Positions 1-64,000 of a DNA stretch of 64,000 nt are shown here, piece by piece. Within the stretch, counting starts at the first letter, position 1, and each line of letters starts with the position of its first letter. The notes beneath the pieces are model-generated. The model had not been told where the DNA came from and did not search any database. It saw only the letters and a list, made by a program, of their open reading frames with translations. Origin of the DNA: Arthrobacter castelli DSM 16402 (GTDB taxonomy: Bacteria; Actinomycetota; Actinomycetes; Actinomycetales; Micrococcaceae); contig NZ_AUMN01000010.1 in the NCBI RefSeq assembly GCF_000430705.1, forward strand, positions 1 through 64,000. Direction: 5' to 3'. The position numbers were made by a program, and so were the translations under genes.

Positions 1-303
1 TACCACGCCAGCCCTGCCCGGGGCCGGCAACTGGTCACCGAAATACTGACCTCGTTCCCCACGTGCCCGATCCCTGAGATCGCCCGCCTCGGACGGAGCC
101 TGCGGGCGTGGAAGAGTGCGATACTGGCCTACTTCGATACCGGAGGAGCATCAAACGGTCCCACCGAAGCGATTAACGGCGTCATCGAAACCACCCGCCG
201 TATCGCCCGCGGATTCCGCAACTTCGCCAACTACAGGCTCAGATGCCTACTGGCCGCCGGCGGCCACCGCCCCTACCGGCGAAAAACCGCTAACCATGCC
301 TAA
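1..303 (+). CDS. ISL3-family transposase, C-terminal part (5' end outside window)
   Basis: The reading frame is open from base 1 to the TAA at 301-303, so the N-terminal part lies left of the window. The translated end contains AYFDTGGASNGPTEAING followed by an R-x-ARGFRNFANYRLR stretch, which is the conserved C-terminal signature of ISL3-family DDE transposases; the Glu in the TEAING segment is the likely third catalytic acidic residue. The enzyme would cut and rejoin the ends of its own IS. A short sequence resembling an ISL3 terminal repeat follows the stop codon at once, so the IS ends here. Whether the full element is intact cannot be told from this window. Confidence 0.9.
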   Translation, partial: YHASPARGRQLVTEILTSFPTCPIPEIARLGRSLRAWKSAILAYFDTGGASNGPTEAINGVIETTRRIARGFRNFANYRLRCLLAAGGHRPYRRKTANHA

Positions 304-315
304 ATGCGAAGAGCC
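296..315. repeat. Putative right terminal inverted repeat of the ISL3 element
   Basis: Read inward from 315 the sequence starts GGCTCTTCGCATTTAGGC, matching the GG(C/T)TCTT start typical of ISL3-family ends. It overlaps the transposase stop codon. The 8 bp just outside (316-323) would be one copy of the target duplication, but the other copy is out of view. Confidence 0.6.
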
Positions 316-319
316 GCTT

Positions 320-496
320 ATGTCCCTTGGCCTATCAAGAACAGCAACCATTTCCATTTCCGAATATATAACGGAGGATAACTGGACATCAGGGGAATGC
401 CTGGAATGGCTGGCGGCGCAGAATCTTGAAGGACTTGATCTTCCGATGCTTGTTCAACGCGAAATAGGCGACCTTTTGACTGACCCTCCACGGTGA
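320..496 (+). other. Short unassigned ORF next to the IS end
   Basis: An ATG at 320 opens a 58-codon frame ending at 496. The product contains WLAAQNLEGLDLPMLVQREI and has no family I recognise. The interval 316-603 is much less GC-rich than its surroundings. It could be the 3' remnant of a gene cut by the IS or simply non-coding; I see no good ribosome binding site. Confidence 0.2.
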
Positions 497-603
497 TTCG
501 GGATCTCAAATCCGCTTCGTTTAATTTCTTTAGGTTTAGGGACCAAAGATATATTGAAGTTCGCCGAAGGAAGGAAGGAATTTCAGTTGATATTTGCAGG
601 TTC

Positions 604-1807
604 TCAATGCAGTTCCAAGACATTCAGCAGATCTTTCACCCTGGTGTCTTGGTCTTCGGCGAGCATCTCGTTGATGAGGAATGAGAAGCCGAGTTTGTGG
701 GTGGGCCACGTGCCGTGGAGGCCGCCGCCGGCGCCGGAGTGGCCGAAGGCGGGTTCGACGGGGCCGTAGGTGCCGATGGGGTCGGCGACTTCGTAGCCGA
801 GGCCAAAGCGCAGGGGGCGGTCGTTGATGGCGTCGGTGCCTTCGGACCAGGTCCGGGTGGCGTCGGCAAGGGCTTCGTCGGAAACAACTTTGCCTGCGGC
901 GATCTGGGAGTAGAGGTTGGCCATGGCGTCGGCGGTGCCGATGCCTCCGCCGGCTGCGAGTTCGCCGCGGTGGAATTCGCCGAAGTTGGCCTGGAGTTTC
1001 TCGCTCATCAGGGTGCTGCCGTACATGCGGTCGACGATCTTGCGTCGTTCGGGGTCGGTGAGGAAGGTGCTGATGGCGTAGTTGTCGGAGCGGAAGATTT
1101 CGGCGACGCGGCCTTCGAGTTCTTCAGGCAGGCCGAGGTGGATGTCGAGTCCGAGGGGTTCGGCGATGAGTTCACGGATGAGCTGGCCCGCGGATTTGCC
1201 GGTGGCGCGGACGAAGACTTCGTTCATCAGGTAGCCGTAGGTGATGGCGTGGTAGGCGACCTTCGAACCGGGTTCCCAGAGTGGCTCCTGGGCGGCGAGC
1301 ACAGCAGCATTGGCGGTGTTATCGAGCGGGGCCCATTCGCCTTCGGGCTCCGGGTCGACGTAGACGAGGCCGGTGGTGTGGTTGAGCAGCTGGGAGACGG
1401 TGACGTTTTCCTTGCCGGCGGTGGCGAATTCGGGCCAGTAGTTGGCGACCTTCTTGCGCACTTCGAGCTTGCCTTGGTCGACGAGGATGGCGGCGACGGT
1501 GGCGACGAGTCCTTTGGTGCCGGAGAACATCACGGCCATGGTGTCCGGTCCCCATGGGTCGGTGATCGGTGCGGTGGGGGAGTCGCGGCGGGTGGTGGGC
1601 CCGCCGGGGGAGGGGGCCCGGGGGGGGGGGGTCGCGGGGGGTGGTGCCCCCGCCGTAGAAGCGCACCAGTGGCTGGCCTTCGCGGTAGACGCAGAAGGCC
1701 ATGCCGCCTTGGGAGGTCTCCAGGTGCTTGGCGAAGGTCTCGCTCAGCCGCTCGAATCCTTCGGTGGGCAGTCCGCCGTCGTTATACGCCTGGAAGTCCG
1801 TGCTCAA
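604..1807 (-). pseudogene. EstB-like serine hydrolase (class C beta-lactamase fold), frameshifted
   Basis: A TTG start at 1807 is supported by AAGGAG five bases upstream. The first ~58 codons read STDFQAYNDGG... to RFYGGG; the frame then breaks in a G/C-homopolymer tract at about 1600-1650. The remainder (604 to ~1600) reads on in another frame through MFSGTKGLVATV (the SxxK nucleophile), a TYGYLMNEV segment (Tyr motif) and FGHSGAGGG (third motif). Family members run straight from a YGG(T)ARDSPT-like stretch into this part. Here a related but garbled copy of that stretch, rich in P codons, seems to be inserted, so an imperfect duplication or a homopolymer sequencing error explains the break. 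It is the last gene of the carnitine/ABC block, 128 bp after the ATPase. The family hydrolyses esters or beta-lactams; the substrate here is unknown. Confidence 0.8.
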
Positions 1808-1935
1808 GGGTGCTCCTTATTCAAAGATGGTGGTGCAGGCAGTGGCTGCCGAGTGAGGTGCCAGCGTGGCTCGCCGGGATGGGGTGAGGTGGGCAGCCCG
1901 GCCGCGTCCGACGTCGAACGCGGCCGGGTGCCAGC

Positions 1936-3699
1936 CTACATCGAGGGTACGTTGGCCAGCAGCTGCTGGGTGTAGCTGTGCTGCGGGTTCTCCAGCACGT
2001 CCCCGGTGACGCCGAGGTCAACGATCTGCCCTTTCTGCAGCACGGCGAGGCGCTGCGAGATGTGCCGGGCCAGCGCGATGTTGTGCGTGACGAAGAGCAT
2101 GGCCATGCCGGTATCGAGCTGCAGGGTGCGCAGCAGGTCGATGATGGAGGCCTGCACGGACACGTCCAGCGCGGAGGTGACTTCGTCACAGACCAGCACC
2201 GAGGGGGCGTTGACCAGGGCGCGGGCGATGGCCACGCGCTGGCGTTCGCCGCCGGAGAGCTGGCCGGGTCGGCGGTCCAGGTAGGAGGCGCCGAGCCGGA
2301 CCTGGTCGAGCCCTTCGGTGACCATGGTGCGGCGCTGGGCCTTGCTGTATTTGCCGGACATCAGCAGCGGTACTTCCACTGATTCGGCGACGGTGCGTCT
2401 TGGGCTCAGCGAGGAGAACGGGGACTGGAAGACGTACTGGATCCGGTGCCGCTCGGATGCGGTGCGGTCCCGGGTGCCGTGCGCCAGTTCGGTGCCGGCC
2501 AGGGACACGGAGCCGTGGAAGGTGTCGTTCAGGCCGGCGATGCAGCGGGCCAGGGTGGTCTTGCCGGAGCCGGATTCGCCCAGCAGCATCATGGATTCGC
2601 CTTCGGTCAGCGCCAGGTCGATGCCGTCGAGCACCTGGTTGGAGCCGTAGGCCAGCCGCAGGTCCTTGACCGAGAGCAGGTTGCCGTCGGCGTCAGTGCC
2701 CTCCGGCGCAGCTGCCGAAGTGGCGGCAGGTGCTGCGGTGTGCTTGCCGCCGGCGGACGGAGCCGCCAGCCCCGGCGCGACTGACGAATTGGCCTTGCCG
2801 GTTTCCGGGTCGACGACGGGCATGTCACCGGTGATGGCGGTGACGTCGCCAATGCGGCGGCGTCCGGCCAGGTCCGGGACGGCGGAGAGCAGCTTGCGGG
2901 TGTAGCGGTGCTGCGGTTTGTACAGCACCTGCTTCACGTCGCCGGCCTCCACCACGTCGCCGGAGAGCATCACGGCGACTTCGTCGGCGATTTCGGCGAC
3001 GACGGCGAGGTCGTGGGTGATGTAGAGCCCGGCGACGTGGTACTTCTCGGCCAGCCCGTGGATGGTCTGCAGCACCAGCGCCTGGGTGGTCACGTCCAGT
3101 CCGGTGGTCGGCTCGTCGAGCACCATCACCTCGGGGCGGCAGGCGAAGGCCATGGCGATGCCGACGCGCTGCTGCTGCCCGCCGGAGAGCTGGTGCGGCC
3201 AGCGGCGCTGGTAGGCGGTGTCGTTGGCGAGTCCGACGTCGGTCAGCACCCCGGCGAGGCGCTCGCGGCGTTCGGCGTCGGTCTTGCCGTAGCCGTGCAC
3301 GCGGAGCACTTCGAGGATCTGGTCGCCGATCCGCATCGCGGGGTTCAGCGACAGCGCGGGGTCCTGGGGCACGTAGGAGATGGAGCCGCCGCGCAGCCCG
3401 CGCCGTCCGGTCTCGGGCAGCGAGAGCACATCGGTGCTGCCTTCCTCGTACTTGTTCTTGATCTCGATGGTGCCGCCGGTGTGCTTCAGCCCGGTGCGGA
3501 AGTGGCCCAGGCAGGCCAGCCCGGCGGTGGTCTTGCCGGAGCCGGACTCGCCCACCAGGGCCAGGACGCGGCCGGGGGTCAGGGCAAAGGAAATGCCGTG
3601 CAGGATTTCCTTGCCGCCGAGGGTGGCCACGGCCAGGTTCTCGGCCTGCAGCACGTAGCCGGCCGCCGTCGTCGTCGTTTCTGCTGCTTGAATGCTCAC
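1936..3699 (-). CDS. Oligopeptide-type ABC transporter, fused double ATPase (DppD-DppF)
   Basis: This 587-residue protein holds two complete ABC domains. The first has Walker [10 protein letters not shown] near residues 50-58 and signature LSGGQQQRV; the second has another GESGSGKTT and LSGGERQRV, joined by an Ala/Pro-rich linker of about 50 residues. It would power both halves of the importer formed with the two permeases upstream. The GTG start at 3699 overlaps the permease stop by four bases (GTGA), implying translational coupling. Fused DppDF proteins are common in actinobacteria. By position the substrate is probably carnitine, betaine or a related compound rather than peptide, but that is inference. 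Confidence 0.93.
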
Positions 3700-4601
3700 T
3701 TGGTCTCCTCCACATTGGCCGAGGCGCGGGCCAGGGCGTCGGTGATCAGGTTGCTGCCCACGGTCAACACCGCGATGGCGGCCACCGGCAGGATCACGCC
3801 CCACGGCTGCAGCATCAGGGCGATGCGGTTCTCGTTGATCATCAGGCCCCAGCCGGCTGTGGGCGGCTGCAGCCCCAGTCCCAGGAAGGACAGCGAGGCG
3901 ATGGCAGCGATCGAGTAGGTCATCCGCAGCCCGAGTTCGACCATCAGCGGGCCGGTGATGTTGGGCAGCACGTCCTTGCCCAGGATCTTCCAGCGTGGCA
4001 CCGCGTACATTTCCGCGGCGCGGACGAAGTCCTCGGTGATCACGCCGGCGGCGGCCGAGCGGGTGACGCGGGCGATCCGCGGTGCGTGGGTGATGCCGAT
4101 GACGGTGACCAGCACCCAGCCCTGCGGGCCGAGCACGGTGATGGCCAGCAGCGCGAACACCAGCTGCGGCAGCGCGAGCAGCACGTCGTTGCCGCGCATG
4201 ATCACGCTGTCCAGCCAGCCGCCCTGGTAGGCGGCGATCATGCCGGCCGCGGCGCCGAGCACCATGCCCATGGCGGTGGCCAGGGCGGCGTAGATCAGCA
4301 GCCGCAGCCCGCCGTCAAGGAAGCGGGAGAGGATGTCGCGGCCCAGGTTGTCGGTGCCGAACCAGCCGTCGGGCTGGAAGGGGCGGCCGGAGAACTCGGT
4401 GCTGGTGTAGCCGGTGGCCCAGGGCAGCAGCAGCGGGCCGACGACGGCGACCAGCACGATGATGCCGGTGAGCACCATGCCGATTTTGGCCTGCTTTTGC
4501 TTCATCATCCGCCGGAACAGGCCCGGCGGGGTTTCGATTTCCTTCGAGACTGCTTCGGGCGTTTCTTCCGGCGACCGGGCACCGGATTCGAGGGTGCTCA
4601 T
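3696..4601 (-). CDS. ABC transporter permease, DppC type
   Basis: A 301-residue inner-membrane permease (BPD_transp_1 family) with a cytoplasmic N-terminus, a first helix near residues 35-60 (IGMVLTGIIVLVAVVGPLLL) and five further helices. The GTDNLGRDILSR segment is typical of DppC/OppC proteins, and an EAA-type loop lies around VRAAEMYAVPRWKILGKDV. Its ATG overlaps the stop of the DppB-type permease by four bases and its own stop overlaps the ATPase start, so the transporter genes form one tightly coupled operon. Confidence 0.93.
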   Translation of the reverse strand: MSTLESGARSPEETPEAVSKEIETPPGLFRRMMKQKQAKIGMVLTGIIVLVAVVGPLLLPWATGYTSTEFSGRPFQPDGWFGTDNLGRDILSRFLDGGLRLLIYAALATAMGMVLGAAAGMIAAYQGGWLDSVIMRGNDVLLALPQLVFALLAITVLGPQGWVLVTVIGITHAPRIARVTRSAAAGVITEDFVRAAEMYAVPRWKILGKDVLPNITGPLMVELGLRMTYSIAAIASLSFLGLGLQPPTAGWGLMINENRIALMLQPWGVILPVAAIAVLTVGSNLITDALARASANVEETK

Positions 4602-5551
4602 GAGGCTGACTCCGTCCGTAGCTTGGGATTGGTCAGGATGCCGACGATGTCGGCCAGCAGGTTGACCACGATGTAGAGCGCCGCGATCAACATGGACAGG
4701 GCCTGCACGACCTGCACGTCACGGTTAGCCACCGCGTCCACCAGCGCCTGGCCGATGCCGGGGTAGCGGAAGAGGAACTCGACCACCACGATGCCGCCGG
4801 CCAGCCAGGCCAGCTGGATGGCGACCACCTGGGCCACCGGGGCCAGCGCGTGGGGCACGGCGTGGCGGGTGATCACCTGGCGTTCGGGAACGCCCTTGAG
4901 CCGGGCCATTTCCACGTAGCCCGAATCCAGCACCTCCACCATGGTGGCGCGCATCATCCGGATAATGTACGGCATCACCACCAGCACCAGGGTCAGCACC
5001 GGCAGGATCAGCTGGGCCGGGTACTCCCAGACTTCCTGCCCGGGTGGTGACATGGTCACCGCGGGCAGGATGCGGAAGACGGTGGTGGAGAAGACCGTTA
5101 TCAGCACGATGCCGATGACGAACTCCGGCAGCGCGGCCAGCACCAGCGAGATGGCACTGGCGGTGTGGTCGCCGGCCTTGCCGCGGCGCAGCGCGCTGTA
5201 GGCGCCGACGATGATGCCCACCGGGATGGCGATGACCGCCGCGGCGACCATCAGCACCAGCGAGGCGGAGATGCGCTCGCCGAGCAGTTCGCCCACGGAG
5301 GCGCCGGTGACGGAGGCGCCGAAGTCGCCGACGAACAGGCCGCCGAGCCAGCTGAAGTAGCGCAGCCAGGCCGGTTCGTTCAGGCCCATCTGCTCGCGCA
5401 AGGCTTCCAGCCGCTCCGGGGTGGCCTGCTGGCCGAGCATCGCCCGGGCGGGGTCGCCGGGCAGCAGCAGCGTGGCTACGAACACCAGCACCGAGATGAT
5501 GAACAGAATGACGAGGCTGATCAGCAGCCGTCGGGTAATGAGTTTCAGCAT
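4598..5551 (-). CDS. ABC transporter permease, DppB type
   Basis: A 317-residue permease beginning MLKLITRRLLISLVILFIIS, with the usual DppB six-helix layout and the N-terminal periplasmic-side motif LPGDPARAMLGQQATPERL. The EAA loop is VEMARLKGVPERQVITRHAVPH. The start codon touches the last base of the binding-protein stop at 5551, and the end overlaps the next permease by four bases. It forms the translocation channel with the DppC-type subunit. Confidence 0.93.
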   Translation of the reverse strand: MLKLITRRLLISLVILFIISVLVFVATLLLPGDPARAMLGQQATPERLEALREQMGLNEPAWLRYFSWLGGLFVGDFGASVTGASVGELLGERISASLVLMVAAAVIAIPVGIIVGAYSALRRGKAGDHTASAISLVLAALPEFVIGIVLITVFSTTVFRILPAVTMSPPGQEVWEYPAQLILPVLTLVLVVMPYIIRMMRATMVEVLDSGYVEMARLKGVPERQVITRHAVPHALAPVAQVVAIQLAWLAGGIVVVEFLFRYPGIGQALVDAVANRDVQVVQALSMLIAALYIVVNLLADIVGILTNPKLRTESAS

Positions 5552-7263
5552 CAGGCCCTACCTCCCAACCAGACGCGGCGGAAATCGAAGCCGGACAACG
5601 CCAGTCCGGTGCGGTTGGGGACCAGCCCGGCCACGTACCGCTGGTACGCATCGGCCTGGTTGGAGAAGCCCCAGATAATGTAGCCGCCCTCGTTATATTC
5701 GAGGGTCTGCGCCTCGGCGATCAGCTTGTTGCGGGCCTTGTCGTCGGTGGTGGAGCGGGCCTCGTGGTAGAGCGCGATGAACTTCTGGTTGTTGAAGTGC
5801 GTCTCGTTGAACGGGGAGTCTGGCAGCGCGCAGTTGTTCGCCTGAGGCAGGAAGTTCCGGGTGTACCAGAAGTCCTGCGCGAAGGTCCATTCCAGGTAGT
5901 TCTCGCCGAAGAAGGTGGTGGTGTCCACCCGGCGGATGTTGACGTTGATGCCGGCATCCTTGGCCTGCTGCGCGAAGACCTGCGCGGCGGAGACGGCGCC
6001 GGCCTGGATTGGTGCGGTGACCAGTTCGACGTCGAGCCCGTCCGGGTAGCCGGCCTCGGCCAGCAGCTGCTTGGCCTTTTTGATGTCCTGCTTTCGCTGC
6101 GGGAGTTTCTCGGCGTAGCCGGGGTCGAACGGGGCGTAGAGGTCGTTGCCCACCGTGCCGTTGCCGCTGAGCACCTGCTCGATCATCTGTTCGCGGTCCA
6201 CGGCGTAGCGGAAGGCCTGTCGCACGCGGACGTCGTCGAACGGTTTCTTATCCACGCGCATGGTGAACGGCATCCACATGCCGGTCTCCGAATTGAGGAT
6301 GTCGATGCGGGGGTCGGTGTCGAGGACTTCGAGCAGCGCCAGTGGGATCTGGCCGATGGCGTCGACCTGGGTGGACAGCAGCGCGTTGATCATCGCGTCG
6401 CTGTCATCGAAGTTCAGGATCATCAGCTCGTCGAGGTACGGCAGGTTGTCCAGCCAGTAGTGCTCGTTGCGGCTGAACACGCTGCGCTGTCCCGGGGTGA
6501 AGGACTCGGCCTTGAACGGGCCGGTGCCGATTGGCTTGGCCGGGTCGTAGTCCTCGGGGACGATTCCCATCGCGTACTGGCCGATGGAGTCGTCGAAGGT
6601 GGCCACCGGGGTGTTGAGCCGGAACTCGACCAGGTGGTCGTTGATCACCACGACGTTGTCCAGGATGCCGAGGCCTGAAGCCCCGGACTTGGGGTCGTCG
6701 GGGTCGGTGATGCGAGCGAACGTGGCTGCCACATCGCGGCCGGTCATCGGCCGGCCGTCGTGGAACTTCACGTCCTTGCGCAGTTCAACCGTCCAGGTCT
6801 TGGCGTCCGACGACGGCGTGGCGCGGGTGGCCAGCAGCGGCTTCAGCTCGAAGTTCTCGTCCCGGTAGAGCAGCGATTCGTAGAGGGACACCACGCGGGC
6901 GATATCGGTGGTGCTGACCGGGATGTGCGCGTCCAGGGTGTCCGCGGCGCCGCCGCCGGCGAGCCCGATGCGCAGCGTGCCGCCGTGCTGCGGCTGGCCG
7001 GTTGGCGTGGCCAGCTGGTTGGGCGCGGGGCCGCCGCAGGCGGTGAGGGCGGCGCCGACGCCGAGGGCCATGGACCCGCCGAGCACGTTGCGGCGCGACC
7101 AGCGACCGGAGGTGATGGCGCCGGCCGCGCGGGAGATGGCACCGGGGGACCCGGTGCTGGCGCCGATGTTGGGGGAGCCGGCTGCGATGGCCGGGGTGGA
7201 ACTGGAACTGCCGGGCGCGCCCGGCGGATTCGGCTCCAATGGCTGTTGCGATTGGTGGTGCAT
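5551..7263 (-). CDS. ABC transporter substrate-binding lipoprotein (SBP_bac_5), Tat signal
   Basis: A 570-residue solute-binding protein of the oligopeptide/nickel family. The N-terminus is unusually long before the twin arginines (SRRNVLGG, Arg57-Arg58), followed by a hydrophobic stretch and the lipobox LTACGG with Cys76, so it is likely exported folded by Tat and lipid-anchored. The mature part has the family core, for example YESLLYRDENFELKPLLA and WTVELRKDVKFHDGRPM. The ATG at 7263 has AAGGAAA eight bases upstream. It lies 62 bp after the thioesterase and leads the transporter genes. Because carnitine enzymes precede it, it may bind carnitine or a quaternary-ammonium derivative; peptides remain possible. 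Confidence 0.92.
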   Translation of the reverse strand: MHHQSQQPLEPNPPGAPGSSSSTPAIAAGSPNIGASTGSPGAISRAAGAITSGRWSRRNVLGGSMALGVGAALTACGGPAPNQLATPTGQPQHGGTLRIGLAGGGAADTLDAHIPVSTTDIARVVSLYESLLYRDENFELKPLLATRATPSSDAKTWTVELRKDVKFHDGRPMTGRDVAATFARITDPDDPKSGASGLGILDNVVVINDHLVEFRLNTPVATFDDSIGQYAMGIVPEDYDPAKPIGTGPFKAESFTPGQRSVFSRNEHYWLDNLPYLDELMILNFDDSDAMINALLSTQVDAIGQIPLALLEVLDTDPRIDILNSETGMWMPFTMRVDKKPFDDVRVRQAFRYAVDREQMIEQVLSGNGTVGNDLYAPFDPGYAEKLPQRKQDIKKAKQLLAEAGYPDGLDVELVTAPIQAGAVSAAQVFAQQAKDAGINVNIRRVDTTTFFGENYLEWTFAQDFWYTRNFLPQANNCALPDSPFNETHFNNQKFIALYHEARSTTDDKARNKLIAEAQTLEYNEGGYIIWGFSNQADAYQRYVAGLVPNRTGLALSGFDFRRVWLGGRA

Positions 7264-7325
7264 TGACTCGTTTCCTTATCAAAGGGGTGCTGCATCAGAT
7301 GCAGTGCGGCGCTGGCCGCTGGGGA

Positions 7326-7925
7326 CTACAGGGAGACGGAACGCCCCACCCAGTCCGGGGGTGGGGTGTGTACAGCTTGCTGGGTGAAGCTGTCGATATT
7401 GGCCTCGATGGTTTGCGGGAAGCCGCTGGTCCTGCCTGTGGTCGAATCCACGTGCAGGGCCAGTAATTCCTCGGTGGCGATCAGGGTGCCGGTCTCCGCC
7501 CGGGTCTCCACGCGCTCGCTGGCGCTCGCTTGGTCGACCACCGGGGCGGTGGTCGAGTAAGGCGCTCCGCGCCGCATCGAGACCGCGCTTGCTTGGTCGA
7601 CCACCGGGTGCGAATACATTTCGTGGGCCAGGTGCAGTTTCTTGGCGGCGGAACCGGCGATCGTCGTCGTCACTGTCAACGGCGCGCCCGCTCCGGTTTC
7701 TGCCAGGTACCGCACGTGCGCTTCGACGGTGTAGAGGGAGGCGCCGGTGTCCTTCCGGTAGGTCGCGTCCATGCCGAGGGCCTCCATCGCGGCGTCGGTG
7801 GCGTAGCCGAAGACGAGCACGTAGAACGCCTCGGACATGTGGCCGTTGTAATCGATCCACTCGTCCAGCACCGTGCACTCATACGGAGGCAGCGCCGCGC
7901 CCATGCCATGTGCCGCCGTCGTCAT
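7326..7925 (-). CDS. Hotdog-fold acyl-CoA thioesterase, probable betainyl-CoA thioesterase, with repeat-derived insertion
   Basis: The 199-residue product has the 4HBT/hotdog signature WIDYNGHMSEAFY at about residues 23-35, where the Asp/Asn-Gly-His-Met turn forms the active site. Betainyl-CoA thioesterases fused or adjacent to L-carnitine dehydrogenase are known, and here its ATG shares the last base of the dehydrogenase stop region at 7925. It would release glycine betaine from betainyl-CoA in the cytoplasm. Usual length is about 150-165 residues; residues ~107-143 (VVDQASAV...VVDQASAS...) are extra and are encoded by a palindromic DNA repeat inserted in frame between HEMYSHP and ETGTLIATEE. 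The catalytic core is intact, so activity may persist, but the insertion falls in a beta-strand connection and could impair folding. Confidence 0.85.
   Translation of the reverse strand: MTTAAHGMGAALPPYECTVLDEWIDYNGHMSEAFYVLVFGYATDAAMEALGMDATYRKDTGASLYTVEAHVRYLAETGAGAPLTVTTTIAGSAAKKLHLAHEMYSHPVVDQASAVSMRRGAPYSTTAPVVDQASASERVETRAETGTLIATEELLALHVDSTTGRTSGFPQTIEANIDSFTQQAVHTPPPDWVGRSVSL
7505..7610. repeat. Palindromic (REP-like) repeat element inside the thioesterase gene
   Basis: GCTTGGTCGACCACCGGG occurs at 7528-7545 and exactly again at 7591-7608, 63 bp (21 codons) apart. Between them TCGACCACC (7534-7542) pairs with GGTGGTCGA (7548-7556) across a five-base loop. The flanks GAGCGC-rich / GGTCTCGA-type sequences resemble short mobile intergenic palindromes common in high-GC actinobacteria. 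Its length keeps the host reading frame open. I saw no other copy in this window. Confidence 0.75.
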
Positions 7926-8935
7926 CAGCTTTGCCCCTTGACGGACGCAATCACGTTGCGGATGGCGATGATGACCTCGTCCCGCTCGGCGATCAGCTCG
8001 TCGACCGGCCGCGGCTCGGCGTCATCGACGCCGTCGACGACGTCGTCACGCAGCTGGCTGGTCAGTTCCGGGGCGTCCAGCCGGGTCCACGGGGACTTCA
8101 GCGACGGGCCGAAGTGGTCAAGCATGTGGCTCATGCCGCCCTGGCCGCCGGCGAGGTGGAAGGTGGTCATCGGGCCGTGGATGGGCCACCGCAGGCCGGG
8201 GCCGTCGGTAATGGAGCGGTCGATCTGCTCCACGGTGGCCTCGCCGTTGTCGATCATGTGCAGGGCCTCGCGCCAGAGCGCTTCCTGCAGCCGGTTGGCG
8301 ATGAAGCCGGGGACTTCGTGGTCCATGGTGATCACGGACTTGCCGATGGAGTCGTAGAACGCGGACGCCCACTTCACCGCTTCCGGCGCGGTGCGCTCGC
8401 CGCCGACAACCTCGACCAGCGGGATCAGGTACGGCGGGTTGAACGGGTGGCCGACCACCAGGCGGGACGGGTCGGCCGCCTCGGTGGCCATCTCGGTCAT
8501 GCTGTAGCCCGAGGTGGAGGAGGCGATGACGACGCCGGGCGCGGTCACCTTGTCGATGTCGGCGAGCAGCTGGCGCTTCAGCTCCAGTTTTTCCGGTGCG
8601 GATTCCTGGATGAAGCCCACGCCGTCGACCGCTTCGGCCAGGTCGGTGTGGACGGTGAAGTTGTCCTTATCGGCGGTCTCCGCCAGGCCGAGCTTGGTCA
8701 GCGCCGGCCAGGCGGCGTCGATCAGCGCGCTCAGCTTGTCGCCGGCGTCGGGGGAGGGGTCCCAGATCTTGACGCGGAATCCGCGGGCGAGGAAGTAGGC
8801 CGCCCAGCCGCCGCCAATGGTGCCGGCGCCGACGCAGGCGACTGTGCCGACGTCGGCCATGTTGGGTGCGGGCACTGTGGCTGCTTCGGCACCCGGGGTG
8901 CTGCCGGCGTCGTGCACGTTGCTGTTAATACTCAT
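7925..8935 (-). CDS. lcdH: L-carnitine dehydrogenase (3-hydroxyacyl-CoA dehydrogenase family)
   Basis: A 336-residue NAD-dependent dehydrogenase. The Rossmann motif GAGTIGGGW is at residues 36-44, and the 3HCDH catalytic region SSTSGYSMTEM...HPFNPPYLIPLVEVV follows. The C-terminal half has the carnitine-dehydrogenase-type segment DGPGLRWPIHGPMTTFHLAG and then SHMLDHFGPSLKSPWTRL. It would oxidise L-carnitine to 3-dehydrocarnitine with NAD+. The first 25 residues are poorly conserved, so translation could instead begin at Met26 (8860). It sits 9 bp after the cleavage-enzyme gene and abuts the thioesterase, giving the order of the pathway. Confidence 0.87.
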   Translation of the reverse strand: MSINSNVHDAGSTPGAEAATVPAPNMADVGTVACVGAGTIGGGWAAYFLARGFRVKIWDPSPDAGDKLSALIDAAWPALTKLGLAETADKDNFTVHTDLAEAVDGVGFIQESAPEKLELKRQLLADIDKVTAPGVVIASSTSGYSMTEMATEAADPSRLVVGHPFNPPYLIPLVEVVGGERTAPEAVKWASAFYDSIGKSVITMDHEVPGFIANRLQEALWREALHMIDNGEATVEQIDRSITDGPGLRWPIHGPMTTFHLAGGQGGMSHMLDHFGPSLKSPWTRLDAPELTSQLRDDVVDGVDDAEPRPVDELIAERDEVIIAIRNVIASVKGQS

Positions 8936-8944
8936 CCGGCTGCT

Positions 8945-9832
8945 TCAGCCCTTCCGCTCGATCTGCAGGATGTCGCGCGCCTCGTCCGGGGTGGCCACGG
9001 AGGAGCCGAGGCTTTCGACGATGTTGATGGCGCGTTCGGTCAGTTGCGCGTTGGTGGCTTTGACGCCCTTGGACAGGTAGAGGTTGTCCTCCAGGCCGAC
9101 GCGCACGTGGCCGCCGAGCAGCACGGACTGCGCCACCCACGGCAGCTGGTTGCGGCCGATGGCGAAGGAGGTCCACTCGGCGCCATCGGGCAGCAGGTTA
9201 ACCATGGCCTGCAGCAGTCCCGGATCGACCGGTGCGCCGTACGGGATGCCCATGCACAGCTGGTACATCGGCGGCGGCGCGACCAGGCCTTCTTCGACCA
9301 TCACGTTGGCGAACCACAGATTGCCGGTGTCGAAGATTTCCATTTCCGGCTTCACGCCGAGTTCCTTGATCTTCGCGGCGCCCTCGCGGAGCATCTCCGG
9401 GGTGGAAACGTAGAGGTTGGAGCCCTCACCGAAGTTCAGCGAACCGCAGTCGATGGTGCAGATCTCCGGGCGGAGTTCCTCGACGTGGGGCAGGCGGTCC
9501 AGGCCGCTGACCAGGTCGGTGCCCTCCAGCTGGGTGGTGGGGTTCTTGGGGTCGACGACGAGGTCGCCGCCCATGCCGGCGGTCAGGTTGATGACGGGGT
9601 CGACGTCGGACTCGCGGACCTGGCGGACGACCTCGTGGTAGAGCCCGACGTCGCGGGAGCCCTGCTTGGTCTCGATGTCGCGGACGTGGATGTGGACCAC
9701 GGAGGCTCCGGCGCGGGCGGCGGCGATGGCGTCTGCGGCGATTTCGTCCGGGCTGACCGGCACGTACTCGCTTTTCCCGGTGGTGTCTCCGGCGCCGGTG
9801 AGCGCGCAGGTGACGATGACCTTGCGGTTCAT
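8945..9832 (-). CDS. Beta-keto acid cleavage enzyme (BKACE/DUF849), probable 3-dehydrocarnitine:acetyl-CoA cleavage
   Basis: The 295-residue protein belongs to the Zn-dependent BKACE family: the metal-binding HIHVRD motif is at residues 47-52, and [10 protein letters not shown] and a Glu/Cys-containing [12 protein letters not shown] segment follow. Family members condense a beta-keto acid with acetyl-CoA to give acetoacetate and a new acyl-CoA; with 3-dehydrocarnitine the product is betainyl-CoA. Adjacent L-carnitine dehydrogenase and thioesterase genes point to that substrate. The ATG at 9832 was chosen because AAAGGGAGC precedes it by about six bases; longer in-frame extensions upstream are low-complexity leader DNA. 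Confidence 0.88.
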
Positions 9833-9904
9833 GGTGATGCTCCCTTTCGGGTTGGCTGTGGGGGTTTGGGGTTGGTTGCTGGGTTGCTTGGTTGCTTGTT
9901 GCTG

Positions 9905-9923
9905 GGGGCCCGGTTGTGGCCCC
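9905..9923 (-). other. Short GC hairpin after the regulator gene
   Basis: GGGGCC (9905-9910) and GGCCCC (9918-9923) form a six-bp stem with a seven-base loop just after the regulator stop at 9928. No T-run follows, so it is at best a weak terminator or processing site between the regulator and the enzyme genes. Confidence 0.3.
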
Positions 9924-9927
9924 GGGG

Positions 9928-10956
9928 CTACTTGGCGACGTTGCGGTCGATAAAGCTTTCGATTTGCGCATACATCTGATCGGCAGTCAGGATTCCGGTC
10001 AGCACCTTGACGTTCAGCCCGTCGATCAACGACGTCAGATCCATGGTCACTACGTCCGGATCGGTGTCCACGAATACGCCCGCCTTCTGGCCGTCGACGA
10101 CGATGCCGTGCACCGTCTGCGCCCACCGGCGATAACTCTGGGCATGGCTGCTGCGTGAGGATTTGTCCACCGCCGCCTCGGACCAGGTCTGCAGCCAGAT
10201 GGACATCTCCGCCCAGCCGCGACCGACCGTGGGCAGCTGCAGTTCCGCCAGCCGCTTCAGCCGATCCACCGGATCAGAGTAGAGGTGCAACTCGGCGATC
10301 TGCCGGTCGAACGCCAGCTTCACCGAATACCGCAGGGCTTCGGCGAAGATCTCCTTCTTGGTGGGGAAGTAGTAGTGCACGCTGGCGCTGCTGGTGCCGC
10401 ACGCCTTTGCGATATCGGCGATCCGCACGGCGGCGTACCCCTGCTCAGCGAACAGCCACCACGACTTCTCGATGATGTCGCGGCGCTTCCGTGCCTGTTC
10501 GCTGTCCTCCCGGTGCCGGGTGGGCAGGATCTTCGGGGTCGGCGCCGCTGACGCACCGGCTGTTTCATCCGAGCCGGACAGCAGCCAGTTCACCGTTACA
10601 CCGGCGGCGTCGGCCAGCAGGGTCAGCTCGTCCGGACGGAACCGGCGGGTGCCCTTTAGCGCCTTGGACAGCTTGGTCTCGTCCAGGCCGATGGACCGGG
10701 CCACCTCGCGCTGGGCCAGCCCCGAGTTGCGGATGGACAACTTCACCCGTGCCAGCAGGGCGCCCTGCGAGTCGGCTGCGGCTGTAGATCCGGCGCCCCG
10801 GGAGTCGGCTGCGGCTGTAGATCCGGCACCCTGCGAGTCGGCTGTGGTTGTTGTTCCGGCACTATGATTGGCGGCGCCTCGGGTGGTGGCGCCTCGGGTG
10901 GTGGCGCCGGCCTGGTAAACCTCGTTTTGCGATGTCACCTGATCGACTATAACCAT
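9928..10956 (-). CDS. XRE-TetR fusion transcriptional regulator
   Basis: The 342-residue protein joins two DNA-binding domains. Residues ~1-65 are a low-complexity tail with tandem copies of an 11-residue unit ([10 protein letters not shown]-type). Residues ~67-127 form an XRE/HTH_3 domain ([20 protein letters not shown]). Residues ~155-215 form a TetR N-terminal HTH ([20 protein letters not shown] then [12 protein letters not shown]), followed by a TetR ligand-binding domain. The ATG at 10956 starts MVIVDQV; longer frames upstream lack family similarity. It is the first gene of the carnitine block in the same direction, so it probably controls that block and itself. The ligand is unknown; carnitine or a CoA ester is a guess. 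Confidence 0.85.
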
Positions 10957-10971
10957 CACTTGCGATAGTGA
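10956..10971. promoter_or_regulatory. Candidate operator at the regulator start
   Basis: TCACT (10956-10960) and AGTGA (10967-10971) are perfect inverted arms around TGCGAT, overlapping the ATG of the XRE-TetR gene. A second TTGCGAT copy lies about 35 bp further upstream, near 11000. Position suggests autoregulation; no proof. Confidence 0.4.
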
Positions 10972-11150
10972 CAAGTCGTGCGACGGGGAGTCAGCCGACT
11001 TGCGATTTGTGTTGGTGATTCTGTACCGAGCAGTGAGCCAAGATGTGCGGAGAGTCGGGGTGGTCACAGGGTCGGTGCTGGCGCGTGGTGGACTGATAAT
11101 GCTCGCCAACCTGGAACTCGGTCGTCCCGTCTCTCCACAGGCTCGCAACG

Positions 11151-11189
11151 CATTCGAACAAGTTTTCCACATAGACCGATGTTCGAATG
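11151..11189. promoter_or_regulatory. 10-bp-arm inverted repeat upstream of the DUF222/HNH gene
   Basis: CATTCGAACA (11151-11160) and TGTTCGAATG (11180-11189) are perfect inverted repeats with a 19-base spacer, about 65 bp before the ATG. The TCGAAC/GTTCGA half-sites are those of the actinobacterial LexA box, but their spacing is far from the canonical four bases; a second reading, TCGAAC plus TTTCCA at 11153-11168, keeps the spacing but matches only four of six bases in the right half. Confidence 0.4.
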
Positions 11190-11253
11190 AAAATGTCGGT
11201 ACCCCGTTCTAGAGTGAAGTTGTAGTTGAAAACACCCAGGAACGGAGGCGGCC

Positions 11254-13017
11254 ATGCTCATCAATGACGACAACATCGCCGACGTTCTCAATGATCTGGC
11301 CGGGAAGGATCCTTCCAAGGCTGGAGGACCGGCGGATGAGATCCCGGGCAGTTCGGCCGGGGGAAGCATGCCCAAGGATTCCAGTGATGCGTGGCACGTT
11401 GAACAGGATTTCGAGGCTGAGAATGACGTCGCCAGCCAGCTTCATGACTGCATTTCGGCAGTGATGGCCACCGGTCGGGATATAACTGGAGGAGAGCGTG
11501 AAGCTTTGGAACGGCTGCATATGCTGGCTGCCGAACGGCGGAGGCTGGATGCTGCGTATTTGGAAGCCATTGCAGTGGTCGAGCAGCTCAATGCCGCCTG
11601 CTTAGCCGGATCCGCAACATCCACACACGCTTACTTGAGGGCACAGCTGGGCATGAGTCCAGGTCGCGCAAAGGCCGATGTGGCGGCCGCGCAAGCCGTG
11701 CATGGAGGACGTTCCAAGGAGTTGGTCTCCACCTCCGAGTTGCACACCGGACCGTTGGCTTCCATGGGAGACCTATTGTCAGACGGCACAACGAGCATGG
11801 CGCACCTTGATGTCGGCGTTAATGCGTTGGAGAAAATACCTGGCCGGCTGGTATGCCCGGAGAATCTGGAACGAATCACCGGCTTCCTGACCGACCAAGC
11901 ACCGGTGACCACACCGCGGGAAATCCGGATGCTGTCAGATCGATTGATCCGATCATTGGAGCCGGACCGCGACGACCACTACGATCCTGAAGCGTTCAAC
12001 CGCCGTTCGTTCACCATGTCCACAGACGTCACGGGCATGGTTCACGGCAGCTATCAATTGGATCCGGCTGCAGGGGCGGAACTGCGTGCCATCATGGAAC
12101 CACTCAGTGCACCTAAGCCAGGTCAAAAGGACGAAGATGGCAACATCATCCTAAGAGACACACGGACACCGGGGCAGCGCAGGGCGGACGCATTCGGGGA
12201 ATTGATTCGTGCCGGCAGTACGTATTTGGGCCCGCCTGTTGTTCATGTGGCCGAACCGGACGATAAGGCAGGCGGAACCGGTGAATCCGCAACACTGTTT
12301 GAGATCGGCAAAGAGGCAGACGGCAAGACAGGCAGCAGGGCCGGGAAGCTTCGCCTGGCTCGTCGTCCAACCAGAGTCTCGATCGTCACAACGATGGAGC
12401 AAATCGCCGCGATGGCGACCGATCGCACGAACGGAAAACCTGGCATGAAGCCGGAAGCGTACGGTCAGTTCTCACCAATTGATCCAACTCCATCACATTG
12501 CACCCAGATTGGCGCCATAACAGCGGGTACAGTGGCGCGAATGTCATGTGACGGCCTGTTTGAACGGGTTGTATTGGACGCAAAAGGGGCAGCGCTGGAT
12601 CTTGGTCAACTAGTCCGACTCGCCTCCCCAGCTCAACGAAGAGCCCTCGCCGTCAGAGATGGCGGATGCGTTGTTCCCGGATGCGACAGACCTCCCGGTT
12701 GGTGTGAAGTGCACCACATTCTGTGGTACTCACGAGGCGGCCCCACCGATATTGCGAACGAGGGCTTGTTCTGCCCCTCCGACCATTCACGGATTCACGC
12801 CGGATTGCTGGAAGCGAAGATGATTGACGGGATCCCGTACGTCCGCCTGACCGAGCGCGCATTGGCGAAGGGGCATTCCGGGTTCCTCGCAGGAGCGGTC
12901 CGCCATCCCGAGCAAAGGGAATGGATGCGCAACGGTTACTTCGACCGCCTCAAGTCGGCAGATGCAGCCGCCCGGGCCATCGTTCTTGATGGTGACGCGG
13001 CCGGACTGGCGGCGTAG
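11254..13017 (+). CDS. DUF222 (13E12-type) protein with C-terminal HNH endonuclease domain
   Basis: A 587-residue protein of the large actinobacterial 13E12/DUF222 family. The DUF222 region spans about residues 75-400, and the HNH domain is near residues 465-530: AVRDGGCVVPGC, then CEVHHILWYSRGGPTDIAN and the final HSRIHAG, with the Cys pairs, the HH and the closing His all present. The ATG at 11254 has GGAGGC upstream. The gene is noticeably less GC-rich than its neighbours, which suggests transfer. Function in the family is unsettled; a DNase activity is inferred from the HNH motif. Confidence 0.9.
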   Translation: MLINDDNIADVLNDLAGKDPSKAGGPADEIPGSSAGGSMPKDSSDAWHVEQDFEAENDVASQLHDCISAVMATGRDITGGEREALERLHMLAAERRRLDAAYLEAIAVVEQLNAACLAGSATSTHAYLRAQLGMSPGRAKADVAAAQAVHGGRSKELVSTSELHTGPLASMGDLLSDGTTSMAHLDVGVNALEKIPGRLVCPENLERITGFLTDQAPVTTPREIRMLSDRLIRSLEPDRDDHYDPEAFNRRSFTMSTDVTGMVHGSYQLDPAAGAELRAIMEPLSAPKPGQKDEDGNIILRDTRTPGQRRADAFGELIRAGSTYLGPPVVHVAEPDDKAGGTGESATLFEIGKEADGKTGSRAGKLRLARRPTRVSIVTTMEQIAAMATDRTNGKPGMKPEAYGQFSPIDPTPSHCTQIGAITAGTVARMSCDGLFERVVLDAKGAALDLGQLVRLASPAQRRALAVRDGGCVVPGCDRPPGWCEVHHILWYSRGGPTDIANEGLFCPSDHSRIHAGLLEAKMIDGIPYVRLTERALAKGHSGFLAGAVRHPEQREWMRNGYFDRLKSADAAARAIVLDGDAAGLAA

Positions 13018-13047
13018 CGTCGACGAACTCCCCTCGGCGCGACTGCT

Positions 13048-13145
13048 TCCGGAGGGGGCTCACTCAGTGCAGCGGTATCCGGCGAAACCCAAGTCAGCGC
13101 AGCGGCCTCCGGCGGAGCCCCCACCCAGCGCAGCGGCCTCCGACG
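13048..13145. repeat. Degenerate tandem repeats between convergent genes
   Basis: Three diverged copies of a ~30-bp unit with core CAGCGCAGCGGCCTCCGGCG lie between the convergent HNH and M24 genes (around 13065, 13098 and 13131). They could be remnants of a duplicated palindrome. No gene is seen in 13018-13158. Confidence 0.4.
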
Positions 13146-13158
13146 GGATCCCTCCGAC

Positions 13159-14466
13159 CTACTCCGGAACGATGATGGGATCCCGCCGCGTGGTGGTGAG
13201 GATTTCTCCGCCTCCGGGAGTAACCAGCAGGGTGTCCGATATAACGTAGTCGGCCGGTTCCTGCCCGAGGATCCACGACAGCACATGGAACGTCATTCCA
13301 TCCTGGATTTCCGTGGTCCCGTCCTTCCGCAGGCCGGCGACGCCACCGCCGCCGACCCAGCTGGGCGGGAAGCCAATACCGACGGCATAACCGCAGTGGT
13401 GCCGGCGGTATGAGGCATGACCGAGTCCCCGATTGATCACGTCTTGCCACGCTGCGTAGACATTCCCGTTGAGTGCTCCAGGAACGAGCGCCTCGCGCAC
13501 TGCCTCGAGTCCCGCCATCGAAATTTCTGCTGCCCGATCCGTTCCTTGAGGCGCTTCGCCCACGTACGCCATGCGGGTGATGGGGGCATGGAAGCGGGCA
13601 ATAGAGGCCGATAGTTCCATAAAGACGGAGTCGCCGGGGCCGATGTCCTTGTCCCGCCAGGTCCGGTGTTCCTGCGGCAGGATGTCCCGGGACCTGATCA
13701 GCGGCGCGAAGCCGGGAAACTCACTTCCCGACCGGATCATTTCCGCATACACCTCGGCCGCAACCTCACGCTCGGGGATGCCGGCCGCCACCGCACTCAG
13801 CCCGGCTTCGATGGCCCGCGACGATGCCTGCGCGGCCCGACGGATGTAACCGATCTCGGCAGCGCTCTTGACCTGCCGGACGTGCTCCACGATGCCCGAG
13901 GCGTTTCGCAGGTCCAGGTGCCCAAGTTTGCGGCACAGGGGTTCCCAGACGTTGAGCGGAAAACTCATCGAGGACTGTTCCACCCCGACCGCTCCGGTCG
14001 AAACGGTGGACAGGATCGCTTCGGCGGCAATCAGCGCGGGGTCCTCGTAGTCTTCGAACGGGAAGTGCCGGCATTGCGGGACCTGCGCGCTGATCGTCGG
14101 CCGCTCCATGGCTCGGGCCACCAGCACCGGCTCGCCTTCAAGGGGCAGCACCAACAGCGTGAAGGTGAAGTAGCCCTGATGATTCAGGCCGGTTAGGTAG
14201 TAGATATTCTCCGGACTGACGAGCAGCAGTGCCGACAGCCCCTGCGCCTCCATGTGCTGCCGGACTCGGTGGATGCGTGCAGCGTATTCCTCACGGGTGA
14301 AGTTCGGCTCTTCAGGGTTGATGTAGGGAGGGGAAGCGACCGAAGGCGGAAGGATCCTTTCGGCGCCCGGAGCGATGCCGTCGTCGGCACCGGAGGTGAT
14401 GCCGCCGTCTGCGCCGGAGGTGATAGCGCCGTCGTCGGCAGCTGGCAGGAAGTCCGTCGTCGTCAT
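13159..14466 (-). CDS. M24-family hydrolase of the ectoine hydrolase/creatinase type (no metal ligands)
   Basis: The 435-residue protein has an N-terminal creatinase-type domain (residues ~55-190, VSPENIYYLTGLNHQGYF) and a pita-bread domain. The canonical M24 Asp/Asp/His/Glu/Glu metal site is not kept: the first Asp position reads MELSA (~283-287) and the second lies in RFHAPITR (291-298), which matches the R-Y/F-H-x-P pattern of ectoine hydrolase DoeA/EutD. HHCGYAVGIGFPPSW (~356-370) also fits that group. It therefore probably hydrolyses a C-N bond in a small compound such as ectoine, without metal. Residues ~10-36 are an A/G/D-rich repeat (AITSGADGG) not found in relatives. ATG 14466 chosen; a GTG three codons earlier is possible. 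No doeB neighbour is present. Confidence 0.8.
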   Translation of the reverse strand: MTTTDFLPAADDGAITSGADGGITSGADDGIAPGAERILPPSVASPPYINPEEPNFTREEYAARIHRVRQHMEAQGLSALLLVSPENIYYLTGLNHQGYFTFTLLVLPLEGEPVLVARAMERPTISAQVPQCRHFPFEDYEDPALIAAEAILSTVSTGAVGVEQSSMSFPLNVWEPLCRKLGHLDLRNASGIVEHVRQVKSAAEIGYIRRAAQASSRAIEAGLSAVAAGIPEREVAAEVYAEMIRSGSEFPGFAPLIRSRDILPQEHRTWRDKDIGPGDSVFMELSASIARFHAPITRMAYVGEAPQGTDRAAEISMAGLEAVREALVPGALNGNVYAAWQDVINRGLGHASYRRHHCGYAVGIGFPPSWVGGGGVAGLRKDGTTEIQDGMTFHVLSWILGQEPADYVISDTLLVTPGGGEILTTTRRDPIIVPE

Positions 14467-14536
14467 GCCAGCCACCCGTGCGGCGGGTGGGTCAAAAAGC
14501 GGTACATGTGAGCCTTCTTCCGTTGAAGGGTCGTGC

Positions 14537-15715
14537 TTAGAATTTAGGCATCAGCGGGGTGCTGGCGATCTTGTCTGATTCGTGGAAGGCGAAGTTTTTC
14601 GCTTCCTGCTTGTACAGATCGGCGTATTTGGCGACGCGCTCGGTATCGAGTTCGACGCCGATGCCGGGCTTGGTGGGAACAGCCAGGCGCCCGTCCCGGT
14701 AGGGCAGCGGACTGGCGTCCTTGATGATGTCGTCGGACAGGAAGGACCCATACCCCTGGTTGGCATACAGGAAGTTCGGGGTGGAGGCCATGATGTGGAC
14801 GCCGGCATAGGCTGCGATGCCGAGTTCGCCGAGGCTGTGTTTGAGCACGGGCAGGCCGGCCACTTCGCAGAGTCCGGCGCCTCGTTTCAGGTTCAGCAGC
14901 CCGCCGTCCATTTGGTTGTCAACGGAGACGACGTCGGCAGCCCCTGCCTTGATCACTTCCAGTTGGTCATAGCGCGTCCAGGAGGCTTCGTTGGCCAGCA
15001 GCGGGGTGTTGATGCGGCTGCGGACGTAGGCCATTTCGGCCAGGTTCCGTCCGGAGACGGGCTGTTCGACCAGCTCCAGTCCGAACCGTTCCATCTCGGT
15101 GATGATCCGGATGGCGGCCGACGACGACCATGCTTCGTTGGGGTCGATGCGGATCAGCGCGTCCGGTCCCGCGGCGGCCCGGATGGCCTCGACCCGCTCA
15201 ATGTCGAGGTTCGGATTGTCGGAGCCGGTCTTGACATAGAAGGTGCGGAACCCCGCCTTGAAGCCTGCGGCGGCGTCGGCCCCCATGTCTTTGGGGGACT
15301 TGTGGCTGAGGTAGTAGAAGAACTCCACCTCGTCGCGGACTCTGCCGCCGAAGAGATTGACCAGCGGCTGGCCGCTGACCTTGCCCACGATGTCCCAGCA
15401 GGCCATTTCGACGGCGGCGATCGCCGGGCTGGTGGCCTTCACATGGTGCCAGGTGCCGATCACATTGATCCGTTTCATAATCCGTTCGATATTGAACGGG
15501 TCCTCTCCGACCACCAGCGGCTCGATGGACCCGAATACGGACAGCACGATGTCGGCAGAAGGGTAGGCCGCTGCTTCGCCGAGGCCGATGACTCCGTCAT
15601 CGGTGACGATCTCCAGCACGATGCTGACCATTCCGCGCCGGCGGCCGAAGGCCCAGACCTCATCTTCGTTGAAGGGGACCGCCACGGGAGTCGCGCGAAG
15701 TTGGGTGATTCGCAT
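14537..15715 (-). CDS. Mandelate racemase/muconate lactonizing-type enzyme (enolase superfamily)
   Basis: A 392-residue barrel enzyme. The N-terminal capping domain starts MRITQLRATPVAVPF. Metal-ligand regions include RIDPNEAWSS and, further on, NEASWT and SVDNQMDGG; a likely general base is His in VLKHSLGELGI, with a Lys in FYVKTGSDN. Such enzymes abstract a proton alpha to a carboxylate (acid-sugar dehydratases, racemases); I cannot fix the substrate. ATG 15715 has AGGAAG nine bases upstream. It lies 70 bp upstream of the M24 gene in the same direction and may share its transcript. Confidence 0.85.
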   Translation of the reverse strand: MRITQLRATPVAVPFNEDEVWAFGRRRGMVSIVLEIVTDDGVIGLGEAAAYPSADIVLSVFGSIEPLVVGEDPFNIERIMKRINVIGTWHHVKATSPAIAAVEMACWDIVGKVSGQPLVNLFGGRVRDEVEFFYYLSHKSPKDMGADAAAGFKAGFRTFYVKTGSDNPNLDIERVEAIRAAAGPDALIRIDPNEAWSSSAAIRIITEMERFGLELVEQPVSGRNLAEMAYVRSRINTPLLANEASWTRYDQLEVIKAGAADVVSVDNQMDGGLLNLKRGAGLCEVAGLPVLKHSLGELGIAAYAGVHIMASTPNFLYANQGYGSFLSDDIIKDASPLPYRDGRLAVPTKPGIGVELDTERVAKYADLYKQEAKNFAFHESDKIASTPLMPKF

Positions 15716-15977
15716 GCACTTCTTCCTAAGAACAGAGGTATAGATGACAACCAGCGAACACGCGATGGGCTTGGGAATGTACTGCCCGGGTGAGTGAGAA
15801 ACCAGAAATCCGCGTAATTGTAGATTGTTGACACCAGCATAGGCCTGAGCCCCCGAAGGCGGCAATAGCGCGGAAGGGGCTATCTTGCGCGTCTCGTGGA
15901 TACGTACGTTCAAGGTACGTTCGTGTCGGCGGACCAACCTATTTCGGGCTGTCTCAGGAACAGGTCCTGACGCCGGT

Positions 15978-16826
15978 TTATCCCATCCGGGCCATGGCGC
16001 GTTCCCGGCGTGAGGCGACGGCTGAACCGGATTCCCGGCGGGCCATCCGGCGCAGCACAATGGGTGCCAGCACCAGCCCGAGCACGGCCCAGGCGCCAAG
16101 CACGCCGAACGTCTCCCAATGCCGCCAGGAATCGCCGATCTCCACGGTGACGAGCGAGTCCGGCAGCATGGATGAACGCATGCCCAAGCCGAGCCAGTAG
16201 ATCGGGAAAACCTGCCCGATCCACTGCAGCCATTCGGGATACTTCGCCAGCGGGTAGAAGATGCCGGAGATCCCGATCAGCCCCATCATCGGCAGCATCA
16301 CGAACCCCATGGACGTCGGGTTGGAGAACAGCGACCCGATGACGGCGCCGATCGGCATGGTGGCGGCCATGCCGAGCACGAACACCACTACCAAAACCAG
16401 CACGCCGCCGGCGTCGAGCTGTATCCCGTCGAAGATGAACAGGCCGGGAACCAACAGCAAGAGCAAGCTGACGACGCTCATTCCGATCGTTAGGACGATC
16501 TTGCCGATCATGTACCCGGTCATGCCGTGCGGGATCGCCTTATTGCGCAGCAGGGTGCCGTCCTCGCGTTCGGTGATCAGCTGGCCGGCCACGGACATCA
16601 GCCCGGCGAAGGCGATACCCATCCCGATCGCGCCGGGCAGCGTCGAGGCCCCGAGGGAGAACCCGGTCGCACCAACGGTGGCGCTGCTTTGCAACAGCAT
16701 CACCACCAGCAATACGCCGGCCGGGAAAATATAGCCCCAGAGGTCCTGGAAGTTGGTGAACGTGTGGCGAAGTTCGCTGCGGCCGCGCACCATTCCGGCC
16801 CTGAAGACGGTTGTGGGGATCGACAT
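15978..16826 (-). CDS. ABC-2 type transporter permease
   Basis: A 282-residue membrane protein with six predicted helices, including the strongly hydrophobic IVLTIGMSVVSLLLLLVPG region, and an ABC2-family mid-section (SVAGQLITEREDGTLLRNKA). It pairs with the ATPase gene directly upstream to form an exporter, probably for a drug or lipid-like compound. ATG 16826 follows AGAGGTGA; a GTG at 16835 that overlaps the ATPase stop is an alternative start. The 262 bp between its upstream neighbour on the map (15716-15977) hold only short TACGTACGTTC-type repeats. Confidence 0.88.
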   Translation of the reverse strand: MSIPTTVFRAGMVRGRSELRHTFTNFQDLWGYIFPAGVLLVVMLLQSSATVGATGFSLGASTLPGAIGMGIAFAGLMSVAGQLITEREDGTLLRNKAIPHGMTGYMIGKIVLTIGMSVVSLLLLLVPGLFIFDGIQLDAGGVLVLVVVFVLGMAATMPIGAVIGSLFSNPTSMGFVMLPMMGLIGISGIFYPLAKYPEWLQWIGQVFPIYWLGLGMRSSMLPDSLVTVEIGDSWRHWETFGVLGAWAVLGLVLAPIVLRRMARRESGSAVASRRERAMARMG

Positions 16827-16831
16827 CGGGC

Positions 16832-17821
16832 TCACCTCTTGCTTTCCGCGCTGGACCTGTCGGCCCCTTCGCGTGACGACAGGTCCAGCGCGTTCGTGTC
16901 GGCGTCGCTGCCGGTTTCAAAGGCGTGGACGAACGCCATGTACGTTTCCTCAAGGCTGGCCCGGCGCACTTCGAGGTCGTCGACGTCGTCACCGTACTGT
17001 TCAAACAGCTGCTGGACGAAGCGGCTCGCCTGCGGCGTCGACGCGGTGAACAGCTGGCCGCCGCGGCTCCAGGTCACCTGCGCGTCGACTGACACTTGCC
17101 GCGACAGGGCCGCCGGGGTGCCGTTCGCCACGATCCTGCCGCCGGCGAGGATCAGGATCCGGTCGGCGAGCTTCTCGGCCTCGGAGAGGTCGTGGGTGGT
17201 CAGCAGGATGCCGGTGTCTTCGTTGGCCGCGAGCTTTCGGACCACCTCGTGAAACTCCTGGCGGGCCTCGGGGTCGAACCCGGCGGTGGGCTCGTCCAGG
17301 AACAGCATCTCGGGCGAACCAACAATGCCGATCGCCACGTCGAGCCGGCGCCGCTGCCCGCCGGAGAGTTCCTTGACCTTCTTGGTGGCGTGCTCGGTGA
17401 GACCTACGGTGGTGATCAGCTCATCGACGTCCCGGGGCCGGGGTCTGTCGGCCGTCGCGTACGGCGCGTAATAGGCGGCGATGTGGGAAAGCAGCTCCTT
17501 CACTTGCCACTTGGAGTGATCGCGCCACGATTGCAGTACGACGCCGAGCCTCGCCCGCCACGCTTCGTCGCCGCGACCGGGGTCGACGCCGAGCACGGAC
17601 ACGTGCCCGCTTGAACGCATCCGAAACCCCTCGAGCACTTCGATGGTCGTCGTCTTGCCGGCGCCGTTCGGACCCAGCAGCGCGACGACCTCGCCGGACT
17701 GGACAGTGAACGACTCTCCAAGCAGCACGTCCTTATCGCCGTACCGCATGCGCAGGTCGACGACGTCGATGACCGGGTCAGTTACGTGCGGTTCGGCTGT
17801 TTCATCAATTCCAATGGCCAT
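16832..17821 (-). CDS. ABC exporter ATPase (DrrA-like)
   Basis: The 329-residue ATPase has Walker A GPNGAGKTT near residue 52, the signature LSGGQRRRLDVAIG and Walker B MLFLDEPTAGFDP. A C-terminal extension after residue ~230 is typical of DrrA-like daunorubicin-type exporters. ATG 17821 is preceded by GAGGGAGAG. Its stop overlaps the permease GTG option, so the pair is an operon. Confidence 0.92.
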   Translation of the reverse strand: MAIGIDETAEPHVTDPVIDVVDLRMRYGDKDVLLGESFTVQSGEVVALLGPNGAGKTTTIEVLEGFRMRSSGHVSVLGVDPGRGDEAWRARLGVVLQSWRDHSKWQVKELLSHIAAYYAPYATADRPRPRDVDELITTVGLTEHATKKVKELSGGQRRRLDVAIGIVGSPEMLFLDEPTAGFDPEARQEFHEVVRKLAANEDTGILLTTHDLSEAEKLADRILILAGGRIVANGTPAALSRQVSVDAQVTWSRGGQLFTASTPQASRFVQQLFEQYGDDVDDLEVRRASLEETYMAFVHAFETGSDADTNALDLSSREGADRSSAESKR

Positions 17822-18011
17822 AACTCTCCCTCGAGGTGGAATTGGCACGGGACGACACATGGGCGTTCACATCTGAGTTTCAGAATAGTTGCCTCATTCT
17901 ACTTCCGGTAGTTCGCTGTGGGAACGAAAGGGGAGGGTGGGAACGACGACGGCCCAACGCGAGCGGCACCACCCAGCTGTCGCTGGCTGGTCCGAATAGC
18001 GATAGGCATTT

Positions 18012-18146
18012 CTATGGCTGGACGCGTCGACGGATGTGACTATTCGAAATGTTCGCGAGTTCCGTCAGCAGGTCCTTCACCCGAATGTCTTGGATCTCGG
18101 TGAGCGCCTCGTTGATGAGGGTTGAGACCCCGATGCTGTGGGTGTC
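18012..18146 (-). pseudogene. C-terminal relic of an EstB-like serine hydrolase
   Basis: Forty-four codons before the TAG at 18012-18014 read THSIGVSTLINEALTEIQ then DIRVKDLLTEL. This closely follows the end of the hydrolase encoded at 604-1807 (THKLGFSFLINEMLAEDQ then DTRVKDLLNVL). Nothing upstream continues the gene, since the vapC stop lies only 7 bp away. It is the scar of a second copy whose body was deleted or replaced when the vapBC pair arrived. The rest of 17822-18011 shows no gene. Confidence 0.7.
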
Positions 18147-18152
18147 TGGGCG

Positions 18153-18554
18153 TCAGCTAACTAAATCAAACGCACACAGGGGACCATTCGACCGGGCAAG
18201 TCTGGAATCGCAGGTAATCAAGTCCCCATCGAGCCGTTCGGCCAGCGCCACATACGCGGCGTCGTACGGGGTTACTGTGTCGCGGAGTTGCCACATGCGA
18301 TCAATCATCGGTGCCAACGGCATGCGGCGAATGGGGAAGCCTGCAAGATGCTTGAGTGCGCGCGGCATAGTTTCGGCCAATGCCGGGTTGCGGCGGGTGA
18401 CACCACGTAATGCGGAGACTACCTCCGCATCCAAGTGGGCCGGGGCGAACAGGGTGTTACCGGCCGCGAGGCGGTCAGAGACCGCGCTTCGGCGAGGATC
18501 ATCGGCGGCATAGAAGGCAACCAATACTGAGGCGTCGACCACGGTCAGGCTCAC
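18153..18554 (-). CDS. vapC: VapC-type PIN-domain toxin ribonuclease
   Basis: A 133-residue PIN protein with the expected acidic residues: Asp7 (VVDASVLV), Glu44 (DAEVVSALR), Asp98 (PYDAAYVALAE) and Asp116 (TCDSRLA). It would cleave RNA with Mg2+ when free of antitoxin. Its GTG start at 18554 overlaps the antitoxin stop by four bases, the usual vapBC coupling. Confidence 0.93.
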   Translation of the reverse strand: MSLTVVDASVLVAFYAADDPRRSAVSDRLAAGNTLFAPAHLDAEVVSALRGVTRRNPALAETMPRALKHLAGFPIRRMPLAPMIDRMWQLRDTVTPYDAAYVALAERLDGDLITCDSRLARSNGPLCAFDLVS

Positions 18555-18781
18555 GATGCTTCGCGAACCTCGCGTACTGCCGCAGCTGCATCATCCAAAG
18601 TCACACCGGTGCCTTGGGGCGCGGGGTAGTCCGCGATGTAGTCGTTAAGATGCTCAACCTGGGCCATTTCGGCAAGTCGTTCGATAATGAAAGCATTGAG
18701 CGATTGACGGTTGTTAGCGGCTGCCTGCATCAAGGTGTCATACACGTCGTCGGGTACATCACGCAGATTCATCCGTTTCAT
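18551..18781 (-). CDS. vapB: VapB-type antitoxin
   Basis: A 76-residue protein with a ribbon-helix-helix-like start (MKRMNLRDVPDDVYDTLMQA) and an acidic C-terminal tail (VTLDDAAAAVREVREAS) that would fill the toxin active site. Translation starts at ATG 18781 or at the internal Met at 18772. It should repress its own promoter through the palindrome that begins at its start codon. Confidence 0.88.
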   Translation of the reverse strand: MKRMNLRDVPDDVYDTLMQAAANNRQSLNAFIIERLAEMAQVEHLNDYIADYPAPQGTGVTLDDAAAAVREVREAS

Positions 18782-18799
18782 GGCGCCATTATGGCACCA
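18781..18799. promoter_or_regulatory. Candidate VapB operator
   Basis: TGGCGCCA (18781-18788) and TGGCACCA (18792-18799) form inverted arms (seven of eight pairs) around TTA, directly at the antitoxin start. This is the expected place for VapBC autoregulation. Confidence 0.5.
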
Positions 18800-18881
18800 A
18801 TTACGGCATGAGGACAGACTGTTCCGCGCCGCACGGCGGTGGCCGGTATAGACCACCCGGCCATCGCCCATCACGCCAGCC

Positions 18882-19751
18882 TCAACTGGACGGGCTCCAG
18901 CCTGTCTTGGCGAGCCAGGCGGGCAGGTCCCATGCATCAGGCGAGATAGACCGCGTGGCGGCGAAGTCGGCCCGGTAGGCGGGCGTCTCCGCGAACCAGC
19001 GGAACATGCGCTGTATGTCGTCCTGACCGTCGAGGACCTCGAGCGGAAGCGCCTCGTAGCGGGCCGGGAGGCCTGTATGTTCGGCGAACGCGGCCGCGAT
19101 TTCGCTGCCGGTTCTCTCGTCCCCGGCGATTTCGACCACGCCCCCGCTGACAGCCGTACCGAGCAGGGCGGCCGCGGCGACCTGGCCGACGTCGCGCACG
19201 GCAACCATCTGCAGCGCGATCCCGTCCGGAAGCGGCAGCCGGACCACGACCTCGCCGTTCTCAACACTCGCCGATGCCAGATTCTCCATGAAGAACACTG
19301 GGCGGACGATAGTGCTCGCCGGAGACAGCGTCTCCAGGTGCTCTTCCACGCGGCGCTTGCTCTCGAAATGCGGGACGCCGGACTGTCGTTCCGCCCCGCC
19401 GACCGAGTCGAACACGACGTGCCGGACCCCGGCCGCGGCGGCGGCGTCCGCAAGGGTGATGCCCTGGCTGGCCTCGCCGTCGGCCTCCTCGCCAGAGTGG
19501 CCGCCGATGGTGGTCATGAAGAAGAAGGCATCCACGCCGGCAAGCGCCTTGGACAGCGAAGGTGGGTCCTCGACGTCGGCATAGGCAAGTTCGACGCCGC
19601 GGTCCGCGAGGGCTTGCGCGCGGTCAGAGCCGGGCTGGCGGACGAGGCCGCGCACAGTGGCGCCTTCTTCAAGCAGGGCGTCGATGACGGCGCTGCCTTG
19701 ATTGCCTGTGGCGCCGAAAACGGCAATAGTGGGGTTCACTGGGGTGTTCAT
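18882..19751 (-). CDS. NmrA/SDR-like NAD(P)-binding oxidoreductase
   Basis: A 289-residue atypical SDR with the nucleotide motif GATGNQG at residues 13-19 and an NmrA-type core (FFFMTTIGG, HVVFDSVGGAERQSGVPHF, IVRPVFFMEN). Such proteins are quinone reductases or redox sensors; the Tyr-x-x-x-Lys pair of classical SDRs is not evident. ATG 19751 has AAAGGAG seven bases upstream. It is transcribed divergently from a MarR regulator with a shared palindromic operator. Confidence 0.88.
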   Translation of the reverse strand: MNTPVNPTIAVFGATGNQGSAVIDALLEEGATVRGLVRQPGSDRAQALADRGVELAYADVEDPPSLSKALAGVDAFFFMTTIGGHSGEEADGEASQGITLADAAAAAGVRHVVFDSVGGAERQSGVPHFESKRRVEEHLETLSPASTIVRPVFFMENLASASVENGEVVVRLPLPDGIALQMVAVRDVGQVAAAALLGTAVSGGVVEIAGDERTGSEIAAAFAEHTGLPARYEALPLEVLDGQDDIQRMFRWFAETPAYRADFAATRSISPDAWDLPAWLAKTGWSPSS

Positions 19752-19786
19752 AGTTGACTCCTTTTGTGTTGGTGCCGGAGTAAGCA

Positions 19787-19798
19787 TTAGCCGGCTAA
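19787..19798. promoter_or_regulatory. Perfect 12-bp palindrome, probable MarR operator
   Basis: TTAGCCGGCTAA is a perfect palindrome in the 69-bp gap between the divergent NmrA-like and marR-like starts; the flanks continue the symmetry imperfectly (GCAT/AGTA). TTAG-N4-CTAA sites are typical for MarR-family repressors. Confidence 0.7.
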
Positions 19799-19820
19799 GT
19801 ATTATTCCCGGGGAGGAACA

Positions 19821-20288
19821 ATGAGTACGAACGGTGCCGAGACCCCGGCACGGAACCCGGAGGCGAGCGGCCCGGTCAGTTCACTGATTCCTGCCGTGGC
19901 AAGGGCCCACCGCGCCATCGCCGCTTCGCTGCTGCGCGACCTCAATCTCGCCCCAGGGCAGGAGTTGCTGCTGATGATGTTGTGGGAGCGCGAACCCCGG
20001 CACCAGGCCGAAATCACCCGGGAGCTGGCAGTCGAACCGCCGACGTCGGCAAAGATGCTGGCGCGGATGGAGCGCGCCGGCGTCATCACACGCGAACGCT
20101 GCGAGGACGACCGGCGCGTGGTTCTGGTGTCACTGACCGAAAAAGGCCGCGGACTGCGTGAGCCGGTCCGGGCGGTGTGGAGCGCGCTTGAGGAACGTAC
20201 GACGGCGGGTCTTTCAGCCGAAGACCAGGAGCAGCTGACCCGGCTGCTCAACGTAGTGCTGGCGAACGTCACAGCGCATCGCGACTAA
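19821..20288 (+). CDS. MarR-family transcriptional regulator
   Basis: A 155-residue winged-helix protein: helices APGQELLLMMLWEREPRHQA, recognition region PPTSAKMLARMERAGVITRE and wing DDRRVVLVSLTEKGR. ATG 19821 follows GGGGAGGAA. It likely represses itself and the divergent NmrA-like gene through the palindrome between them, perhaps in response to an electrophile or quinone. The following 20289-20509 shows no gene. Confidence 0.92.
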   Translation: MSTNGAETPARNPEASGPVSSLIPAVARAHRAIAASLLRDLNLAPGQELLLMMLWEREPRHQAEITRELAVEPPTSAKMLARMERAGVITRERCEDDRRVVLVSLTEKGRGLREPVRAVWSALEERTTAGLSAEDQEQLTRLLNVVLANVTAHRD

Positions 20289-20509
20289 CGCGGACAAGCA
20301 CGGCTGAAACACGGTATTGACGCGATTTCCAAGGCCCCGTCATTAAATGTCAGAGCCCGCTGTTACTGTTTGATCCAGCAACACACGCCGGGTTTTTCGA
20401 GGGTCCCGGCGGGCAAGTCCCGGGAGATGCAGGGGCCGCTGTCTCAGGCGTTATGGCGCCGGATGGCCGCTGTTTTTGCCGGGTTCATATTCGAACAGTT
20501 GGGGGAACT

Positions 20510-23161
20510 GTGAGGGATCATAATCTGGCCGGGGCGATGCCCGTCCGTGTTGAGACGGTACATGCCGAAACCGCTGAGACGATCATTCGGCTGCTGACCG
20601 GAACCGAACCTGTGACGGTGGTGCTGGAGGGCAGCAAGGGGTCGGGCAAAACCACGTTGGCTGCTGGTGTTATGCGAGCGCTCGACGATCGCTTTATGGC
20701 CCATACCGTCCGTGGCACCGCACCGGGCAAGGCCATGGGGCTGTTCGCCATCGAGCATCTGTTGACCGATGGCGCGGGAAGTGTTGTCGAGGCTGCTGAC
20801 AATCTGCCGGCACTTCTCGGCCGGTTCACCGCCACCATCAGGGCGCAATCGGCAGGCGCGCTGCCGGTGCTGTGGGTGGACAATGTGGAACTGCTGGACC
20901 CGCAAAGCGCGGCGTTGCTTGCGATGCTTGCGGGTACTGGGAGCATCAGGATGCTGGCCACCTGCCGGTCCATCGATGACGTGGACGCGTTCAAGTCCCT
21001 GAGAGCCGAAGGGCTGATCGCGTGCCGGTCCGTTCCCGCTCTCGAGCCGGAGCAGTCGCGCCAGGTGCTGGAGTCCAGGCTGGAGGGGCCGGTGGCCTCG
21101 GCGATGGTCTGTTCGTTGCATGCTTTTGCCGGCGGGAACCCGCTGATGCTGCGGCTGTTGGCGGACCATGCACGGGAGAACGGCATGCTTCACCGCGACC
21201 AGGGCGCCTGGAATGTCAGCGGACATCTCGTCGAATCCATGACGGCCGGTTCGTTGAGCGCCGGGATGCGGATCCTGGCCGGTGACCTGACGCCGTCGGA
21301 GCTGAATGCGGCGGAGATTCTTGCCGCAGCCGGCCATGTCGACATCAACCACCTGCTGCAGTTCATCGACGGGTCCGTGCTGGAAGCGATGTGCGACCGC
21401 GGGGTCATCACTCTCGGGCGCGGCCGATCCGGAGATACTGAAGCAACCTTGGCCAACGACGCTTTGGGACACATTATCCGGCAGACCATGCCGCGGGATC
21501 GGGCCGGGAAGATCTGGGAACAGACGGTCACGCCTGCCGGCTCTGAACACGCTGCACGGCCGACGGCGGGCCAATTGCTTTGGGCTGCACGGCTCGACTT
21601 AGGCGTTACCGACACTCAACTGACGGCAGCGGCCGATGAAGCCCTGTTTGCTTGTCATCCAGGGGTGGCTGAGCGGTTGCTCGGATATGTCAGCGCCGAA
21701 ACCGCGCCGGTGGTGCGGCTGCAGGCCGAAGCGCGGTATCTGCTCGGCGATGGGAAGCGGGCCGCGGTGCTGGTTGAGGAGGCTGTTTCCAGGGCACAGG
21801 CCGACGGCGACGTCGCCACCCTGGCGCTCGCGGCCCTGCTGGGGCTGTTGCTGGGAACCCGGCAGGAAGCTGTCGCCATCGCGGGGTTTGCGGCACTGGA
21901 GTCGATGCTCAGCTTGACGACTTCCGGAGATTTCCGTCGCGTCATCGCAACCTATGATGAGTCGGGGTTCGACGGCGGGGGAGTTGGCGGCTGGGCTCTT
22001 GGCGACGGGGGCCTCGACTCCTCCGCCGACGGGATCGATCCCACCGGTGAGGCGAATGACACCGCCGCCGGCGGGGCCGGCACCCCACACGGCCCCGTGG
22101 CGGAGATCCCGTGGCTCTCACGGGTGCTGTGTGCTCAGGCGTGCGCGATCGTTGGCGAGCAGGAACGGGCCGCAGAGCTGATTGAGGCAGCGCTGGCAGT
22201 GCAGGGCGGCATCCGTTCGGCCGTGCTGGCCGGCCGGGCGCTGACGGTGTGGTGCCGGGTGCTGTTCCTGGCCGGTAACTGGGAAACCTGCCGCCAGGTG
22301 TTCGATGCGGAGCGGCGGGTGCGGCCGGGACGCATGCTGCACAGCGACGGGGAACTGGAGGCGTTGGAAGCCCTCGTGACGCACCGGGCAGGCGGGTCTG
22401 CCGGGGCATTGTCGCGCTCCGGTTCCGGGCTCGATGGTTTCGGCAGTTTCGTCTGCGCCGCTGCTGGCGCTGCTGGCGCTGCCGGTGCGGCGGATGCAGC
22501 CGGGGCGACCGGGGCGACTGGTATGAGCGCCCCGGTCGTCGCCAATGCGCACCGGGAGTTGGCCGGGCGCCATGGGGTAGCGCGAGAGGCCGGCCCCAGA
22601 GTGTACATCGCCGGGACTGTCGTGCTGCACGCCATGGGAGTCGGGGACGCGGGGAGCTCGTTCTTTGGCGTGCCGGAGCCCGAACTGAAGCAGCTGTTGC
22701 GCTTGGCCGAAACCAACGAGGGCCATCTGGCAGCCCGGTACGGTGCGCTGGCTGCCGGACTCTTGGGAGCAGACGCAGCTGCCCTGCTGGAAGCGGCCCG
22801 CCTTGGCCGCGCAGCAGGCGACGAGTTGCTGGCCGCCAAAGCAGCGGCTGCCGCGGCGTCGCTGGCCGGCCGGAAGCAGGATCGGGACGTGATGCGTGAG
22901 GCCCAAGGCATCATCGCCGATCCTTCTCAGCCGTCGTCATATGCATCCGGAGTGTTGGATGGGCTGACCGGACGGGAGCGGCAAGTGGCGTCGCTGGCCG
23001 CATCAGGATCCAGCAACGCAGACATCGGTGCGGCACTGACGATCTCGGTCCGCACTGCCGAGCGGCACTTGCAGAACGCGTACGACAAACTGGGTGTCAG
23101 GGGACGGGCCGAACTTGCCGACGCGATGGAGGCCGAACTGGCAGGGGTGGCCGGGGCATGA
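20510..23161 (+). CDS. LAL-type LuxR-family ATPase regulator (first of pair)
   Basis: An ~883-residue large ATP-binding regulator. Walker A GSKGSGKTT is at residues ~41-49 and Walker B-like LPVLWVDNVELLD at ~123-135; a long helical TPR-like middle follows, and a LuxR HTH closes the protein (LTGRERQVASLAASGSSNAD then RTAERHLQNAYDKLGV). An Ala/Gly run (AAAGAAGAAGAADAAGATG) lies at about 22455-22530. The GTG at 20510 was chosen because GGGGGAA precedes it; an ATG 57 bases upstream is also open but has a poor site. It ends in an ATGA overlap with a second LAL gene. Confidence 0.88.
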   Translation: MRDHNLAGAMPVRVETVHAETAETIIRLLTGTEPVTVVLEGSKGSGKTTLAAGVMRALDDRFMAHTVRGTAPGKAMGLFAIEHLLTDGAGSVVEAADNLPALLGRFTATIRAQSAGALPVLWVDNVELLDPQSAALLAMLAGTGSIRMLATCRSIDDVDAFKSLRAEGLIACRSVPALEPEQSRQVLESRLEGPVASAMVCSLHAFAGGNPLMLRLLADHARENGMLHRDQGAWNVSGHLVESMTAGSLSAGMRILAGDLTPSELNAAEILAAAGHVDINHLLQFIDGSVLEAMCDRGVITLGRGRSGDTEATLANDALGHIIRQTMPRDRAGKIWEQTVTPAGSEHAARPTAGQLLWAARLDLGVTDTQLTAAADEALFACHPGVAERLLGYVSAETAPVVRLQAEARYLLGDGKRAAVLVEEAVSRAQADGDVATLALAALLGLLLGTRQEAVAIAGFAALESMLSLTTSGDFRRVIATYDESGFDGGGVGGWALGDGGLDSSADGIDPTGEANDTAAGGAGTPHGPVAEIPWLSRVLCAQACAIVGEQERAAELIEAALAVQGGIRSAVLAGRALTVWCRVLFLAGNWETCRQVFDAERRVRPGRMLHSDGELEALEALVTHRAGGSAGALSRSGSGLDGFGSFVCAAAGAAGAAGAADAAGATGATGMSAPVVANAHRELAGRHGVAREAGPRVYIAGTVVLHAMGVGDAGSSFFGVPEPELKQLLRLAETNEGHLAARYGALAAGLLGADAAALLEAARLGRAAGDELLAAKAAAAAASLAGRKQDRDVMREAQGIIADPSQPSSYASGVLDGLTGRERQVASLAASGSSNADIGAALTISVRTAERHLQNAYDKLGVRGRAELADAMEAELAGVAGA

Positions 23162-25839
23162 CTTCCGCAGTGAGCCAGGCCGCACAGACAGACGGAGCGG
23201 CACCACCGGTGGGGCTGGCCGGAGTCGCGCACCGGGCCGCAGCCACCCTGACGGATTCCACCACCGCCGGTTTGCTGCTGGCCATTCCTGCCGGCCTTGG
23301 AGCTGAACCGCTGCTACGCAGCATCCTGGATGCCACAACGGTTCCGCATGTGGCGGTCCGGGGCATGGCCGGACTTAAGGACATGGAGTTCGGAGCGCTT
23401 GCCCCGTTGCTGAGCGCGGAGGCGTCCCTGAACTGTCCGCTGGAAGTGCTGGCCGCCGTCCGGAGGCATCTGGCCGAACAAGCCGGCGACGGGCCGGTCA
23501 TCATCGTGGTCCGGAACGCGGCCGACCTGGATGATGCAAGTGTCAATATCCTCGTCCAGCTGTGTACCGGTCCCGGGGTCAAGCTGTTGCTCCATACCCG
23601 CTCCCGCGGCTGCCTTCCCGATGGGTTCGCCCTGCTGGCCGCCGATGGGCGGCTCGCCGCAGTGGACACGCCCGAACTTCAGGCGCAGGAAATCCAGGCC
23701 TGGTGCCGCGCCGAAACGGGCACTTACACCCCGTATGTGACCGCGTTGGGCCTGCAGCACGCCACCGCCGGCAACCCGGTGTTCCTCTCGTACCTGCTCC
23801 GGGACGCCGCAACCGGACCGCAAATGCGCGTCGATGAAAACGTCCATGTCCTCGAGCGGCGGCTGGCACCGTCGCCAACGATGACCGCCGACGTCGTCAC
23901 TCTGCTCGACGGTTACTCTGATGCCGCACGCGAGGTGCTCACCGCCGTTGCACTGGCCGGAACGCTGGACCTGTGCACCCTGCGGACAGAGTGGGAGGCG
24001 GAGGTACTCAACAACCTGTTGCTGGAGAAGGTCTTGGTCCGCACCTGCGACGGGGGCGAACGGGTCAGTGTGCAACCGGCGTTGCTGTCGGAGGCGATTG
24101 CGGCAAGTGTCGGCGTATTCACCCGCCGGGCGTTGTGGCAGCGGCTCGAACCGCAGCTGAAGCATGCGACGGCAGCCGGAGCCGTACTGGCCCGGGTGCA
24201 GTGGCAGCTGTCCATCGGCGACCGGCCTGCCGCCGGGGATTTAGTCTCCGCGGCGGCCACTGCCAACCGCATGGACGACCCCCACACTGCTATGGCGTTG
24301 CTGGATGAGCTCGACGACGACGCGCCGGGTTGGGCAGGGATGGTGCAGCGGGCGCGTGCACTGTTCTATCTGGGAAGCGTGGAAGCGGCCCTGCAGTGCG
24401 CGTCGAAACTGGTGGAACCGGATCCGCACGACGCTGATGGCCTTAATGACTATGACCACTTGCTTACCTTGTTGGCCCAAATCCGTTTGTCGACCGGCAA
24501 GGGCGCAGAGCTGTTCGGCGCCGCGAGCCGTCGGTGGAAAGAGGCGGTCACCGGCGGCGCTGCGGCAGGGGAGCGGCAGCTGATGATGCTCTCCGCCGTC
24601 GAGCAATTGGCATCGGGTGTTTCCTGCCCGACGGCGCTCGCCGTCCAGCTGCCCGGGCTGCCCGAGGGACCGGAGCTGCCCGGGCTGCCTGGGTTGCCCG
24701 GGCGGCCTGGGTTGCCCGGGCGGCCGGATGACGGCGGACGGGAGGCAGTCATCCGCCGTCTGTTGTTGGGTGAGGCCGCCGCATGCTCCGGGGATATCGC
24801 GGTTGCCGCCGACCATTTGAGCGCCGCCCTGGAGAGCGTGCTGGCGGATGACGACCTGCGGAACTACGGGGTGTATATCCTGATTCGGCTGTTCCTGGTG
24901 CTGTGCCTGGGCGGGTACTGGGACAGGCTGGACGACTGGTTGGACCGGTTGGAGCTCCATGCCGCCCCGTGGCTGACGCAACTTGTCGGACTCGGTGAGC
25001 TGACTGCCGGGATCCGGATGCTGCAGCAGGGCCGCCCCGGTGACGCGATGGAGGCACTGCATGCCGCCGTCGTCATCCTGCGCCACCGCGACACCCGGCA
25101 ACTGCTGCCGCTGGCCACCGCCATGGCCGCCTGCGCCGCCGGGATCTGCGGGGACGCTGAAGGAGCGGCCCGGTATCAGCAGGAGTTCAGCAGCTTGCCC
25201 TCTGCAGGGGTGCCGTTCGCGGCGTCGTATGCCAAGGCCTTCGCCGCCGTGGCTCGCACGCCGGATTTGGGCCCGGAAGCGGTCAGTGCGGAACTTTCGC
25301 GGTTGCTGGCGCAGGCATCCGATGCCGGTGCGCGGCGGTCGGAAATCGAGATCACCGCGCTGCTGTTCCAATTCGACCGCAGTGTGCGGCCGGGACGGCT
25401 GGCCGGGCTGACCACCGGGGTCGAAGATCCCCGGGCGAAGGCGTTGCATGCGTATGCGCTGGCTCTGGAAACGGACGACGGTGCGGCCCTGTTGGAGGCC
25501 GGCCGGGCAGCCGCTCAGCTGGGGCAGGGCCTGATGGCTGCCACGGCGTTATCGCGGGTGCTCCTGCAGGCGGGCCACGGACGGCACCGGGTCTCACCTG
25601 ATGCCATGGCGCTGCTCGGCCGGCTGCATCCGCAGGCACAGGAACTCTATCCGCGGCTGCTGGAGCTGCGCACCCGGTCGAAGCTTACCGCACGGGAGAG
25701 GGAAGTCGCCGCCGGTATTGCCACCGGCCGGACGTCGCGGCAGCTCGCGGCCGACGCCGGTGTTTCCGTGCGGACGATTGACGGTCACGTGCACCGCATC
25801 ATGGGCAAGCTCGGCGTGAACTCGCGCAGGGAACTGTAG
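23158..25839 (+). CDS. LAL-type LuxR-family regulator with degenerate ATPase site (second of pair)
   Basis: An 893-residue paralogue of the preceding protein, starting in an ATGA overlap. Aligning the two by eye, the P-loop position reads IPAGLGAEP instead of GSKGSGKTT, so the Lys and Ser/Thr that bind ATP are gone, and the Walker B Asp is replaced (VIIVVRNAADLDD). The C-terminal LuxR HTH is intact (LTAREREVAAGIATGRTS then VRTIDGHVHRIMGKLGV). A collagen-like run of LPG/RPG triplets (LPGLPGLPGRPGLPGRP) lies at about 24650-24725. It probably acts with the first protein, either as a heteromer partner or as a DNA-binding partner without nucleotide control. Confidence 0.87.
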   Translation: MTSAVSQAAQTDGAAPPVGLAGVAHRAAATLTDSTTAGLLLAIPAGLGAEPLLRSILDATTVPHVAVRGMAGLKDMEFGALAPLLSAEASLNCPLEVLAAVRRHLAEQAGDGPVIIVVRNAADLDDASVNILVQLCTGPGVKLLLHTRSRGCLPDGFALLAADGRLAAVDTPELQAQEIQAWCRAETGTYTPYVTALGLQHATAGNPVFLSYLLRDAATGPQMRVDENVHVLERRLAPSPTMTADVVTLLDGYSDAAREVLTAVALAGTLDLCTLRTEWEAEVLNNLLLEKVLVRTCDGGERVSVQPALLSEAIAASVGVFTRRALWQRLEPQLKHATAAGAVLARVQWQLSIGDRPAAGDLVSAAATANRMDDPHTAMALLDELDDDAPGWAGMVQRARALFYLGSVEAALQCASKLVEPDPHDADGLNDYDHLLTLLAQIRLSTGKGAELFGAASRRWKEAVTGGAAAGERQLMMLSAVEQLASGVSCPTALAVQLPGLPEGPELPGLPGLPGRPGLPGRPDDGGREAVIRRLLLGEAAACSGDIAVAADHLSAALESVLADDDLRNYGVYILIRLFLVLCLGGYWDRLDDWLDRLELHAAPWLTQLVGLGELTAGIRMLQQGRPGDAMEALHAAVVILRHRDTRQLLPLATAMAACAAGICGDAEGAARYQQEFSSLPSAGVPFAASYAKAFAAVARTPDLGPEAVSAELSRLLAQASDAGARRSEIEITALLFQFDRSVRPGRLAGLTTGVEDPRAKALHAYALALETDDGAALLEAGRAAAQLGQGLMAATALSRVLLQAGHGRHRVSPDAMALLGRLHPQAQELYPRLLELRTRSKLTAREREVAAGIATGRTSRQLAADAGVSVRTIDGHVHRIMGKLGVNSRREL

Positions 25840-25850
25840 GGCCCCGTTTC

Positions 25851-26087
25851 CTATCCGCTTGCTTCGCGAAAGTCGTGATCGATGCTTCTTTCGAGACGTG
25901 ATGCTTTCTCATGCTCACGCTGCCTGCGGCGTTGAAGGTGACGGTCCAGGAAAATCTCCCCGACGAAAAGTGGGGCTACCATCGCCACCGCTATGGCGAG
26001 ACTCCAGCCCCAGCTCTCATCGATGACGACGACAACGGCACAGGCCGCCAGGATCACCGGGATCTTAAGGAGTTTCAGCTTTTCCAC
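25851..26087 (-). CDS. Small membrane protein, unknown
   Basis: A 78-residue product starting at a GTG, with two hydrophobic segments (IPVILAACAVVVVI and SLAIAVAMVAPLFVGEIFL) and a charged C-terminal tail (RHLQRRRQREHEKASR). The layout of two helices plus a basic tail is coherent and codon use is normal, but the ribosome binding site is weak and I recognise no family. It is convergent with the LAL pair, ending 11 bp from it. Confidence 0.5.
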   Translation of the reverse strand: MEKLKLLKIPVILAACAVVVVIDESWGWSLAIAVAMVAPLFVGEIFLDRHLQRRRQREHEKASRLERSIDHDFREASG

Positions 26088-26180
26088 CGGTCCAATCTAC
26101 ATGCGCCGCGGTCTGACGTGATGAACCGGCAAAAAGGCAAGGAGATCGAACTCCCTGCCATTCTTAATCTATAGCTCACA

Positions 26181-26203
26181 GGGGGCCTTGCCGCAAGGCC
26201 CCC
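26181..26203. terminator. Perfect 10-bp GC hairpin upstream of the monooxygenase
   Basis: GGGGGCCTTG (26181-26190) and CAAGGCCCCC (26194-26203) form a perfect stem with a three-base loop, 50 bp before the monooxygenase start. No T-run follows on either strand. It could insulate the monooxygenase from upstream transcription or lie in its leader RNA. Confidence 0.45.
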
Positions 26204-26254
26204 GCGGTGCCGCAGACTGGAGCGCGTACAAACCTGCGGACTTGGGAGCAACGG

Positions 26255-27763
26255 ATGAATGAGCATGCGGTAGTGATCGCCGGAGGAGGCCCGACCGGCC
26301 TAATGCTGGCGGGTGAGCTGGCGTTGGCGGGGGTCGACGTCGCCATCGTCGAGCGGCGCGTAAACCAGGAACTGGCCGGTTCGCGCGCAGGTGGTTTGCA
26401 CTCGCGCACCATCGAGATCCTTGACCAGCGAGGAATCGCCGGGCGCTTCCTCGCCGAGGGCCAAGTGGCACCGATGGTCGGCCAGTTCTGCGGGGTTGGC
26501 TTGGACATCAGCGGCTTTCCCACCCGGCACCCTTACTCGCTCGGGCTTCGGCAGAACCACATCGAGCGTCTGCTGGCGCAGTGGGTCAGCGAGCTGGAGG
26601 TGCCAATCTACCGCGGCGACGAGGTGACGGGGTTCGTGCAGGACGACGACGGGGTCGACGTCGAGCGCTCCGGCGGCGAACCGCTGCGGGCGCAATACCT
26701 CATGGGCTGCGACGGCGGACGCAGCCTGGTCCGCAAGGTGGCCGGCATCGGATTTCCCGGGTGGGATCCGACCACCAGCAGCCTGATCGCCGAGGTCGAG
26801 CTGGCCGAGGAACCGCAGTGGGGCGTCCGCCGCGACGCCGTCGGCATCCATGCCCTCGGCAGGGTGGATTACGAAATCCGCGACGGCGAGATCATCTATG
26901 CGAAAGAGGGGCCGGTGGGGGTCATGGTGACCGAAGAGCAGGTCGGAGCCACGGCTGAACCGACCCTGAGCGACCTTAGTGAGCGGCTCACCGCTATCTA
27001 TGGGACCGATTACGGGGTCCACAGCCCCACCTGGATTTCCCGGTTCACCGACACTACCCGGCAGGCTGCTGCCTATCGCGACAGGCGGGTTCTGCTGGCC
27101 GGCGATGCCGCACACGTGCATTCGCCGGATGGCGCCCAGGGCCTCCAACTTGGCCTGCTGGATGCGGTGAATCTGGGATGGAAGCTGGCCCAGGTGGTCA
27201 ACCTGACAGCTCCGGACAGCCTGCTGGACACTTACCACGCCGAGCGGCATCCGGTCGGCGCCCGTGTGCTGCGCACCTCGATGGCGCACGTCGCACTCCG
27301 CCGCCAAAACGCCCGCACGGACGCCCTGCGTGACACCATCGCGAAGGTCCTGATGGGCGAGGAGTCGCGCAATCGCTTCGCCGCGATGATGTTCGGGCTG
27401 GACGTCCACTACGACCTCGGCGAGGGGCACCCGCTGCTGGGCCGGCGCATGCCGGACCTCGACGTCGTCAGCGCCGACGGCCCACTGCGGGTCTACACCC
27501 TGCTGCATGACGCCCGGCCCGTGCTGCTCAATTTCGCCTGGCCCGGCGGCGTCGATATCGCGCCATGGGCGGACCGTGTCCAGTTGATCGACGCCGAATT
27601 CGACGGTCCCTGGGAACTCCCGGTGCTCGGGGCTGTCACCGCTCCGACCGCCGTACTGGTCCGGCCCGACGGGTACGTCGCCTGGGTGGGAGAGGGGACT
27701 GTTTCCGGGCTGACGGACGCCCTCACCACCTGGTTCGGGCCACCCGCTGAGGTGGCTAAGTGA
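26255..27763 (+). CDS. FAD-dependent aromatic hydroxylase (class A flavoprotein monooxygenase)
   Basis: A 502-residue PHBH-fold enzyme. The FAD motif GGGPTGL is at residues ~10-16, the DG motif GCDGGRSLVRKVAG near 150-165 and the GD motif GDAAHVHSPDGAQGLQLG near 285-302; a thioredoxin-like C-terminal domain (from HDARPVLLNFA) follows. This three-domain layout is shared by polyketide hydroxylases (PgaE/RdmE) and rifampicin monooxygenases, so the substrate is probably an aromatic polyketide-like or drug molecule. ATG 26255 follows GGGAGC; the 48 upstream bases in frame are not conserved. It stands alone. Confidence 0.88.
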   Translation: MNEHAVVIAGGGPTGLMLAGELALAGVDVAIVERRVNQELAGSRAGGLHSRTIEILDQRGIAGRFLAEGQVAPMVGQFCGVGLDISGFPTRHPYSLGLRQNHIERLLAQWVSELEVPIYRGDEVTGFVQDDDGVDVERSGGEPLRAQYLMGCDGGRSLVRKVAGIGFPGWDPTTSSLIAEVELAEEPQWGVRRDAVGIHALGRVDYEIRDGEIIYAKEGPVGVMVTEEQVGATAEPTLSDLSERLTAIYGTDYGVHSPTWISRFTDTTRQAAAYRDRRVLLAGDAAHVHSPDGAQGLQLGLLDAVNLGWKLAQVVNLTAPDSLLDTYHAERHPVGARVLRTSMAHVALRRQNARTDALRDTIAKVLMGEESRNRFAAMMFGLDVHYDLGEGHPLLGRRMPDLDVVSADGPLRVYTLLHDARPVLLNFAWPGGVDIAPWADRVQLIDAEFDGPWELPVLGAVTAPTAVLVRPDGYVAWVGEGTVSGLTDALTTWFGPPAEVAK

Positions 27764-27854
27764 TAACTGGCGCCCGGCCGCAGCAATAGGAATCCGCACG
27801 CCAATCCGAACTGAATACGGTGTGCCCGGGCTTGCTCGACATTACTCTGGGGTG

Positions 27855-28463
27855 ATGACAACGTCGTTTGATGGGCGACCGCTCGCCGAGCTGATCATCC
27901 GGCCCGCTGCACCCGACAGGTGGGACGACATCGTGCAGGTGTTCGGTCGACGTGCGTCGAACCCTGATTCCTGTTGGTGCCAGCGGTTCCGGACGCATGA
28001 CGAGCCGAGCAACCGGGACGCTCTGCAGGGTGAAGTCGATTCGGCAACTGTACCCATCGGTCTGCTGGCCTACCTTGATGATGTGCCGATTGGATGGACG
28101 AGAGTCGTGCCGCGAGCCACACTTCCCGGGATCTTGAAGAACCGGGCGCTCCGGCGGGTGCTCGACGACGATCCCGATGGGTGGTGGGTGACTTGCTTCG
28201 CCGTTCGTCCCGAACATCATGGGATAGGCGTGAGCCTGGAGCTTCTTCGCGCTGCCGCCGAACAAGCTCGTACTAATGGAGCATCCGTTTTGGAGGGGCA
28301 TCCGGTCGATGTGAAGAGGCTGCAGGCATCACGAGTCTCCGCGTCGGCACTGTTCACCGGCGTGCTCACGACGTTCGAATCCGCCGGGTTCCGCGAGATC
28401 GGCCGGACCTACCCAAGCCGTCCCGTCATGCGCCTCCAACTCCATTCCGGTGATCCGGATTGA
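27855..28463 (+). CDS. GNAT-family N-acetyltransferase
   Basis: A 202-residue acetyltransferase with the acetyl-CoA pyrophosphate-binding motif VRPEHHGIGVSLELLRAA (R-x-x-G-x-G/A type) and an early PDSCWCQRF stretch seen in a subgroup of GNAT proteins. ATG 27855 follows a GGGGTG site. The substrate is unknown. The next 178 bp (28464-28641) contain a CCGCAT/ATGCGG hairpin but no gene. Confidence 0.85.
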   Translation: MTTSFDGRPLAELIIRPAAPDRWDDIVQVFGRRASNPDSCWCQRFRTHDEPSNRDALQGEVDSATVPIGLLAYLDDVPIGWTRVVPRATLPGILKNRALRRVLDDDPDGWWVTCFAVRPEHHGIGVSLELLRAAAEQARTNGASVLEGHPVDVKRLQASRVSASALFTGVLTTFESAGFREIGRTYPSRPVMRLQLHSGDPD

Positions 28464-28570
28464 GGTTTTTGAAGTAGCGTGCGACGGCGCTACGTACCTG
28501 AAAACGCTCAAAGTCGGGTAGTAAATGCGTAGATGTTTCCCGCACTATGTCGCCTAGGTTGTTCCTGACG

Positions 28571-28586
28571 CCGCATTCCGATGCGG
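28571..28586. promoter_or_regulatory. Leader hairpin before the surface-protein locus
   Basis: CCGCAT (28571-28576) and ATGCGG (28581-28586) pair across TCCG, about 55 bp ahead of the first secreted-protein start. A weaker CCGG/CCGG pairing follows at about 28602-28618. I could not match the leader to a known riboswitch class. Confidence 0.3.
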
Positions 28587-28641
28587 AATTGGGGAAAGAC
28601 CGGATCTTCGGAACCGGCCAAACAATTGGGGGATTGTTTTC

Positions 28642-30117
28642 ATGGGGAAACGACGGTACGCGAAAAGCGGACTGGGCTTCCTGCTGGCCTTTGCGTTGAT
28701 GACCAGCGCGGCGCCGGCAGTAGCCGGCCCGGCGGAGGAGTCGGACGCCGGGCAGCAGGGGGATGCTGTCCAGCGGGCCGGGACACAGCAGGAAGCCGCA
28801 CGTTCTGTGGCAGGCGCTGCCACCACGGAGCCGGCAAAGATGGGAGCTACTCCGGCTCCTGCCGCCGAATCGTCGACGGCAACCGGCTCGACAGCGCCGG
28901 CCGGTCCAACGCCTCCGGTAGAGGAGGCTGTGAAGACGGAAACAGCGCCGTCGCCCCGGCCAATGACGACGTCGGCCGGGACCGGGCAGCTCGCGAATCC
29001 CGCTCCCGGGCAACCCGCCGCACCTTCCGCCGAGCGGTCGAGCGGACCGGTTGAGGCTCCCACGCAAGCCGGCCTGCCGACGTCGTCCGCGGAAGAAACA
29101 GCAGAACCCGCTCCGGGGCCCGAGGATGTTGCAGCCGATCCTGTTGCGGCGAAGCCGTCGGAAATCACCGTGAAGGTGTACAAGATGGTGACCGGCCTGG
29201 ACGGCGGCACCGAGGGGGCCGTTCCAAAATCCGGTTGGACATTCTCGCTTGACGGACGGTCGATCAAGAATGCCAACCGCAGCGCCACCACCAATGGCAA
29301 CGGGCTCGCGGTGTTCTCGGGGGAAGCCCCGGGAAACTCAGGCAAGGCAAACGTGACGATCTCCGAATCCGGTGCATCAATGTCCGACTACGAGCTGGTC
29401 CAGCAGCACGGGCAGAATGCGGTCTGCCGCGCCGGCGGGGAAGCGATTGACATCAAGAACGCCGGCGAAACCGGATTCCGGATCAAGGTTGTCGGCGGGG
29501 AACCGGTCACCTGCACCGTCTACAGCAAGCCGCTGGCAGCGGAGCTCACCCTCGTCAACGAGGTCAAGAACGGCACGGCCGGAACCGCGTCCCCGTCAGG
29601 TTGGAAGCTGACCGCAACACCCGGGACGACGTCGTCGGACGCCGTCACGGCCACCGGGACTGCGGATGGCCACACCTTCGAGGTGGCCCACGGGACCTAC
29701 GAACTGAGCCAGAGCACCGGTCCGGGCAACTACACCTGGCTGTCGCTGGCCTGCTCCACCGACGGCGGCCCGGCTGTGAATATCGAGGACTTCAGTATCA
29801 CCCTCGACGCCGGCACGGACACCACCTGCACCTTCACGAACGCATACCAGGGCATCGACATCGATAAGCAAGCCTGGGACACCGCCGACGTTGGAAGCGG
29901 CTACCCCGCTGCGCTGCTCGAGTTCGGAGACGGCGCCCTGGTCCCCTTCGGGGCCACCGTCACCTGGACCTACACCGTGACGAACACCGGGGGATCGGTG
30001 GTCAACGGCATCACTGTCGACGACGACAAACTCGCGGCCGCCGTCACCTGCCCGGAATCGGCGCTTGAACCGGGCGCCTCGATGATCTGCACGGCCGCCG
30101 GGCAACTCACCGGCTGA
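28642..30117 (+). CDS. Secreted surface protein with Ig-like repeats, apparently C-terminally truncated
   Basis: A 491-residue exported protein. A Sec signal peptide occupies residues 1-~29 (KSGLGFLLAFALMTSAAPAVA). Residues ~30-170 are an Ala/Pro/Thr/Glu-rich disordered stalk; then come about two prealbumin-like/SpaA-type beta domains (ITVKVYKMVTGLDGG..., ELTLVNEVKNGTAG...) and the beginning of a DUF11/DUF7507 repeat (TWTYTVTNTGGSVVNGITV then CPESALEPGASMICTAAG). The protein stops just where that repeat normally runs on through a strand ending in NTATVT, and no wall anchor follows. It opens the SipW locus. ATG 28642 follows a GGGGGA site. Confidence 0.75.
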   Translation: MGKRRYAKSGLGFLLAFALMTSAAPAVAGPAEESDAGQQGDAVQRAGTQQEAARSVAGAATTEPAKMGATPAPAAESSTATGSTAPAGPTPPVEEAVKTETAPSPRPMTTSAGTGQLANPAPGQPAAPSAERSSGPVEAPTQAGLPTSSAEETAEPAPGPEDVAADPVAAKPSEITVKVYKMVTGLDGGTEGAVPKSGWTFSLDGRSIKNANRSATTNGNGLAVFSGEAPGNSGKANVTISESGASMSDYELVQQHGQNAVCRAGGEAIDIKNAGETGFRIKVVGGEPVTCTVYSKPLAAELTLVNEVKNGTAGTASPSGWKLTATPGTTSSDAVTATGTADGHTFEVAHGTYELSQSTGPGNYTWLSLACSTDGGPAVNIEDFSITLDAGTDTTCTFTNAYQGIDIDKQAWDTADVGSGYPAALLEFGDGALVPFGATVTWTYTVTNTGGSVVNGITVDDDKLAAAVTCPESALEPGASMICTAAGQLTG

Positions 30118-30213
30118 TTGCTTCGGCGACAAGAGGTTTCCACCCGGGCACGGCGCCTGCTGTGCCCACCAACCGGCTCCATCCGGGGCCACATCACAGA
30201 AATGAGGAGAAAG

Positions 30214-30822
30214 ATGAACACCACCACTCGCACCAACAAGGGGACGATGAGCAAGGCCACCAAGGGAGTCGTGGCCGGAGCACTGGGCTTCGGACTGCTC
30301 GCCGGTGGAACCACCTTCGCTCTCTGGAGCGACGACGCCACCATGGACGGCGGAACGATCAACGCGGGCACATTGGACGTTTCCACAGGCGGAGACCGCA
30401 CTTGGCACGACGTCAGTGATGGCGCCGCGCCTACGGCGGACAACGTCATTGATCCGGCCAACTTCCTGATCGTCCCAGGTGACACTATCCAGTTGACCGA
30501 CCACCTCACGATCGAGACGAAGGGCGACAACATCAAGGCCAAGCTCTCGGTGGTTTCGGATGGTTTGACGGGGGCGCTGGCGGACGCCGGTGCCACGGCT
30601 GACTACACGGTCAAGACTGCCAGTGGCGCGGTCATCGCCCAGGACAAGAGCCTGGCCGATGCCACTGCTTTCCTGCCCAGGACAATCAGCGGAGCGCACA
30701 CTGGCACGTACACCATCGAGGTGGACGTGGAGTTCCCGGACGTTCCGAATCAGGATCAGGTCGGTATCAACACCCAAGCTGTGCTGGACGGCCTGGCGTT
30801 CAAGTTGGAACAGGTCCGCTGA
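30214..30822 (+). CDS. SipW-dependent secreted protein, TasA/camelysin-like (first)
   Basis: A 202-residue protein with the SipW-type signal peptide pattern: a Lys-containing start, GVVAGALGFGLLAGGTTFAL and then WSDDATMDGGTINAGTLDV, in which the Trp-Ser/Asp and Gly-Thr-Ile-Asn-Ala-Gly residues after the cleavage region are the hallmark. The rest is a beta-rich TasA/M73-like body. In Bacillus such proteins are cleaved by SipW and assemble into matrix fibres. ATG 30214 follows GAGGAGAAAG, a strong site. A large hairpin closes the gene. Confidence 0.85.
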   Translation: MNTTTRTNKGTMSKATKGVVAGALGFGLLAGGTTFALWSDDATMDGGTINAGTLDVSTGGDRTWHDVSDGAAPTADNVIDPANFLIVPGDTIQLTDHLTIETKGDNIKAKLSVVSDGLTGALADAGATADYTVKTASGAVIAQDKSLADATAFLPRTISGAHTGTYTIEVDVEFPDVPNQDQVGINTQAVLDGLAFKLEQVR

Positions 30823-30841
30823 CCGCTTCTGCGCATGAACC

Positions 30842-30881
30842 GCGGCGGCGGGAGGCCGTCCCCAATCGGCCCCGCCGCCGC
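30842..30881 (+). terminator. Strong 11-bp hairpin between the two TasA-like genes
   Basis: GCGGCGGCGGG (30842-30852) pairs perfectly with CCCGCCGCCGC (30871-30881); a smaller GCCG/CGGC stem sits inside the loop. CCTTATCACTTTC follows rather than a run of T. Its place 20 bp after the first subunit and before the rest of the locus suggests a partial terminator or 3' stabiliser that raises expression of the first subunit. Confidence 0.65.
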
Positions 30882-30931
30882 CCTTATCACTTTCATCACC
30901 AACCTTCACGACTTTCGAGAGGCAGTCCGCA

Positions 30932-31672
30932 ATGAAACGCAGCTTGGCAGCCGGCACGGTGCTGGCCTTCGGTGCGGTCTTGGGAACTGGAACCGCGGCA
31001 ACGTTCGCTTCATGGCAGGACCAAATCACTATCGATGTCAGCATCACGGCCGGATACATCCACTTCGCCGTGGACGATCCAAACTCTGACCCGGCCGCCT
31101 TGAACCGCATCGATCGTCCGGGTCAGAGCCTGACCTGGACCGTTCCGGAGAACGTGCTGGACAACCTGGCCCCGGAGCAACCCCAGTCGGCCGTCGTCCA
31201 AATCGACGCCCAGTCCCAGGGCAACCGAGGGCTCTCCTACACGCTCGATGGGGCATCCGTTGCGGGGGACAATTCCCTGACCAGTGCCGCAACCGTGACG
31301 ATCACCGCCGTCGGGCATCCCGGCAGTTGCGGGACGGGTTCTTCGGCGCCGGGGCCAGTCCTCTACGAGGGGCCGATCCAGGGGGCGGCGACCGAATCAC
31401 GTGAGCTCGTCACATCTGAATACACCGATGCACCGTGGACCAATCCGGAAACCGAATACCTGTGCCTGGCCTTCACCGTCCCCGACGGCATGGGCTCCTA
31501 CACCAACGAAGGAACGGTTACCGGCACCGCTGAAGGCGGCCTCGAAGCCGACCAAAAGGTCACCGCAACGGATACCTGGTCCGGCCGCAGCGGCCCGTCC
31601 CAAGCAGCCCGAAATGCAGACGTGACGCTGACCTTTAGCTACGAAACCTACCGGCCGGGGGAGGAGCCATGA
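30932..31672 (+). CDS. SipW-dependent secreted protein, TasA-like (second)
   Basis: A 246-residue protein beginning MKRSLAAGTVLAFGAVLGTG and continuing TAATFASWQDQITIDVSITAG, again with the Trp-centred post-cleavage motif of SipW substrates. The body is beta-rich and has two Cys (HPGSCGTG and EYLCLAF) that could form a disulfide. It is longer than the first TasA-like protein and could be a minor or anchoring subunit. GAGAGG lies nine bases before the ATG, and the stop overlaps the signal peptidase start (ATGA). Confidence 0.82.
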   Translation: MKRSLAAGTVLAFGAVLGTGTAATFASWQDQITIDVSITAGYIHFAVDDPNSDPAALNRIDRPGQSLTWTVPENVLDNLAPEQPQSAVVQIDAQSQGNRGLSYTLDGASVAGDNSLTSAATVTITAVGHPGSCGTGSSAPGPVLYEGPIQGAATESRELVTSEYTDAPWTNPETEYLCLAFTVPDGMGSYTNEGTVTGTAEGGLEADQKVTATDTWSGRSGPSQAARNADVTLTFSYETYRPGEEP

Positions 31673-32268
31673 GCGGGGTGATGGCCGGAGGATCCGCAGC
31701 TGCCACTGACGAGGCTGAACAGCCACAGGACAGACCGAAGCAGCACCGAATGCTCCACGGGGTGTTCCGCGGCATGCTCTTCGCGGTCGCTGTCCTGATC
31801 ATCGCGGTCTGCGCGGCCGGCTTCGTCGTCCCGCGTTTCATCAACGCCGTCCCGCTGGCCGTCTTGACCGGCTCGATGGAACCGACCTACAGCCCGGGCG
31901 ACCTGGTCGTTTCCCAGCAGGTGGACGCGGCCGACGTCGAAATTGGCGACGTCGTGACGTTCCAACCCGAATCCGGCGACCCGACGCTTGTCACCCACCG
32001 GGTCATTGCTAAAACGGTAGGCGCCGAAGGCACCACCATCACCACCCAGGGTGACGCAAACGGTGCCGCAGATGAACCCCTTGTGCCGGAACAGGTCAAG
32101 GGCGAAGTCATCTACTCGGTGCCTTATCTGGGGCATGTCAGCGCCGCGCTGGATGCCGGAACCAAGAGCCTGCTGGCAGCCGGGGCCGGTGTTGTCCTGA
32201 TCGGGTACGCCATTTTCACTGTGGTCGGCGCCGGGAGGCGGCGTCGGCGGGAAGCGAGCACATCATGA
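31669..32268 (+). CDS. sipW: Signal peptidase I, SipW/ER type
   Basis: A 199-residue membrane protease. One helix at ~35-55 (MLFAVAVLIIAVCAAGFVV) precedes the catalytic Ser69 in LTGSMEPTYSPGDLVV, and His110 in LVTHRVIAKT replaces the Lys of ordinary bacterial signal peptidases; this Ser-His pair defines the ER/SipW type. A second helix lies near 165-185 (AGAGVVLIGYAIFTVVGAG). It should process the two TasA-like proteins. It overlaps both neighbours by four bases, so it is co-translated with them. Confidence 0.92.
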   Translation: MSGVMAGGSAAATDEAEQPQDRPKQHRMLHGVFRGMLFAVAVLIIAVCAAGFVVPRFINAVPLAVLTGSMEPTYSPGDLVVSQQVDAADVEIGDVVTFQPESGDPTLVTHRVIAKTVGAEGTTITTQGDANGAADEPLVPEQVKGEVIYSVPYLGHVSAALDAGTKSLLAAGAGVVLIGYAIFTVVGAGRRRRREASTS

Positions 32269-33092
32269 AACGGCTGCCATTGTTGTTGACTCTCGTCCTG
32301 GCCATTACCGGGGCGGCCTTCACCGGGATTGCCGGAACCGTGCCGGCCGCTGCTGGCCAGGGCGCCGACAGCACCGTGACCATTCCGCTGGGCGGAGAGC
32401 GCGACGGGTCCGACCGCCTCGCCATGCCGCTGTTCGAAGCGGCCGGCATCGTCCCCGGTGATTCCGGGACACGGACAGTGGCAGTGAGGAACGATGGTCC
32501 GGCCAATGGGGTGTTGACGGCCAGTATCATCAACGTGGAATTCGGTGGCGACCCCGCGGATCCCTTCTACGAAGACCTGCTGCTCAACGGTGAACCAGTG
32601 TCCGGCTACCTGCACCGGGAAACCACCGTGTTGACGACGTCGCTGGACCGTGGTGAGCGTACGACGCTCGACTTGTCCTATCAGTTCCCCGAAGATGCTG
32701 TCAGCGGCAACAATTCAGACGGCACCATGAATGTCAGCTTCGACGTCCTGCTGCAGATCCGCGAATCGCCGGCAGATTCGGGTCCGGGCGACGAATCGCC
32801 GACTGCGCAGGAGCGTCCTGGCCCCGGGGATCGGGCGGCCGGTGGGACGCAGGGCCCGGTTGACCCACCGGACGCAGGGACGTCGGCCGAGGGCAGCGAC
32901 CACCCAACGACGGCGATCCTTGCAGGCGCACCTGAACCCGACGATGACGGGTGGCCGGCCTCGACCGATGGCCCGCTCGCAGAAACCGGAACGGACATCC
33001 TCTGGATTGCGGGAGCGGGATTGTTGCTGACTCTGGCAGGGCTGCTACTGATCCGGCGTCGGCGCGACCATACAGGCACTGATGGTGGCTAA
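32265..33092 (+). CDS. LAETG-anchored surface protein
   Basis: A 275-residue exported protein. The signal peptide is MKRLPLLLTLVLAITGAAFT... to about residue 32 (AAAG). A beta-rich domain (~residues 35-160, TVAVRNDGPANGVLTASI) is followed by a Pro/Gly/Asp-rich stalk, then LAETG, a hydrophobic helix (ILWIAGAGLLLTLAGLLLI) and a basic tail RRRRD. LAxTG is the motif used by class E sortases of high-GC actinobacteria. No sortase gene is in this window, so anchoring must rely on one elsewhere. It probably fixes the TasA-like material to the wall. Its start overlaps the sipW stop. Confidence 0.82.
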   Translation: MKRLPLLLTLVLAITGAAFTGIAGTVPAAAGQGADSTVTIPLGGERDGSDRLAMPLFEAAGIVPGDSGTRTVAVRNDGPANGVLTASIINVEFGGDPADPFYEDLLLNGEPVSGYLHRETTVLTTSLDRGERTTLDLSYQFPEDAVSGNNSDGTMNVSFDVLLQIRESPADSGPGDESPTAQERPGPGDRAAGGTQGPVDPPDAGTSAEGSDHPTTAILAGAPEPDDDGWPASTDGPLAETGTDILWIAGAGLLLTLAGLLLIRRRRDHTGTDGG

Positions 33093-33126
33093 ACTCCCTC
33101 CGCGCTGCTGCCTTCATCGATCGCAC

Positions 33127-33279
33127 TCAGCGGCGTAGATTCCGGTAGGCCGAGGCGGACAGCGGCAGGAAGGCCAGCACGATCAGCACGGGCCAAACGA
33201 CGGCCAACACCGCAGCGTTCTCAGCGAACCATGATTGGCCGGCGAAGCTGGGATTGCCAAACAGTTCGCGGACTGCGCT
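33127..33279 (-). pseudogene. C-terminal relic of an ABC-2 (DrrB-like) permease
   Basis: Before the TGA at 33127-33129, fifty codons read AVRELFGNPSF then ENAAVLAVVWPVLIVLAFLP and SASAYRNLRR. This is the usual end of DrrB-type drug-export permeases, where a periplasmic NP-x-F loop, the last helix and an AYR(R)LRR tail occur. Translation upstream meets a stop at 33280, so the rest of the gene is gone. It abuts, head-on, the relic of a TetR regulator. Confidence 0.65.
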
Positions 33280-33303
33280 TCATGGACGCAGAGCGATTCG
33301 GGT

Positions 33304-33501
33304 ATGTCGGACGCCGAACGGTGGGCCGTCGTCGCACCTGTTCTGGAGCAGGTGATGGACGACGGCGAACTCGCCCTGGCGGGGCGCGTCGGCGGCGCGG
33401 TCGGTGCCGCGTTCGATTCAGCCGTGGCGCCGGAGCATATCCTCGCTTTCGGGATCGACACCATCCTCGACGGTATCCAGGCGCGCATCGATCGGGGGTA
33501 G
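33304..33501 (+). pseudogene. C-terminal relic of a TetR-family regulator
   Basis: The frame ending at 33501 reads RWAVVAPVLEQVMDDGELAL then HILAFGIDTILDGIQARID, the typical last helices of TetR-family ligand-binding domains. No HTH domain is present upstream, where the sequence runs into the opposite-strand permease relic. A single deletion between a tetR gene and a drrAB-type operon would leave this scar. Confidence 0.6.
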
Positions 33502-33619
33502 CCCGGTGACAGCCGCGGCCAGCCGGACGGGGCAGCCGGGGAGCCGGGGAGCCGGGGCGCAGCCTTGCCTCCTGCCCCGGCCTATTGCCAGTTACCCGCC
33601 GCCCGCATAGCATCCATTC

Positions 33620-34618
33620 ATGGGGCACATCGAATTCACTCCCACCCGTGAACAGCTGGCCTACACCTTCGGTGGCGCGGCCCCGCTGAAGACTGTCCGG
33701 CCCGGCGACGTGCTCAAGCTGTGGTCCGAGGACGCTTTCAACCACGCACTGACCTCCGTCGACGACATCTCGTCCGAGAAGGTGGACCTGCGGTTCGTCA
33801 ATCCGCAGACCGGGCCGTTTTACGTTCAGGACGCGGAACCGGGCGACACCCTGGCGATCCACATCGTGGACCTCACTCCCGCCCGGAACTGGGGTGCTTC
33901 TGCGACGATTCCCTTCTTCGGCGGCTTGACCAGCACCGATCGGACCGTGTTCCTGCAGGAATCCTTGCCCGATACGACGTGGATCTACCATCTGGATACG
34001 GAACGGCAGACCGTAGGTTTCCAAGCACGGTTCGGCGACTTCGAAGTGGCGCTGCCCCTGGAGCCGATGCTGGGCACCATCGGCGTGGCACCGCCCGGAG
34101 CTGAAGTCCGTTCATCGCTGGTGCCCGAGCGCTTCGGCGGCAACATGGATTCCCCGGAGGTCAAGGCCGGCACCACTGTCTACCTCGGAGTGAACGTCGA
34201 GGGCGCGCTCTTTTCCCTTGGCGACGGGCACTACCGGCAGGGCGAAGGCGAAGCCTGCGGCACCGCCGTCGAAGGCGCGATGACCTCGACCATCATTGTG
34301 GAGCTGATCAAGGGTGGTGCGCCGGCGTGGCCGCGGTTGGAGACTGATAGTCACTGGATGGTGGTTGGGTCGTCCCGTCCGATGGAGGATTCCTGGCGTA
34401 TCGGGCAGGTGGAATTGATCCGCTGGTTTGAGGACCTGTTCGGCCTACACCCCATGGACGGCTACCAACTGCTCACCCAGACCGCCCTGGCGCCGGTGGC
34501 CAACGCCGTCGACGCCAACTACAGCGTCGTGGTGAAAGCCGCGAAGTCGCTGTTTCCCGCGGCCCAGGCGTTCGACGGCATGCACGCTGAGCTGCGGAAC
34601 CGCGCAGCGCAACTTTAG
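33620..34618 (+). CDS. Acetamidase/formamidase family protein
   Basis: A 332-residue FmdA_AmdA-family enzyme. Family signatures seen: PEPGDTLAIHIVDLTP-like segment (residues ~72-90), FGGNMDSPEVKAGTTVYLGV (~173-192) and LGDGHYRQGEGEACGTAVEG (~200-219), which contains the metal-binding His and Glu. It would hydrolyse formamide or short amides to ammonia and acid in the cytoplasm. It precedes an SDR gene by 9 bp; the two are likely cotranscribed. Confidence 0.9.
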   Translation: MGHIEFTPTREQLAYTFGGAAPLKTVRPGDVLKLWSEDAFNHALTSVDDISSEKVDLRFVNPQTGPFYVQDAEPGDTLAIHIVDLTPARNWGASATIPFFGGLTSTDRTVFLQESLPDTTWIYHLDTERQTVGFQARFGDFEVALPLEPMLGTIGVAPPGAEVRSSLVPERFGGNMDSPEVKAGTTVYLGVNVEGALFSLGDGHYRQGEGEACGTAVEGAMTSTIIVELIKGGAPAWPRLETDSHWMVVGSSRPMEDSWRIGQVELIRWFEDLFGLHPMDGYQLLTQTALAPVANAVDANYSVVVKAAKSLFPAAQAFDGMHAELRNRAAQL

Positions 34619-34627
34619 GAGACGGAC

Positions 34628-35389
34628 ATGGATCTACAGCTCGGCGGGTTGACGGCGCTGGTCACCGGAGGCACCAGGGGTATCGGACGGGCGATCGTCG
34701 AGACGTTCGCGGCCGAGGGGGCCAACGTGGCTTTTTGCGCCCGCGACGCCGGAGAAATCGAAGGGACGGAAGCGGCGTTGGCGGACAGCGGCGGTCGGGT
34801 GGCGGGCACCGTGATGGACATGGGAAACGCCGACGACGTCGCCCGCTGGGTCCGTGCGTCGGCTGAGGGTTTTGGCGGGATCGACATCGTGGTCAGCAAC
34901 GTCAGTGCCCTGGCCATCCCGGACACCGACGAGAACTGGGAGGCTTCCCTCCGGGTGGACCTGATGGGCACAGTCCGGCTGGTGAAGGCCGCCATGCCGC
35001 ATCTGGAACAGAGCGAGGCTGCCTCCATCATCGGAATCTCGAGTGTGTCCGGCCGGGAGGTGGATTTCGCCTCCGGCCCGTACGGCACCGTGAAGACCGC
35101 CATCATCGCCTACATGGCCGGCCTGGCGTTCCAACTGGCGGAAAAGGGGATCCGCGCCAACACGGTATCTCCGGGCAATACGTACCATGAGGGCGGGGTC
35201 TGGCCGAGCATCGAGCTGGATAATCCTCAGCTGTACGAACATGCCCTGGGCCTGAACCTGACTCCGCGGATGGGCAGACCTGACGAGGTGGCCAATACGG
35301 TGGTGTTCCTCGCGAGCCCGCTGTCCAGCCGGACCACCGGAGCGAACTTCCTGGTCGACGGTGGTTTGTCCCGGGGGATCCAGGTCTGA
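34628..35389 (+). CDS. Short-chain dehydrogenase/reductase
   Basis: A 253-residue classical SDR: TGGTRGIG at residues 13-20, ISSVSG (Ser at ~139-141), and the catalytic Tyr152/Lys156 in PYGTVKTA. NV-SAL stands where NNAG is usual. ATG 34628 follows AGGAGACGG. The C-terminal FLVDGGLSRGIQV is typical. The substrate is unknown; linkage to the amidase suggests a degradative path. Confidence 0.92.
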   Translation: MDLQLGGLTALVTGGTRGIGRAIVETFAAEGANVAFCARDAGEIEGTEAALADSGGRVAGTVMDMGNADDVARWVRASAEGFGGIDIVVSNVSALAIPDTDENWEASLRVDLMGTVRLVKAAMPHLEQSEAASIIGISSVSGREVDFASGPYGTVKTAIIAYMAGLAFQLAEKGIRANTVSPGNTYHEGGVWPSIELDNPQLYEHALGLNLTPRMGRPDEVANTVVFLASPLSSRTTGANFLVDGGLSRGIQV

Positions 35390-35438
35390 AGGGGGTCTCA
35401 CGGCAACCCGGCCGAACACCTCCCTCCATCGCCGGTCC

Positions 35439-36629
35439 TTAAATCTCCACCGACGCCGTCTGAGCACCACGGAACGGCGCCATCGCAGCAGCCTCCTCCT
35501 GGATCGCGGTCCTGGTGGCCGAAGACAGCGCGGTGAACGGCTCGACCCGTACTGTCAGCCGCCGGCCGTTCTTCCGTGGCCGCCAGATGCCCACGACCTC
35601 GCCGTCGGCCAGGATCACGCCGGGGTTGCCGACGGTGCGCCAGACCTGGCGCTGCAGGGGCGGGTCCGCGATGATGCTTTTCCGATCCCTGGTGGAGAGG
35701 TAGGGGTCATACGGCGGAAGCAGCCGGGCGCCGGCCGGTTCGGGACAGTCGTGCAGCGCCTCGGCGTCCGCGGCCAGTGCCCAGGCCCGGGACCGGCCGT
35801 ACTGCACCTCGATCAACTCATCGGCCAGCAGGTCCCAGCTTCGCGACGCGTACGCGGGTGACACCCCGGCCCATGTGGCGAACTCCCGCTCCGTGCTTGG
35901 CGCATGGCAGCGCAGGTAACGCCGGACCAGTTCTGCACGGGCACGGGAATGATCCCAGCCGGGAAGCGGGCTACCCAGCCACTGCCTGGTGAGTGCGAAC
36001 CGGGCAGCGCCTTTGTCCGTGGGTACGAAGCAGACCGTGCCATGCAGCCCCGCGACATAGAGTGCGAACCGGACCAGGCTCTGCCCGTACGTGTTGCTGC
36101 CGAGGCCATCGGGATCCTCCCACGGACCGGTCCGAACCGACGGCTGCTGCGATGCGACGTCGTCGGCCAGTGCCACGCCCAGCTCGTCCTTGGTCAGCCC
36201 GCGACCGTCCAGACCATCCAGCACGCGGGGGAGTGCGTCCAGGACGTGGTCCACCGCCGCTGCCGCGCTCAGCCCGAACGCCGCCAGATGATTTTCTGCG
36301 CCCCGGATGAAGGACCGGCACGATTCCTCGTCGTCGGGGATGAGCCCGGTTGTGAACACCGGGGCGTCCTCGACGCCGACGACGTGCGGGGCGCCCCGCA
36401 GGCTCCAGACCTGCACCAGGTTCCTGTCCTCGGACAACGCGGCGTCGACGTCGTCCGGCGTGAGCCCGTCGAGGCGGACGCGCAGCGATTGGGCAGCCGA
36501 GCCCGGGGGACTGTGCTGCACGCCGATCGCCCCGGCGACCTCCGGCAGCGCGCAGCGCGGTTCGGGCCGGGTAAGCCGGTGTCGTGCGAGGCGGAACCGG
36601 CGGGCGTGTTGCTGATCGACCGCAATCAT
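35439..36629 (-). CDS. Winged-helix protein of the AlkZ-like (HTH_42) DNA glycosylase family
   Basis: A 396-residue protein starting near RRFRLARHRLTRP and containing LVQVWSLRGAPHVV, RFALYVAGLHGTVCFVPTDK and LLPPYDPYLSTRDRKSII, the conserved blocks of the AlkZ/YcaQ-like family. Members unhook interstrand crosslinks or remove bulky alkylated bases. The MIAVDQQHARRFRL start keeps the N-terminal conserved block. It is convergent with the SDR gene and stands alone. Confidence 0.85.
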   Translation of the reverse strand: MIAVDQQHARRFRLARHRLTRPEPRCALPEVAGAIGVQHSPPGSAAQSLRVRLDGLTPDDVDAALSEDRNLVQVWSLRGAPHVVGVEDAPVFTTGLIPDDEESCRSFIRGAENHLAAFGLSAAAAVDHVLDALPRVLDGLDGRGLTKDELGVALADDVASQQPSVRTGPWEDPDGLGSNTYGQSLVRFALYVAGLHGTVCFVPTDKGAARFALTRQWLGSPLPGWDHSRARAELVRRYLRCHAPSTEREFATWAGVSPAYASRSWDLLADELIEVQYGRSRAWALAADAEALHDCPEPAGARLLPPYDPYLSTRDRKSIIADPPLQRQVWRTVGNPGVILADGEVVGIWRPRKNGRRLTVRVEPFTALSSATRTAIQEEAAAMAPFRGAQTASVEI

Positions 36630-36729
36630 CCGGCCAGCCTACCGCCGGTCGACAATTCGACGCGGCGCAGTTGACCTATTGGCCGGTGCGAAGCTGCGCC
36701 CGGGTCCGGGCTGCAAACTTCCTGTCAAA

Positions 36730-36822
36730 GGGTGCGTCGTTCCGCTGAGGAGTATTCCGCGGCCTTCCAAGTACAAAGTGGCCGGATTCGGCGTTGTTTA
36801 CTCCCGGTGGGAACGACACCCC
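36730..36822. repeat. Imperfect inverted-repeat element (~93 bp)
   Basis: GGGTGCGTCGTTCCGCTGAG at 36730-36749, continuing to AGTA, pairs with TACTCCCGGTGGGAACGACA at 36799-36818 plus CCCC; about 20 of 24 positions match. A shorter GGCC/GGCC pair lies inside. It looks like a small non-coding palindromic element. The remaining intergenic DNA from 36630 to 36995 has no gene. Confidence 0.55.
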
Positions 36823-36946
36823 ATGTTCGGCCGGGCAGGGAAACTTCGCTTGGGACTGGACGAACCGCGCTGTCTCCCCATTTCCTCCTGCCTGTAGGAA
36901 CGGCGCGTGGACATCCGGATGGGAATCGGCAGATCGGCCTGGCCCT

Positions 36947-36992
36947 CCGGCACGATGCCAGGCCCTGCCCACCGGCACGATGCCAGGCCCTG
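36947..36992. repeat. 25-bp tandem duplication
   Basis: CCGGCACGATGCCAGGCCCT followed by G occurs at 36947-36967 and identically at 36972-36992, just downstream of the pobA stop. Confidence 0.7.
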
Positions 36993-36995
36993 ACC

Positions 36996-38186
36996 TTACT
37001 TCAGCGGCCAGCCGGTATAGGCCTCCGCGAGGTAGCTGGACCCGGCGCGGGATGAGACGACGGAGGACAGTTCGCCCAGTTGGCGCTTCTTCTCGAATTC
37101 CGAACCGTCCGGGTGCTGGTGCAGCATGCTGGTCATCCAGTAGGAGAAGTTTTGCGCCTTCCAGACCCGCTGCAATGCCCGGTCGCTGTAGGCATCGAGC
37201 AACTCAGAGTTCTTCGAGTTGAAGTACGAATCCAATCCTTCGTGCAGCACCTTCACGTCCGCCAGGGCGAGGTTCAGTCCCTTGGCGCCGGTGGGAGGGA
37301 CGGTGTGGGAGGCGTCGCCGGCGAGGAACAAGTTGCCGTAGCGCATGGGTTCGCACACGTAGCTGCGGAATGGCAGCACCATCTGCTCGAAGATCCGCCC
37401 GGTCTTGAGGTGGAAGCCGTCCTGGCCCCCCATCCGGGACTGCAGTTCCTCCCAGATCATCTCCTCGGTCCACGTGGAGGCGTCCTCGTTGGGGTCGCAC
37501 TGGAAGTACATCCGCTGGATCTTATCGGTGCGTTGGCTGATCAGCGCGAATCCGCGGTCGGAGTGGGCGTAGATCAGCTCCGGGGCGCTGGGCGGTGCTT
37601 CGGCGAGGATGCCGAACCAGGCGAAGGGGTACTGAATGAAGTAGTCCTTTCGATGTTCGGCGGGGATGCTCTTCTTGCAGATGCCGCCGGAGCCATCGGA
37701 GCCGACGACGACGTCGCAGTGGACTTCCCAGGGCTGGCCGTCGACGTCGGTGAAGTGGATCTTGGGGGTGTCGGTTTCCAGGTCCAGCACACTGCTGTCC
37801 GACGAGCTGTAGCGGACATCGCCGCCGGTGCGGTGCCGGGCTTCAGCCAGGTCGGTGAACACCTCGTTCTGCGGGTAGAGCCAGACGGATTCGCCCACCA
37901 GGTCGAGGAAATCGATGCGGTGGTTGCGGCCGTCGAAGCGCAGCTCAATGCCGTCATGCCGGTGGCCTTCGCGCAGCACCCGGTCGGAGGCGCCGGAGTC
38001 GACGAGCATGTTCACGCTGCCGTGCTCCAGGATGCCCGCCCGCTGGGTGGTGCGGATGGTTTCGTGGCTGCGCGATTCAACCACCGTGGAGTCGATTCCG
38101 GAGGTGTAGAGCAGGTGGGAGAGCATGAGCCCGGCCGGACCTGCGCCGACGATGCCGACCTGTGTCTTGACGATTCTGCGTTCCAC
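36996..38186 (-). CDS. pobA: 4-hydroxybenzoate 3-monooxygenase
   Basis: A 396-residue p-hydroxybenzoate hydroxylase. FAD motif GIVGAGPAGLMLSHLL near residue 10, RTTQRAGILEHGS (the substrate Arg region), DG motif VVGSDGSGGICKKSIP near 160 and GDASHTVPPTGAKGLNLALA near 285. The length equals the family norm of about 394. It converts 4-hydroxybenzoate to protocatechuate with NADPH and O2. GTG 38186 is preceded by GAAGGAG; the longer frame upstream lacks conservation. An IclR gene 125 bp upstream, in the same direction, is the probable regulator. Confidence 0.95.
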   Translation of the reverse strand: MERRIVKTQVGIVGAGPAGLMLSHLLYTSGIDSTVVESRSHETIRTTQRAGILEHGSVNMLVDSGASDRVLREGHRHDGIELRFDGRNHRIDFLDLVGESVWLYPQNEVFTDLAEARHRTGGDVRYSSSDSSVLDLETDTPKIHFTDVDGQPWEVHCDVVVGSDGSGGICKKSIPAEHRKDYFIQYPFAWFGILAEAPPSAPELIYAHSDRGFALISQRTDKIQRMYFQCDPNEDASTWTEEMIWEELQSRMGGQDGFHLKTGRIFEQMVLPFRSYVCEPMRYGNLFLAGDASHTVPPTGAKGLNLALADVKVLHEGLDSYFNSKNSELLDAYSDRALQRVWKAQNFSYWMTSMLHQHPDGSEFEKKRQLGELSSVVSSRAGSSYLAEAYTGWPLK

Positions 38187-38311
38187 CAGCGGTTTCTCCT
38201 TCTCACGATTGGGACTCCGGCCAGTGTGACCGCAGGCACCGGCCGGGGCGATGACCATTCCCATTCAATGCGAACAGCAGGCACGAATTGGTGGCCGGCG
38301 CCGTCGTACTT

Positions 38312-39043
38312 CTATTCTGGCGCGACGGCCCGGGCAATACCACGGGCCGCCGTCATCAGCGCCGGCACTGTCGCCGGGATATTCTCCTCGCCGGCGGCAA
38401 CCACTACACCAAGCGCCGCGATGACATCCTGTGGCCCCGGCACAGGCACCGCGATGCCGGTGGTGTCGGCGACAACGTAACCGGCCAGCGCCGCGTAACC
38501 GGACTGACGGACTCCCGCGAGATCACGGCGCAGCCGGCCGGCGTCGACCGTGTCAGCATTCCGCAGCAGATACGCTTCCTGCTTCTGGGGCGGCGAGTGG
38601 GCGAGCAGCACCATGCCCGACGACGACACATGGACCGGCAGCCTGCCTGCCACCTTCGCCTCGTTGACCACCGAGTCCCGGCTGGAGAGCCGCTCGACGA
38701 ACAGCACCTCATCGTCCTGCAGCACGGCCAGCTGGGTGTGCTGCCGGATCACCGCTTGGACGTCCTCCATGAACGGCAGGGCCGACTGCCGCAGTGACAG
38801 CACTTCCGAGCTGCGGCTGGCCAGCTCCCATAACCGCAGGCCGAGGCGGATCCGGCCGTCCGGTTCCCGGCGCAGCACGCCCTCGTTCACCAGTTCATTG
38901 ACCAGCCGATGGGTGGTGGCCAGTGGAATGCCGGCGCGCTTGGCCAGCACCGCGACACTCATGGCGGGCTTCGAGTGGTCGAAGGACGAGATGATCCGCA
39001 TCAGCCGGCGGATCATCGAGTCTCCGGACGGGGAGTTGGCCAT
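38312..39043 (-). CDS. IclR-family regulator, probably of pobA
   Basis: A 243-residue IclR protein: N-terminal winged HTH (MSVAVLAKRAGIPLATTHRL) and C-terminal ligand domain with FVERLSSRDSV and a GYAALAGYVVADTTGIAVPV block. IclR proteins of the PobR/PcaU group control aromatic catabolism, which fits its position ahead of pobA. It begins 7 bp after the MMPL gene stop, so it may also be read through from the two-component/MMPL transcript. Confidence 0.9.
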   Translation of the reverse strand: MANSPSGDSMIRRLMRIISSFDHSKPAMSVAVLAKRAGIPLATTHRLVNELVNEGVLRREPDGRIRLGLRLWELASRSSEVLSLRQSALPFMEDVQAVIRQHTQLAVLQDDEVLFVERLSSRDSVVNEAKVAGRLPVHVSSSGMVLLAHSPPQKQEAYLLRNADTVDAGRLRRDLAGVRQSGYAALAGYVVADTTGIAVPVPGPQDVIAALGVVVAAGEENIPATVPALMTAARGIARAVAPE

Positions 39044-39050
39044 GCTTCGA

Positions 39051-41192
39051 TTATTGCTTATCTTCGAGCGCCACTTGCGGCAGCCTGCGGTCGAGCCAGC
39101 CGGGCAGCCACCAGGCGCGGTGGCCGAACAGCCGCATCGCGGCCGGCACGATCAGGCAACGGATGACGACGGCGTCGAGCAGTACGGCCGTGGCCAGCCC
39201 CAGGCCGAATTGCTGCAGCATCCGGTCGGGGAAGAGGACGAATGCCCCGAACACCACGATCATGATGGCCGCCGCCGCGGTAATGACGCCGCCGGTGGCT
39301 GCCAGCCCTTCCCGTATCGCCCGTGTGGCGCTGCCGGTGCGGCGCCATTTCTCGTGCATCCGTGACACCAGGAAGACCTCGTAATCCATCGACAGGCCGA
39401 AGACGATGGCGAAGATCATCACCGGCACGAAGGCCTCGATCGGCCCGGGCGGCACCCCGAACCATCCGTACTGGAACACCAGCGTGATGACGCCCAGCGA
39501 TGCCCCGATGCTCAACAGGTTGAGCACGGCTGCCTTGAGCGGAATCAGGATGGAACGGAACACCAGCATCAGCAGCAGTGCGGAAAGCCCCACCACGGAG
39601 GCGATGAAGGCCGGCATGCGTTCCGAGACGGCGGACGAGAAGTCGATGGCGGCCGCCGTCGTGCCTCCCACCAGATAATCGGCGCCGGTCCCTTCGGCCA
39701 CCTCCGGCAGCACATCGGTGCGCAGTTCGGTGACCAGCCGGGCGGTTTCCTCCGACTGCGGGGCGGTCTCCGGGAAGGCAAGCAGCGTGTAGTAGCCGTC
39801 GTCCTCCAGCGGCTGCGGTGGCGTCACCTCTGCCACACCGGCGGTCGAGGCAAGCGTATCCCGCGCTTCGGCGGCGGCCTGCGCGTCACCCTCGGTCAGC
39901 ACAACGAGCGGCCCGTTGAAACCAGGTCCGAAGCCCTCGGCCATCGTCTCGTACGCCTGTCGGGTGGTGGTGTCCTTGGCGTGGGTGCCGGCGTCGGCGA
40001 AACCCAAATGCATGCCCAGCGCCGGAATCGAGAGCGCCACCAGCGCGGCGGTGGCCGCGAGCAGCGCCGGCCACGGATTGCGCTGGACGACCTCTGCCCA
40101 GCGCCGCCAGCCGGCTCCGTGCTCCCGCTTCGAACGGGCAGCGTGTTTGTGAATGCTGCGCTCGAGCCGCTGCCCGAAAATGGTCAGCAGCGACGGCAGC
40201 AGGATGATCGCCGCCAGCATGGTCATCAGCACCGTCAGGGTCACCGCCAGCGCCATGCCCTGCAACGAGCTGAGCCCGAGCAGCAGCAATCCCAGCAGCG
40301 CGATGACAACGGTGGCGCCGGCGAACAGCACCGACCGGCCGGCGGTGTTCAGCGCGGTCCGCGTCGCCTGCCTCCGGTCCGCCCCGGCCAATAATTCGCT
40401 GCGGTAGCGGGAGAAGATGATCAGCGCATAATCAATACCGACGCCGATGCCCACCAGGATCAGTACCGGTGCGGTGTAGTCGGGAATAGAGAATATGTGG
40501 GAGGCGAGCATCACCAGCCCGAGGGTGCTGCCGACGGCGAAGACCGCGGTGATCAGCGGCAGGGTTGCGGCCAGCAGCGAGCCGAACATGAAGACCAGGA
40601 TGACCAGCGCCGCCAGCATCCCCGCTCCTTCGGCCGCGCCTCCCGACGATTCCTGGGCGGCGGCGACGGCGTCTCCACCCAGCGCGACCTGCAGGCCCTG
40701 CCCCTGGGCGGATTGCGCGGTGTCGATAATTGAACGTACGGCGTCGCCGGGGACCGCTGCCGCCTGGCCATCGAGGGTCACCGTGGCAAATCCGATAGTG
40801 CCCTCGTCGGAGACTGATCCCCGGTTCGGGGTCGGAGCGGTGACATCGGCAACGTGGGGGAGGGATTCGACGTCGTCGAGCATGCTGCTGATCCGGCTTT
40901 CGGCCGATGCGATGCCGTCCTCGGCCTCCATCACGATACGGACGGAATCGTTGGCCTGCTCCGCACCGTGTTCCTCGAGGGTCTGCCGCAGCTGCTGCGA
41001 TTCCGTGCCGGGGATCGCGTAGTCGTTCTCGTAATCGGCCCCAATGACGGTGGAGACGCCGGTGACGGACAGCAGCACGGCGACCCAGGCCACAAGGGCC
41101 AGCCAGTGGTGCTTTTGGGACCACGCCGCCAGTCGTTCCATCCGGCTCATGTCATGGGAGGTTTCGTTGGAGATGGTGCTTTGGGCATGCAT
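39051..41192 (-). CDS. MMPL/RND-family membrane transporter
   Basis: A 713-residue protein with two halves of six helices, each with a large periplasmic loop. The first helix is WLALVAWVAVLLSVTGVSTVI; GIGVGIDYALIIFSRYRSEL and, in the second half, FGLSMDYEVFLVSRMHEKWR are the paired proton-relay motifs (GxxxDY) of MMPL proteins. It would export a lipid or drug using the proton gradient. The ATG overlaps the histidine kinase stop by one base (TGATG), so the sensor pair likely controls its expression and shares its mRNA. Confidence 0.93.
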   Translation of the reverse strand: MHAQSTISNETSHDMSRMERLAAWSQKHHWLALVAWVAVLLSVTGVSTVIGADYENDYAIPGTESQQLRQTLEEHGAEQANDSVRIVMEAEDGIASAESRISSMLDDVESLPHVADVTAPTPNRGSVSDEGTIGFATVTLDGQAAAVPGDAVRSIIDTAQSAQGQGLQVALGGDAVAAAQESSGGAAEGAGMLAALVILVFMFGSLLAATLPLITAVFAVGSTLGLVMLASHIFSIPDYTAPVLILVGIGVGIDYALIIFSRYRSELLAGADRRQATRTALNTAGRSVLFAGATVVIALLGLLLLGLSSLQGMALAVTLTVLMTMLAAIILLPSLLTIFGQRLERSIHKHAARSKREHGAGWRRWAEVVQRNPWPALLAATAALVALSIPALGMHLGFADAGTHAKDTTTRQAYETMAEGFGPGFNGPLVVLTEGDAQAAAEARDTLASTAGVAEVTPPQPLEDDGYYTLLAFPETAPQSEETARLVTELRTDVLPEVAEGTGADYLVGGTTAAAIDFSSAVSERMPAFIASVVGLSALLLMLVFRSILIPLKAAVLNLLSIGASLGVITLVFQYGWFGVPPGPIEAFVPVMIFAIVFGLSMDYEVFLVSRMHEKWRRTGSATRAIREGLAATGGVITAAAAIMIVVFGAFVLFPDRMLQQFGLGLATAVLLDAVVIRCLIVPAAMRLFGHRAWWLPGWLDRRLPQVALEDKQ

Positions 41193-42559
41193 CAGGATGC
41201 TCCTCCTTCCGGTACTGCTCCCTCAGGTACAGCAGGGATCCGAACGACGACGGCGGTCGGCCCGTCTTCGGGGGAGTCGATGCCCAAGGTGCCGCGGAGC
41301 CCGGTGAGGCGTTCCTCGATCCCGTGCAGTCCATGTCCCGGCTGCAGGCTCGCTCCGCCATGGCCGTTATCGACCACCTCAAGCCGCAGCACCCCGTCGG
41401 CCTGGCCGTCGTCGGGCACGTCCCAATCCAGCCTCAGCACAGCACCTGCGGCGCCGGAGTGCTTGGCCACGTTCGTCAACAGTTCGGCGGCGATGAAATA
41501 TGCGTTCCGCTCGATCTCGGGACTCAGCCGCAGCCCGGCATCGAGGTTGTTTTCCAGCCGGACGGGCACCGGGCACCGGGTGGTGGTTGATTCCAGCGCA
41601 GGGATCAGGCCGCGGTCCTGCAGGATCGGTGCGACCAAACCGCGCGAGAGCGCCCGCAGTTCCTCCAACGCGTCTCCGGTCTGGCTGCGGGCCTCGGCCA
41701 GCAGCGATTGCGCGTCGGCCGCATCGCCGGAGGCCACCTTGCGCTCGGCGGCGGCCAGATCCATCTGCATGCGGATCAGCCGCTGCTGCGGGCCGTCGTG
41801 AATGTCGCGCTCCAGCCGGCGTACAGAAGTGTGCTCGGCCGACACGGCCGCGCCCCTGGAAGTGTTCAGCTCGGTGACCTCCTGCTGCAGTTCCTGGATA
41901 CGTCGCCCGCCGAGCATTCCTTGGGCGATGCCATGGTGGGCCAGCACCAGCCCGTGGGTGACAAACGGAAGCACGGCCAGGAAGATCAGTCCGATCACGA
42001 ACACGAACAGGTTGTCAGCCAGCGCGGAATCGAATGGCGGCCCTCCCGGGGAGAACGGGCCACGGTCATCCTGCCCCTGCGGAACAAATTGATTCCAGAT
42101 CCAGTAGGTGACGCCGCCGAGCCCGGCCGAGAGGACAAACACGGTGACCACCCAGGTGACGATACTGACCACCGGATTGATGATGATCCCGTGCAACAGG
42201 TACAGCCAGTAGTGGGAGGTGGCAAACGGCGAGAAGGTCCGACGCCATGCGGACGCGTCGCCGGCAATCCATCGTGGCGGGTCAATGGCCGGCTGTCCCG
42301 CCCAGCGCAGCCTGGTCAGCTCGACCGTCCCGAAGGCCCGGGCCGTATAGAGGGCGCCGAGGAGCAGGAAGACGCCGACGTAGATGATCAGCGTTCCAAC
42401 CCCGGTGACGAACAGGGTCAGCAGAATTGTGTATCCGACGACGGCGACAGGCCAGGCAGGCAGCAGGAAACCGAGGTGGCGCGGCACCCCGGTCCAGAGT
42501 TGCTTGTAGAAGGGGCCAGGCCCATCCGGCGTCTTGCCCGGCTGTGTTGCAACGCCCAT
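41192..42559 (-). CDS. Sensor histidine kinase (NarL/DesK type)
   Basis: A 455-residue membrane kinase. A PF13796-like sensor part carries about six helices between residues 30 and 205. The HisKA_3 box RRLERDIHDGPQQRL has the phosphoacceptor His254. The HATPase domain includes NAYFIAAELLTNVAKHSGA and VVDNGHGGASLQPGHGLHGI. ATG 42559 follows GAGGAG. It phosphorylates the response regulator encoded 154 bp upstream. Confidence 0.93.
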   Translation of the reverse strand: MGVATQPGKTPDGPGPFYKQLWTGVPRHLGFLLPAWPVAVVGYTILLTLFVTGVGTLIIYVGVFLLLGALYTARAFGTVELTRLRWAGQPAIDPPRWIAGDASAWRRTFSPFATSHYWLYLLHGIIINPVVSIVTWVVTVFVLSAGLGGVTYWIWNQFVPQGQDDRGPFSPGGPPFDSALADNLFVFVIGLIFLAVLPFVTHGLVLAHHGIAQGMLGGRRIQELQQEVTELNTSRGAAVSAEHTSVRRLERDIHDGPQQRLIRMQMDLAAAERKVASGDAADAQSLLAEARSQTGDALEELRALSRGLVAPILQDRGLIPALESTTTRCPVPVRLENNLDAGLRLSPEIERNAYFIAAELLTNVAKHSGAAGAVLRLDWDVPDDGQADGVLRLEVVDNGHGGASLQPGHGLHGIEERLTGLRGTLGIDSPEDGPTAVVVRIPAVPEGAVPEGGAS

Positions 42560-42712
42560 TATTGTTCTGCTCCTCGCATTGGTCTGAATGTATATATCCA
42601 GTCTCGCGATGGGAGCTTCCGGGCAACATCCCGGCATCACCCGGATTCATCCGGGGGCTATCCCCCGCATGCAGGGACATCCGGGCGTCTCAGCGCTAAG
42701 TCCGCCAGTACC

Positions 42713-43396
42713 TCAGCGCTGCAGCCACCTCAGCACTGCCAGCACCCGGCGGTGGTCGGAGTCGGAACCTTCCAGGTTGAGCTTCTGGAAGATGGACGTC
42801 ACGTTCTTCTCCACGGCGCCGACGCCGATCACCAGGTCCGACGCGATCCCCGTGTTGGTGCGTCCCTCGGCCATCAGCTTCAGCACGTCACGTTCACGCG
42901 GTGTCAAGGCCGCCAGCGGATCGGCCTGTCGGGCCAGCAGTTCACGCACCACCTGCGGATCGAGCACCGTGCCGCCGCGGGCGATTCGCGAGATGGCGTC
43001 GGTCAGTTCATCAAAGGAAGCCACCCGGTCCTTGAGCAGGTACCCCAGGCCGCCATATCCGGCACGGCCGCCGCCGGCGTCGAGCAGTTCTTTGGCATAG
43101 GTCCCCTCGACATACTGGCTGAGCAGCAGGATGCCGACTTCGGGAATGCGGCGGCGGAGTTCGATGGCGGCCCGGACGCCTTCGTCACGGTACGACGGCG
43201 GCATCCGAACATCCAGTACGGCAAGATCGGGGCGTAGTTCTTCCACCTGGGCGAGCAGGTCGGTGGCATCCCCGAGCGCGGCGACAGTTTCGAACCCCGC
43301 CTCGTCGAAGAGACGAATCAATCCCTCCCGCAACAGCACGGAGTCGTCAGCCACCATAATGCGCAGTGGCGCGGTTGAGGGGGCGGGTTGGGGCAT
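42713..43396 (-). CDS. NarL/LuxR-family response regulator
   Basis: A 227-residue regulator. The receiver has the acidic pair in MVADDSV and phosphoacceptor Asp62 in LAVLDVRMPP; Lys in YLLKDRV completes the site. The LuxR HTH lies near residues 165-215 (LTPRERDVLKLMAEGRTNTG). An extra Gly-rich loop (DAGGGRAGYGGLGY) precedes the Lys. It is the first gene of the sensor-MMPL group. Confidence 0.94.
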   Translation of the reverse strand: MPQPAPSTAPLRIMVADDSVLLREGLIRLFDEAGFETVAALGDATDLLAQVEELRPDLAVLDVRMPPSYRDEGVRAAIELRRRIPEVGILLLSQYVEGTYAKELLDAGGGRAGYGGLGYLLKDRVASFDELTDAISRIARGGTVLDPQVVRELLARQADPLAALTPRERDVLKLMAEGRTNTGIASDLVIGVGAVEKNVTSIFQKLNLEGSDSDHRRVLAVLRWLQR

Positions 43397-43548
43397 GCGA
43401 CCAGACTATTGCCGTTGGCCCTCAGCCGACAACGCCGCTCGGGGGCGGTCGGGCCGGTGACGAACGCTGAAGATACGTCCGTCCCGCCGCTAATGCCGTG
43501 CGGGATCAGCCGTGCCTGCCGCTCCTGGCCACCGTTCGTCAGCGCCGC

Positions 43549-43710
43549 TCAGCGAGGATCCAGCGGGGGATCCTCATCGGGCTCGGGCGGGGCCGGACCG
43601 GGTTCCGGATGCCCGGGTTCCGGGCCCGGCGATGGTGCCGGTTCCGGACTCGGCGGTCGCGGTTGTGTGGGGTCCGGGTATGGTTCTTCCGGCGGCTCTG
43701 GAATGGTCAT
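43549..43710 (-). CDS. Small proline-rich protein, unknown
   Basis: A 53-residue ORF starting MTIPEPPEEPYPDPTQP and made almost wholly of Pro, Glu, Asp and Gly. A GAGG site seven bases before the ATG and the strict acidic/Pro composition suggest a real disordered protein, but such runs also arise by chance in high-GC DNA. No family known to me. Confidence 0.4.
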   Translation of the reverse strand: MTIPEPPEEPYPDPTQPRPPSPEPAPSPGPEPGHPEPGPAPPEPDEDPPLDPR

Positions 43711-43796
43711 TTGGATGCCTCTCAGACGAGTACCGTACATGCGGTTGGCTCCAGCGCCAGACTACAACTCGTATTACCCGGGGACAATGGTGATCT

Positions 43797-43820
43797 TTAC
43801 GTAAATACGGAATTACGTAA
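43797..43820. promoter_or_regulatory. Paired TTACGTAA palindromes, probable ArsR-family operator
   Basis: TTACGTAA occurs at 43797-43804 and 43813-43820, centres 16 bp apart (1.5 helical turns), 10 bp before the ATG of the HTH gene. The AT-rich palindromes stand out in high-GC DNA and fit autorepression by a winged-helix dimer pair. Confidence 0.65.
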
Positions 43821-43830
43821 TACTGAAGCT

Positions 43831-44460
43831 ATGAACCACCAGGAACCCTCGGAAGGGGAGATGGCTTCGCGTGTGCGGAAGCTGGAGGAGCGGGTGGCCG
43901 CGCTGGAAAGCCGCGCTGCCCCGCTCGGCGAGTCCGCCGGACACCGCGACTCTGCCGGGTACGCCGCCCCTGCCGGGGATGCTGGAGATGCTGCCGTTGC
44001 CGGTGATGAAGCCGGCACCGCGCAGTCCGAAACACCGCCGGCCCCGCCGGACGCCAACGACACCTTCTGGGTGCTCAACGGATTGAAGAGCCGTATCCCC
44101 GACCCCGGGGCAGTGGTTTTTGCCGGGGCGGTCACGGGTGAAGGAAACCGGCATTACGAATTCCAATACGGGCTGACCACCGATGCCGTGCTGGAGCTGG
44201 ACTGGTCGGGTTTCGCCGGCTCGTTGGCCGCGTTGGGCCATCCCGTCCGGTTGCGGATTCTGCACGGTGTGCTGGGCGGGACCGGGACCGTTGCGGGTCT
44301 GGCCGAGGAGCTGGACGCCGGAACCACCGGTCAGCTGTACCACCATGTGAACCAGCTGGTGTCGCAGGGGTGGCTGGTCGCAGCAGGCCGCGGGCATTAC
44401 CAAATCCCCGCTGGTCGTGTGGTGCCGTTGCTGGCCATTGTGGCGGCGGCTGGAGTTTAA
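43831..44460 (+). CDS. ArsR-like winged-helix regulator with long N-terminal extension
   Basis: A 209-residue protein. Residues ~10-32 look like a short coiled coil (ASRVRKLEERVAALESRA), followed by an Ala/Pro/Asp-rich linker to ~75. The ArsR-type winged helix is in the C-terminal half: LAALGHPVRLRILHGVLGG, then TTGQLYHHVNQLVSQGWLVA. ATG 43831 lies just after the paired palindromes. No metal-binding Cys are seen. It is followed 19 bp later by a serine hydrolase and probably regulates that operon. Confidence 0.82.
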   Translation: MNHQEPSEGEMASRVRKLEERVAALESRAAPLGESAGHRDSAGYAAPAGDAGDAAVAGDEAGTAQSETPPAPPDANDTFWVLNGLKSRIPDPGAVVFAGAVTGEGNRHYEFQYGLTTDAVLELDWSGFAGSLAALGHPVRLRILHGVLGGTGTVAGLAEELDAGTTGQLYHHVNQLVSQGWLVAAGRGHYQIPAGRVVPLLAIVAAAGV

Positions 44461-44479
44461 GGTGCGAAGGGGGCGTGAG

Positions 44480-45586
44480 ATGCGACGACGCAGACGGCTT
44501 GTCCTGGCGGTCATCACCGCGGCCGGGGTGCTGGCTGCGGGGATGACGTTCGCCCCCTGGCACCCAACGCTGAGCAGCAACCAGACCGGCGACCCGGCAT
44601 TGGCCGCGAAGGTGGAATCGCTGGTGGATGGGCCGGCACATCACCTCAGTGTCGCCGTCGTCGACGATGGCAATGTGCGGTACGCCGGTTTCGGCGCCGA
44701 CCGGGCCACCGAGTATGAGATTGGTTCGATCTCCAAGACCTTCACCTCCGCGCTGCTGGCCGACGCCGTCGAACGTGGCGAGGTGGCGCTGGACACCACC
44801 GTCGCCGACATCCTCGGAAACGTGCTTCCGGCCGACTCCCCAGATTCCGCCGATTCCGCCATCGCTGAGGTCACGCTCGCGGAACTGGCCAGCCACCGCT
44901 CGGGACTGCCGCGGCTGGCCGGCGGTTGGACGCTGGTGAAGACAGTGGCGCTGGGCAATTTCCTGCATAAGGACCCCTACACCGCCGCGCCGCGGGAAGT
45001 GATCGAAATGGCAGTGTCCTCCGGCCTCGATGATCGGGGTACGGTGCAATATTCCAACCTGGGCGCGGCCTTTCTGGGGCAGTTGCTGGCGAAGGAGATC
45101 GGACAGCCATACTCCGAACTGGTCGAGCAGCGGATCTTCGAGCCACTGTCAATGTCGCAAAGCTACGTGCCGGTCACGGCCGACAATTTGAAGCCGGATG
45201 CGCCGACCGGCATGACGGCGGGCGGGCTACCCGCGGCCGCCTGGACCACCAACGGCCATGCTCCGGCCGGCGGGATTCGCTCCACCGCCGCGGATATGGC
45301 CGCTTACGCCCGGGCGCTGCTCGATGGGTCCGCGCCCGGCGCCGCGGCGATGGAGCCCAGATGGGAGGCCGACGACGTCGGCGAGCGGGTTGGGCTGGCA
45401 TGGTTTACGACGACGGCCGGGGCGGGGAACCCGGTGACATGGCACAACGGCCAGACCGGTGGGTTCGCCTCCATGATCGCCCTCGACCGTCAGGCGGGGC
45501 GCGCCGTCGTCGTACTCAGTGATGTCGCTTCCCCTGTCGATGAACTGGCCATGGATCTGCTCCGCGCTGGCGCCGGAGGCACCTGA
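44480..45586 (+). CDS. Secreted serine hydrolase, beta-lactamase/DD-peptidase fold
   Basis: A 368-residue class C-like protein with an N-terminal export signal (RRRRRLVLAVITAAGVLAAG). Catalytic motifs: SISKTF (SxxK), YSNLG (YxN) and HNGQTGGF (third motif). It may act on cell-wall peptides or esters outside the membrane. ATG 44480 follows GAAGGGGG; its stop overlaps the next ATG (TGATG). Confidence 0.88.
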   Translation: MRRRRRLVLAVITAAGVLAAGMTFAPWHPTLSSNQTGDPALAAKVESLVDGPAHHLSVAVVDDGNVRYAGFGADRATEYEIGSISKTFTSALLADAVERGEVALDTTVADILGNVLPADSPDSADSAIAEVTLAELASHRSGLPRLAGGWTLVKTVALGNFLHKDPYTAAPREVIEMAVSSGLDDRGTVQYSNLGAAFLGQLLAKEIGQPYSELVEQRIFEPLSMSQSYVPVTADNLKPDAPTGMTAGGLPAAAWTTNGHAPAGGIRSTAADMAAYARALLDGSAPGAAAMEPRWEADDVGERVGLAWFTTTAGAGNPVTWHNGQTGGFASMIALDRQAGRAVVVLSDVASPVDELAMDLLRAGAGGT

Positions 45587-45942
45587 TGCTGCCGACGTTG
45601 ATCGCCTGGTTCCTGGCCGGAATTCTCGCGTGGTCCAGCGCCCGGGAAGCGGCGCGCTGCTGGGGATGGCGGAGGTGGTCCACCGAGCCGGACCGGAGCA
45701 GCCAGGCGGCAGATTTGTTGGATGTGGTCTGTACCGCGGCGTTCTTCCGCCTGGCGATTAACTGGGAGACTGCATCGATGGTGCTGTGGCTGCTGTCGGC
45801 CGTGGCGCTGGCCGCAGCTGCCGGGGGGCTGGTCTGGCGGTGGGGGGAAATGCGCCGCGACGACCGGCCAGGGACAAGGCGGATCGTCATCCGGCTGGTG
45901 GTGCTGGCGGCTCTGGTCGGCGTCAATTGGTTCGCCGGGTAG
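45586..45942 (+). CDS. Small membrane protein, unknown
   Basis: A 118-residue protein with helices at the start (LPTLIAWFLAGILAWSSA), near 65-85 (MVLWLLSAVALAAAAGGLVW) and at the end (IVIRLVVLAALVGVNWFAG). It is translationally coupled to the serine hydrolase and probably forms a unit with it and the ArsR-like regulator. I do not recognise a family. Confidence 0.75.
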   Translation: MLPTLIAWFLAGILAWSSAREAARCWGWRRWSTEPDRSSQAADLLDVVCTAAFFRLAINWETASMVLWLLSAVALAAAAGGLVWRWGEMRRDDRPGTRRIVIRLVVLAALVGVNWFAG

Positions 45943-46012
45943 GCACCGCTCACGCTGATATCCGAGCGGGGTCACCGCCGAAATCAGGCCCAGGTTACCC
46001 GCACCCGCACAT

Positions 46013-46630
46013 TCAGTTCGCTGCGGCGGGCTCTTTGCTGCGCGTACTCTGCTCGGTGGCGTTCCGGCGGGCGTAGGCCCGGGCGGCGCGCACGCGGTCA
46101 CCGCAACGGGTGGAGCACCAGTGCCGCCGGGCGTGGGTGCGCACCATGTAGCGATTGCAGGACGGTGCGCTGCAGGCGGCGACGATGCCGGCATCGGGGC
46201 CGGTCAGCAGGTCGGCCAGGTCGGCGGCGAGGGCGGCCATGGCATGTTCGACAACCTGGGTGGCCGGGTGCTCCGCTACGCGGTGCAGGCCGTCGTCGTC
46301 GTTCCAGTGCAGCAGCGAGGCACTTGGAACTGTGGTCAGGGCTTCGTTCACCGCCTGCAGATCGGTCTCTGAAGGGGCTTGATTGTCCGCGCGGGCTGCG
46401 AGCAGTGCGCGGGTGTGCGTGCGGAGGCTATGCAGCCGGTTCACGCACACGTCCCACAATTGCGCGTTGGCAGGCGCGAGGTCCCGCTCCACGAGCCATT
46501 CGGTGGCGGCGGCGGGGGTGTCCAGTGAATCGATGATGCGCTCGCCGGGGAGGGATGCGGCGCTGTTCGCGAAGTCCAGCGACACGTGCTCATCGGTGCC
46601 GGGAGCCGGGGGAAGTGGGTGATCGGTCAT
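46013..46630 (-). CDS. ABATE/CGNR zinc-finger regulator
   Basis: A 205-residue protein with an N-terminal ABATE domain (VSLDFANSAA) and a C-terminal CGNR-type zinc finger: CSAPSCNRYMVRTHARRHWC then STRCGDRVRAARAYARR, with four Cys; CGDR replaces CGNR. Such proteins are presumed transcription factors. ATG 46630 was preferred to the one nine bases upstream. It is divergent from an MBL-fold gene. Confidence 0.88.
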   Translation of the reverse strand: MTDHPLPPAPGTDEHVSLDFANSAASLPGERIIDSLDTPAAATEWLVERDLAPANAQLWDVCVNRLHSLRTHTRALLAARADNQAPSETDLQAVNEALTTVPSASLLHWNDDDGLHRVAEHPATQVVEHAMAALAADLADLLTGPDAGIVAACSAPSCNRYMVRTHARRHWCSTRCGDRVRAARAYARRNATEQSTRSKEPAAAN

Positions 46631-46645
46631 GTACCTCATGGTACA

Positions 46646-46696
46646 GGTTGTTGTTTAGCGTGAGAACCGCGTAGACTCTCTCATGTATAAACAACC
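46646..46696. promoter_or_regulatory. Inverted repeat between divergent CGNR and MBL genes
   Basis: GGTTGTTGTTTA (46646-46657) faces TAAACAACC (46688-46696). The outer GGTTGTT/AACAACC and inner TTTA/TAAA steps pair imperfectly across ~30 bp in the promoter gap. Candidate binding site for the CGNR protein. Confidence 0.45.
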
Positions 46697-46718
46697 AGTT
46701 TCCCGTGAGGTGCTTTTC

Positions 46719-47486
46719 GTGTCCAGTATCAATACCCCAAACGATCAGGTCCCGGTCCGTGTATTCGGTGGTCCCACCGCACTCGTCGAGTACGGCGGGC
46801 TTCGCTTCCTGACCGACCCAACCTTTGATGGCCCGGGCGACTATCCGCTCGGTGACCTCACCCTGACGAAGACGGCTGCGTCGTCCATCGCCCCGGCGGA
46901 TCTGGGTCCGGTGGATGCCGTCCTGCTGTCCCATGACGAGCATGCCGATAACCTCGACACCTCGGGTCGCGCGTTCCTCTCAAGGGTGCCGCTTACGCTG
47001 ACCACGCCCAGCGGTGCAGGCCGGTTGGGAGGCGCGGCCCGTCCGCTGGCTCCGTGGGATTCGGTCGAGCTTGACCGCCCGGGCGGCGGCAATGTCACGG
47101 TCACCGGCATGCCCGCACTGCATGGTCCCGAAGGCAGCGAACCGACCGTGGGTGAGGTCATTGGATTCCTGCTCACCGCCGATGATCTGCCAACCGTGTA
47201 CGTCAGCGGCGATAACGCTTCGGTCGACCTCGTGCGCGAAATTGCCGACCACCTGGGCCCGGTGGACACCGCGGTCATCTTCGCCGGCGGCGTCCGCACC
47301 CCAATGTTCGACGGCGCGCTGCTTACCGTCGACGGAACACGTGCCGCCGAAGTGGCCCAAATCCTCGACGCGCGACGCGTGGTGCCCGCTCACGTGGACA
47401 GCTGGACGCACTTCACCGAAGGTCGCGACGAGCTCGTCGCCGCCTTCGAGGCAGCCGGAATCTCCGACCGACTGCAGCTGAACTAA
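46719..47486 (+). CDS. MBL-fold metallohydrolase-like protein
   Basis: A 255-residue UlaG-like protein: [20 protein letters not shown] at the start, [12 protein letters not shown] (the HxxHxDH-like site, here with the first His and HADNLD), MPALHGPE and [14 protein letters not shown] at the end. GTG 46719 has GAGGTG six bases before it and is preferred to an ATG 36 bases upstream that lacks a site. It lies 31 bp before an LLM flavin enzyme gene, likely an operon. Confidence 0.85.
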
Positions 47487-47517
47487 CTCATCCCAAATAC
47501 GAAAGACCGGCAAATTC

Positions 47518-48627
47518 ATGACTCACGGAACCCGCCTCGGCTCGCCCCCCGCACCATTATCAGTCCTCGATAGCGCCATGACGGGTACCGGATACACGGC
47601 ATCCGATTCCCTTGCCTCAATGATCCGGCTCGCCGAGCTGGCCGACCGGCGCGGGTTCACCCGCTTCTGGATGGCCGAGCACCACTCCATGCCCAGCGTC
47701 TCGACGTCGTCCCCGGCAGTCATCCTGGGCCGGCTGAGCGCCCATACCGAGCGCATCCGGCTGGGTTCGGGCGGGGTGATGCTGCCCAACCATGCTCCGC
47801 TGGTGATCGCGGAGCAGTTTGGCATGCTCGACGCCCTCGCACCGGGCCGGATCGACCTGGGCGTGGGCCGGGCTCCCGGCACCGACCACCAGACCGCTGC
47901 GGCCCTGCGCCGCGATCATGGCTCCGGAGACGACTTTCCCCAGCAAGTACAGGAACTACTCGGCTTCCTCGGCGACGACTTTCCGGAGAATCACCCGTAC
48001 CAGTCCGTGCACGCGGTGCCCGGACCGTGGCAGAACCGGGAACATGGTGTCGCCGCGATGCCGGCAGGGCCGTCCGTATGGCTGCTCGGTTCCTCGGGCT
48101 ACTCCGCCCAGCTCGCCGGCCAGCTCGGCCGCCCGTATGCATTCGCCTACCAGTTCGGCGGGGAGAATGCCGCTCCCGCACTCGAACTGTACCGGCGGTC
48201 CTTCCGCCCTTCGAGTGTGCTGGCGGAGCCGTATGCCGCCATCAGTATCGGCACCATGGCCAGCGAGGACGAACACGAGGCGCGCCGCCAGGCCCGCACT
48301 TTCGCGTTCAGCATGCTGCGGATGTTCCAGGGCAAGTCCTACATTGTCCCGACTCCTGAGGCCGTCGAATCCTACGATCCGACGCTGCAGGAGCGCGAGA
48401 TCCTGGACAGCTGGACCGACCGCGTCATGCACGGCACGCCCGAAAAGGTGACCGGGCAAATCGGCCGGCTGCAGGACCAAGCCGAAGCCGACGAGATCAT
48501 GCTCTTGCCGGTGGCCCACTCGCTCGAGGCGCAGTACCGCTCCACCGAGCTGATCGCCGACGCCTACGACATGCCTGCGTCTGAGGCGGAAGATGCTGGC
48601 ACTCTGGCAGCTTCCAGCCAGGGGTAA
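47518..48627 (+). CDS. LLM-class flavin-dependent oxidoreductase (luciferase-like)
   Basis: A 369-residue FMN/F420-type monooxygenase of the bacterial luciferase fold. Typical blocks: [59 protein letters not shown] and [14 protein letters not shown]. It would oxidise a small substrate with reduced flavin. It is cotranscribed with the MBL-fold gene. Confidence 0.92.
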
Positions 48628-48648
48628 GGATTGAGCCCGGGGCCTCGG

Positions 48649-49029
48649 TCAGCTGAGCTCTGCCTCGCTCCGGAGAACACAGAACTCGTTTCCTTCGGGA
48701 TCCGCGAAGACGACCCATCCGCCGTCGGACGTTCTCAAGTCCTCAACGACTGTGCCGCCGAGGCCGAGGATTCGCTCGACCTCTTCGTCCCGGGGCCGGT
48801 CGGTTGGCCGGAGGTCGAGGTGCAGGCGGTTCTTGGTCCGTTTGCCTTCCGGGACCTCGATGAAAAGCAGTGGCATGGCGCCGTCTGGGGCGAAGATCAT
48901 ACATTCTTCGTGCCCTGGTTCGTTCGGGTCCTCGGGATCCTGGGCGTATCCGAGCACATCGGCCCAAAACAGGGAAAGCTGGTAGGCGTTGGAACAATCA
49001 ATGCTGGTGTGGGAGATTTTCGACGTCAT
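48649..49029 (-). CDS. VOC-family (glyoxalase-like) protein
   Basis: A 126-residue protein of the VOC superfamily, starting SKISHTSIDCSNAYQLSLFW with HLDLRPTD and VVFADPEGNEFCVL blocks; His and Glu metal-ligand positions are plausible. No substrate can be assigned. It is convergent with the LLM gene. Confidence 0.88.
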   Translation of the reverse strand: MTSKISHTSIDCSNAYQLSLFWADVLGYAQDPEDPNEPGHEECMIFAPDGAMPLLFIEVPEGKRTKNRLHLDLRPTDRPRDEEVERILGLGGTVVEDLRTSDGGWVVFADPEGNEFCVLRSEAELS

Positions 49030-49241
49030 GGACCAAGCCTAGAACCGACGGCGGGCGAGTCAACGTTCCGGCGAGGAGTACAACAGGCCGTTCCACGGCA
49101 CGAATGGGCCGGAATTGGGCTGGAATACTCCCCGGAGGAACCGGACGGCTTTCCGGCGGCGAACCGCACGACCGTATCGGGCATGGAAAGTCGGGTATGG
49201 AAGTGGTCTGCCCGCATAGCGTGAATGGTGTGGAAGGGAAT

Positions 49242-50108
49242 ATGGACGGACTGAACCAGGCGATGGAGTACATCGAGCACCATCTGCGCGAGGAAGTGAA
49301 GGTCGCCGAGCTGGCGCGGATTGCGCAGACCTCGGAGTACCACTTCCGGCGGATGTTCTCCACGCTGGCCGGGATGCCGCTGTCGGAGTACGTACGACGA
49401 CGGCGGCTCACCTCCGCCGGCGCACGGCTGATGTCGGGCGAGGGCACCTTGCTGGATATAGCCGTCGACCATGGGTACGGCTCCGTCGAGGCGTTCACCC
49501 GGGCTTTCCGGGCGCTGAACGGCGTCGGGCCGCAGGAGGTGAGGCAGACCGGGGTGTCCATCCGTTCCCAGCCACGGCTTACATTTCATCTCACGTTGGA
49601 AGGAAGTGATCCGATGGATTACCGGATTGTTGAAAAGGACGCGTTCCATGTGGTCGGGTTCAGCCGGCGTGTTCCGCTGGTATACGAAGGTCCGAATCCG
49701 GCCATTGAGGAGTTCATCCGCGGCTTGGATAAGGAGGCGATGGCCCGCGTGGCGCAGCTGTCCGACCAGGAACCGCGCGGCGTCGTCGCCGTCGTCGATA
49801 ATCTGGCCGGTGAGCGTGCCTCTGCGCCGGAAGGCACCGAACTGGACTATTACCAAGGCGTGATCGCCAGCGAGCCGGCCGAGGAATACGGCGACCTGGC
49901 CGTGGCGCCGGGCACGTGGGCGGTGTTCGAGCGGTCGGGGCCGGTGCCGGAGTCGATCCAGTACCTCTGGCGGGACATCTACACTCAGTGGTTCCCCTCG
50001 AACCCGTACCGCAGCGTTCCCGGACCGGAGCTATTGCGGACCGAGTTGTCGGAGGACGGGACGCAGGGCACTTATGCGGTGTGGATTCCGGTCGAACGCG
50101 AGGACTGA
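49242..50108 (+). CDS. AraC-family regulator with GyrI-like effector domain
   Basis: A 288-residue protein: N-terminal double HTH (VAELARIAQTSEYHFRRMFS and DIAVDHGYGSVEAFTRAFRA) and a C-terminal GyrI/SoxS-inducer-like domain from about residue 125 (DYRIVEKDAFHVVGFSRRVP to the end). It resembles Rob/BmrR-type regulators that sense small hydrophobic compounds. ATG 49242 follows GGAAGGGA. The target is unknown. Confidence 0.9.
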   Translation: MDGLNQAMEYIEHHLREEVKVAELARIAQTSEYHFRRMFSTLAGMPLSEYVRRRRLTSAGARLMSGEGTLLDIAVDHGYGSVEAFTRAFRALNGVGPQEVRQTGVSIRSQPRLTFHLTLEGSDPMDYRIVEKDAFHVVGFSRRVPLVYEGPNPAIEEFIRGLDKEAMARVAQLSDQEPRGVVAVVDNLAGERASAPEGTELDYYQGVIASEPAEEYGDLAVAPGTWAVFERSGPVPESIQYLWRDIYTQWFPSNPYRSVPGPELLRTELSEDGTQGTYAVWIPVERED

Positions 50109-50155
50109 CTGCTGCCGGTCCGGACGGGGCGTGAAGGTAGCGGCCGTGGATCCAG

Positions 50156-50479
50156 CTACTTCAGTTCCACCTCCACAAAGGCGAACACAGCGTCGGTGGT
50201 GTTGATGACGTTGTGTTCGCCTCCGGCGGGACGAGAGTACGAATCGCCGACGACCAGGTCGCGGGTTGCCTCGCCGTCGGCGGTCTCGTAGGTCATCGTT
50301 CCGGCAATGGTCGGCACGACGACGTAATCCAGCTCGTGCCGATGCCAGCCGGTCCGGGTGCCGGGAGGGAACTGCCACTTCGTCACCCGGACGCGGTCGT
50401 CGTCGAGCTGCACCGTGGCGGTGGCCTGGTCGTAGGGTGCGGAAGCTGGTTCAGTATTTCCAGCCGAATCGGGTGCCAT
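50156..50479 (-). CDS. Small cupin-domain protein
   Basis: A 107-residue single cupin: WQFPPGTRTGWHRHELDYVV supplies G-x-H-x-H and the later His/Glu, and VVGDSYSRPAGGEHNVIN the second motif with His. It probably binds a metal and may be an isomerase, oxygenase or sensor. It faces the AraC gene. Confidence 0.88.
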   Translation of the reverse strand: MAPDSAGNTEPASAPYDQATATVQLDDDRVRVTKWQFPPGTRTGWHRHELDYVVVPTIAGTMTYETADGEATRDLVVGDSYSRPAGGEHNVINTTDAVFAFVEVELK

Positions 50480-50597
50480 ATCCGGATCCTAACGCAGTGC
50501 CCGAGGTCCGCTGTCAGCATGAAGTCGCAGAACGCTGGACGACGGGTGCACGTTGCGAAACGCCGGTGGTGGGCGCGGGTTGAGATGGTATCTGAAA

Positions 50598-50634
50598 TAT
50601 AAAGAATCTAAAAAGTATAAAGGCATCTAAAAGG
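50598..50634. repeat. AT-rich 18-19 bp tandem repeat
   Basis: TATAAAGAATCTAAAAAG (50598-50615) is followed by TATAAAGGCATCTAAAAGG (50616-50634), right before the truncated ATPase start. This AT-rich stretch is foreign to the local composition and could be a promoter or operator pair. Confidence 0.55.
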
Positions 50635-50641
50635 GGAGTCC

Positions 50642-51205
50642 GTGCGAAATCCGTTTAAGCCAAGCGCTGGTGCCCGTCCTCCGCTTCTTATCGGACGCGA
50701 AGACATGCGGCAAGATTTCTCCGATAGTCTCGACGACGGCCCCGGTGCGCCGGGACTGCTTTCTATTTTCACCGGCCCCCGGGGTGTCGGTAAGACCATT
50801 ATGCTCAGCGAGATCGAGGACGAAGCCATCGAGCACGGCTGGATTGTCGTGACGGAGACAGCCACCGAAGGATTGACTTCTCGTATCGGCGAAAGCATCC
50901 GTACCGCCAACGAAGAGCTCGGTGAAGGATCGCCGGGGCGCAGGGTTACCGGTGTCACGGTCGGGCCGCTCCGGGTGGAAACGCAACTGCCGCCCGAGAA
51001 GCCGCTGAACTGGCGCCGCACGGCGTCCGAATTGCTGGCGAATCTGAATAGGCAGGGGACCGGGTTGTTGATCAGCGTGGATGAAATCCATGCCGTGGAT
51101 CGCACCGAATTGTCGGAACTGGCAGCTGTGGTCCAGCACCTACGTGAATACCTGCGTGAACAGCCCGGCTATGGTGTGCATATTTCGGCGGTGCAAGGCC
51201 CATGA
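50642..51205 (+). pseudogene. AAA ATPase (AAA_16-like), 3'-truncated
   Basis: The 187-residue frame starts at a GTG with AAGGGGAG upstream. FTGPRGVGKTIML (Walker A) is near residue 45 and LLISVDEIH (Walker B) near 138. Relatives run on for another 150-200 residues with sensor motifs and a winged-helix end. Here the frame stops about 48 residues after Walker B, and 51206-51279 holds no continuation. The gene is therefore probably a broken archaeal-type/AAA_16 ATPase left between a cupin gene and tex. Expression as a short protein cannot be excluded. Confidence 0.7.
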
Positions 51206-51279
51206 GCTATCCCAGCGCCCAATGCTCGAGCGTGGATGTCTGGCGAATGCGGAAAGCGCGTTGCATCTAAACTAGTTCG

Positions 51280-53715
<2,436 letters not shown>

Positions 53716-53743
53716 GGGCAAGAAACCCGCGGAAGGAGCTCCG

Positions 53744-54457
53744 ATGGAAATTGTCAACGTCACTATCACTGTGCAGGACATAGAGTCGGCGGCACGCTTC
53801 TACAGGGAAACATTGGGCCTACCGGTTATACAGAACCACCGGGAGGTAGTGGTGCGGATCGGCTCAAGCCAGCTCACGTTGAGACCGGGCGGACACTTCG
53901 AGGGCGCTCACCACCTTGCCTTTGGCATACCGCCGGACGATTTCCCGCTCGCGCGCCGGTGGCTGGCCGGCGTCGTCGAACCCATCAAAGTCGGTGATAC
54001 GGAAGTCATCGACGCTCCCGAGGGGTGGGACGCCCAATCTGTGTACTTCCACGGTCCTGAGAACATCATTTTGGAACTCATCGCCCGTCAAGCCGATTCC
54101 AATCTGCCCGGCAGCACCGGAGGCGAACCGCAGCTTATCGCAATCAGCGAGGTCGGAATAGGCGTCCCCGACGTTCCAGCAGCGGTCCAGCAAGCAGTCG
54201 AGGATTTAGGCGTGAGTCCCTTCTCTGCGCAGGGGCAACGTTTCGCGCCAGTGGGAGATCACCAAGGCCTGCTGATTTTGGTTGAAGCGGGCCGGACCTG
54301 GTTCCCCACCCGCAACCTTCGGCCAGCGCGGGGCCCTATGACCGTGCTGATCAATACCATTCCCCCGAAGGAGGGTGACGCAGGCGGCGCGCCCACTCAC
54401 GTCTTGACGTACGAATCCACCCAAACCCCGCCCATCAGTATTGATGCCATCGCATGA
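53744..54457 (+). CDS. Two-domain VOC-family protein
   Basis: A 237-residue protein with a first VOC module (IVNVTITVQDIESAARFYRE, GPENIILELIAR) and a second (LIAISEVGIGVPDVPAAVQQ). ATG 53744 has GGAAGGAG seven bases upstream. It follows tex by 28 bp and could be cotranscribed. The substrate is unknown. Confidence 0.88.
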   Translation: MEIVNVTITVQDIESAARFYRETLGLPVIQNHREVVVRIGSSQLTLRPGGHFEGAHHLAFGIPPDDFPLARRWLAGVVEPIKVGDTEVIDAPEGWDAQSVYFHGPENIILELIARQADSNLPGSTGGEPQLIAISEVGIGVPDVPAAVQQAVEDLGVSPFSAQGQRFAPVGDHQGLLILVEAGRTWFPTRNLRPARGPMTVLINTIPPKEGDAGGAPTHVLTYESTQTPPISIDAIA

Positions 54458-54580
54458 CCCGATGAGTTTGGTCGTTGCTGAAGCGTGGGAACAAACCACT
54501 GCGCAGAGCGAATAATCTTAACGGCGCATGCAATTGAGTAGCATGGGAAGAACACTCGCTATCAAAGGGGATATATATCC

Positions 54581-54757
54581 ATGGAAATTCTGGGAATTAC
54601 CGCTGTCGCGTATTTTGTTTTCATAGTTGCAGTTGCGGTACTGGGAATATGGATAGCGGTTTTATTGATCAAGGTGTTGCAGCTAAAGATCACTGAACTC
54701 AGACTGCGCATTGCCGGTTATACTGAGCCGCCTGCCGACGACGGAGCCGGAGACTGA
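54581..54757 (+). CDS. Small single-span membrane protein, unknown
   Basis: A 58-residue ORF starting MEILGITAVAYFVFIVAVAV with one membrane helix (residues ~5-32), a short amphipathic basic segment (KVLQLKITELRLRI) and an acidic tail. AAAGGGGA lies about ten bases before the ATG. Its composition and clear helix make it a credible gene although short and AT-richer than its neighbours. Function unknown. Confidence 0.6.
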   Translation: MEILGITAVAYFVFIVAVAVLGIWIAVLLIKVLQLKITELRLRIAGYTEPPADDGAGD

Positions 54758-54907
54758 GCCACACCATCCCAATATGGTTCGAAGCGGCGGTGCTGGTTCG
54801 TGGATAATAGGTATGGTTCTTCACTTACGATAGCAAGACGCGACCGGGACGGCTCGGTCGTCGATCGACGGTGACGGGGACGGCCTCGTGGAACAGGACC
54901 TATCTTC

Positions 54908-56065
54908 ATGTCTGCGACCACTCGGTCCATCCTTACTCCCACTGCGATCGTGCGGCTGGTGCTGGGCTGGGGTGCTTTTGCCGCCCTGATGTTCGCCGGG
55001 CCTCTTCTGGCACCGCCCGTTCCCGCGCTGCTGCTGGTTGCCGCCCTCGTGTTCATCGTCGGCGTCATCCTGGTCTGTGCCTTCGGGGTGGTGCATGAAG
55101 CCGAACACCTCGCCCGACGGCTGGGTGATCCCTACGGCTCCCTGGTGCTGACGCTCTCCATCGTGCTGATCGAGGTGATCCTCATCGCCGCCGTCATGCT
55201 CGGCCCTGGCGAGCACAGCACCATTGCCCGGGATTCAGTCATGGCTGTGTCGATGATCATCCTCAACGCTGTTATCGGACTGGCACTCCTCGTCGGCGGG
55301 ATAAAGCACGGCGACCTTGGCCACAACCGCACGGGGACATCCGCCTACCTGGCCATGCTCGTAGTCCTGTCCTCGCTCGCCTTTGCGCTGCCTGCCCTGA
55401 TCGGCCACGAGGGCGAGTACCTGCCCTGGCAGGAGATTCCCATCATCGTGCTGACGCTCGGGCTCTATGCCTTCTTCCTCTTCCGCCAGATGGGCAAGCA
55501 GGCCGATGACTTCCGGGAGGTCGACCCGCGGTTGACCGTCCGCGACGCCGGGCAGGACACAGCCCGATCCGAGGCGGAACACACCAATATCGTCCAGGTC
55601 CTCGCCGAGTACCGCTCGGCAGTGCTGCTGCGGATGGGGCTGCTCGTCGCGACCGTGCTGCCCATCGTGTTGCTCTCCCACGACATGGCCGCCCTTCTGG
55701 ACGACGGGCTCGGGCGCCTCGGGGCGCCGGTCGCACTGGCCGGGATCGTCATCGCGATCATCGTCTTCCTGCCCGAGTCGATCACGTCGGTTCGCGCCGC
55801 GCTGCAGGGGGAGGTCCAGCGCGTCATCAACCTGTGTCATGGTGCGCTCGTCTCGACAGTCGGATTGACCATCCCGGTCGTCCTCGTCATCGGGTTGTTG
55901 ACCGATCAGTCCAACGTGCTGGCCGAATCCCCGGCGAACCTGCTGCTCCTCGGCGTTACCCTGTTGCTGTCGGTGACCACGTTCGCCGCCAAGAACGTCA
56001 CGGCAATGCACGGCGCGGCTCACCTCGTCGTCTTTGCGGTCTACGGGATTACGGTCTTCTCCTGA
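54908..56065 (+). CDS. Ca2+/H+ (cation/proton) antiporter, ChaA type
   Basis: A 385-residue membrane protein with about eleven helices and two Na_Ca_ex repeats. The first repeat has VVHEAEHLARRLGDPYGSL and LSIVLIEVILIAAVML, with the paired Glu residues that bind cation; the second has IVIAIIVFLPESITSVRAAL. A cytoplasmic linker (~195-230) separates them. It would expel Ca2+ or Na+ in exchange for protons. The leader 54758-54907 holds no recognised riboswitch. Confidence 0.9.
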   Translation: MSATTRSILTPTAIVRLVLGWGAFAALMFAGPLLAPPVPALLLVAALVFIVGVILVCAFGVVHEAEHLARRLGDPYGSLVLTLSIVLIEVILIAAVMLGPGEHSTIARDSVMAVSMIILNAVIGLALLVGGIKHGDLGHNRTGTSAYLAMLVVLSSLAFALPALIGHEGEYLPWQEIPIIVLTLGLYAFFLFRQMGKQADDFREVDPRLTVRDAGQDTARSEAEHTNIVQVLAEYRSAVLLRMGLLVATVLPIVLLSHDMAALLDDGLGRLGAPVALAGIVIAIIVFLPESITSVRAALQGEVQRVINLCHGALVSTVGLTIPVVLVIGLLTDQSNVLAESPANLLLLGVTLLLSVTTFAAKNVTAMHGAAHLVVFAVYGITVFS

Positions 56066-56226
56066 GCCGCCGATGGGCGGGATGAATAGCCAAGCCGCTC
56101 TTGACGGCCGACGCTCGGATAGAGCACTCCGGCGCTCAATTCAGTTGCAGAATTGTCCCTGTCGCATAGGCCTGTGAACGTGGGCCGGGGAAGGTGCAAC
56201 CTGGACTGAGCCTGGGAGTTTACGGT

Positions 56227-56547
56227 TCAGTCGGCGCGGCCGACGCCCTCGACCGCGCTCATAAATGCCCGCCACTGCGCACTCAAGTCCTCCAGCTGCC
56301 TGAGCCCCGTGTCCGTTAGTTCGTAGACCTTCCGCGCGGGGCCGGAATCGCTCTGCTCCCACTGCGCCACAATCGCACCTTCGTCCTCGAGTCGTACGAG
56401 TGCGGGGTAGAGCTGGGCCCCCTTGATCGGCTGCAGCCCCGCCGATACGAGGGCCTGCGAGATACCGTACCCGTGCCGCGGCGCGACAGCGAGTACCCGG
56501 AGGATAAGCATCGGCAGTGAGGCTCGCTGCCACGCGGCGATGCTCAC
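56227..56547 (-). CDS. PadR-family transcriptional regulator
   Basis: A 106-residue PadR protein: LPMLILRVLAVAPRHGYGIS, then the recognition region KGAQLYPALVRLEDEGAIVA and wing KVYELTDTGLRQLEDL. Its GTG overlaps the stop of the preceding membrane-protein gene (GTGA). It probably represses the two-gene unit from the palindrome upstream of that gene. Confidence 0.9.
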   Translation of the reverse strand: MSIAAWQRASLPMLILRVLAVAPRHGYGISQALVSAGLQPIKGAQLYPALVRLEDEGAIVAQWEQSDSGPARKVYELTDTGLRQLEDLSAQWRAFMSAVEGVGRAD

Positions 56548-57545
56548 TGCGCCTTCGCCCACGGCCGTCGGCCCCAGCCGAGGCCAAGGGCGAGAGCGGC
56601 GACAGCGGCCAAAACAACCGCCACCGGGATTGTCAACGTTCCCCAACTCTGGTTTGCGAGGACGAGTGCGGCGATTACCAGCGGAGCCCCCGTGCCGGCG
56701 ATGGTGGATGCCCACCAGCGCCGTGCCCGCGCGACCTGATCGGCCGCGGCCAGTTCGCGGGCCAGGGCCAGCGGGTGACCGAACTCCTCGTAGGCCGACG
56801 TCCGTCTGGATCCCAGTGCCTGCTCGATCTCGGCTACGTGACCGCGAGCAGTGCCGGCCGGCATCAGTCGGGACCGCAAGCCACCCCTGAAGCGGTCCAG
56901 CCACCTGGCGTCGTCCCAGCTCTCGCGAAGTGCCGGCTGCGGCATCCGACCCGCGACCACCAGCGCGACGATGCCCGGGGTAAGCACCACCAGAGCCAGG
57001 AGTGGCACAGGCACATTGTGCGCTGCGATGTGCCCTGAGCCCAGGTTCGCCGCGGCGACTATGCCTGCGATGGCGATCGCCGCCGCAAAGACCAGCGCAC
57101 CGGCTGCTGAAATCGATCGCCCAGAGGAGAAGAGTGCCCGAGTCACGACCCATCCCACGAAGACAATCAGTACTCCCGCGGCGACCAAGGCGTGCGCGAT
57201 GTCTATGTCGACGGACCAGCCATGGCGGATAATCACGAGCAGCACCGCGACGGCGGCGATCCCCACCAGCGTGTGCCCGACCTCCCTGAGCGCTGGTCGC
57301 AGCCCCCCGCCCAGGGAGGCCCGAACCGCCTCATCAACGGTCGCGAGCTCGGTAGCGTCTTCTGCCGCGAGCTCGCCTGCGTCGCCAAAGAGCTCGGTCG
57401 CGGGAACCTCGGCCTCACGGACAGCGTCGAGCAACTCACGCTCACGCTCCTCGAGCGTAAGCGCCGGAACATGCTTGCCGACCATCGACATTCGGTAGCG
57501 CTCCACCCACTTTTGGTCCACGACGGGCCACGCTCTCACATTCAC
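56544..57545 (-). CDS. Membrane protein cotranscribed with PadR
   Basis: A 333-residue protein. The N-terminal ~60 residues are a soluble helical part (WVERYRMSMVGKHVPALTLEE). Four helices span ~93-205 (LVGIAAVAVLLVIIR; LVAAGVLIVFVGWVVTRALF); a soluble segment with EIEQALGSRRTSAYEEFG follows, then two C-terminal helices. It resembles permease-prefix/DUF1700-like proteins paired with PadR. GTG 57545 was chosen since AAGGAG lies eight bases upstream; another GTG at 57554 is too close to that site. Confidence 0.8.
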   Translation of the reverse strand: MNVRAWPVVDQKWVERYRMSMVGKHVPALTLEERERELLDAVREAEVPATELFGDAGELAAEDATELATVDEAVRASLGGGLRPALREVGHTLVGIAAVAVLLVIIRHGWSVDIDIAHALVAAGVLIVFVGWVVTRALFSSGRSISAAGALVFAAAIAIAGIVAAANLGSGHIAAHNVPVPLLALVVLTPGIVALVVAGRMPQPALRESWDDARWLDRFRGGLRSRLMPAGTARGHVAEIEQALGSRRTSAYEEFGHPLALARELAAADQVARARRWWASTIAGTGAPLVIAALVLANQSWGTLTIPVAVVLAAVAALALGLGWGRRPWAKAQ

Positions 57546-57557
57546 TGTGGTCACTCC

Positions 57558-57590
57558 TTGTATCTAGATTGAAAACATATCTAGATACAA
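57558..57590. promoter_or_regulatory. Perfect 12-bp-arm palindrome, probable PadR operator
   Basis: TTGTATCTAGAT (57558-57569) and ATCTAGATACAA (57579-57590) are perfect inverted arms around TGAAAACAT. It lies right at the ribosome binding site and promoter of the membrane/PadR operon. Long AT-rich palindromes of this form are typical PadR targets. Confidence 0.75.
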
Positions 57591-57701
57591 TCACAAGCAA
57601 GGCTGCGAAGGCAACACCCGATTGTCGCCACCGGAGCTCCGAAAGGTGACGGGCGTCAATGGTCGCGGGATGTATAGCGTGTGGGAGTGGCTGAGGAAAA
57701 T

Positions 57702-58235
57702 CTACCGGGCCGGAATCGGGCAGTTGTCCTCGGACTTGGCGCGCTTGACGAAGGCCCACGCCAGCAGGCCAATGGACAGCACGGCAAGCAGTGGTTGCAG
57801 TGGTTCGAAGTACTGCACGGCGCCGGTGGTGCCAAGCGCCAGCAGCACCAGCTTGTTGCAGACCGGGCAGCCGACGGCGAAGAACGCGATGATGGTGCCG
57901 GCGGCCCCGAAGCGCCCCTTGTCTTTCTCCCCGCGCTCCGAGTCCGAACCCTCTTGCTCACCACGGTGCGCTCCCGACGTCGTCGCCACGTAGGTGGCCA
58001 CCAGCAGGCCGGTCAGCACCGCGGTGGCAATCAGGGCTGGCACCGACCACCAGGTGGGCGGGATCTCCCGGATGAACAGCGGGGTGTCGATCAGGTCGGT
58101 GGGGATGGCAATGACCAGGTACGTCAGCACGGCGGTGCCGGCAGCGGCAACCCAGCGCCGTGCGGGCCACCGCCGCAGTGCCGTCGCCAAGGGGAGCTGT
58201 GCCGGCTTCCGCGGGACTTGGCTAGCGGTCTTCAC
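57702..58235 (-). CDS. Membrane protein with CPVC motif, third gene of thiol-redox operon
   Basis: A 177-residue protein with about four helices. The third (IIAFFAVGCPVCNKLVLLAL) carries a C-x-x-C pair at its start, suitable for thiol-disulfide exchange in the membrane. GTG 58235 lies inside the CcdA-like gene end (14-bp overlap), so it is part of the same transcript. It could receive electrons from or pass them to the CcdA-like protein or oxidise the DsbA-like protein as DsbB/VKOR do; I know no family name. Confidence 0.75.
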   Translation of the reverse strand: MKTASQVPRKPAQLPLATALRRWPARRWVAAAGTAVLTYLVIAIPTDLIDTPLFIREIPPTWWSVPALIATAVLTGLLVATYVATTSGAHRGEQEGSDSERGEKDKGRFGAAGTIIAFFAVGCPVCNKLVLLALGTTGAVQYFEPLQPLLAVLSIGLLAWAFVKRAKSEDNCPIPAR

Positions 58236-59100
58236 GAGTCTTGCCTCCGGTCGATTGCACTCCCACGTTATCGGCGGGGTTGCCACTGGAACGATGGGCA
58301 CGCATCCGACGTCGATAGAGCAGCGCTGCCAGCACCAGCAAGACAGCAGCGATGGTCATGAAGGCGATGTTGGAAACCGATCCTATGGTCTCACTCATCG
58401 CGGTTTCGAGCGCGAATTGGTCGCCGACGCTGAGCACTCCGCCGAGGGTCGCGGTGCCGTTGGTGAGCAACAGCAGCACGCCGATTCCGATCGCCAGAAA
58501 CCCGGAGATGATCATGATCCAGGAGTTGGACCAGCGGCCGATGGTCAGCGGGCGGGGCCGCAGCCAGCTCCGGCCGGAAATACCCAGCTTGTCCCATACC
58601 AGTGCGAGGATGAACAGCGGCAGTGCCATGCCCAGCGCATAGAGCGCCAGCAGGATTCCGCCATACACCGCGCTGCTGCCGACGGCGGCGACGGTCAGGA
58701 TCGAGCCCAGAATAGGCCCGGTGCAGACGCCGGCCACGCCGTACACGGCGCCAAGCACATACACCGACAGCCGGGAGGTGCCCGATGGTGCGCCGCGGCG
58801 GAACAGGGCCGGCATCGGGATCCCCAGGATCTGCACCAGGCCGAGGGCCATCACCAGCACCGCCGCCGTCGTCACCAGCACGTAGCGATGCTGCGTCAGC
58901 AGCCCGCCGAGTACCCCGGCGAATACCCCGAGTGGAACCAGGGTCGAGACCAGGCCCGCGTAAAAGACGCCGGTGCGGACCACCAGTGTGCGCGGGGTGG
59001 AGAACGCGTAGGCGAAGAAGGCGGGCAGCAGCAGCGCCGAGCACGGGCTGAACAAGGTGAGGATCCCGCCGGCGAAAGCCCCCGCGTAGCCGATATCCAC
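58222..59100 (-). CDS. CcdA/DsbD-like thiol-disulfide membrane transporter
   Basis: A 292-residue protein with an N-terminal FAGGILTLFSPCSALLLPAF (Cys in SPC) and, later, VYGVAGVCTGPILGSILTVA with the second Cys; six helices in the core plus an extra C-terminal helix (MTIAAVLLVLAALLYRRR). The Cys pair carries reducing power across the membrane. Its GTG overlaps the stop of the DsbA-like gene by one base (TAGTG). Confidence 0.9.
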   Translation of the reverse strand: MDIGYAGAFAGGILTLFSPCSALLLPAFFAYAFSTPRTLVVRTGVFYAGLVSTLVPLGVFAGVLGGLLTQHRYVLVTTAAVLVMALGLVQILGIPMPALFRRGAPSGTSRLSVYVLGAVYGVAGVCTGPILGSILTVAAVGSSAVYGGILLALYALGMALPLFILALVWDKLGISGRSWLRPRPLTIGRWSNSWIMIISGFLAIGIGVLLLLTNGTATLGGVLSVGDQFALETAMSETIGSVSNIAFMTIAAVLLVLAALLYRRRMRAHRSSGNPADNVGVQSTGGKTREDR

Positions 59101-59882
59101 TACTTTGCCTCCGCAGTGGCCAGGGCATCTTCAATCGCCTTTTTGAAGTTGCCCAGCGGTTGAGCCCCGACGAGCGGGCGGCCGTTAATCAGGAAGGTCG
59201 GCGTCCCGGTGGCGCCCAGCGACGCGGCTTCCTGCGCATCTGTGACGACCTTTTGCCTGAGCTTGTCCGACTTCATGTCGGCCTTGAATTGGTCGATATC
59301 GGGTACGCCGGCCTGCTTCGCGAATTCGATCAAACGCTCCGGCGGCAGGTCAGGGTGCCCGCGTTCGGGAGCGGCAGCGAACACCACCTTGTTGAAGTCC
59401 CAGAACTTGTCCTGTTGCGCGGCGGCTCGTCCGGCCACGGCGGCCTTGATCGACTGATCGCCGAAGACCGGGAAGTCGCGCCACTCGATGCGCAGCTTGC
59501 CGCTTTCCACGTACTTGTCCACCAGCTTGGGCAGGGTATCCCGGGCGAACAGCGCGCAGAAGGGGCAGCGGTAGTCGGAGTATTCGATCATGACCACCGG
59601 TGCGTCCACGTCCCCGATGGCGGTGGGGTCTCCTGGTGTGCGCCGGGACATGTCAACGGTCTGTTGGCTGGAACCGCCCTGGCTGCTTTGCGGATCCTGG
59701 CCGCCTTGGCCGCCTTGGGTGCTTTCGGCGCCGCCGCTGGCCGGATTGCTCCCTGACGAACCGATCTTTGACCCGATAATGCCCGCCGTCAGCAAGGCAA
59801 GGATCGCGACGATGCCGATGGTCAGGAAGGTAAACTTCCTCGAAGCGGATTTCTCCGGGGCGGGTCGATGGTTATGGGCCAC
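59100..59882 (-). CDS. DsbA-like membrane-anchored thioredoxin-fold protein
   Basis: A 260-residue protein with one N-terminal helix (~16-38, FTFLTIGIVAILALLTAGII), a Gly/Gln/Ser-rich linker to ~75 and a DsbA-type thioredoxin domain. The active site is Cys106-Pro-Phe-Cys109 (YSDYRCPFCALF); the cis-Pro loop is TGTPTFLING. It acts outside the membrane as an oxidase or isomerase. First gene of the DsbA-CcdA-CPVC operon; divergent from a GntR regulator. Confidence 0.92.
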   Translation of the reverse strand: MAHNHRPAPEKSASRKFTFLTIGIVAILALLTAGIIGSKIGSSGSNPASGGAESTQGGQGGQDPQSSQGGSSQQTVDMSRRTPGDPTAIGDVDAPVVMIEYSDYRCPFCALFARDTLPKLVDKYVESGKLRIEWRDFPVFGDQSIKAAVAGRAAAQQDKFWDFNKVVFAAAPERGHPDLPPERLIEFAKQAGVPDIDQFKADMKSDKLRQKVVTDAQEAASLGATGTPTFLINGRPLVGAQPLGNFKKAIEDALATAEAK

Positions 59883-59908
59883 TTGTGCTCCTGGTGAGTT
59901 GGTCAGGA

Positions 59909-59924
59909 AAATGTTTATACATTT
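59909..59924. promoter_or_regulatory. Candidate GntR operator
   Basis: AAATGT (59909-59914) and ACATTT (59919-59924) are perfect inverted arms around TTAT, in the 56-bp gap between the divergent DsbA-like and GntR starts. AT-rich GT...AC palindromes are typical of GntR/HutC proteins. Confidence 0.55.
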
Positions 59925-59938
59925 GTAATCGAGGGTAC

Positions 59939-60700
59939 GTGAGTCAACAAAGCGGAGTAAAGCCAGCCGGCCGGAGCAAGGAACGTGAGCCGGGACGGCC
60001 CTTGTGGAAGTCAGTAAATGCGGACCTGCGCCGTCGGATGGAGCAGGGCGAGTTCAGCTCCGGATTTCCCGGCGAGCTGTCGCTGGCCGAGGAGTACGGG
60101 GTGAGCCGGGGAACCATCCGCGCTGCCTTGCGGCCGCTGCGCGAAAGCGGCTATGTCAGCGCCGAACGCGGCCGCAACCCGCGCGTTGTGGCGGGCGCGA
60201 GCCGCGCCTTCGGGCCGGTCTACAGTCTGCTGGCCACTCTGCGCGAGGCCGGTATGGAGCACCACAGCCAGGTGCTGGAACAGCACGTCGTCCAGGACGT
60301 CAGGGCCGCGTCCCGGCTGGAGCTGGCGCCGGACACTGAACTCTTCCACCTCGCCCGGATCCGTTATGGCGACGGCGCGCCACTGGCGCTCGATGAAGTG
60401 TGGCTGCCTGCCGCCGTCGTACGCCCGCTGCTGGAAGTGGACTTCACGCACACAGCCCTCTACAGAGAGCTGGACCAGGTCTGCGGGATTGTCCTCGATG
60501 GGGGGACTGAACAGTTGAGCGCGGTCGCGGCGACCGAAGAACAGGGGCTCGCGCTGGGTCGCGACGCCGGTACGCCCATGTTGTTCATCGAGCGCGTCGG
60601 CTGCCGCGGCGACCGGCCTCTCGAGTTCCGCCGCAGTTTCATCCTCGGCGACCGGCTGGCGGTGACGACGTCGTTTGGTCGGCTGAAGGATGGTGGCTAA
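59939..60700 (+). CDS. GntR-family (HutC/UTRA) regulator
   Basis: A 253-residue protein: GntR winged HTH near residues 18-80 (FPGELSLAEEYGVSRGTIRA, LRESGYVSAERGRNP) and a UTRA ligand domain (ELFHLARIRYGDGAPLALDE). GTG 59939 has GAGGGT just upstream. It probably controls itself and may control the divergent redox operon, although HutC-type proteins often control catabolic genes elsewhere. Confidence 0.88.
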   Translation: MSQQSGVKPAGRSKEREPGRPLWKSVNADLRRRMEQGEFSSGFPGELSLAEEYGVSRGTIRAALRPLRESGYVSAERGRNPRVVAGASRAFGPVYSLLATLREAGMEHHSQVLEQHVVQDVRAASRLELAPDTELFHLARIRYGDGAPLALDEVWLPAAVVRPLLEVDFTHTALYRELDQVCGIVLDGGTEQLSAVAATEEQGLALGRDAGTPMLFIERVGCRGDRPLEFRRSFILGDRLAVTTSFGRLKDGG

Positions 60701-61320
60701 TCGTTCACGGCATGCAGCAGGGTGTCGATCGCCGTCGTACCCGTGTCCTGCGGACCTTCCGGATCCGTTGAAGTGTTCCGCACGATCCGTTCCGCGGCCA
60801 CCACCTTCAGGGGCGTGGCCGCACGCAGCATCTCCGGGCTGTAGAGCAACGTCTCGTCCGGCGGTCCGCCCGTGCCGCGCGTGAGGTTCTCCTTGTCGTG
60901 GCCGATCACCAGCAGCGTGCCGCCGGGTGAGACCCATTGCGAGGCTCGGCGGATCACCGCGATGTTGGCTGCTTCGTCCAAGTGCAGGTAGGTGATGGTG
61001 ACCAGGTCGAATTCCCGACCCGGTGCCCATTGATTGGCATCGCCCAGCCGCCAATCGATGGAGAGGCCGTTGGCTTCGGCCCGTTCGCGGGCAATGTCCA
61101 GACCCTCGGCGGAGAAGTCGACGGCGGTGACGTCCCATCCGCGGTCGGCGAGCCAGATGGCGTTCCGGCCGTCTCCGGTGGCCAGGTCCACGGCCGTTCC
61201 AAGGCTCAGCCGGCCGGCGATTTCCCGCAGCTGCTGGTGCGGTTGAGTGGCCCAGAGCCCGGCATCCTGCCCGGCCTCACGTGCCCCGCGGTACCGTTCA
61301 TTCCAACCGTGTTCGTCCAT
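60697..61320 (-). CDS. SAM-dependent methyltransferase (class I)
   Basis: A 207-residue Rossmann methyltransferase: motif I VDLATGDGRNAIWLADRG (~44-61), VTAVDFSAEGLDIAR and LGDANQW, then LVTITYLHLDE. This follows the TehB/UbiE type that methylates small thiols, halides or metalloids. ATG 61320 has GGGAGGCG upstream. Convergent with the GntR gene, overlapping by four bases. Confidence 0.9.
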   Translation of the reverse strand: MDEHGWNERYRGAREAGQDAGLWATQPHQQLREIAGRLSLGTAVDLATGDGRNAIWLADRGWDVTAVDFSAEGLDIARERAEANGLSIDWRLGDANQWAPGREFDLVTITYLHLDEAANIAVIRRASQWVSPGGTLLVIGHDKENLTRGTGGPPDETLLYSPEMLRAATPLKVVAAERIVRNTSTDPEGPQDTGTTAIDTLLHAVND

Positions 61321-61339
61321 TCGTCTCGCCTCCCTCTCA

Positions 61340-61510
61340 TCAAAGTACTTCGACCTGGGCCGAGTGGCCAACAGCCCCTGCCAGCCTCGCATCCCGTATC
61401 ACCAGGGGCCATTCGAAGGCTTCGGCCAGGACGATGAACGCGGCATCGCAGGCCGAGAGGTTATTGCGGAGTTGGAACCGTTGCCCGTCGAGGATATCGA
61501 CAATGATGCG
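61340..61510 (-). pseudogene. C-terminal relic of a VapC-type PIN toxin
   Basis: The 56 codons before the TGA at 61340-61342 read RNNLSACDAAFIVLAEAFEW then PLVIRDARLAGAVGH and VEVL. This is the end of VapC-type PIN domains, with the D-A-A-(Y/F)-(V/I)-x-L-A-E helix and R-D-A-R-L. An in-frame stop at 61511 and the absence of an upstream N-terminal part or antitoxin show that it is a remnant. Confidence 0.65.
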
Positions 61511-61607
61511 TCAATTCCATGTATGTATTCCCGGCGGGCCATTGTGCATTCGCCATGCCGGTGCTAAGGCTTGAGGGGAACTGCCTGACTCTGATGGAGG
61601 GATTTCG

Positions 61608-61925
61608 ATGGCTTACAGCAACGATGAAGATCCCGCGCTAAACGAATGGAGCATGCGGGTGACCCAGGCCCTGCAGATCCTCGACCTGAAAATCGACCAC
61701 GCACGGCTGCTGGAAGTCGCTGAACGGTCTTCGCGATCGGCCACGCCCTCGGCCGGGCCGGTCAGTACCTTCGCCGTTGGCTACGCTGCGGGTTTGGCGG
61801 CCCAGAGCGGCAAGAGGGGGCCGGATGGTGTGGTCGAGCAGGCGTCCGATGTCGTCCTGCAGTTGTGCGACGACGGCGATTCGGGCGGTCCGGCCAAGCA
61901 AGGCTGGCCGGACACGGGCCAGTAA
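61608..61925 (+). CDS. DUF6457 protein
   Basis: A 105-residue protein starting MAYSNDEDPALNEWSMRVTQ, with ALQILDLKID and TFAVGYAAGLAAQSG; this is the DUF6457 pattern found near molybdenum-cofactor and formate-dehydrogenase-type genes in actinobacteria. A GGAGGG site lies six bases before the ATG. It fits the molybdopterin oxidoreductase at the right edge of the window. Molecular role unknown. Confidence 0.75.
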   Translation: MAYSNDEDPALNEWSMRVTQALQILDLKIDHARLLEVAERSSRSATPSAGPVSTFAVGYAAGLAAQSGKRGPDGVVEQASDVVLQLCDDGDSGGPAKQGWPDTGQ

Positions 61926-61995
61926 CCTCGGCGGTGGTGCGTCCGGCCTGTGATGCCGCACCGGCGAACCCCGAACGCGCCAATCCGCTCCGCTT

Positions 61996-62045
61996 TGGGA
62001 CATTTGACCGGCGGCGCCGCAGGTTGAATGTCCCATCAGGGAGCG
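61996..62045. repeat. Palindromic repeat, copy A
   Basis: TGGGACATT (61996-62004) pairs perfectly with AATGTCCCA (62037-62045); a GGCGGCGCCGC centre adds a further stem. Similar in plan to copy B 43 bp away. Confidence 0.65.
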
Positions 62046-62087
62046 TTTCCGCCCCGTCGTGCACTGCCCGGCCCGCCCGAAGTCATT

Positions 62088-62149
62088 CTGCTGCGTTTAG
62101 GGATTCTGCATCCGGGGCGCCGTGGATGTGAAGTCCCCAAACGCAGCAG
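62088..62149. repeat. Palindromic repeat, copy B
   Basis: CTGCTGCGTTT (62088-62098) pairs with AAACGCAGCAG (62139-62149); inner arms GGGA / TCCC and GCATCC / GGATGT extend the stem to a GGGGCGCC centre. Together with copy A it fills a 363-bp gap (61926-62288) that has no gene; two GCGGAAGCGACC copies follow at about 62180-62212. Confidence 0.65.
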
Positions 62150-62288
62150 GAAGGCAGTAGCTCGTGGCTGGAGCGACCCGGCGCGGCGGAAGCGACCGGG
62201 GTTCAGCGGAAGCGACCCCGGTCGGCTGTGGGTCATTCGGCCGCCGGCATGATGTGAACCCGCGGTGTTGCGAGGCCGGGCCGTGGCG

Positions 62289-63701
62289 TTACGAGACCGG
62301 GACCGCCGAGCGGTTCCGCGCGGCGGTCCAGACCAGGACGACCGCGACCAGGACCATCGCCGCCAGACCCAGTCCGCCGTAGCCGAGGGCGACCAGAGTA
62401 GGCCCGGCCAGCGCCCCGCCGAGTGCCCCGGCCAGATTCATGGACATGTCCGAGACACCCTGCACGGCCGGGCGCTCGGGCACGGCGACGGACTCGGCAA
62501 CGAGCGCGGATCCGGACACGATCGACGCGGACCATCCGAGGCCGAGCAGGATCAGGCTCACGCCGACCAGGACGGTGTTCCCGGCACCGAGGTAGGCCGC
62601 CGCCAGCGCCGCGAGGAGCACGATCTGGCCGCTGACGATGACCGGTGTGCGTCCGTATCTGTCGGCGAGCCAGCCGAAGATGGGAGAGAGGGCGTACATC
62701 CCGGCGATGTGCAGGCTGATGGTGAATCCGACGATCGACAGGGTGGCGCCGTGCTCATACAGGTGCACCGGGGTCATGGACATCACCGAGACCATGGTGG
62801 CGTGGCTGAGGGCGACGACGGCGACAGCATAGCGGGCACCCGGGTTGGCGCGCAGGACCGCAAGTCCGCCGGAACGCTTGGATGGACCGGATGGAGCGGA
62901 TGGAGCGGCCGGTGCGGATGGAGCGGGCGGTGCGGCCGGACCGGCTGTGCCGACTGGGCCGTCGTCGGCGGTTCCGGACGGCGGCGGGGTTGCCGCCGGT
63001 GATGGGACGGGTTGTGATTCGACGCGGTCGCGCTCCAATGCAGTGAGCAGCGGATCCGGGCGCAGCCCGACGACGAAGATCAGCGCCGCCCCAATCTGCG
63101 CGGCCACCGAAAAGGTGAAGGCCCCGGTCAGCGGCGGCAGGCCCAGGAAGGCGCCCACCACTTCGCCGGGTTCAAAAAGATTCGGGCCGAGCACCGCGCC
63201 GATCGTCGTCGACCACACCACCACGGCGAGGCTGCGTGCGCGGGAACGGTCGTCGGCCAGGTCGGTGGCGGCGAAGCGGGACTGGAAATTGACGGCGGCG
63301 CCGACCCCGAGCATCAGGATGCCCGCCAGCAGCAGTGCGAAGACGGAAAGGGCGGCAGCCGTGATCGCCAGCAACGCGCCGGCGGCCGCAACCAGGGCGC
63401 CGGTGGACAGCGAGATGCGGCGGCCCTTCGCCCGCGCCAGCCGCGCGAGCGGGACCGCACTCAGCGCCGCGCCCAGGGTGCTCATGGTGGCGGCCATGCC
63501 GGACCAGGCGTTGGAACCGGAGATCTCCGCCGCGAGCAAGGCACCCAGCGACAGGGTCGCGCCCAAGCCGATACCGCCGAGGATTTGGCCGGTGAACAGC
63601 ACCTTGACCACGCGGCGCTGCAGCCGGGCGGCGTCGTAGTCCGGTTCCCGGCGTTCGTCCCCGCCGTGGGTTTTCAGCACTCGTCCACCGGGGCGGCGCA
63701 T
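62289..63701 (-). CDS. MFS transporter
   Basis: A 470-residue protein with twelve predicted helices. The first is VLFTGQILGGIGLGATLSLG; ARLARAKGRRISLSTGALVA carries the loop 2-3 basic motif and its second-half counterpart is GWLADRYGRTPVIVSG. The central loop is long and Ala/Pro/Ser-rich (~residues 233-275), an actinobacterial quirk. Substrate unknown; it may export a drug or metabolite. It follows the oxidoreductase gene by 44 bp in the same direction. Confidence 0.9.
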   Translation of the reverse strand: MRRPGGRVLKTHGGDERREPDYDAARLQRRVVKVLFTGQILGGIGLGATLSLGALLAAEISGSNAWSGMAATMSTLGAALSAVPLARLARAKGRRISLSTGALVAAAGALLAITAAALSVFALLLAGILMLGVGAAVNFQSRFAATDLADDRSRARSLAVVVWSTTIGAVLGPNLFEPGEVVGAFLGLPPLTGAFTFSVAAQIGAALIFVVGLRPDPLLTALERDRVESQPVPSPAATPPPSGTADDGPVGTAGPAAPPAPSAPAAPSAPSGPSKRSGGLAVLRANPGARYAVAVVALSHATMVSVMSMTPVHLYEHGATLSIVGFTISLHIAGMYALSPIFGWLADRYGRTPVIVSGQIVLLAALAAAYLGAGNTVLVGVSLILLGLGWSASIVSGSALVAESVAVPERPAVQGVSDMSMNLAGALGGALAGPTLVALGYGGLGLAAMVLVAVVLVWTAARNRSAVPVS

Positions 63702-63745
63702 CGCCTTCCTTTCTGTCGATGCGCCGTGTTCGTGCGCACCGGGTA

Positions 63746-64000
63746 TCAGGCGCCGGCGGCCACCCCGGCGCCTGCCGTCGTCGTGCTTTCCTCAGGTTCC
63801 GACGCCGGCTCCAGCCGGATGATGACCGCCTTGGAGACCGGGGTGTTGCTGCCCTCTGCGACGTGTCCGAGCGGTACCAGCACGTTGGCCTCAGGATAGT
63901 AGGCGGCCGCGCAACCTCGGGCCGTCGGATAGGAAACCACGCGGAACTGCCGCAGCACGCGCTCCTGGTCGTCGGTGTAGACGGTGTGCACGTCCACCAG
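63746..64000 (-). CDS. FdhF/YdeP-type molybdopterin oxidoreductase, C-terminal end (5' part outside window)
   Basis: Eighty-four residues are visible, open to the right edge. VDVHTVYTDDQERVLRQFRV, SYPTARGCAAAYYPEANVLV and GSNTPVSKAVIIRLEP match the molybdopterin-dinucleotide-binding C-terminal domain of FdhF/YdeP-like oxidoreductases. An Ala/Gly/Thr tail ends the protein. The apparent Met is internal; the true start is beyond 64000. Confidence 0.82.
   Translation of the reverse strand: MVDVHTVYTDDQERVLRQFRVVSYPTARGCAAAYYPEANVLVPLGHVAEGSNTPVSKAVIIRLEPASEPEESTTTAGAGVAAGA

Follow-up and report, generated by a model that had tools for sequence, protein, structure and literature searches.

Palindromic repeats that have become part of proteins are described in Rickettsia and Wolbachia, where, according to the accessible sections of two reports, dispersed palindromes occur in frame at solvent-exposed sites of conserved housekeeping proteins, and where some genes have been struck at one locus by different elements (PMC3767692, PMC2229807). 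The Methanocaldococcus repeats and the PARCELs are other examples of protein-coding palindromes (PMC2996958). Intragenic copies are also documented for REPs of the GTAG/CGTC type, which lie within genes of several species, many of them genes of replication and repair (PMC3733652); a RAYT and its REP together form a REPtron. In-frame selfish palindromes were thus formerly a curiosity of Rickettsia and Wolbachia, with some later examples from REP-rich bacteria, and their mover either had not been identified or was a RAYT. They are now found in a member of the Arthrobacter family of actinobacteria, together with a candidate enzyme whose gene lies between repeat copies in dozens of genomes.

The window considered here comprises 64,000 nucleotides of a contig of Arthrobacter castelli DSM 16402. 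It contains, on the minus strand at 7326..7925, a gene for a 4HBT/hotdog thioesterase of 199 amino acids (P0001; Pfam 4HBT_2, E 1.7e-25) that resembles carnitine/betainyl-CoA thioesterases. Its similarity to the C-terminal part of PRK07531 (carnitine 3-dehydrogenase) has an E of 1e-33, a match far below the cut-off of that model, and its PDB relatives are 2hlj and 5eo2. Neighbouring genes, which are context and not part of the element, encode an L-carnitine dehydrogenase-like protein of the 3HCDH type, as judged by domain matches (7925..8935, minus strand), and a family-5 solute-binding protein (5551-7263). The thioesterase gene is interrupted without loss of frame, and the reading preferred here, with a probability of about 0.68, is that it carries a compound copy of a dispersed, palindromic, non-autonomous repeat, accommodated in a permissive surface loop, for which a GIY-YIG nuclease would be the mobiliser.

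A palindromic repeat inserted in frame in the thioesterase at 7505-7610 had been put forward in the original prediction, and its presence in the minus-strand frame 7326-7925 is borne out. The location and the exact 18-mer on which that claim was built both hold, the 18-mer (GCTTGGTCGACCACCGGG) being included in a 24-nt direct repeat (7522-7545 and 7585-7608, one mismatch). The insertion is, however, longer than proposed (7491..7609, minus strand) and is a composite of three units followed by a tail. Read along the coding strand, it comprises a partial B unit (CGGTGGTCGACCAAGCAAGCGC), an inverted A unit (GGTCTCGATGCGGCGCGGAGCGCCTTACTCGACCACCG), the trinucleotide CCC, a full B unit (CGGTGGTCGACCAAGCGAGCGCCAGCGAGCGCGTGGAGACC) and a 12-nt tail repeat ending in GAGACC. 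The partial B unit (7585..7608, minus strand) consists of the 5′ part only and corresponds to the second copy of the direct repeat. The A-type unit (GTGGTCGAGTAAGGCGCTCCGCGCCGCATCGAGACC; 7549..7584, plus strand) is inverted relative to the B units, and the full B-type unit (GTGGTCGACCAAGCGAGCGCCAGCGAGCGCGTGGAGACC; 7503..7541, minus strand), a pattern match like the A unit, is read as VVDQASASERVET. The tail (7491..7502, minus strand) also follows many other copies of the repeat. The thioesterase translation across the whole segment runs from HEM through YSHPVVDQASAVSMRRGAPYSTTAPVVDQASASERVETRAETG to TLIATEE.

Inverted repeats of 15 nt link 7529-7543 with 7547-7561 and 7547-7561 with 7592-7606. 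The former two arms delimit the core (7529..7561, a feature without strand) of a single DNA hairpin formed by the inverted A and B pair, with a stability of -29.3 kcal/mol (z = -4.7) that none of 200 shuffles equals. The 9-bp stem-loop of the original prediction is a part of the composite segment. Repeat units of the family are palindromic, measure 36-41 nt and usually occur as A/B pairs arranged head to head.

Compared with two relatives of the same family (G017 and G022), whose thioesterases have a loop of four residues between HEM and the (Q/K)LIATEE strand, the gene is extended by 117 nt. This is indeed a multiple of three, as had been anticipated, and the gain amounts to 39 codons where about 37 residues had been expected. 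The alignments with 2hlj and 5eo2 run up to the insertion loop and resume beyond it. Not all relatives carry the segment, contrary to what would have refuted the original prediction: G017 and G022 lack it, and the congener G001, a sister species, has at the insertion site a hydrophilic stretch of about 35 amino acids that is unrelated to the repeat. The loop is variable in length among relatives, and the element may have landed in a loop that was already permissive. In the AF2 model, the core of the thioesterase reaches a pLDDT of about 80-94 and matches the hotdog structures 5eo4 and 2hlj, while the insert residues 111-142, located between strands 96-105 and 147-160, fall below 50. The expectation that the insert does not break the catalytic domain agrees with this model, which predicts an intact hotdog core with the insert as a disordered loop. 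A non-structured insert is also a feature of RPE-like elements, the thioesterase being the one protein modelled in this respect.

The repeat is a dispersed, multi-copy palindromic family in its own genome. The search for further copies that had been suggested returns 52-54 BLAST matches to the insertion repeat and 59 matches to the pattern GTGGTCGASYARG-N-GAGACC, against none for a reversed-pattern control; the insertion is therefore not a chance resemblance. In the family sample (61 genomes), Arthrobacter sp. CAU 1506 has 49 pattern matches, the sister species of each of these two genomes (G001 and G440, respectively) have none, and the other 57 genomes have at most one each, taken as chance. 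When 84,980 species were scanned for the exact pattern, a set in which the present species was possibly not represented, matches were found in CAU 1506 and Arthrobacter sp. H5 only. The B-type 39-mer of the thioesterase recurs identically in CAU 1506. Identical 39-mers in two genera, together with the absence of the repeat from the sister species, suggest that it may have spread horizontally. Plasmid and phage collections, searched as possible vehicles, contain no match to the repeat, and no target-site duplication is recognised in the flanks of the copies.

Many conserved proteins of the two genomes contain copies in frame. Sixty stretches around copies in the own genome and in CAU 1506 were examined, their flanks being scored over the whole flank by codon usage trained per genome (80-codon windows are too noisy). 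Among 76 copy clusters, of which one or two are perhaps chance matches, 21 lie in frame inside an open ORF, with coding signal both before and after the cluster. For this reason, the designation 'protein-coding REP' in the original prediction is right in kind, although the family is not a strict RAYT-linked REP, as no Y1 transposase is found in the five genomes searched. Host proteins were named from their Pfam domain content. In the own genome they are HrpA, IleS (two sites), PurL, GcvP, HsdM, the thioesterase and an alpha-amylase-family protein whose sequence points to TreY. In CAU 1506 they are SMC, an AMP-binding/abhydrolase protein (two sites), TrmD, Lhr, a Peptidase S58 protein, HrpA (two sites), IleS, a dihydrolipoamide acyltransferase (two sites), a Cys/Met PLP enzyme and a TPP enzyme. 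MazG and TilS have N-terminal copies. Pfam domains span or bracket the inserts in the case of IleS (tRNA-synt_1), HrpA (DUF3418), the SMC hinge, N6_Mtase, AMP-binding and Peptidase_S58; the unit within the SMC hinge domain of CAU 1506 is found at positions 6432-6468 of locus L143.

Corresponding loops of IleS (L115 in the own genome, L157 in CAU 1506) and of HrpA (L108 and L152) are struck in both genomes, apparently by independent insertions in the two genera. Orthologues at the insertion sites are mostly short in G440 and G022 and, in several cases, long, hydrophilic and unrelated in G001, and the insertion sites are loops that tolerate variation in length. No clear case of a frame-breaking copy is seen among the clusters, in a screen whose design was not aimed at pseudogenes. 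In the repeat-free G001, the corresponding loops are occupied by long, unrelated, hydrophilic stretches of low complexity in the thioesterase, IleS, PurL and HrpA (loci L240, L249, L253, L255 and L038). That such loop segments are decayed copies of the element was considered and rejected, as their similarity does not exceed that of codon shuffles in four of five genes; for the fifth, PurL, the value is 1/300 in direct alignment, but this is not reproduced against the repeat units.

The B unit is open in each of its six frames, and a copy read as VVDQASASERVET or its variants (the VVDQ frame) occurs in 17 of the 21 in-frame clusters. This excess has a p of 2e-10 against a chance of 1/6 per cluster, a model in which paired units count as single, and of 1e-5 against 1/3, which allows two chances per cluster. 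The VVDQ frame is the most acidic of the six, with a net charge of -2, while four others are basic and one is neutral. The simplest reading of the preference is selection for tolerated hydrophilic loops; it may also reflect a phase preference of insertion. The route from small elements to new protein segments that the original prediction suggested is represented here by the in-frame copies; the idea has been put forward in print before, for Rickettsia, Wolbachia, Methanocaldococcus and REP-rich bacteria.

A candidate for the mobilising enzyme is provided by the genomic context of the units. At positions 173491-173967 of contig C1 of the own genome (locus L109, 2994-3466), a small ORF located between two inverted A units (gene at C1:173625-173900) encodes a 92-amino-acid GIY-YIG nuclease (PF01541, E 1.7e-15), for which NCBIfam has no model. 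Standalone GIY-YIG genes are present in all element-bearing genomes checked. G001, G017 and G022 have just a GIY-YIG match of the uvrC type in a long frame, as does G440, with one additional weak match in a 256-aa frame. The residues Y5, Y15, R25, H29 and E62 of the protein do not vary among 27 homologues. It has a confident structural model and is closest to the UPF0213 proteins (1zg2, E 2.2e-14) and to the branched-DNA nuclease Slx1, a proximity that makes cleavage of hairpins or cruciforms plausible. The standalone UPF0213/YhbQ-type nucleases share with it the size, the active-site residues and the fold (1zg2, 1ywl). The records consulted in Pfam, PDB and NCBIfam contain no tie to palindromic repeats, nor do the open papers searched, whereas here repeats flank most of the genes.

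The generality of this arrangement is apparent from an unselected sample of the class, in which 40 of 395 genomes have a GIY-YIG homologue and 28 loci, one per genome, are readable. A repeat common to both 350-bp flanks is found at 25 of these 28 loci, against 0 of 13 uvrC loci and 1 of 126 window placements, while three have no common flanking repeat of any kind. The narrower motif TGGT(C/T)GA...GA(G/A)ACC occurs on both sides of 19 loci, against 0 of 139 controls (0 of 126 for the window placements), which leaves about nine of the 28 without it on both sides; this motif was derived from element-bearing loci, and the common-repeat test is independent of it. Upstream of the gene, the nearest unit is forward in 17 of 21 cases (p 0.007), and downstream it tends to be reversed (14 of 19, p 0.06). 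Gene and element also coincide in their distribution. In the family they occur in the same two of 61 genomes, which are the sole carriers of either (p 5e-4), and the gene is present in each of the six genomes of the class sample that have at least four pattern matches (p 8e-7), both p values ignoring kinship. GIY-YIG genes of the UPF0213 type are therefore associated, across actinomycetes, with flanking repeats of the same superfamily.

In the own genome the nuclease gene is flanked by A-type units, the same type as the A unit of the thioesterase, and the element of the protein that is read in the VVDQ frame is of B type and thus not exactly the same. In G118 and G219 the gene is flanked by cores resembling B (AGCGAGCGCCAGCGAGCG), and these connect the unit inside proteins with the units beside the gene. 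The gene-flanking units of CAU 1506 are diverged (GGTGATC...GAGATCC). Some genomes possess several such genes: five standalone GIY-YIG genes are found in G210 (for example at L173, L183 and L193) and three in G118 (L169, L181 and L194), each of the latter with its own variant of the flanking repeat. Multiple genes with their own repeat variants suggest specific gene-repeat pairs.

Given these associations, a pathway may be proposed in which repeat units, paired head to head, would be able to extrude hairpins. The GIY-YIG nuclease, expressed from a gene bracketed by units, would then nick or cut the hairpin or cruciform of a unit, or its target. Such cutting would lead to copying of the unit to new places by repair or replication, in the way that RAYT acts for REPs. 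Copies that break genes would be lost. Copies in frame in flexible loops, read in the hydrophilic acidic frame, would persist as new protein segments that are probably neutral or nearly so. The broader proposal of a two-component mobile system of actinomycetes, with palindromes moved by a UPF0213-type GIY-YIG nuclease and non-autonomous copies adding acidic in-frame segments to essential proteins, stands at about even odds, and movement of the repeat by the nuclease is its inferred part.

The connection between nuclease and repeat is known from genomic association and not from biochemistry, which leaves room for repeats that are, or once were, mobile by other means. The nuclease gene would then be selfish or homing-like, with repeat arrays serving it either as safe harbours or as sites to cut, and another enzyme or host replication would spread the repeats. 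GIY-YIG proteins are classically homing endonucleases, as stated in the accessible part of a survey (PMC1564403), and in G083 and G411 the gene is flanked by long mixed arrays and not by a clean pair. Against this explanation, the local architecture of gene and repeat is conserved over several families, presence and absence agree in the family (the same two genomes) and in the class sample (six of six), and no RAYT is found in the five genomes tested; we regard it as unlikely. If the repeats were instead an ordinary REP or REPIN family moved by a RAYT, the size of the units, their palindromic form, their head-to-head pairs and their clusters would fit, since all correspond to REP/BIME anatomy (PMC3733652). 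But the Pfam model for Y1_Tnp (PF01797), the one model applied, gives no match above its cut-off in the own genome, G001, CAU 1506, G440 or G118; a RAYT as mobiliser is accordingly rejected, and this alternative retains a very slight probability.

It may be asked whether the insertion was selected for a function of the acidic peptide, such as regulation, solubility or partner binding. The strong bias to one hydrophilic acidic frame in unrelated proteins and the independent insertions in the same IleS and HrpA loops of two genomes are in line with such a function. However, G001 has unrelated sequences in these loops, G440 and G022 manage with short ones, the model predicts a disordered segment, and tolerance accounts for the same facts, so that the functional explanation appears improbable. 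The last alternative considers the segment as a long-standing loop of the thioesterase, passed on vertically and with no more than a resemblance to the repeat, or as a local expansion by slippage. The stretch of about 35 amino acids at the thioesterase site of G001, and its likewise long IleS, PurL and HrpA loops, could be cited in its favour, but the G001 thioesterase segment is not similar to the repeat above codon shuffles, and slippage cannot produce an inverted A-B pair common to another genus. As a full account it is refuted by the recurrence of the same unit, in either orientation, at dozens of loci that are unrelated, and it has hardly any probability left.

Among the systems described above, the family acts like RPEs inside proteins, resembles a REPtron around the nuclease and fails the RAYT test. 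As with RPE-1 to RPE-7 and the Wolbachia elements in the accessible sections of the reports, in-frame palindromes lie inside housekeeping proteins and the same loops are struck repeatedly. The present repeat is likewise a dispersed palindromic family, inserted in frame in conserved proteins and absent from orthologues, a likeness judged by description. RPEs, as reviewed in these sections, measure 100-150 bp and are known from Rickettsia and Wolbachia, whereas the present units are 36-41 nt long and reside in a high-GC actinomycete; the sections describe no nuclease gene associated with RPEs, in contrast to the units that flank the GIY-YIG gene. With REPs, BIMEs and REPINs the family shares palindromic units of 20-40 nt, head-to-head pairs, clusters, a small nuclease or transposase gene flanked by units, and intragenic copies. 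It differs from a REPtron in having no Y1 tyrosine transposase in the five genomes searched, the flanked gene encoding a UPF0213-type GIY-YIG nuclease, and from REPs in that no GTAG or CGTC tag defines the end of the units. In the PARCELs, too, protein segments are encoded by palindromic DNA, which spreads from genome to genome (PMC2996958), but the PARCELs form tandem repeats of 25 amino acids, often in membrane or surface proteins, while the units described here are short, single or paired, and located in housekeeping enzymes. Among open papers, the range covered, none links GIY-YIG proteins to REP, REPIN or such palindromes, although an earlier description is possible, and the accessible part of the GIY-YIG survey (PMC1564403) does not mention such repeats.

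If the nuclease does move the repeats, the system would parallel REP-RAYT, but without a RAYT and with another nuclease fold. The mover of protein-coding palindromes becomes directly testable, and UPF0213-type nucleases gain a possible role. The in-frame copies further provide, as a natural catalogue, the loops of IleS, TrmD, SMC, HrpA and other proteins in which 13-75 additional residues are tolerated.

Short tandem repeats are also present elsewhere in the window. Three copies of a 33-nt sequence (11 codons), 86-94% alike, occur at 10759-10860, and two-copy repeats of 25-31 nt are found at 13088-13146, 24647-24700 and 36936-36985.
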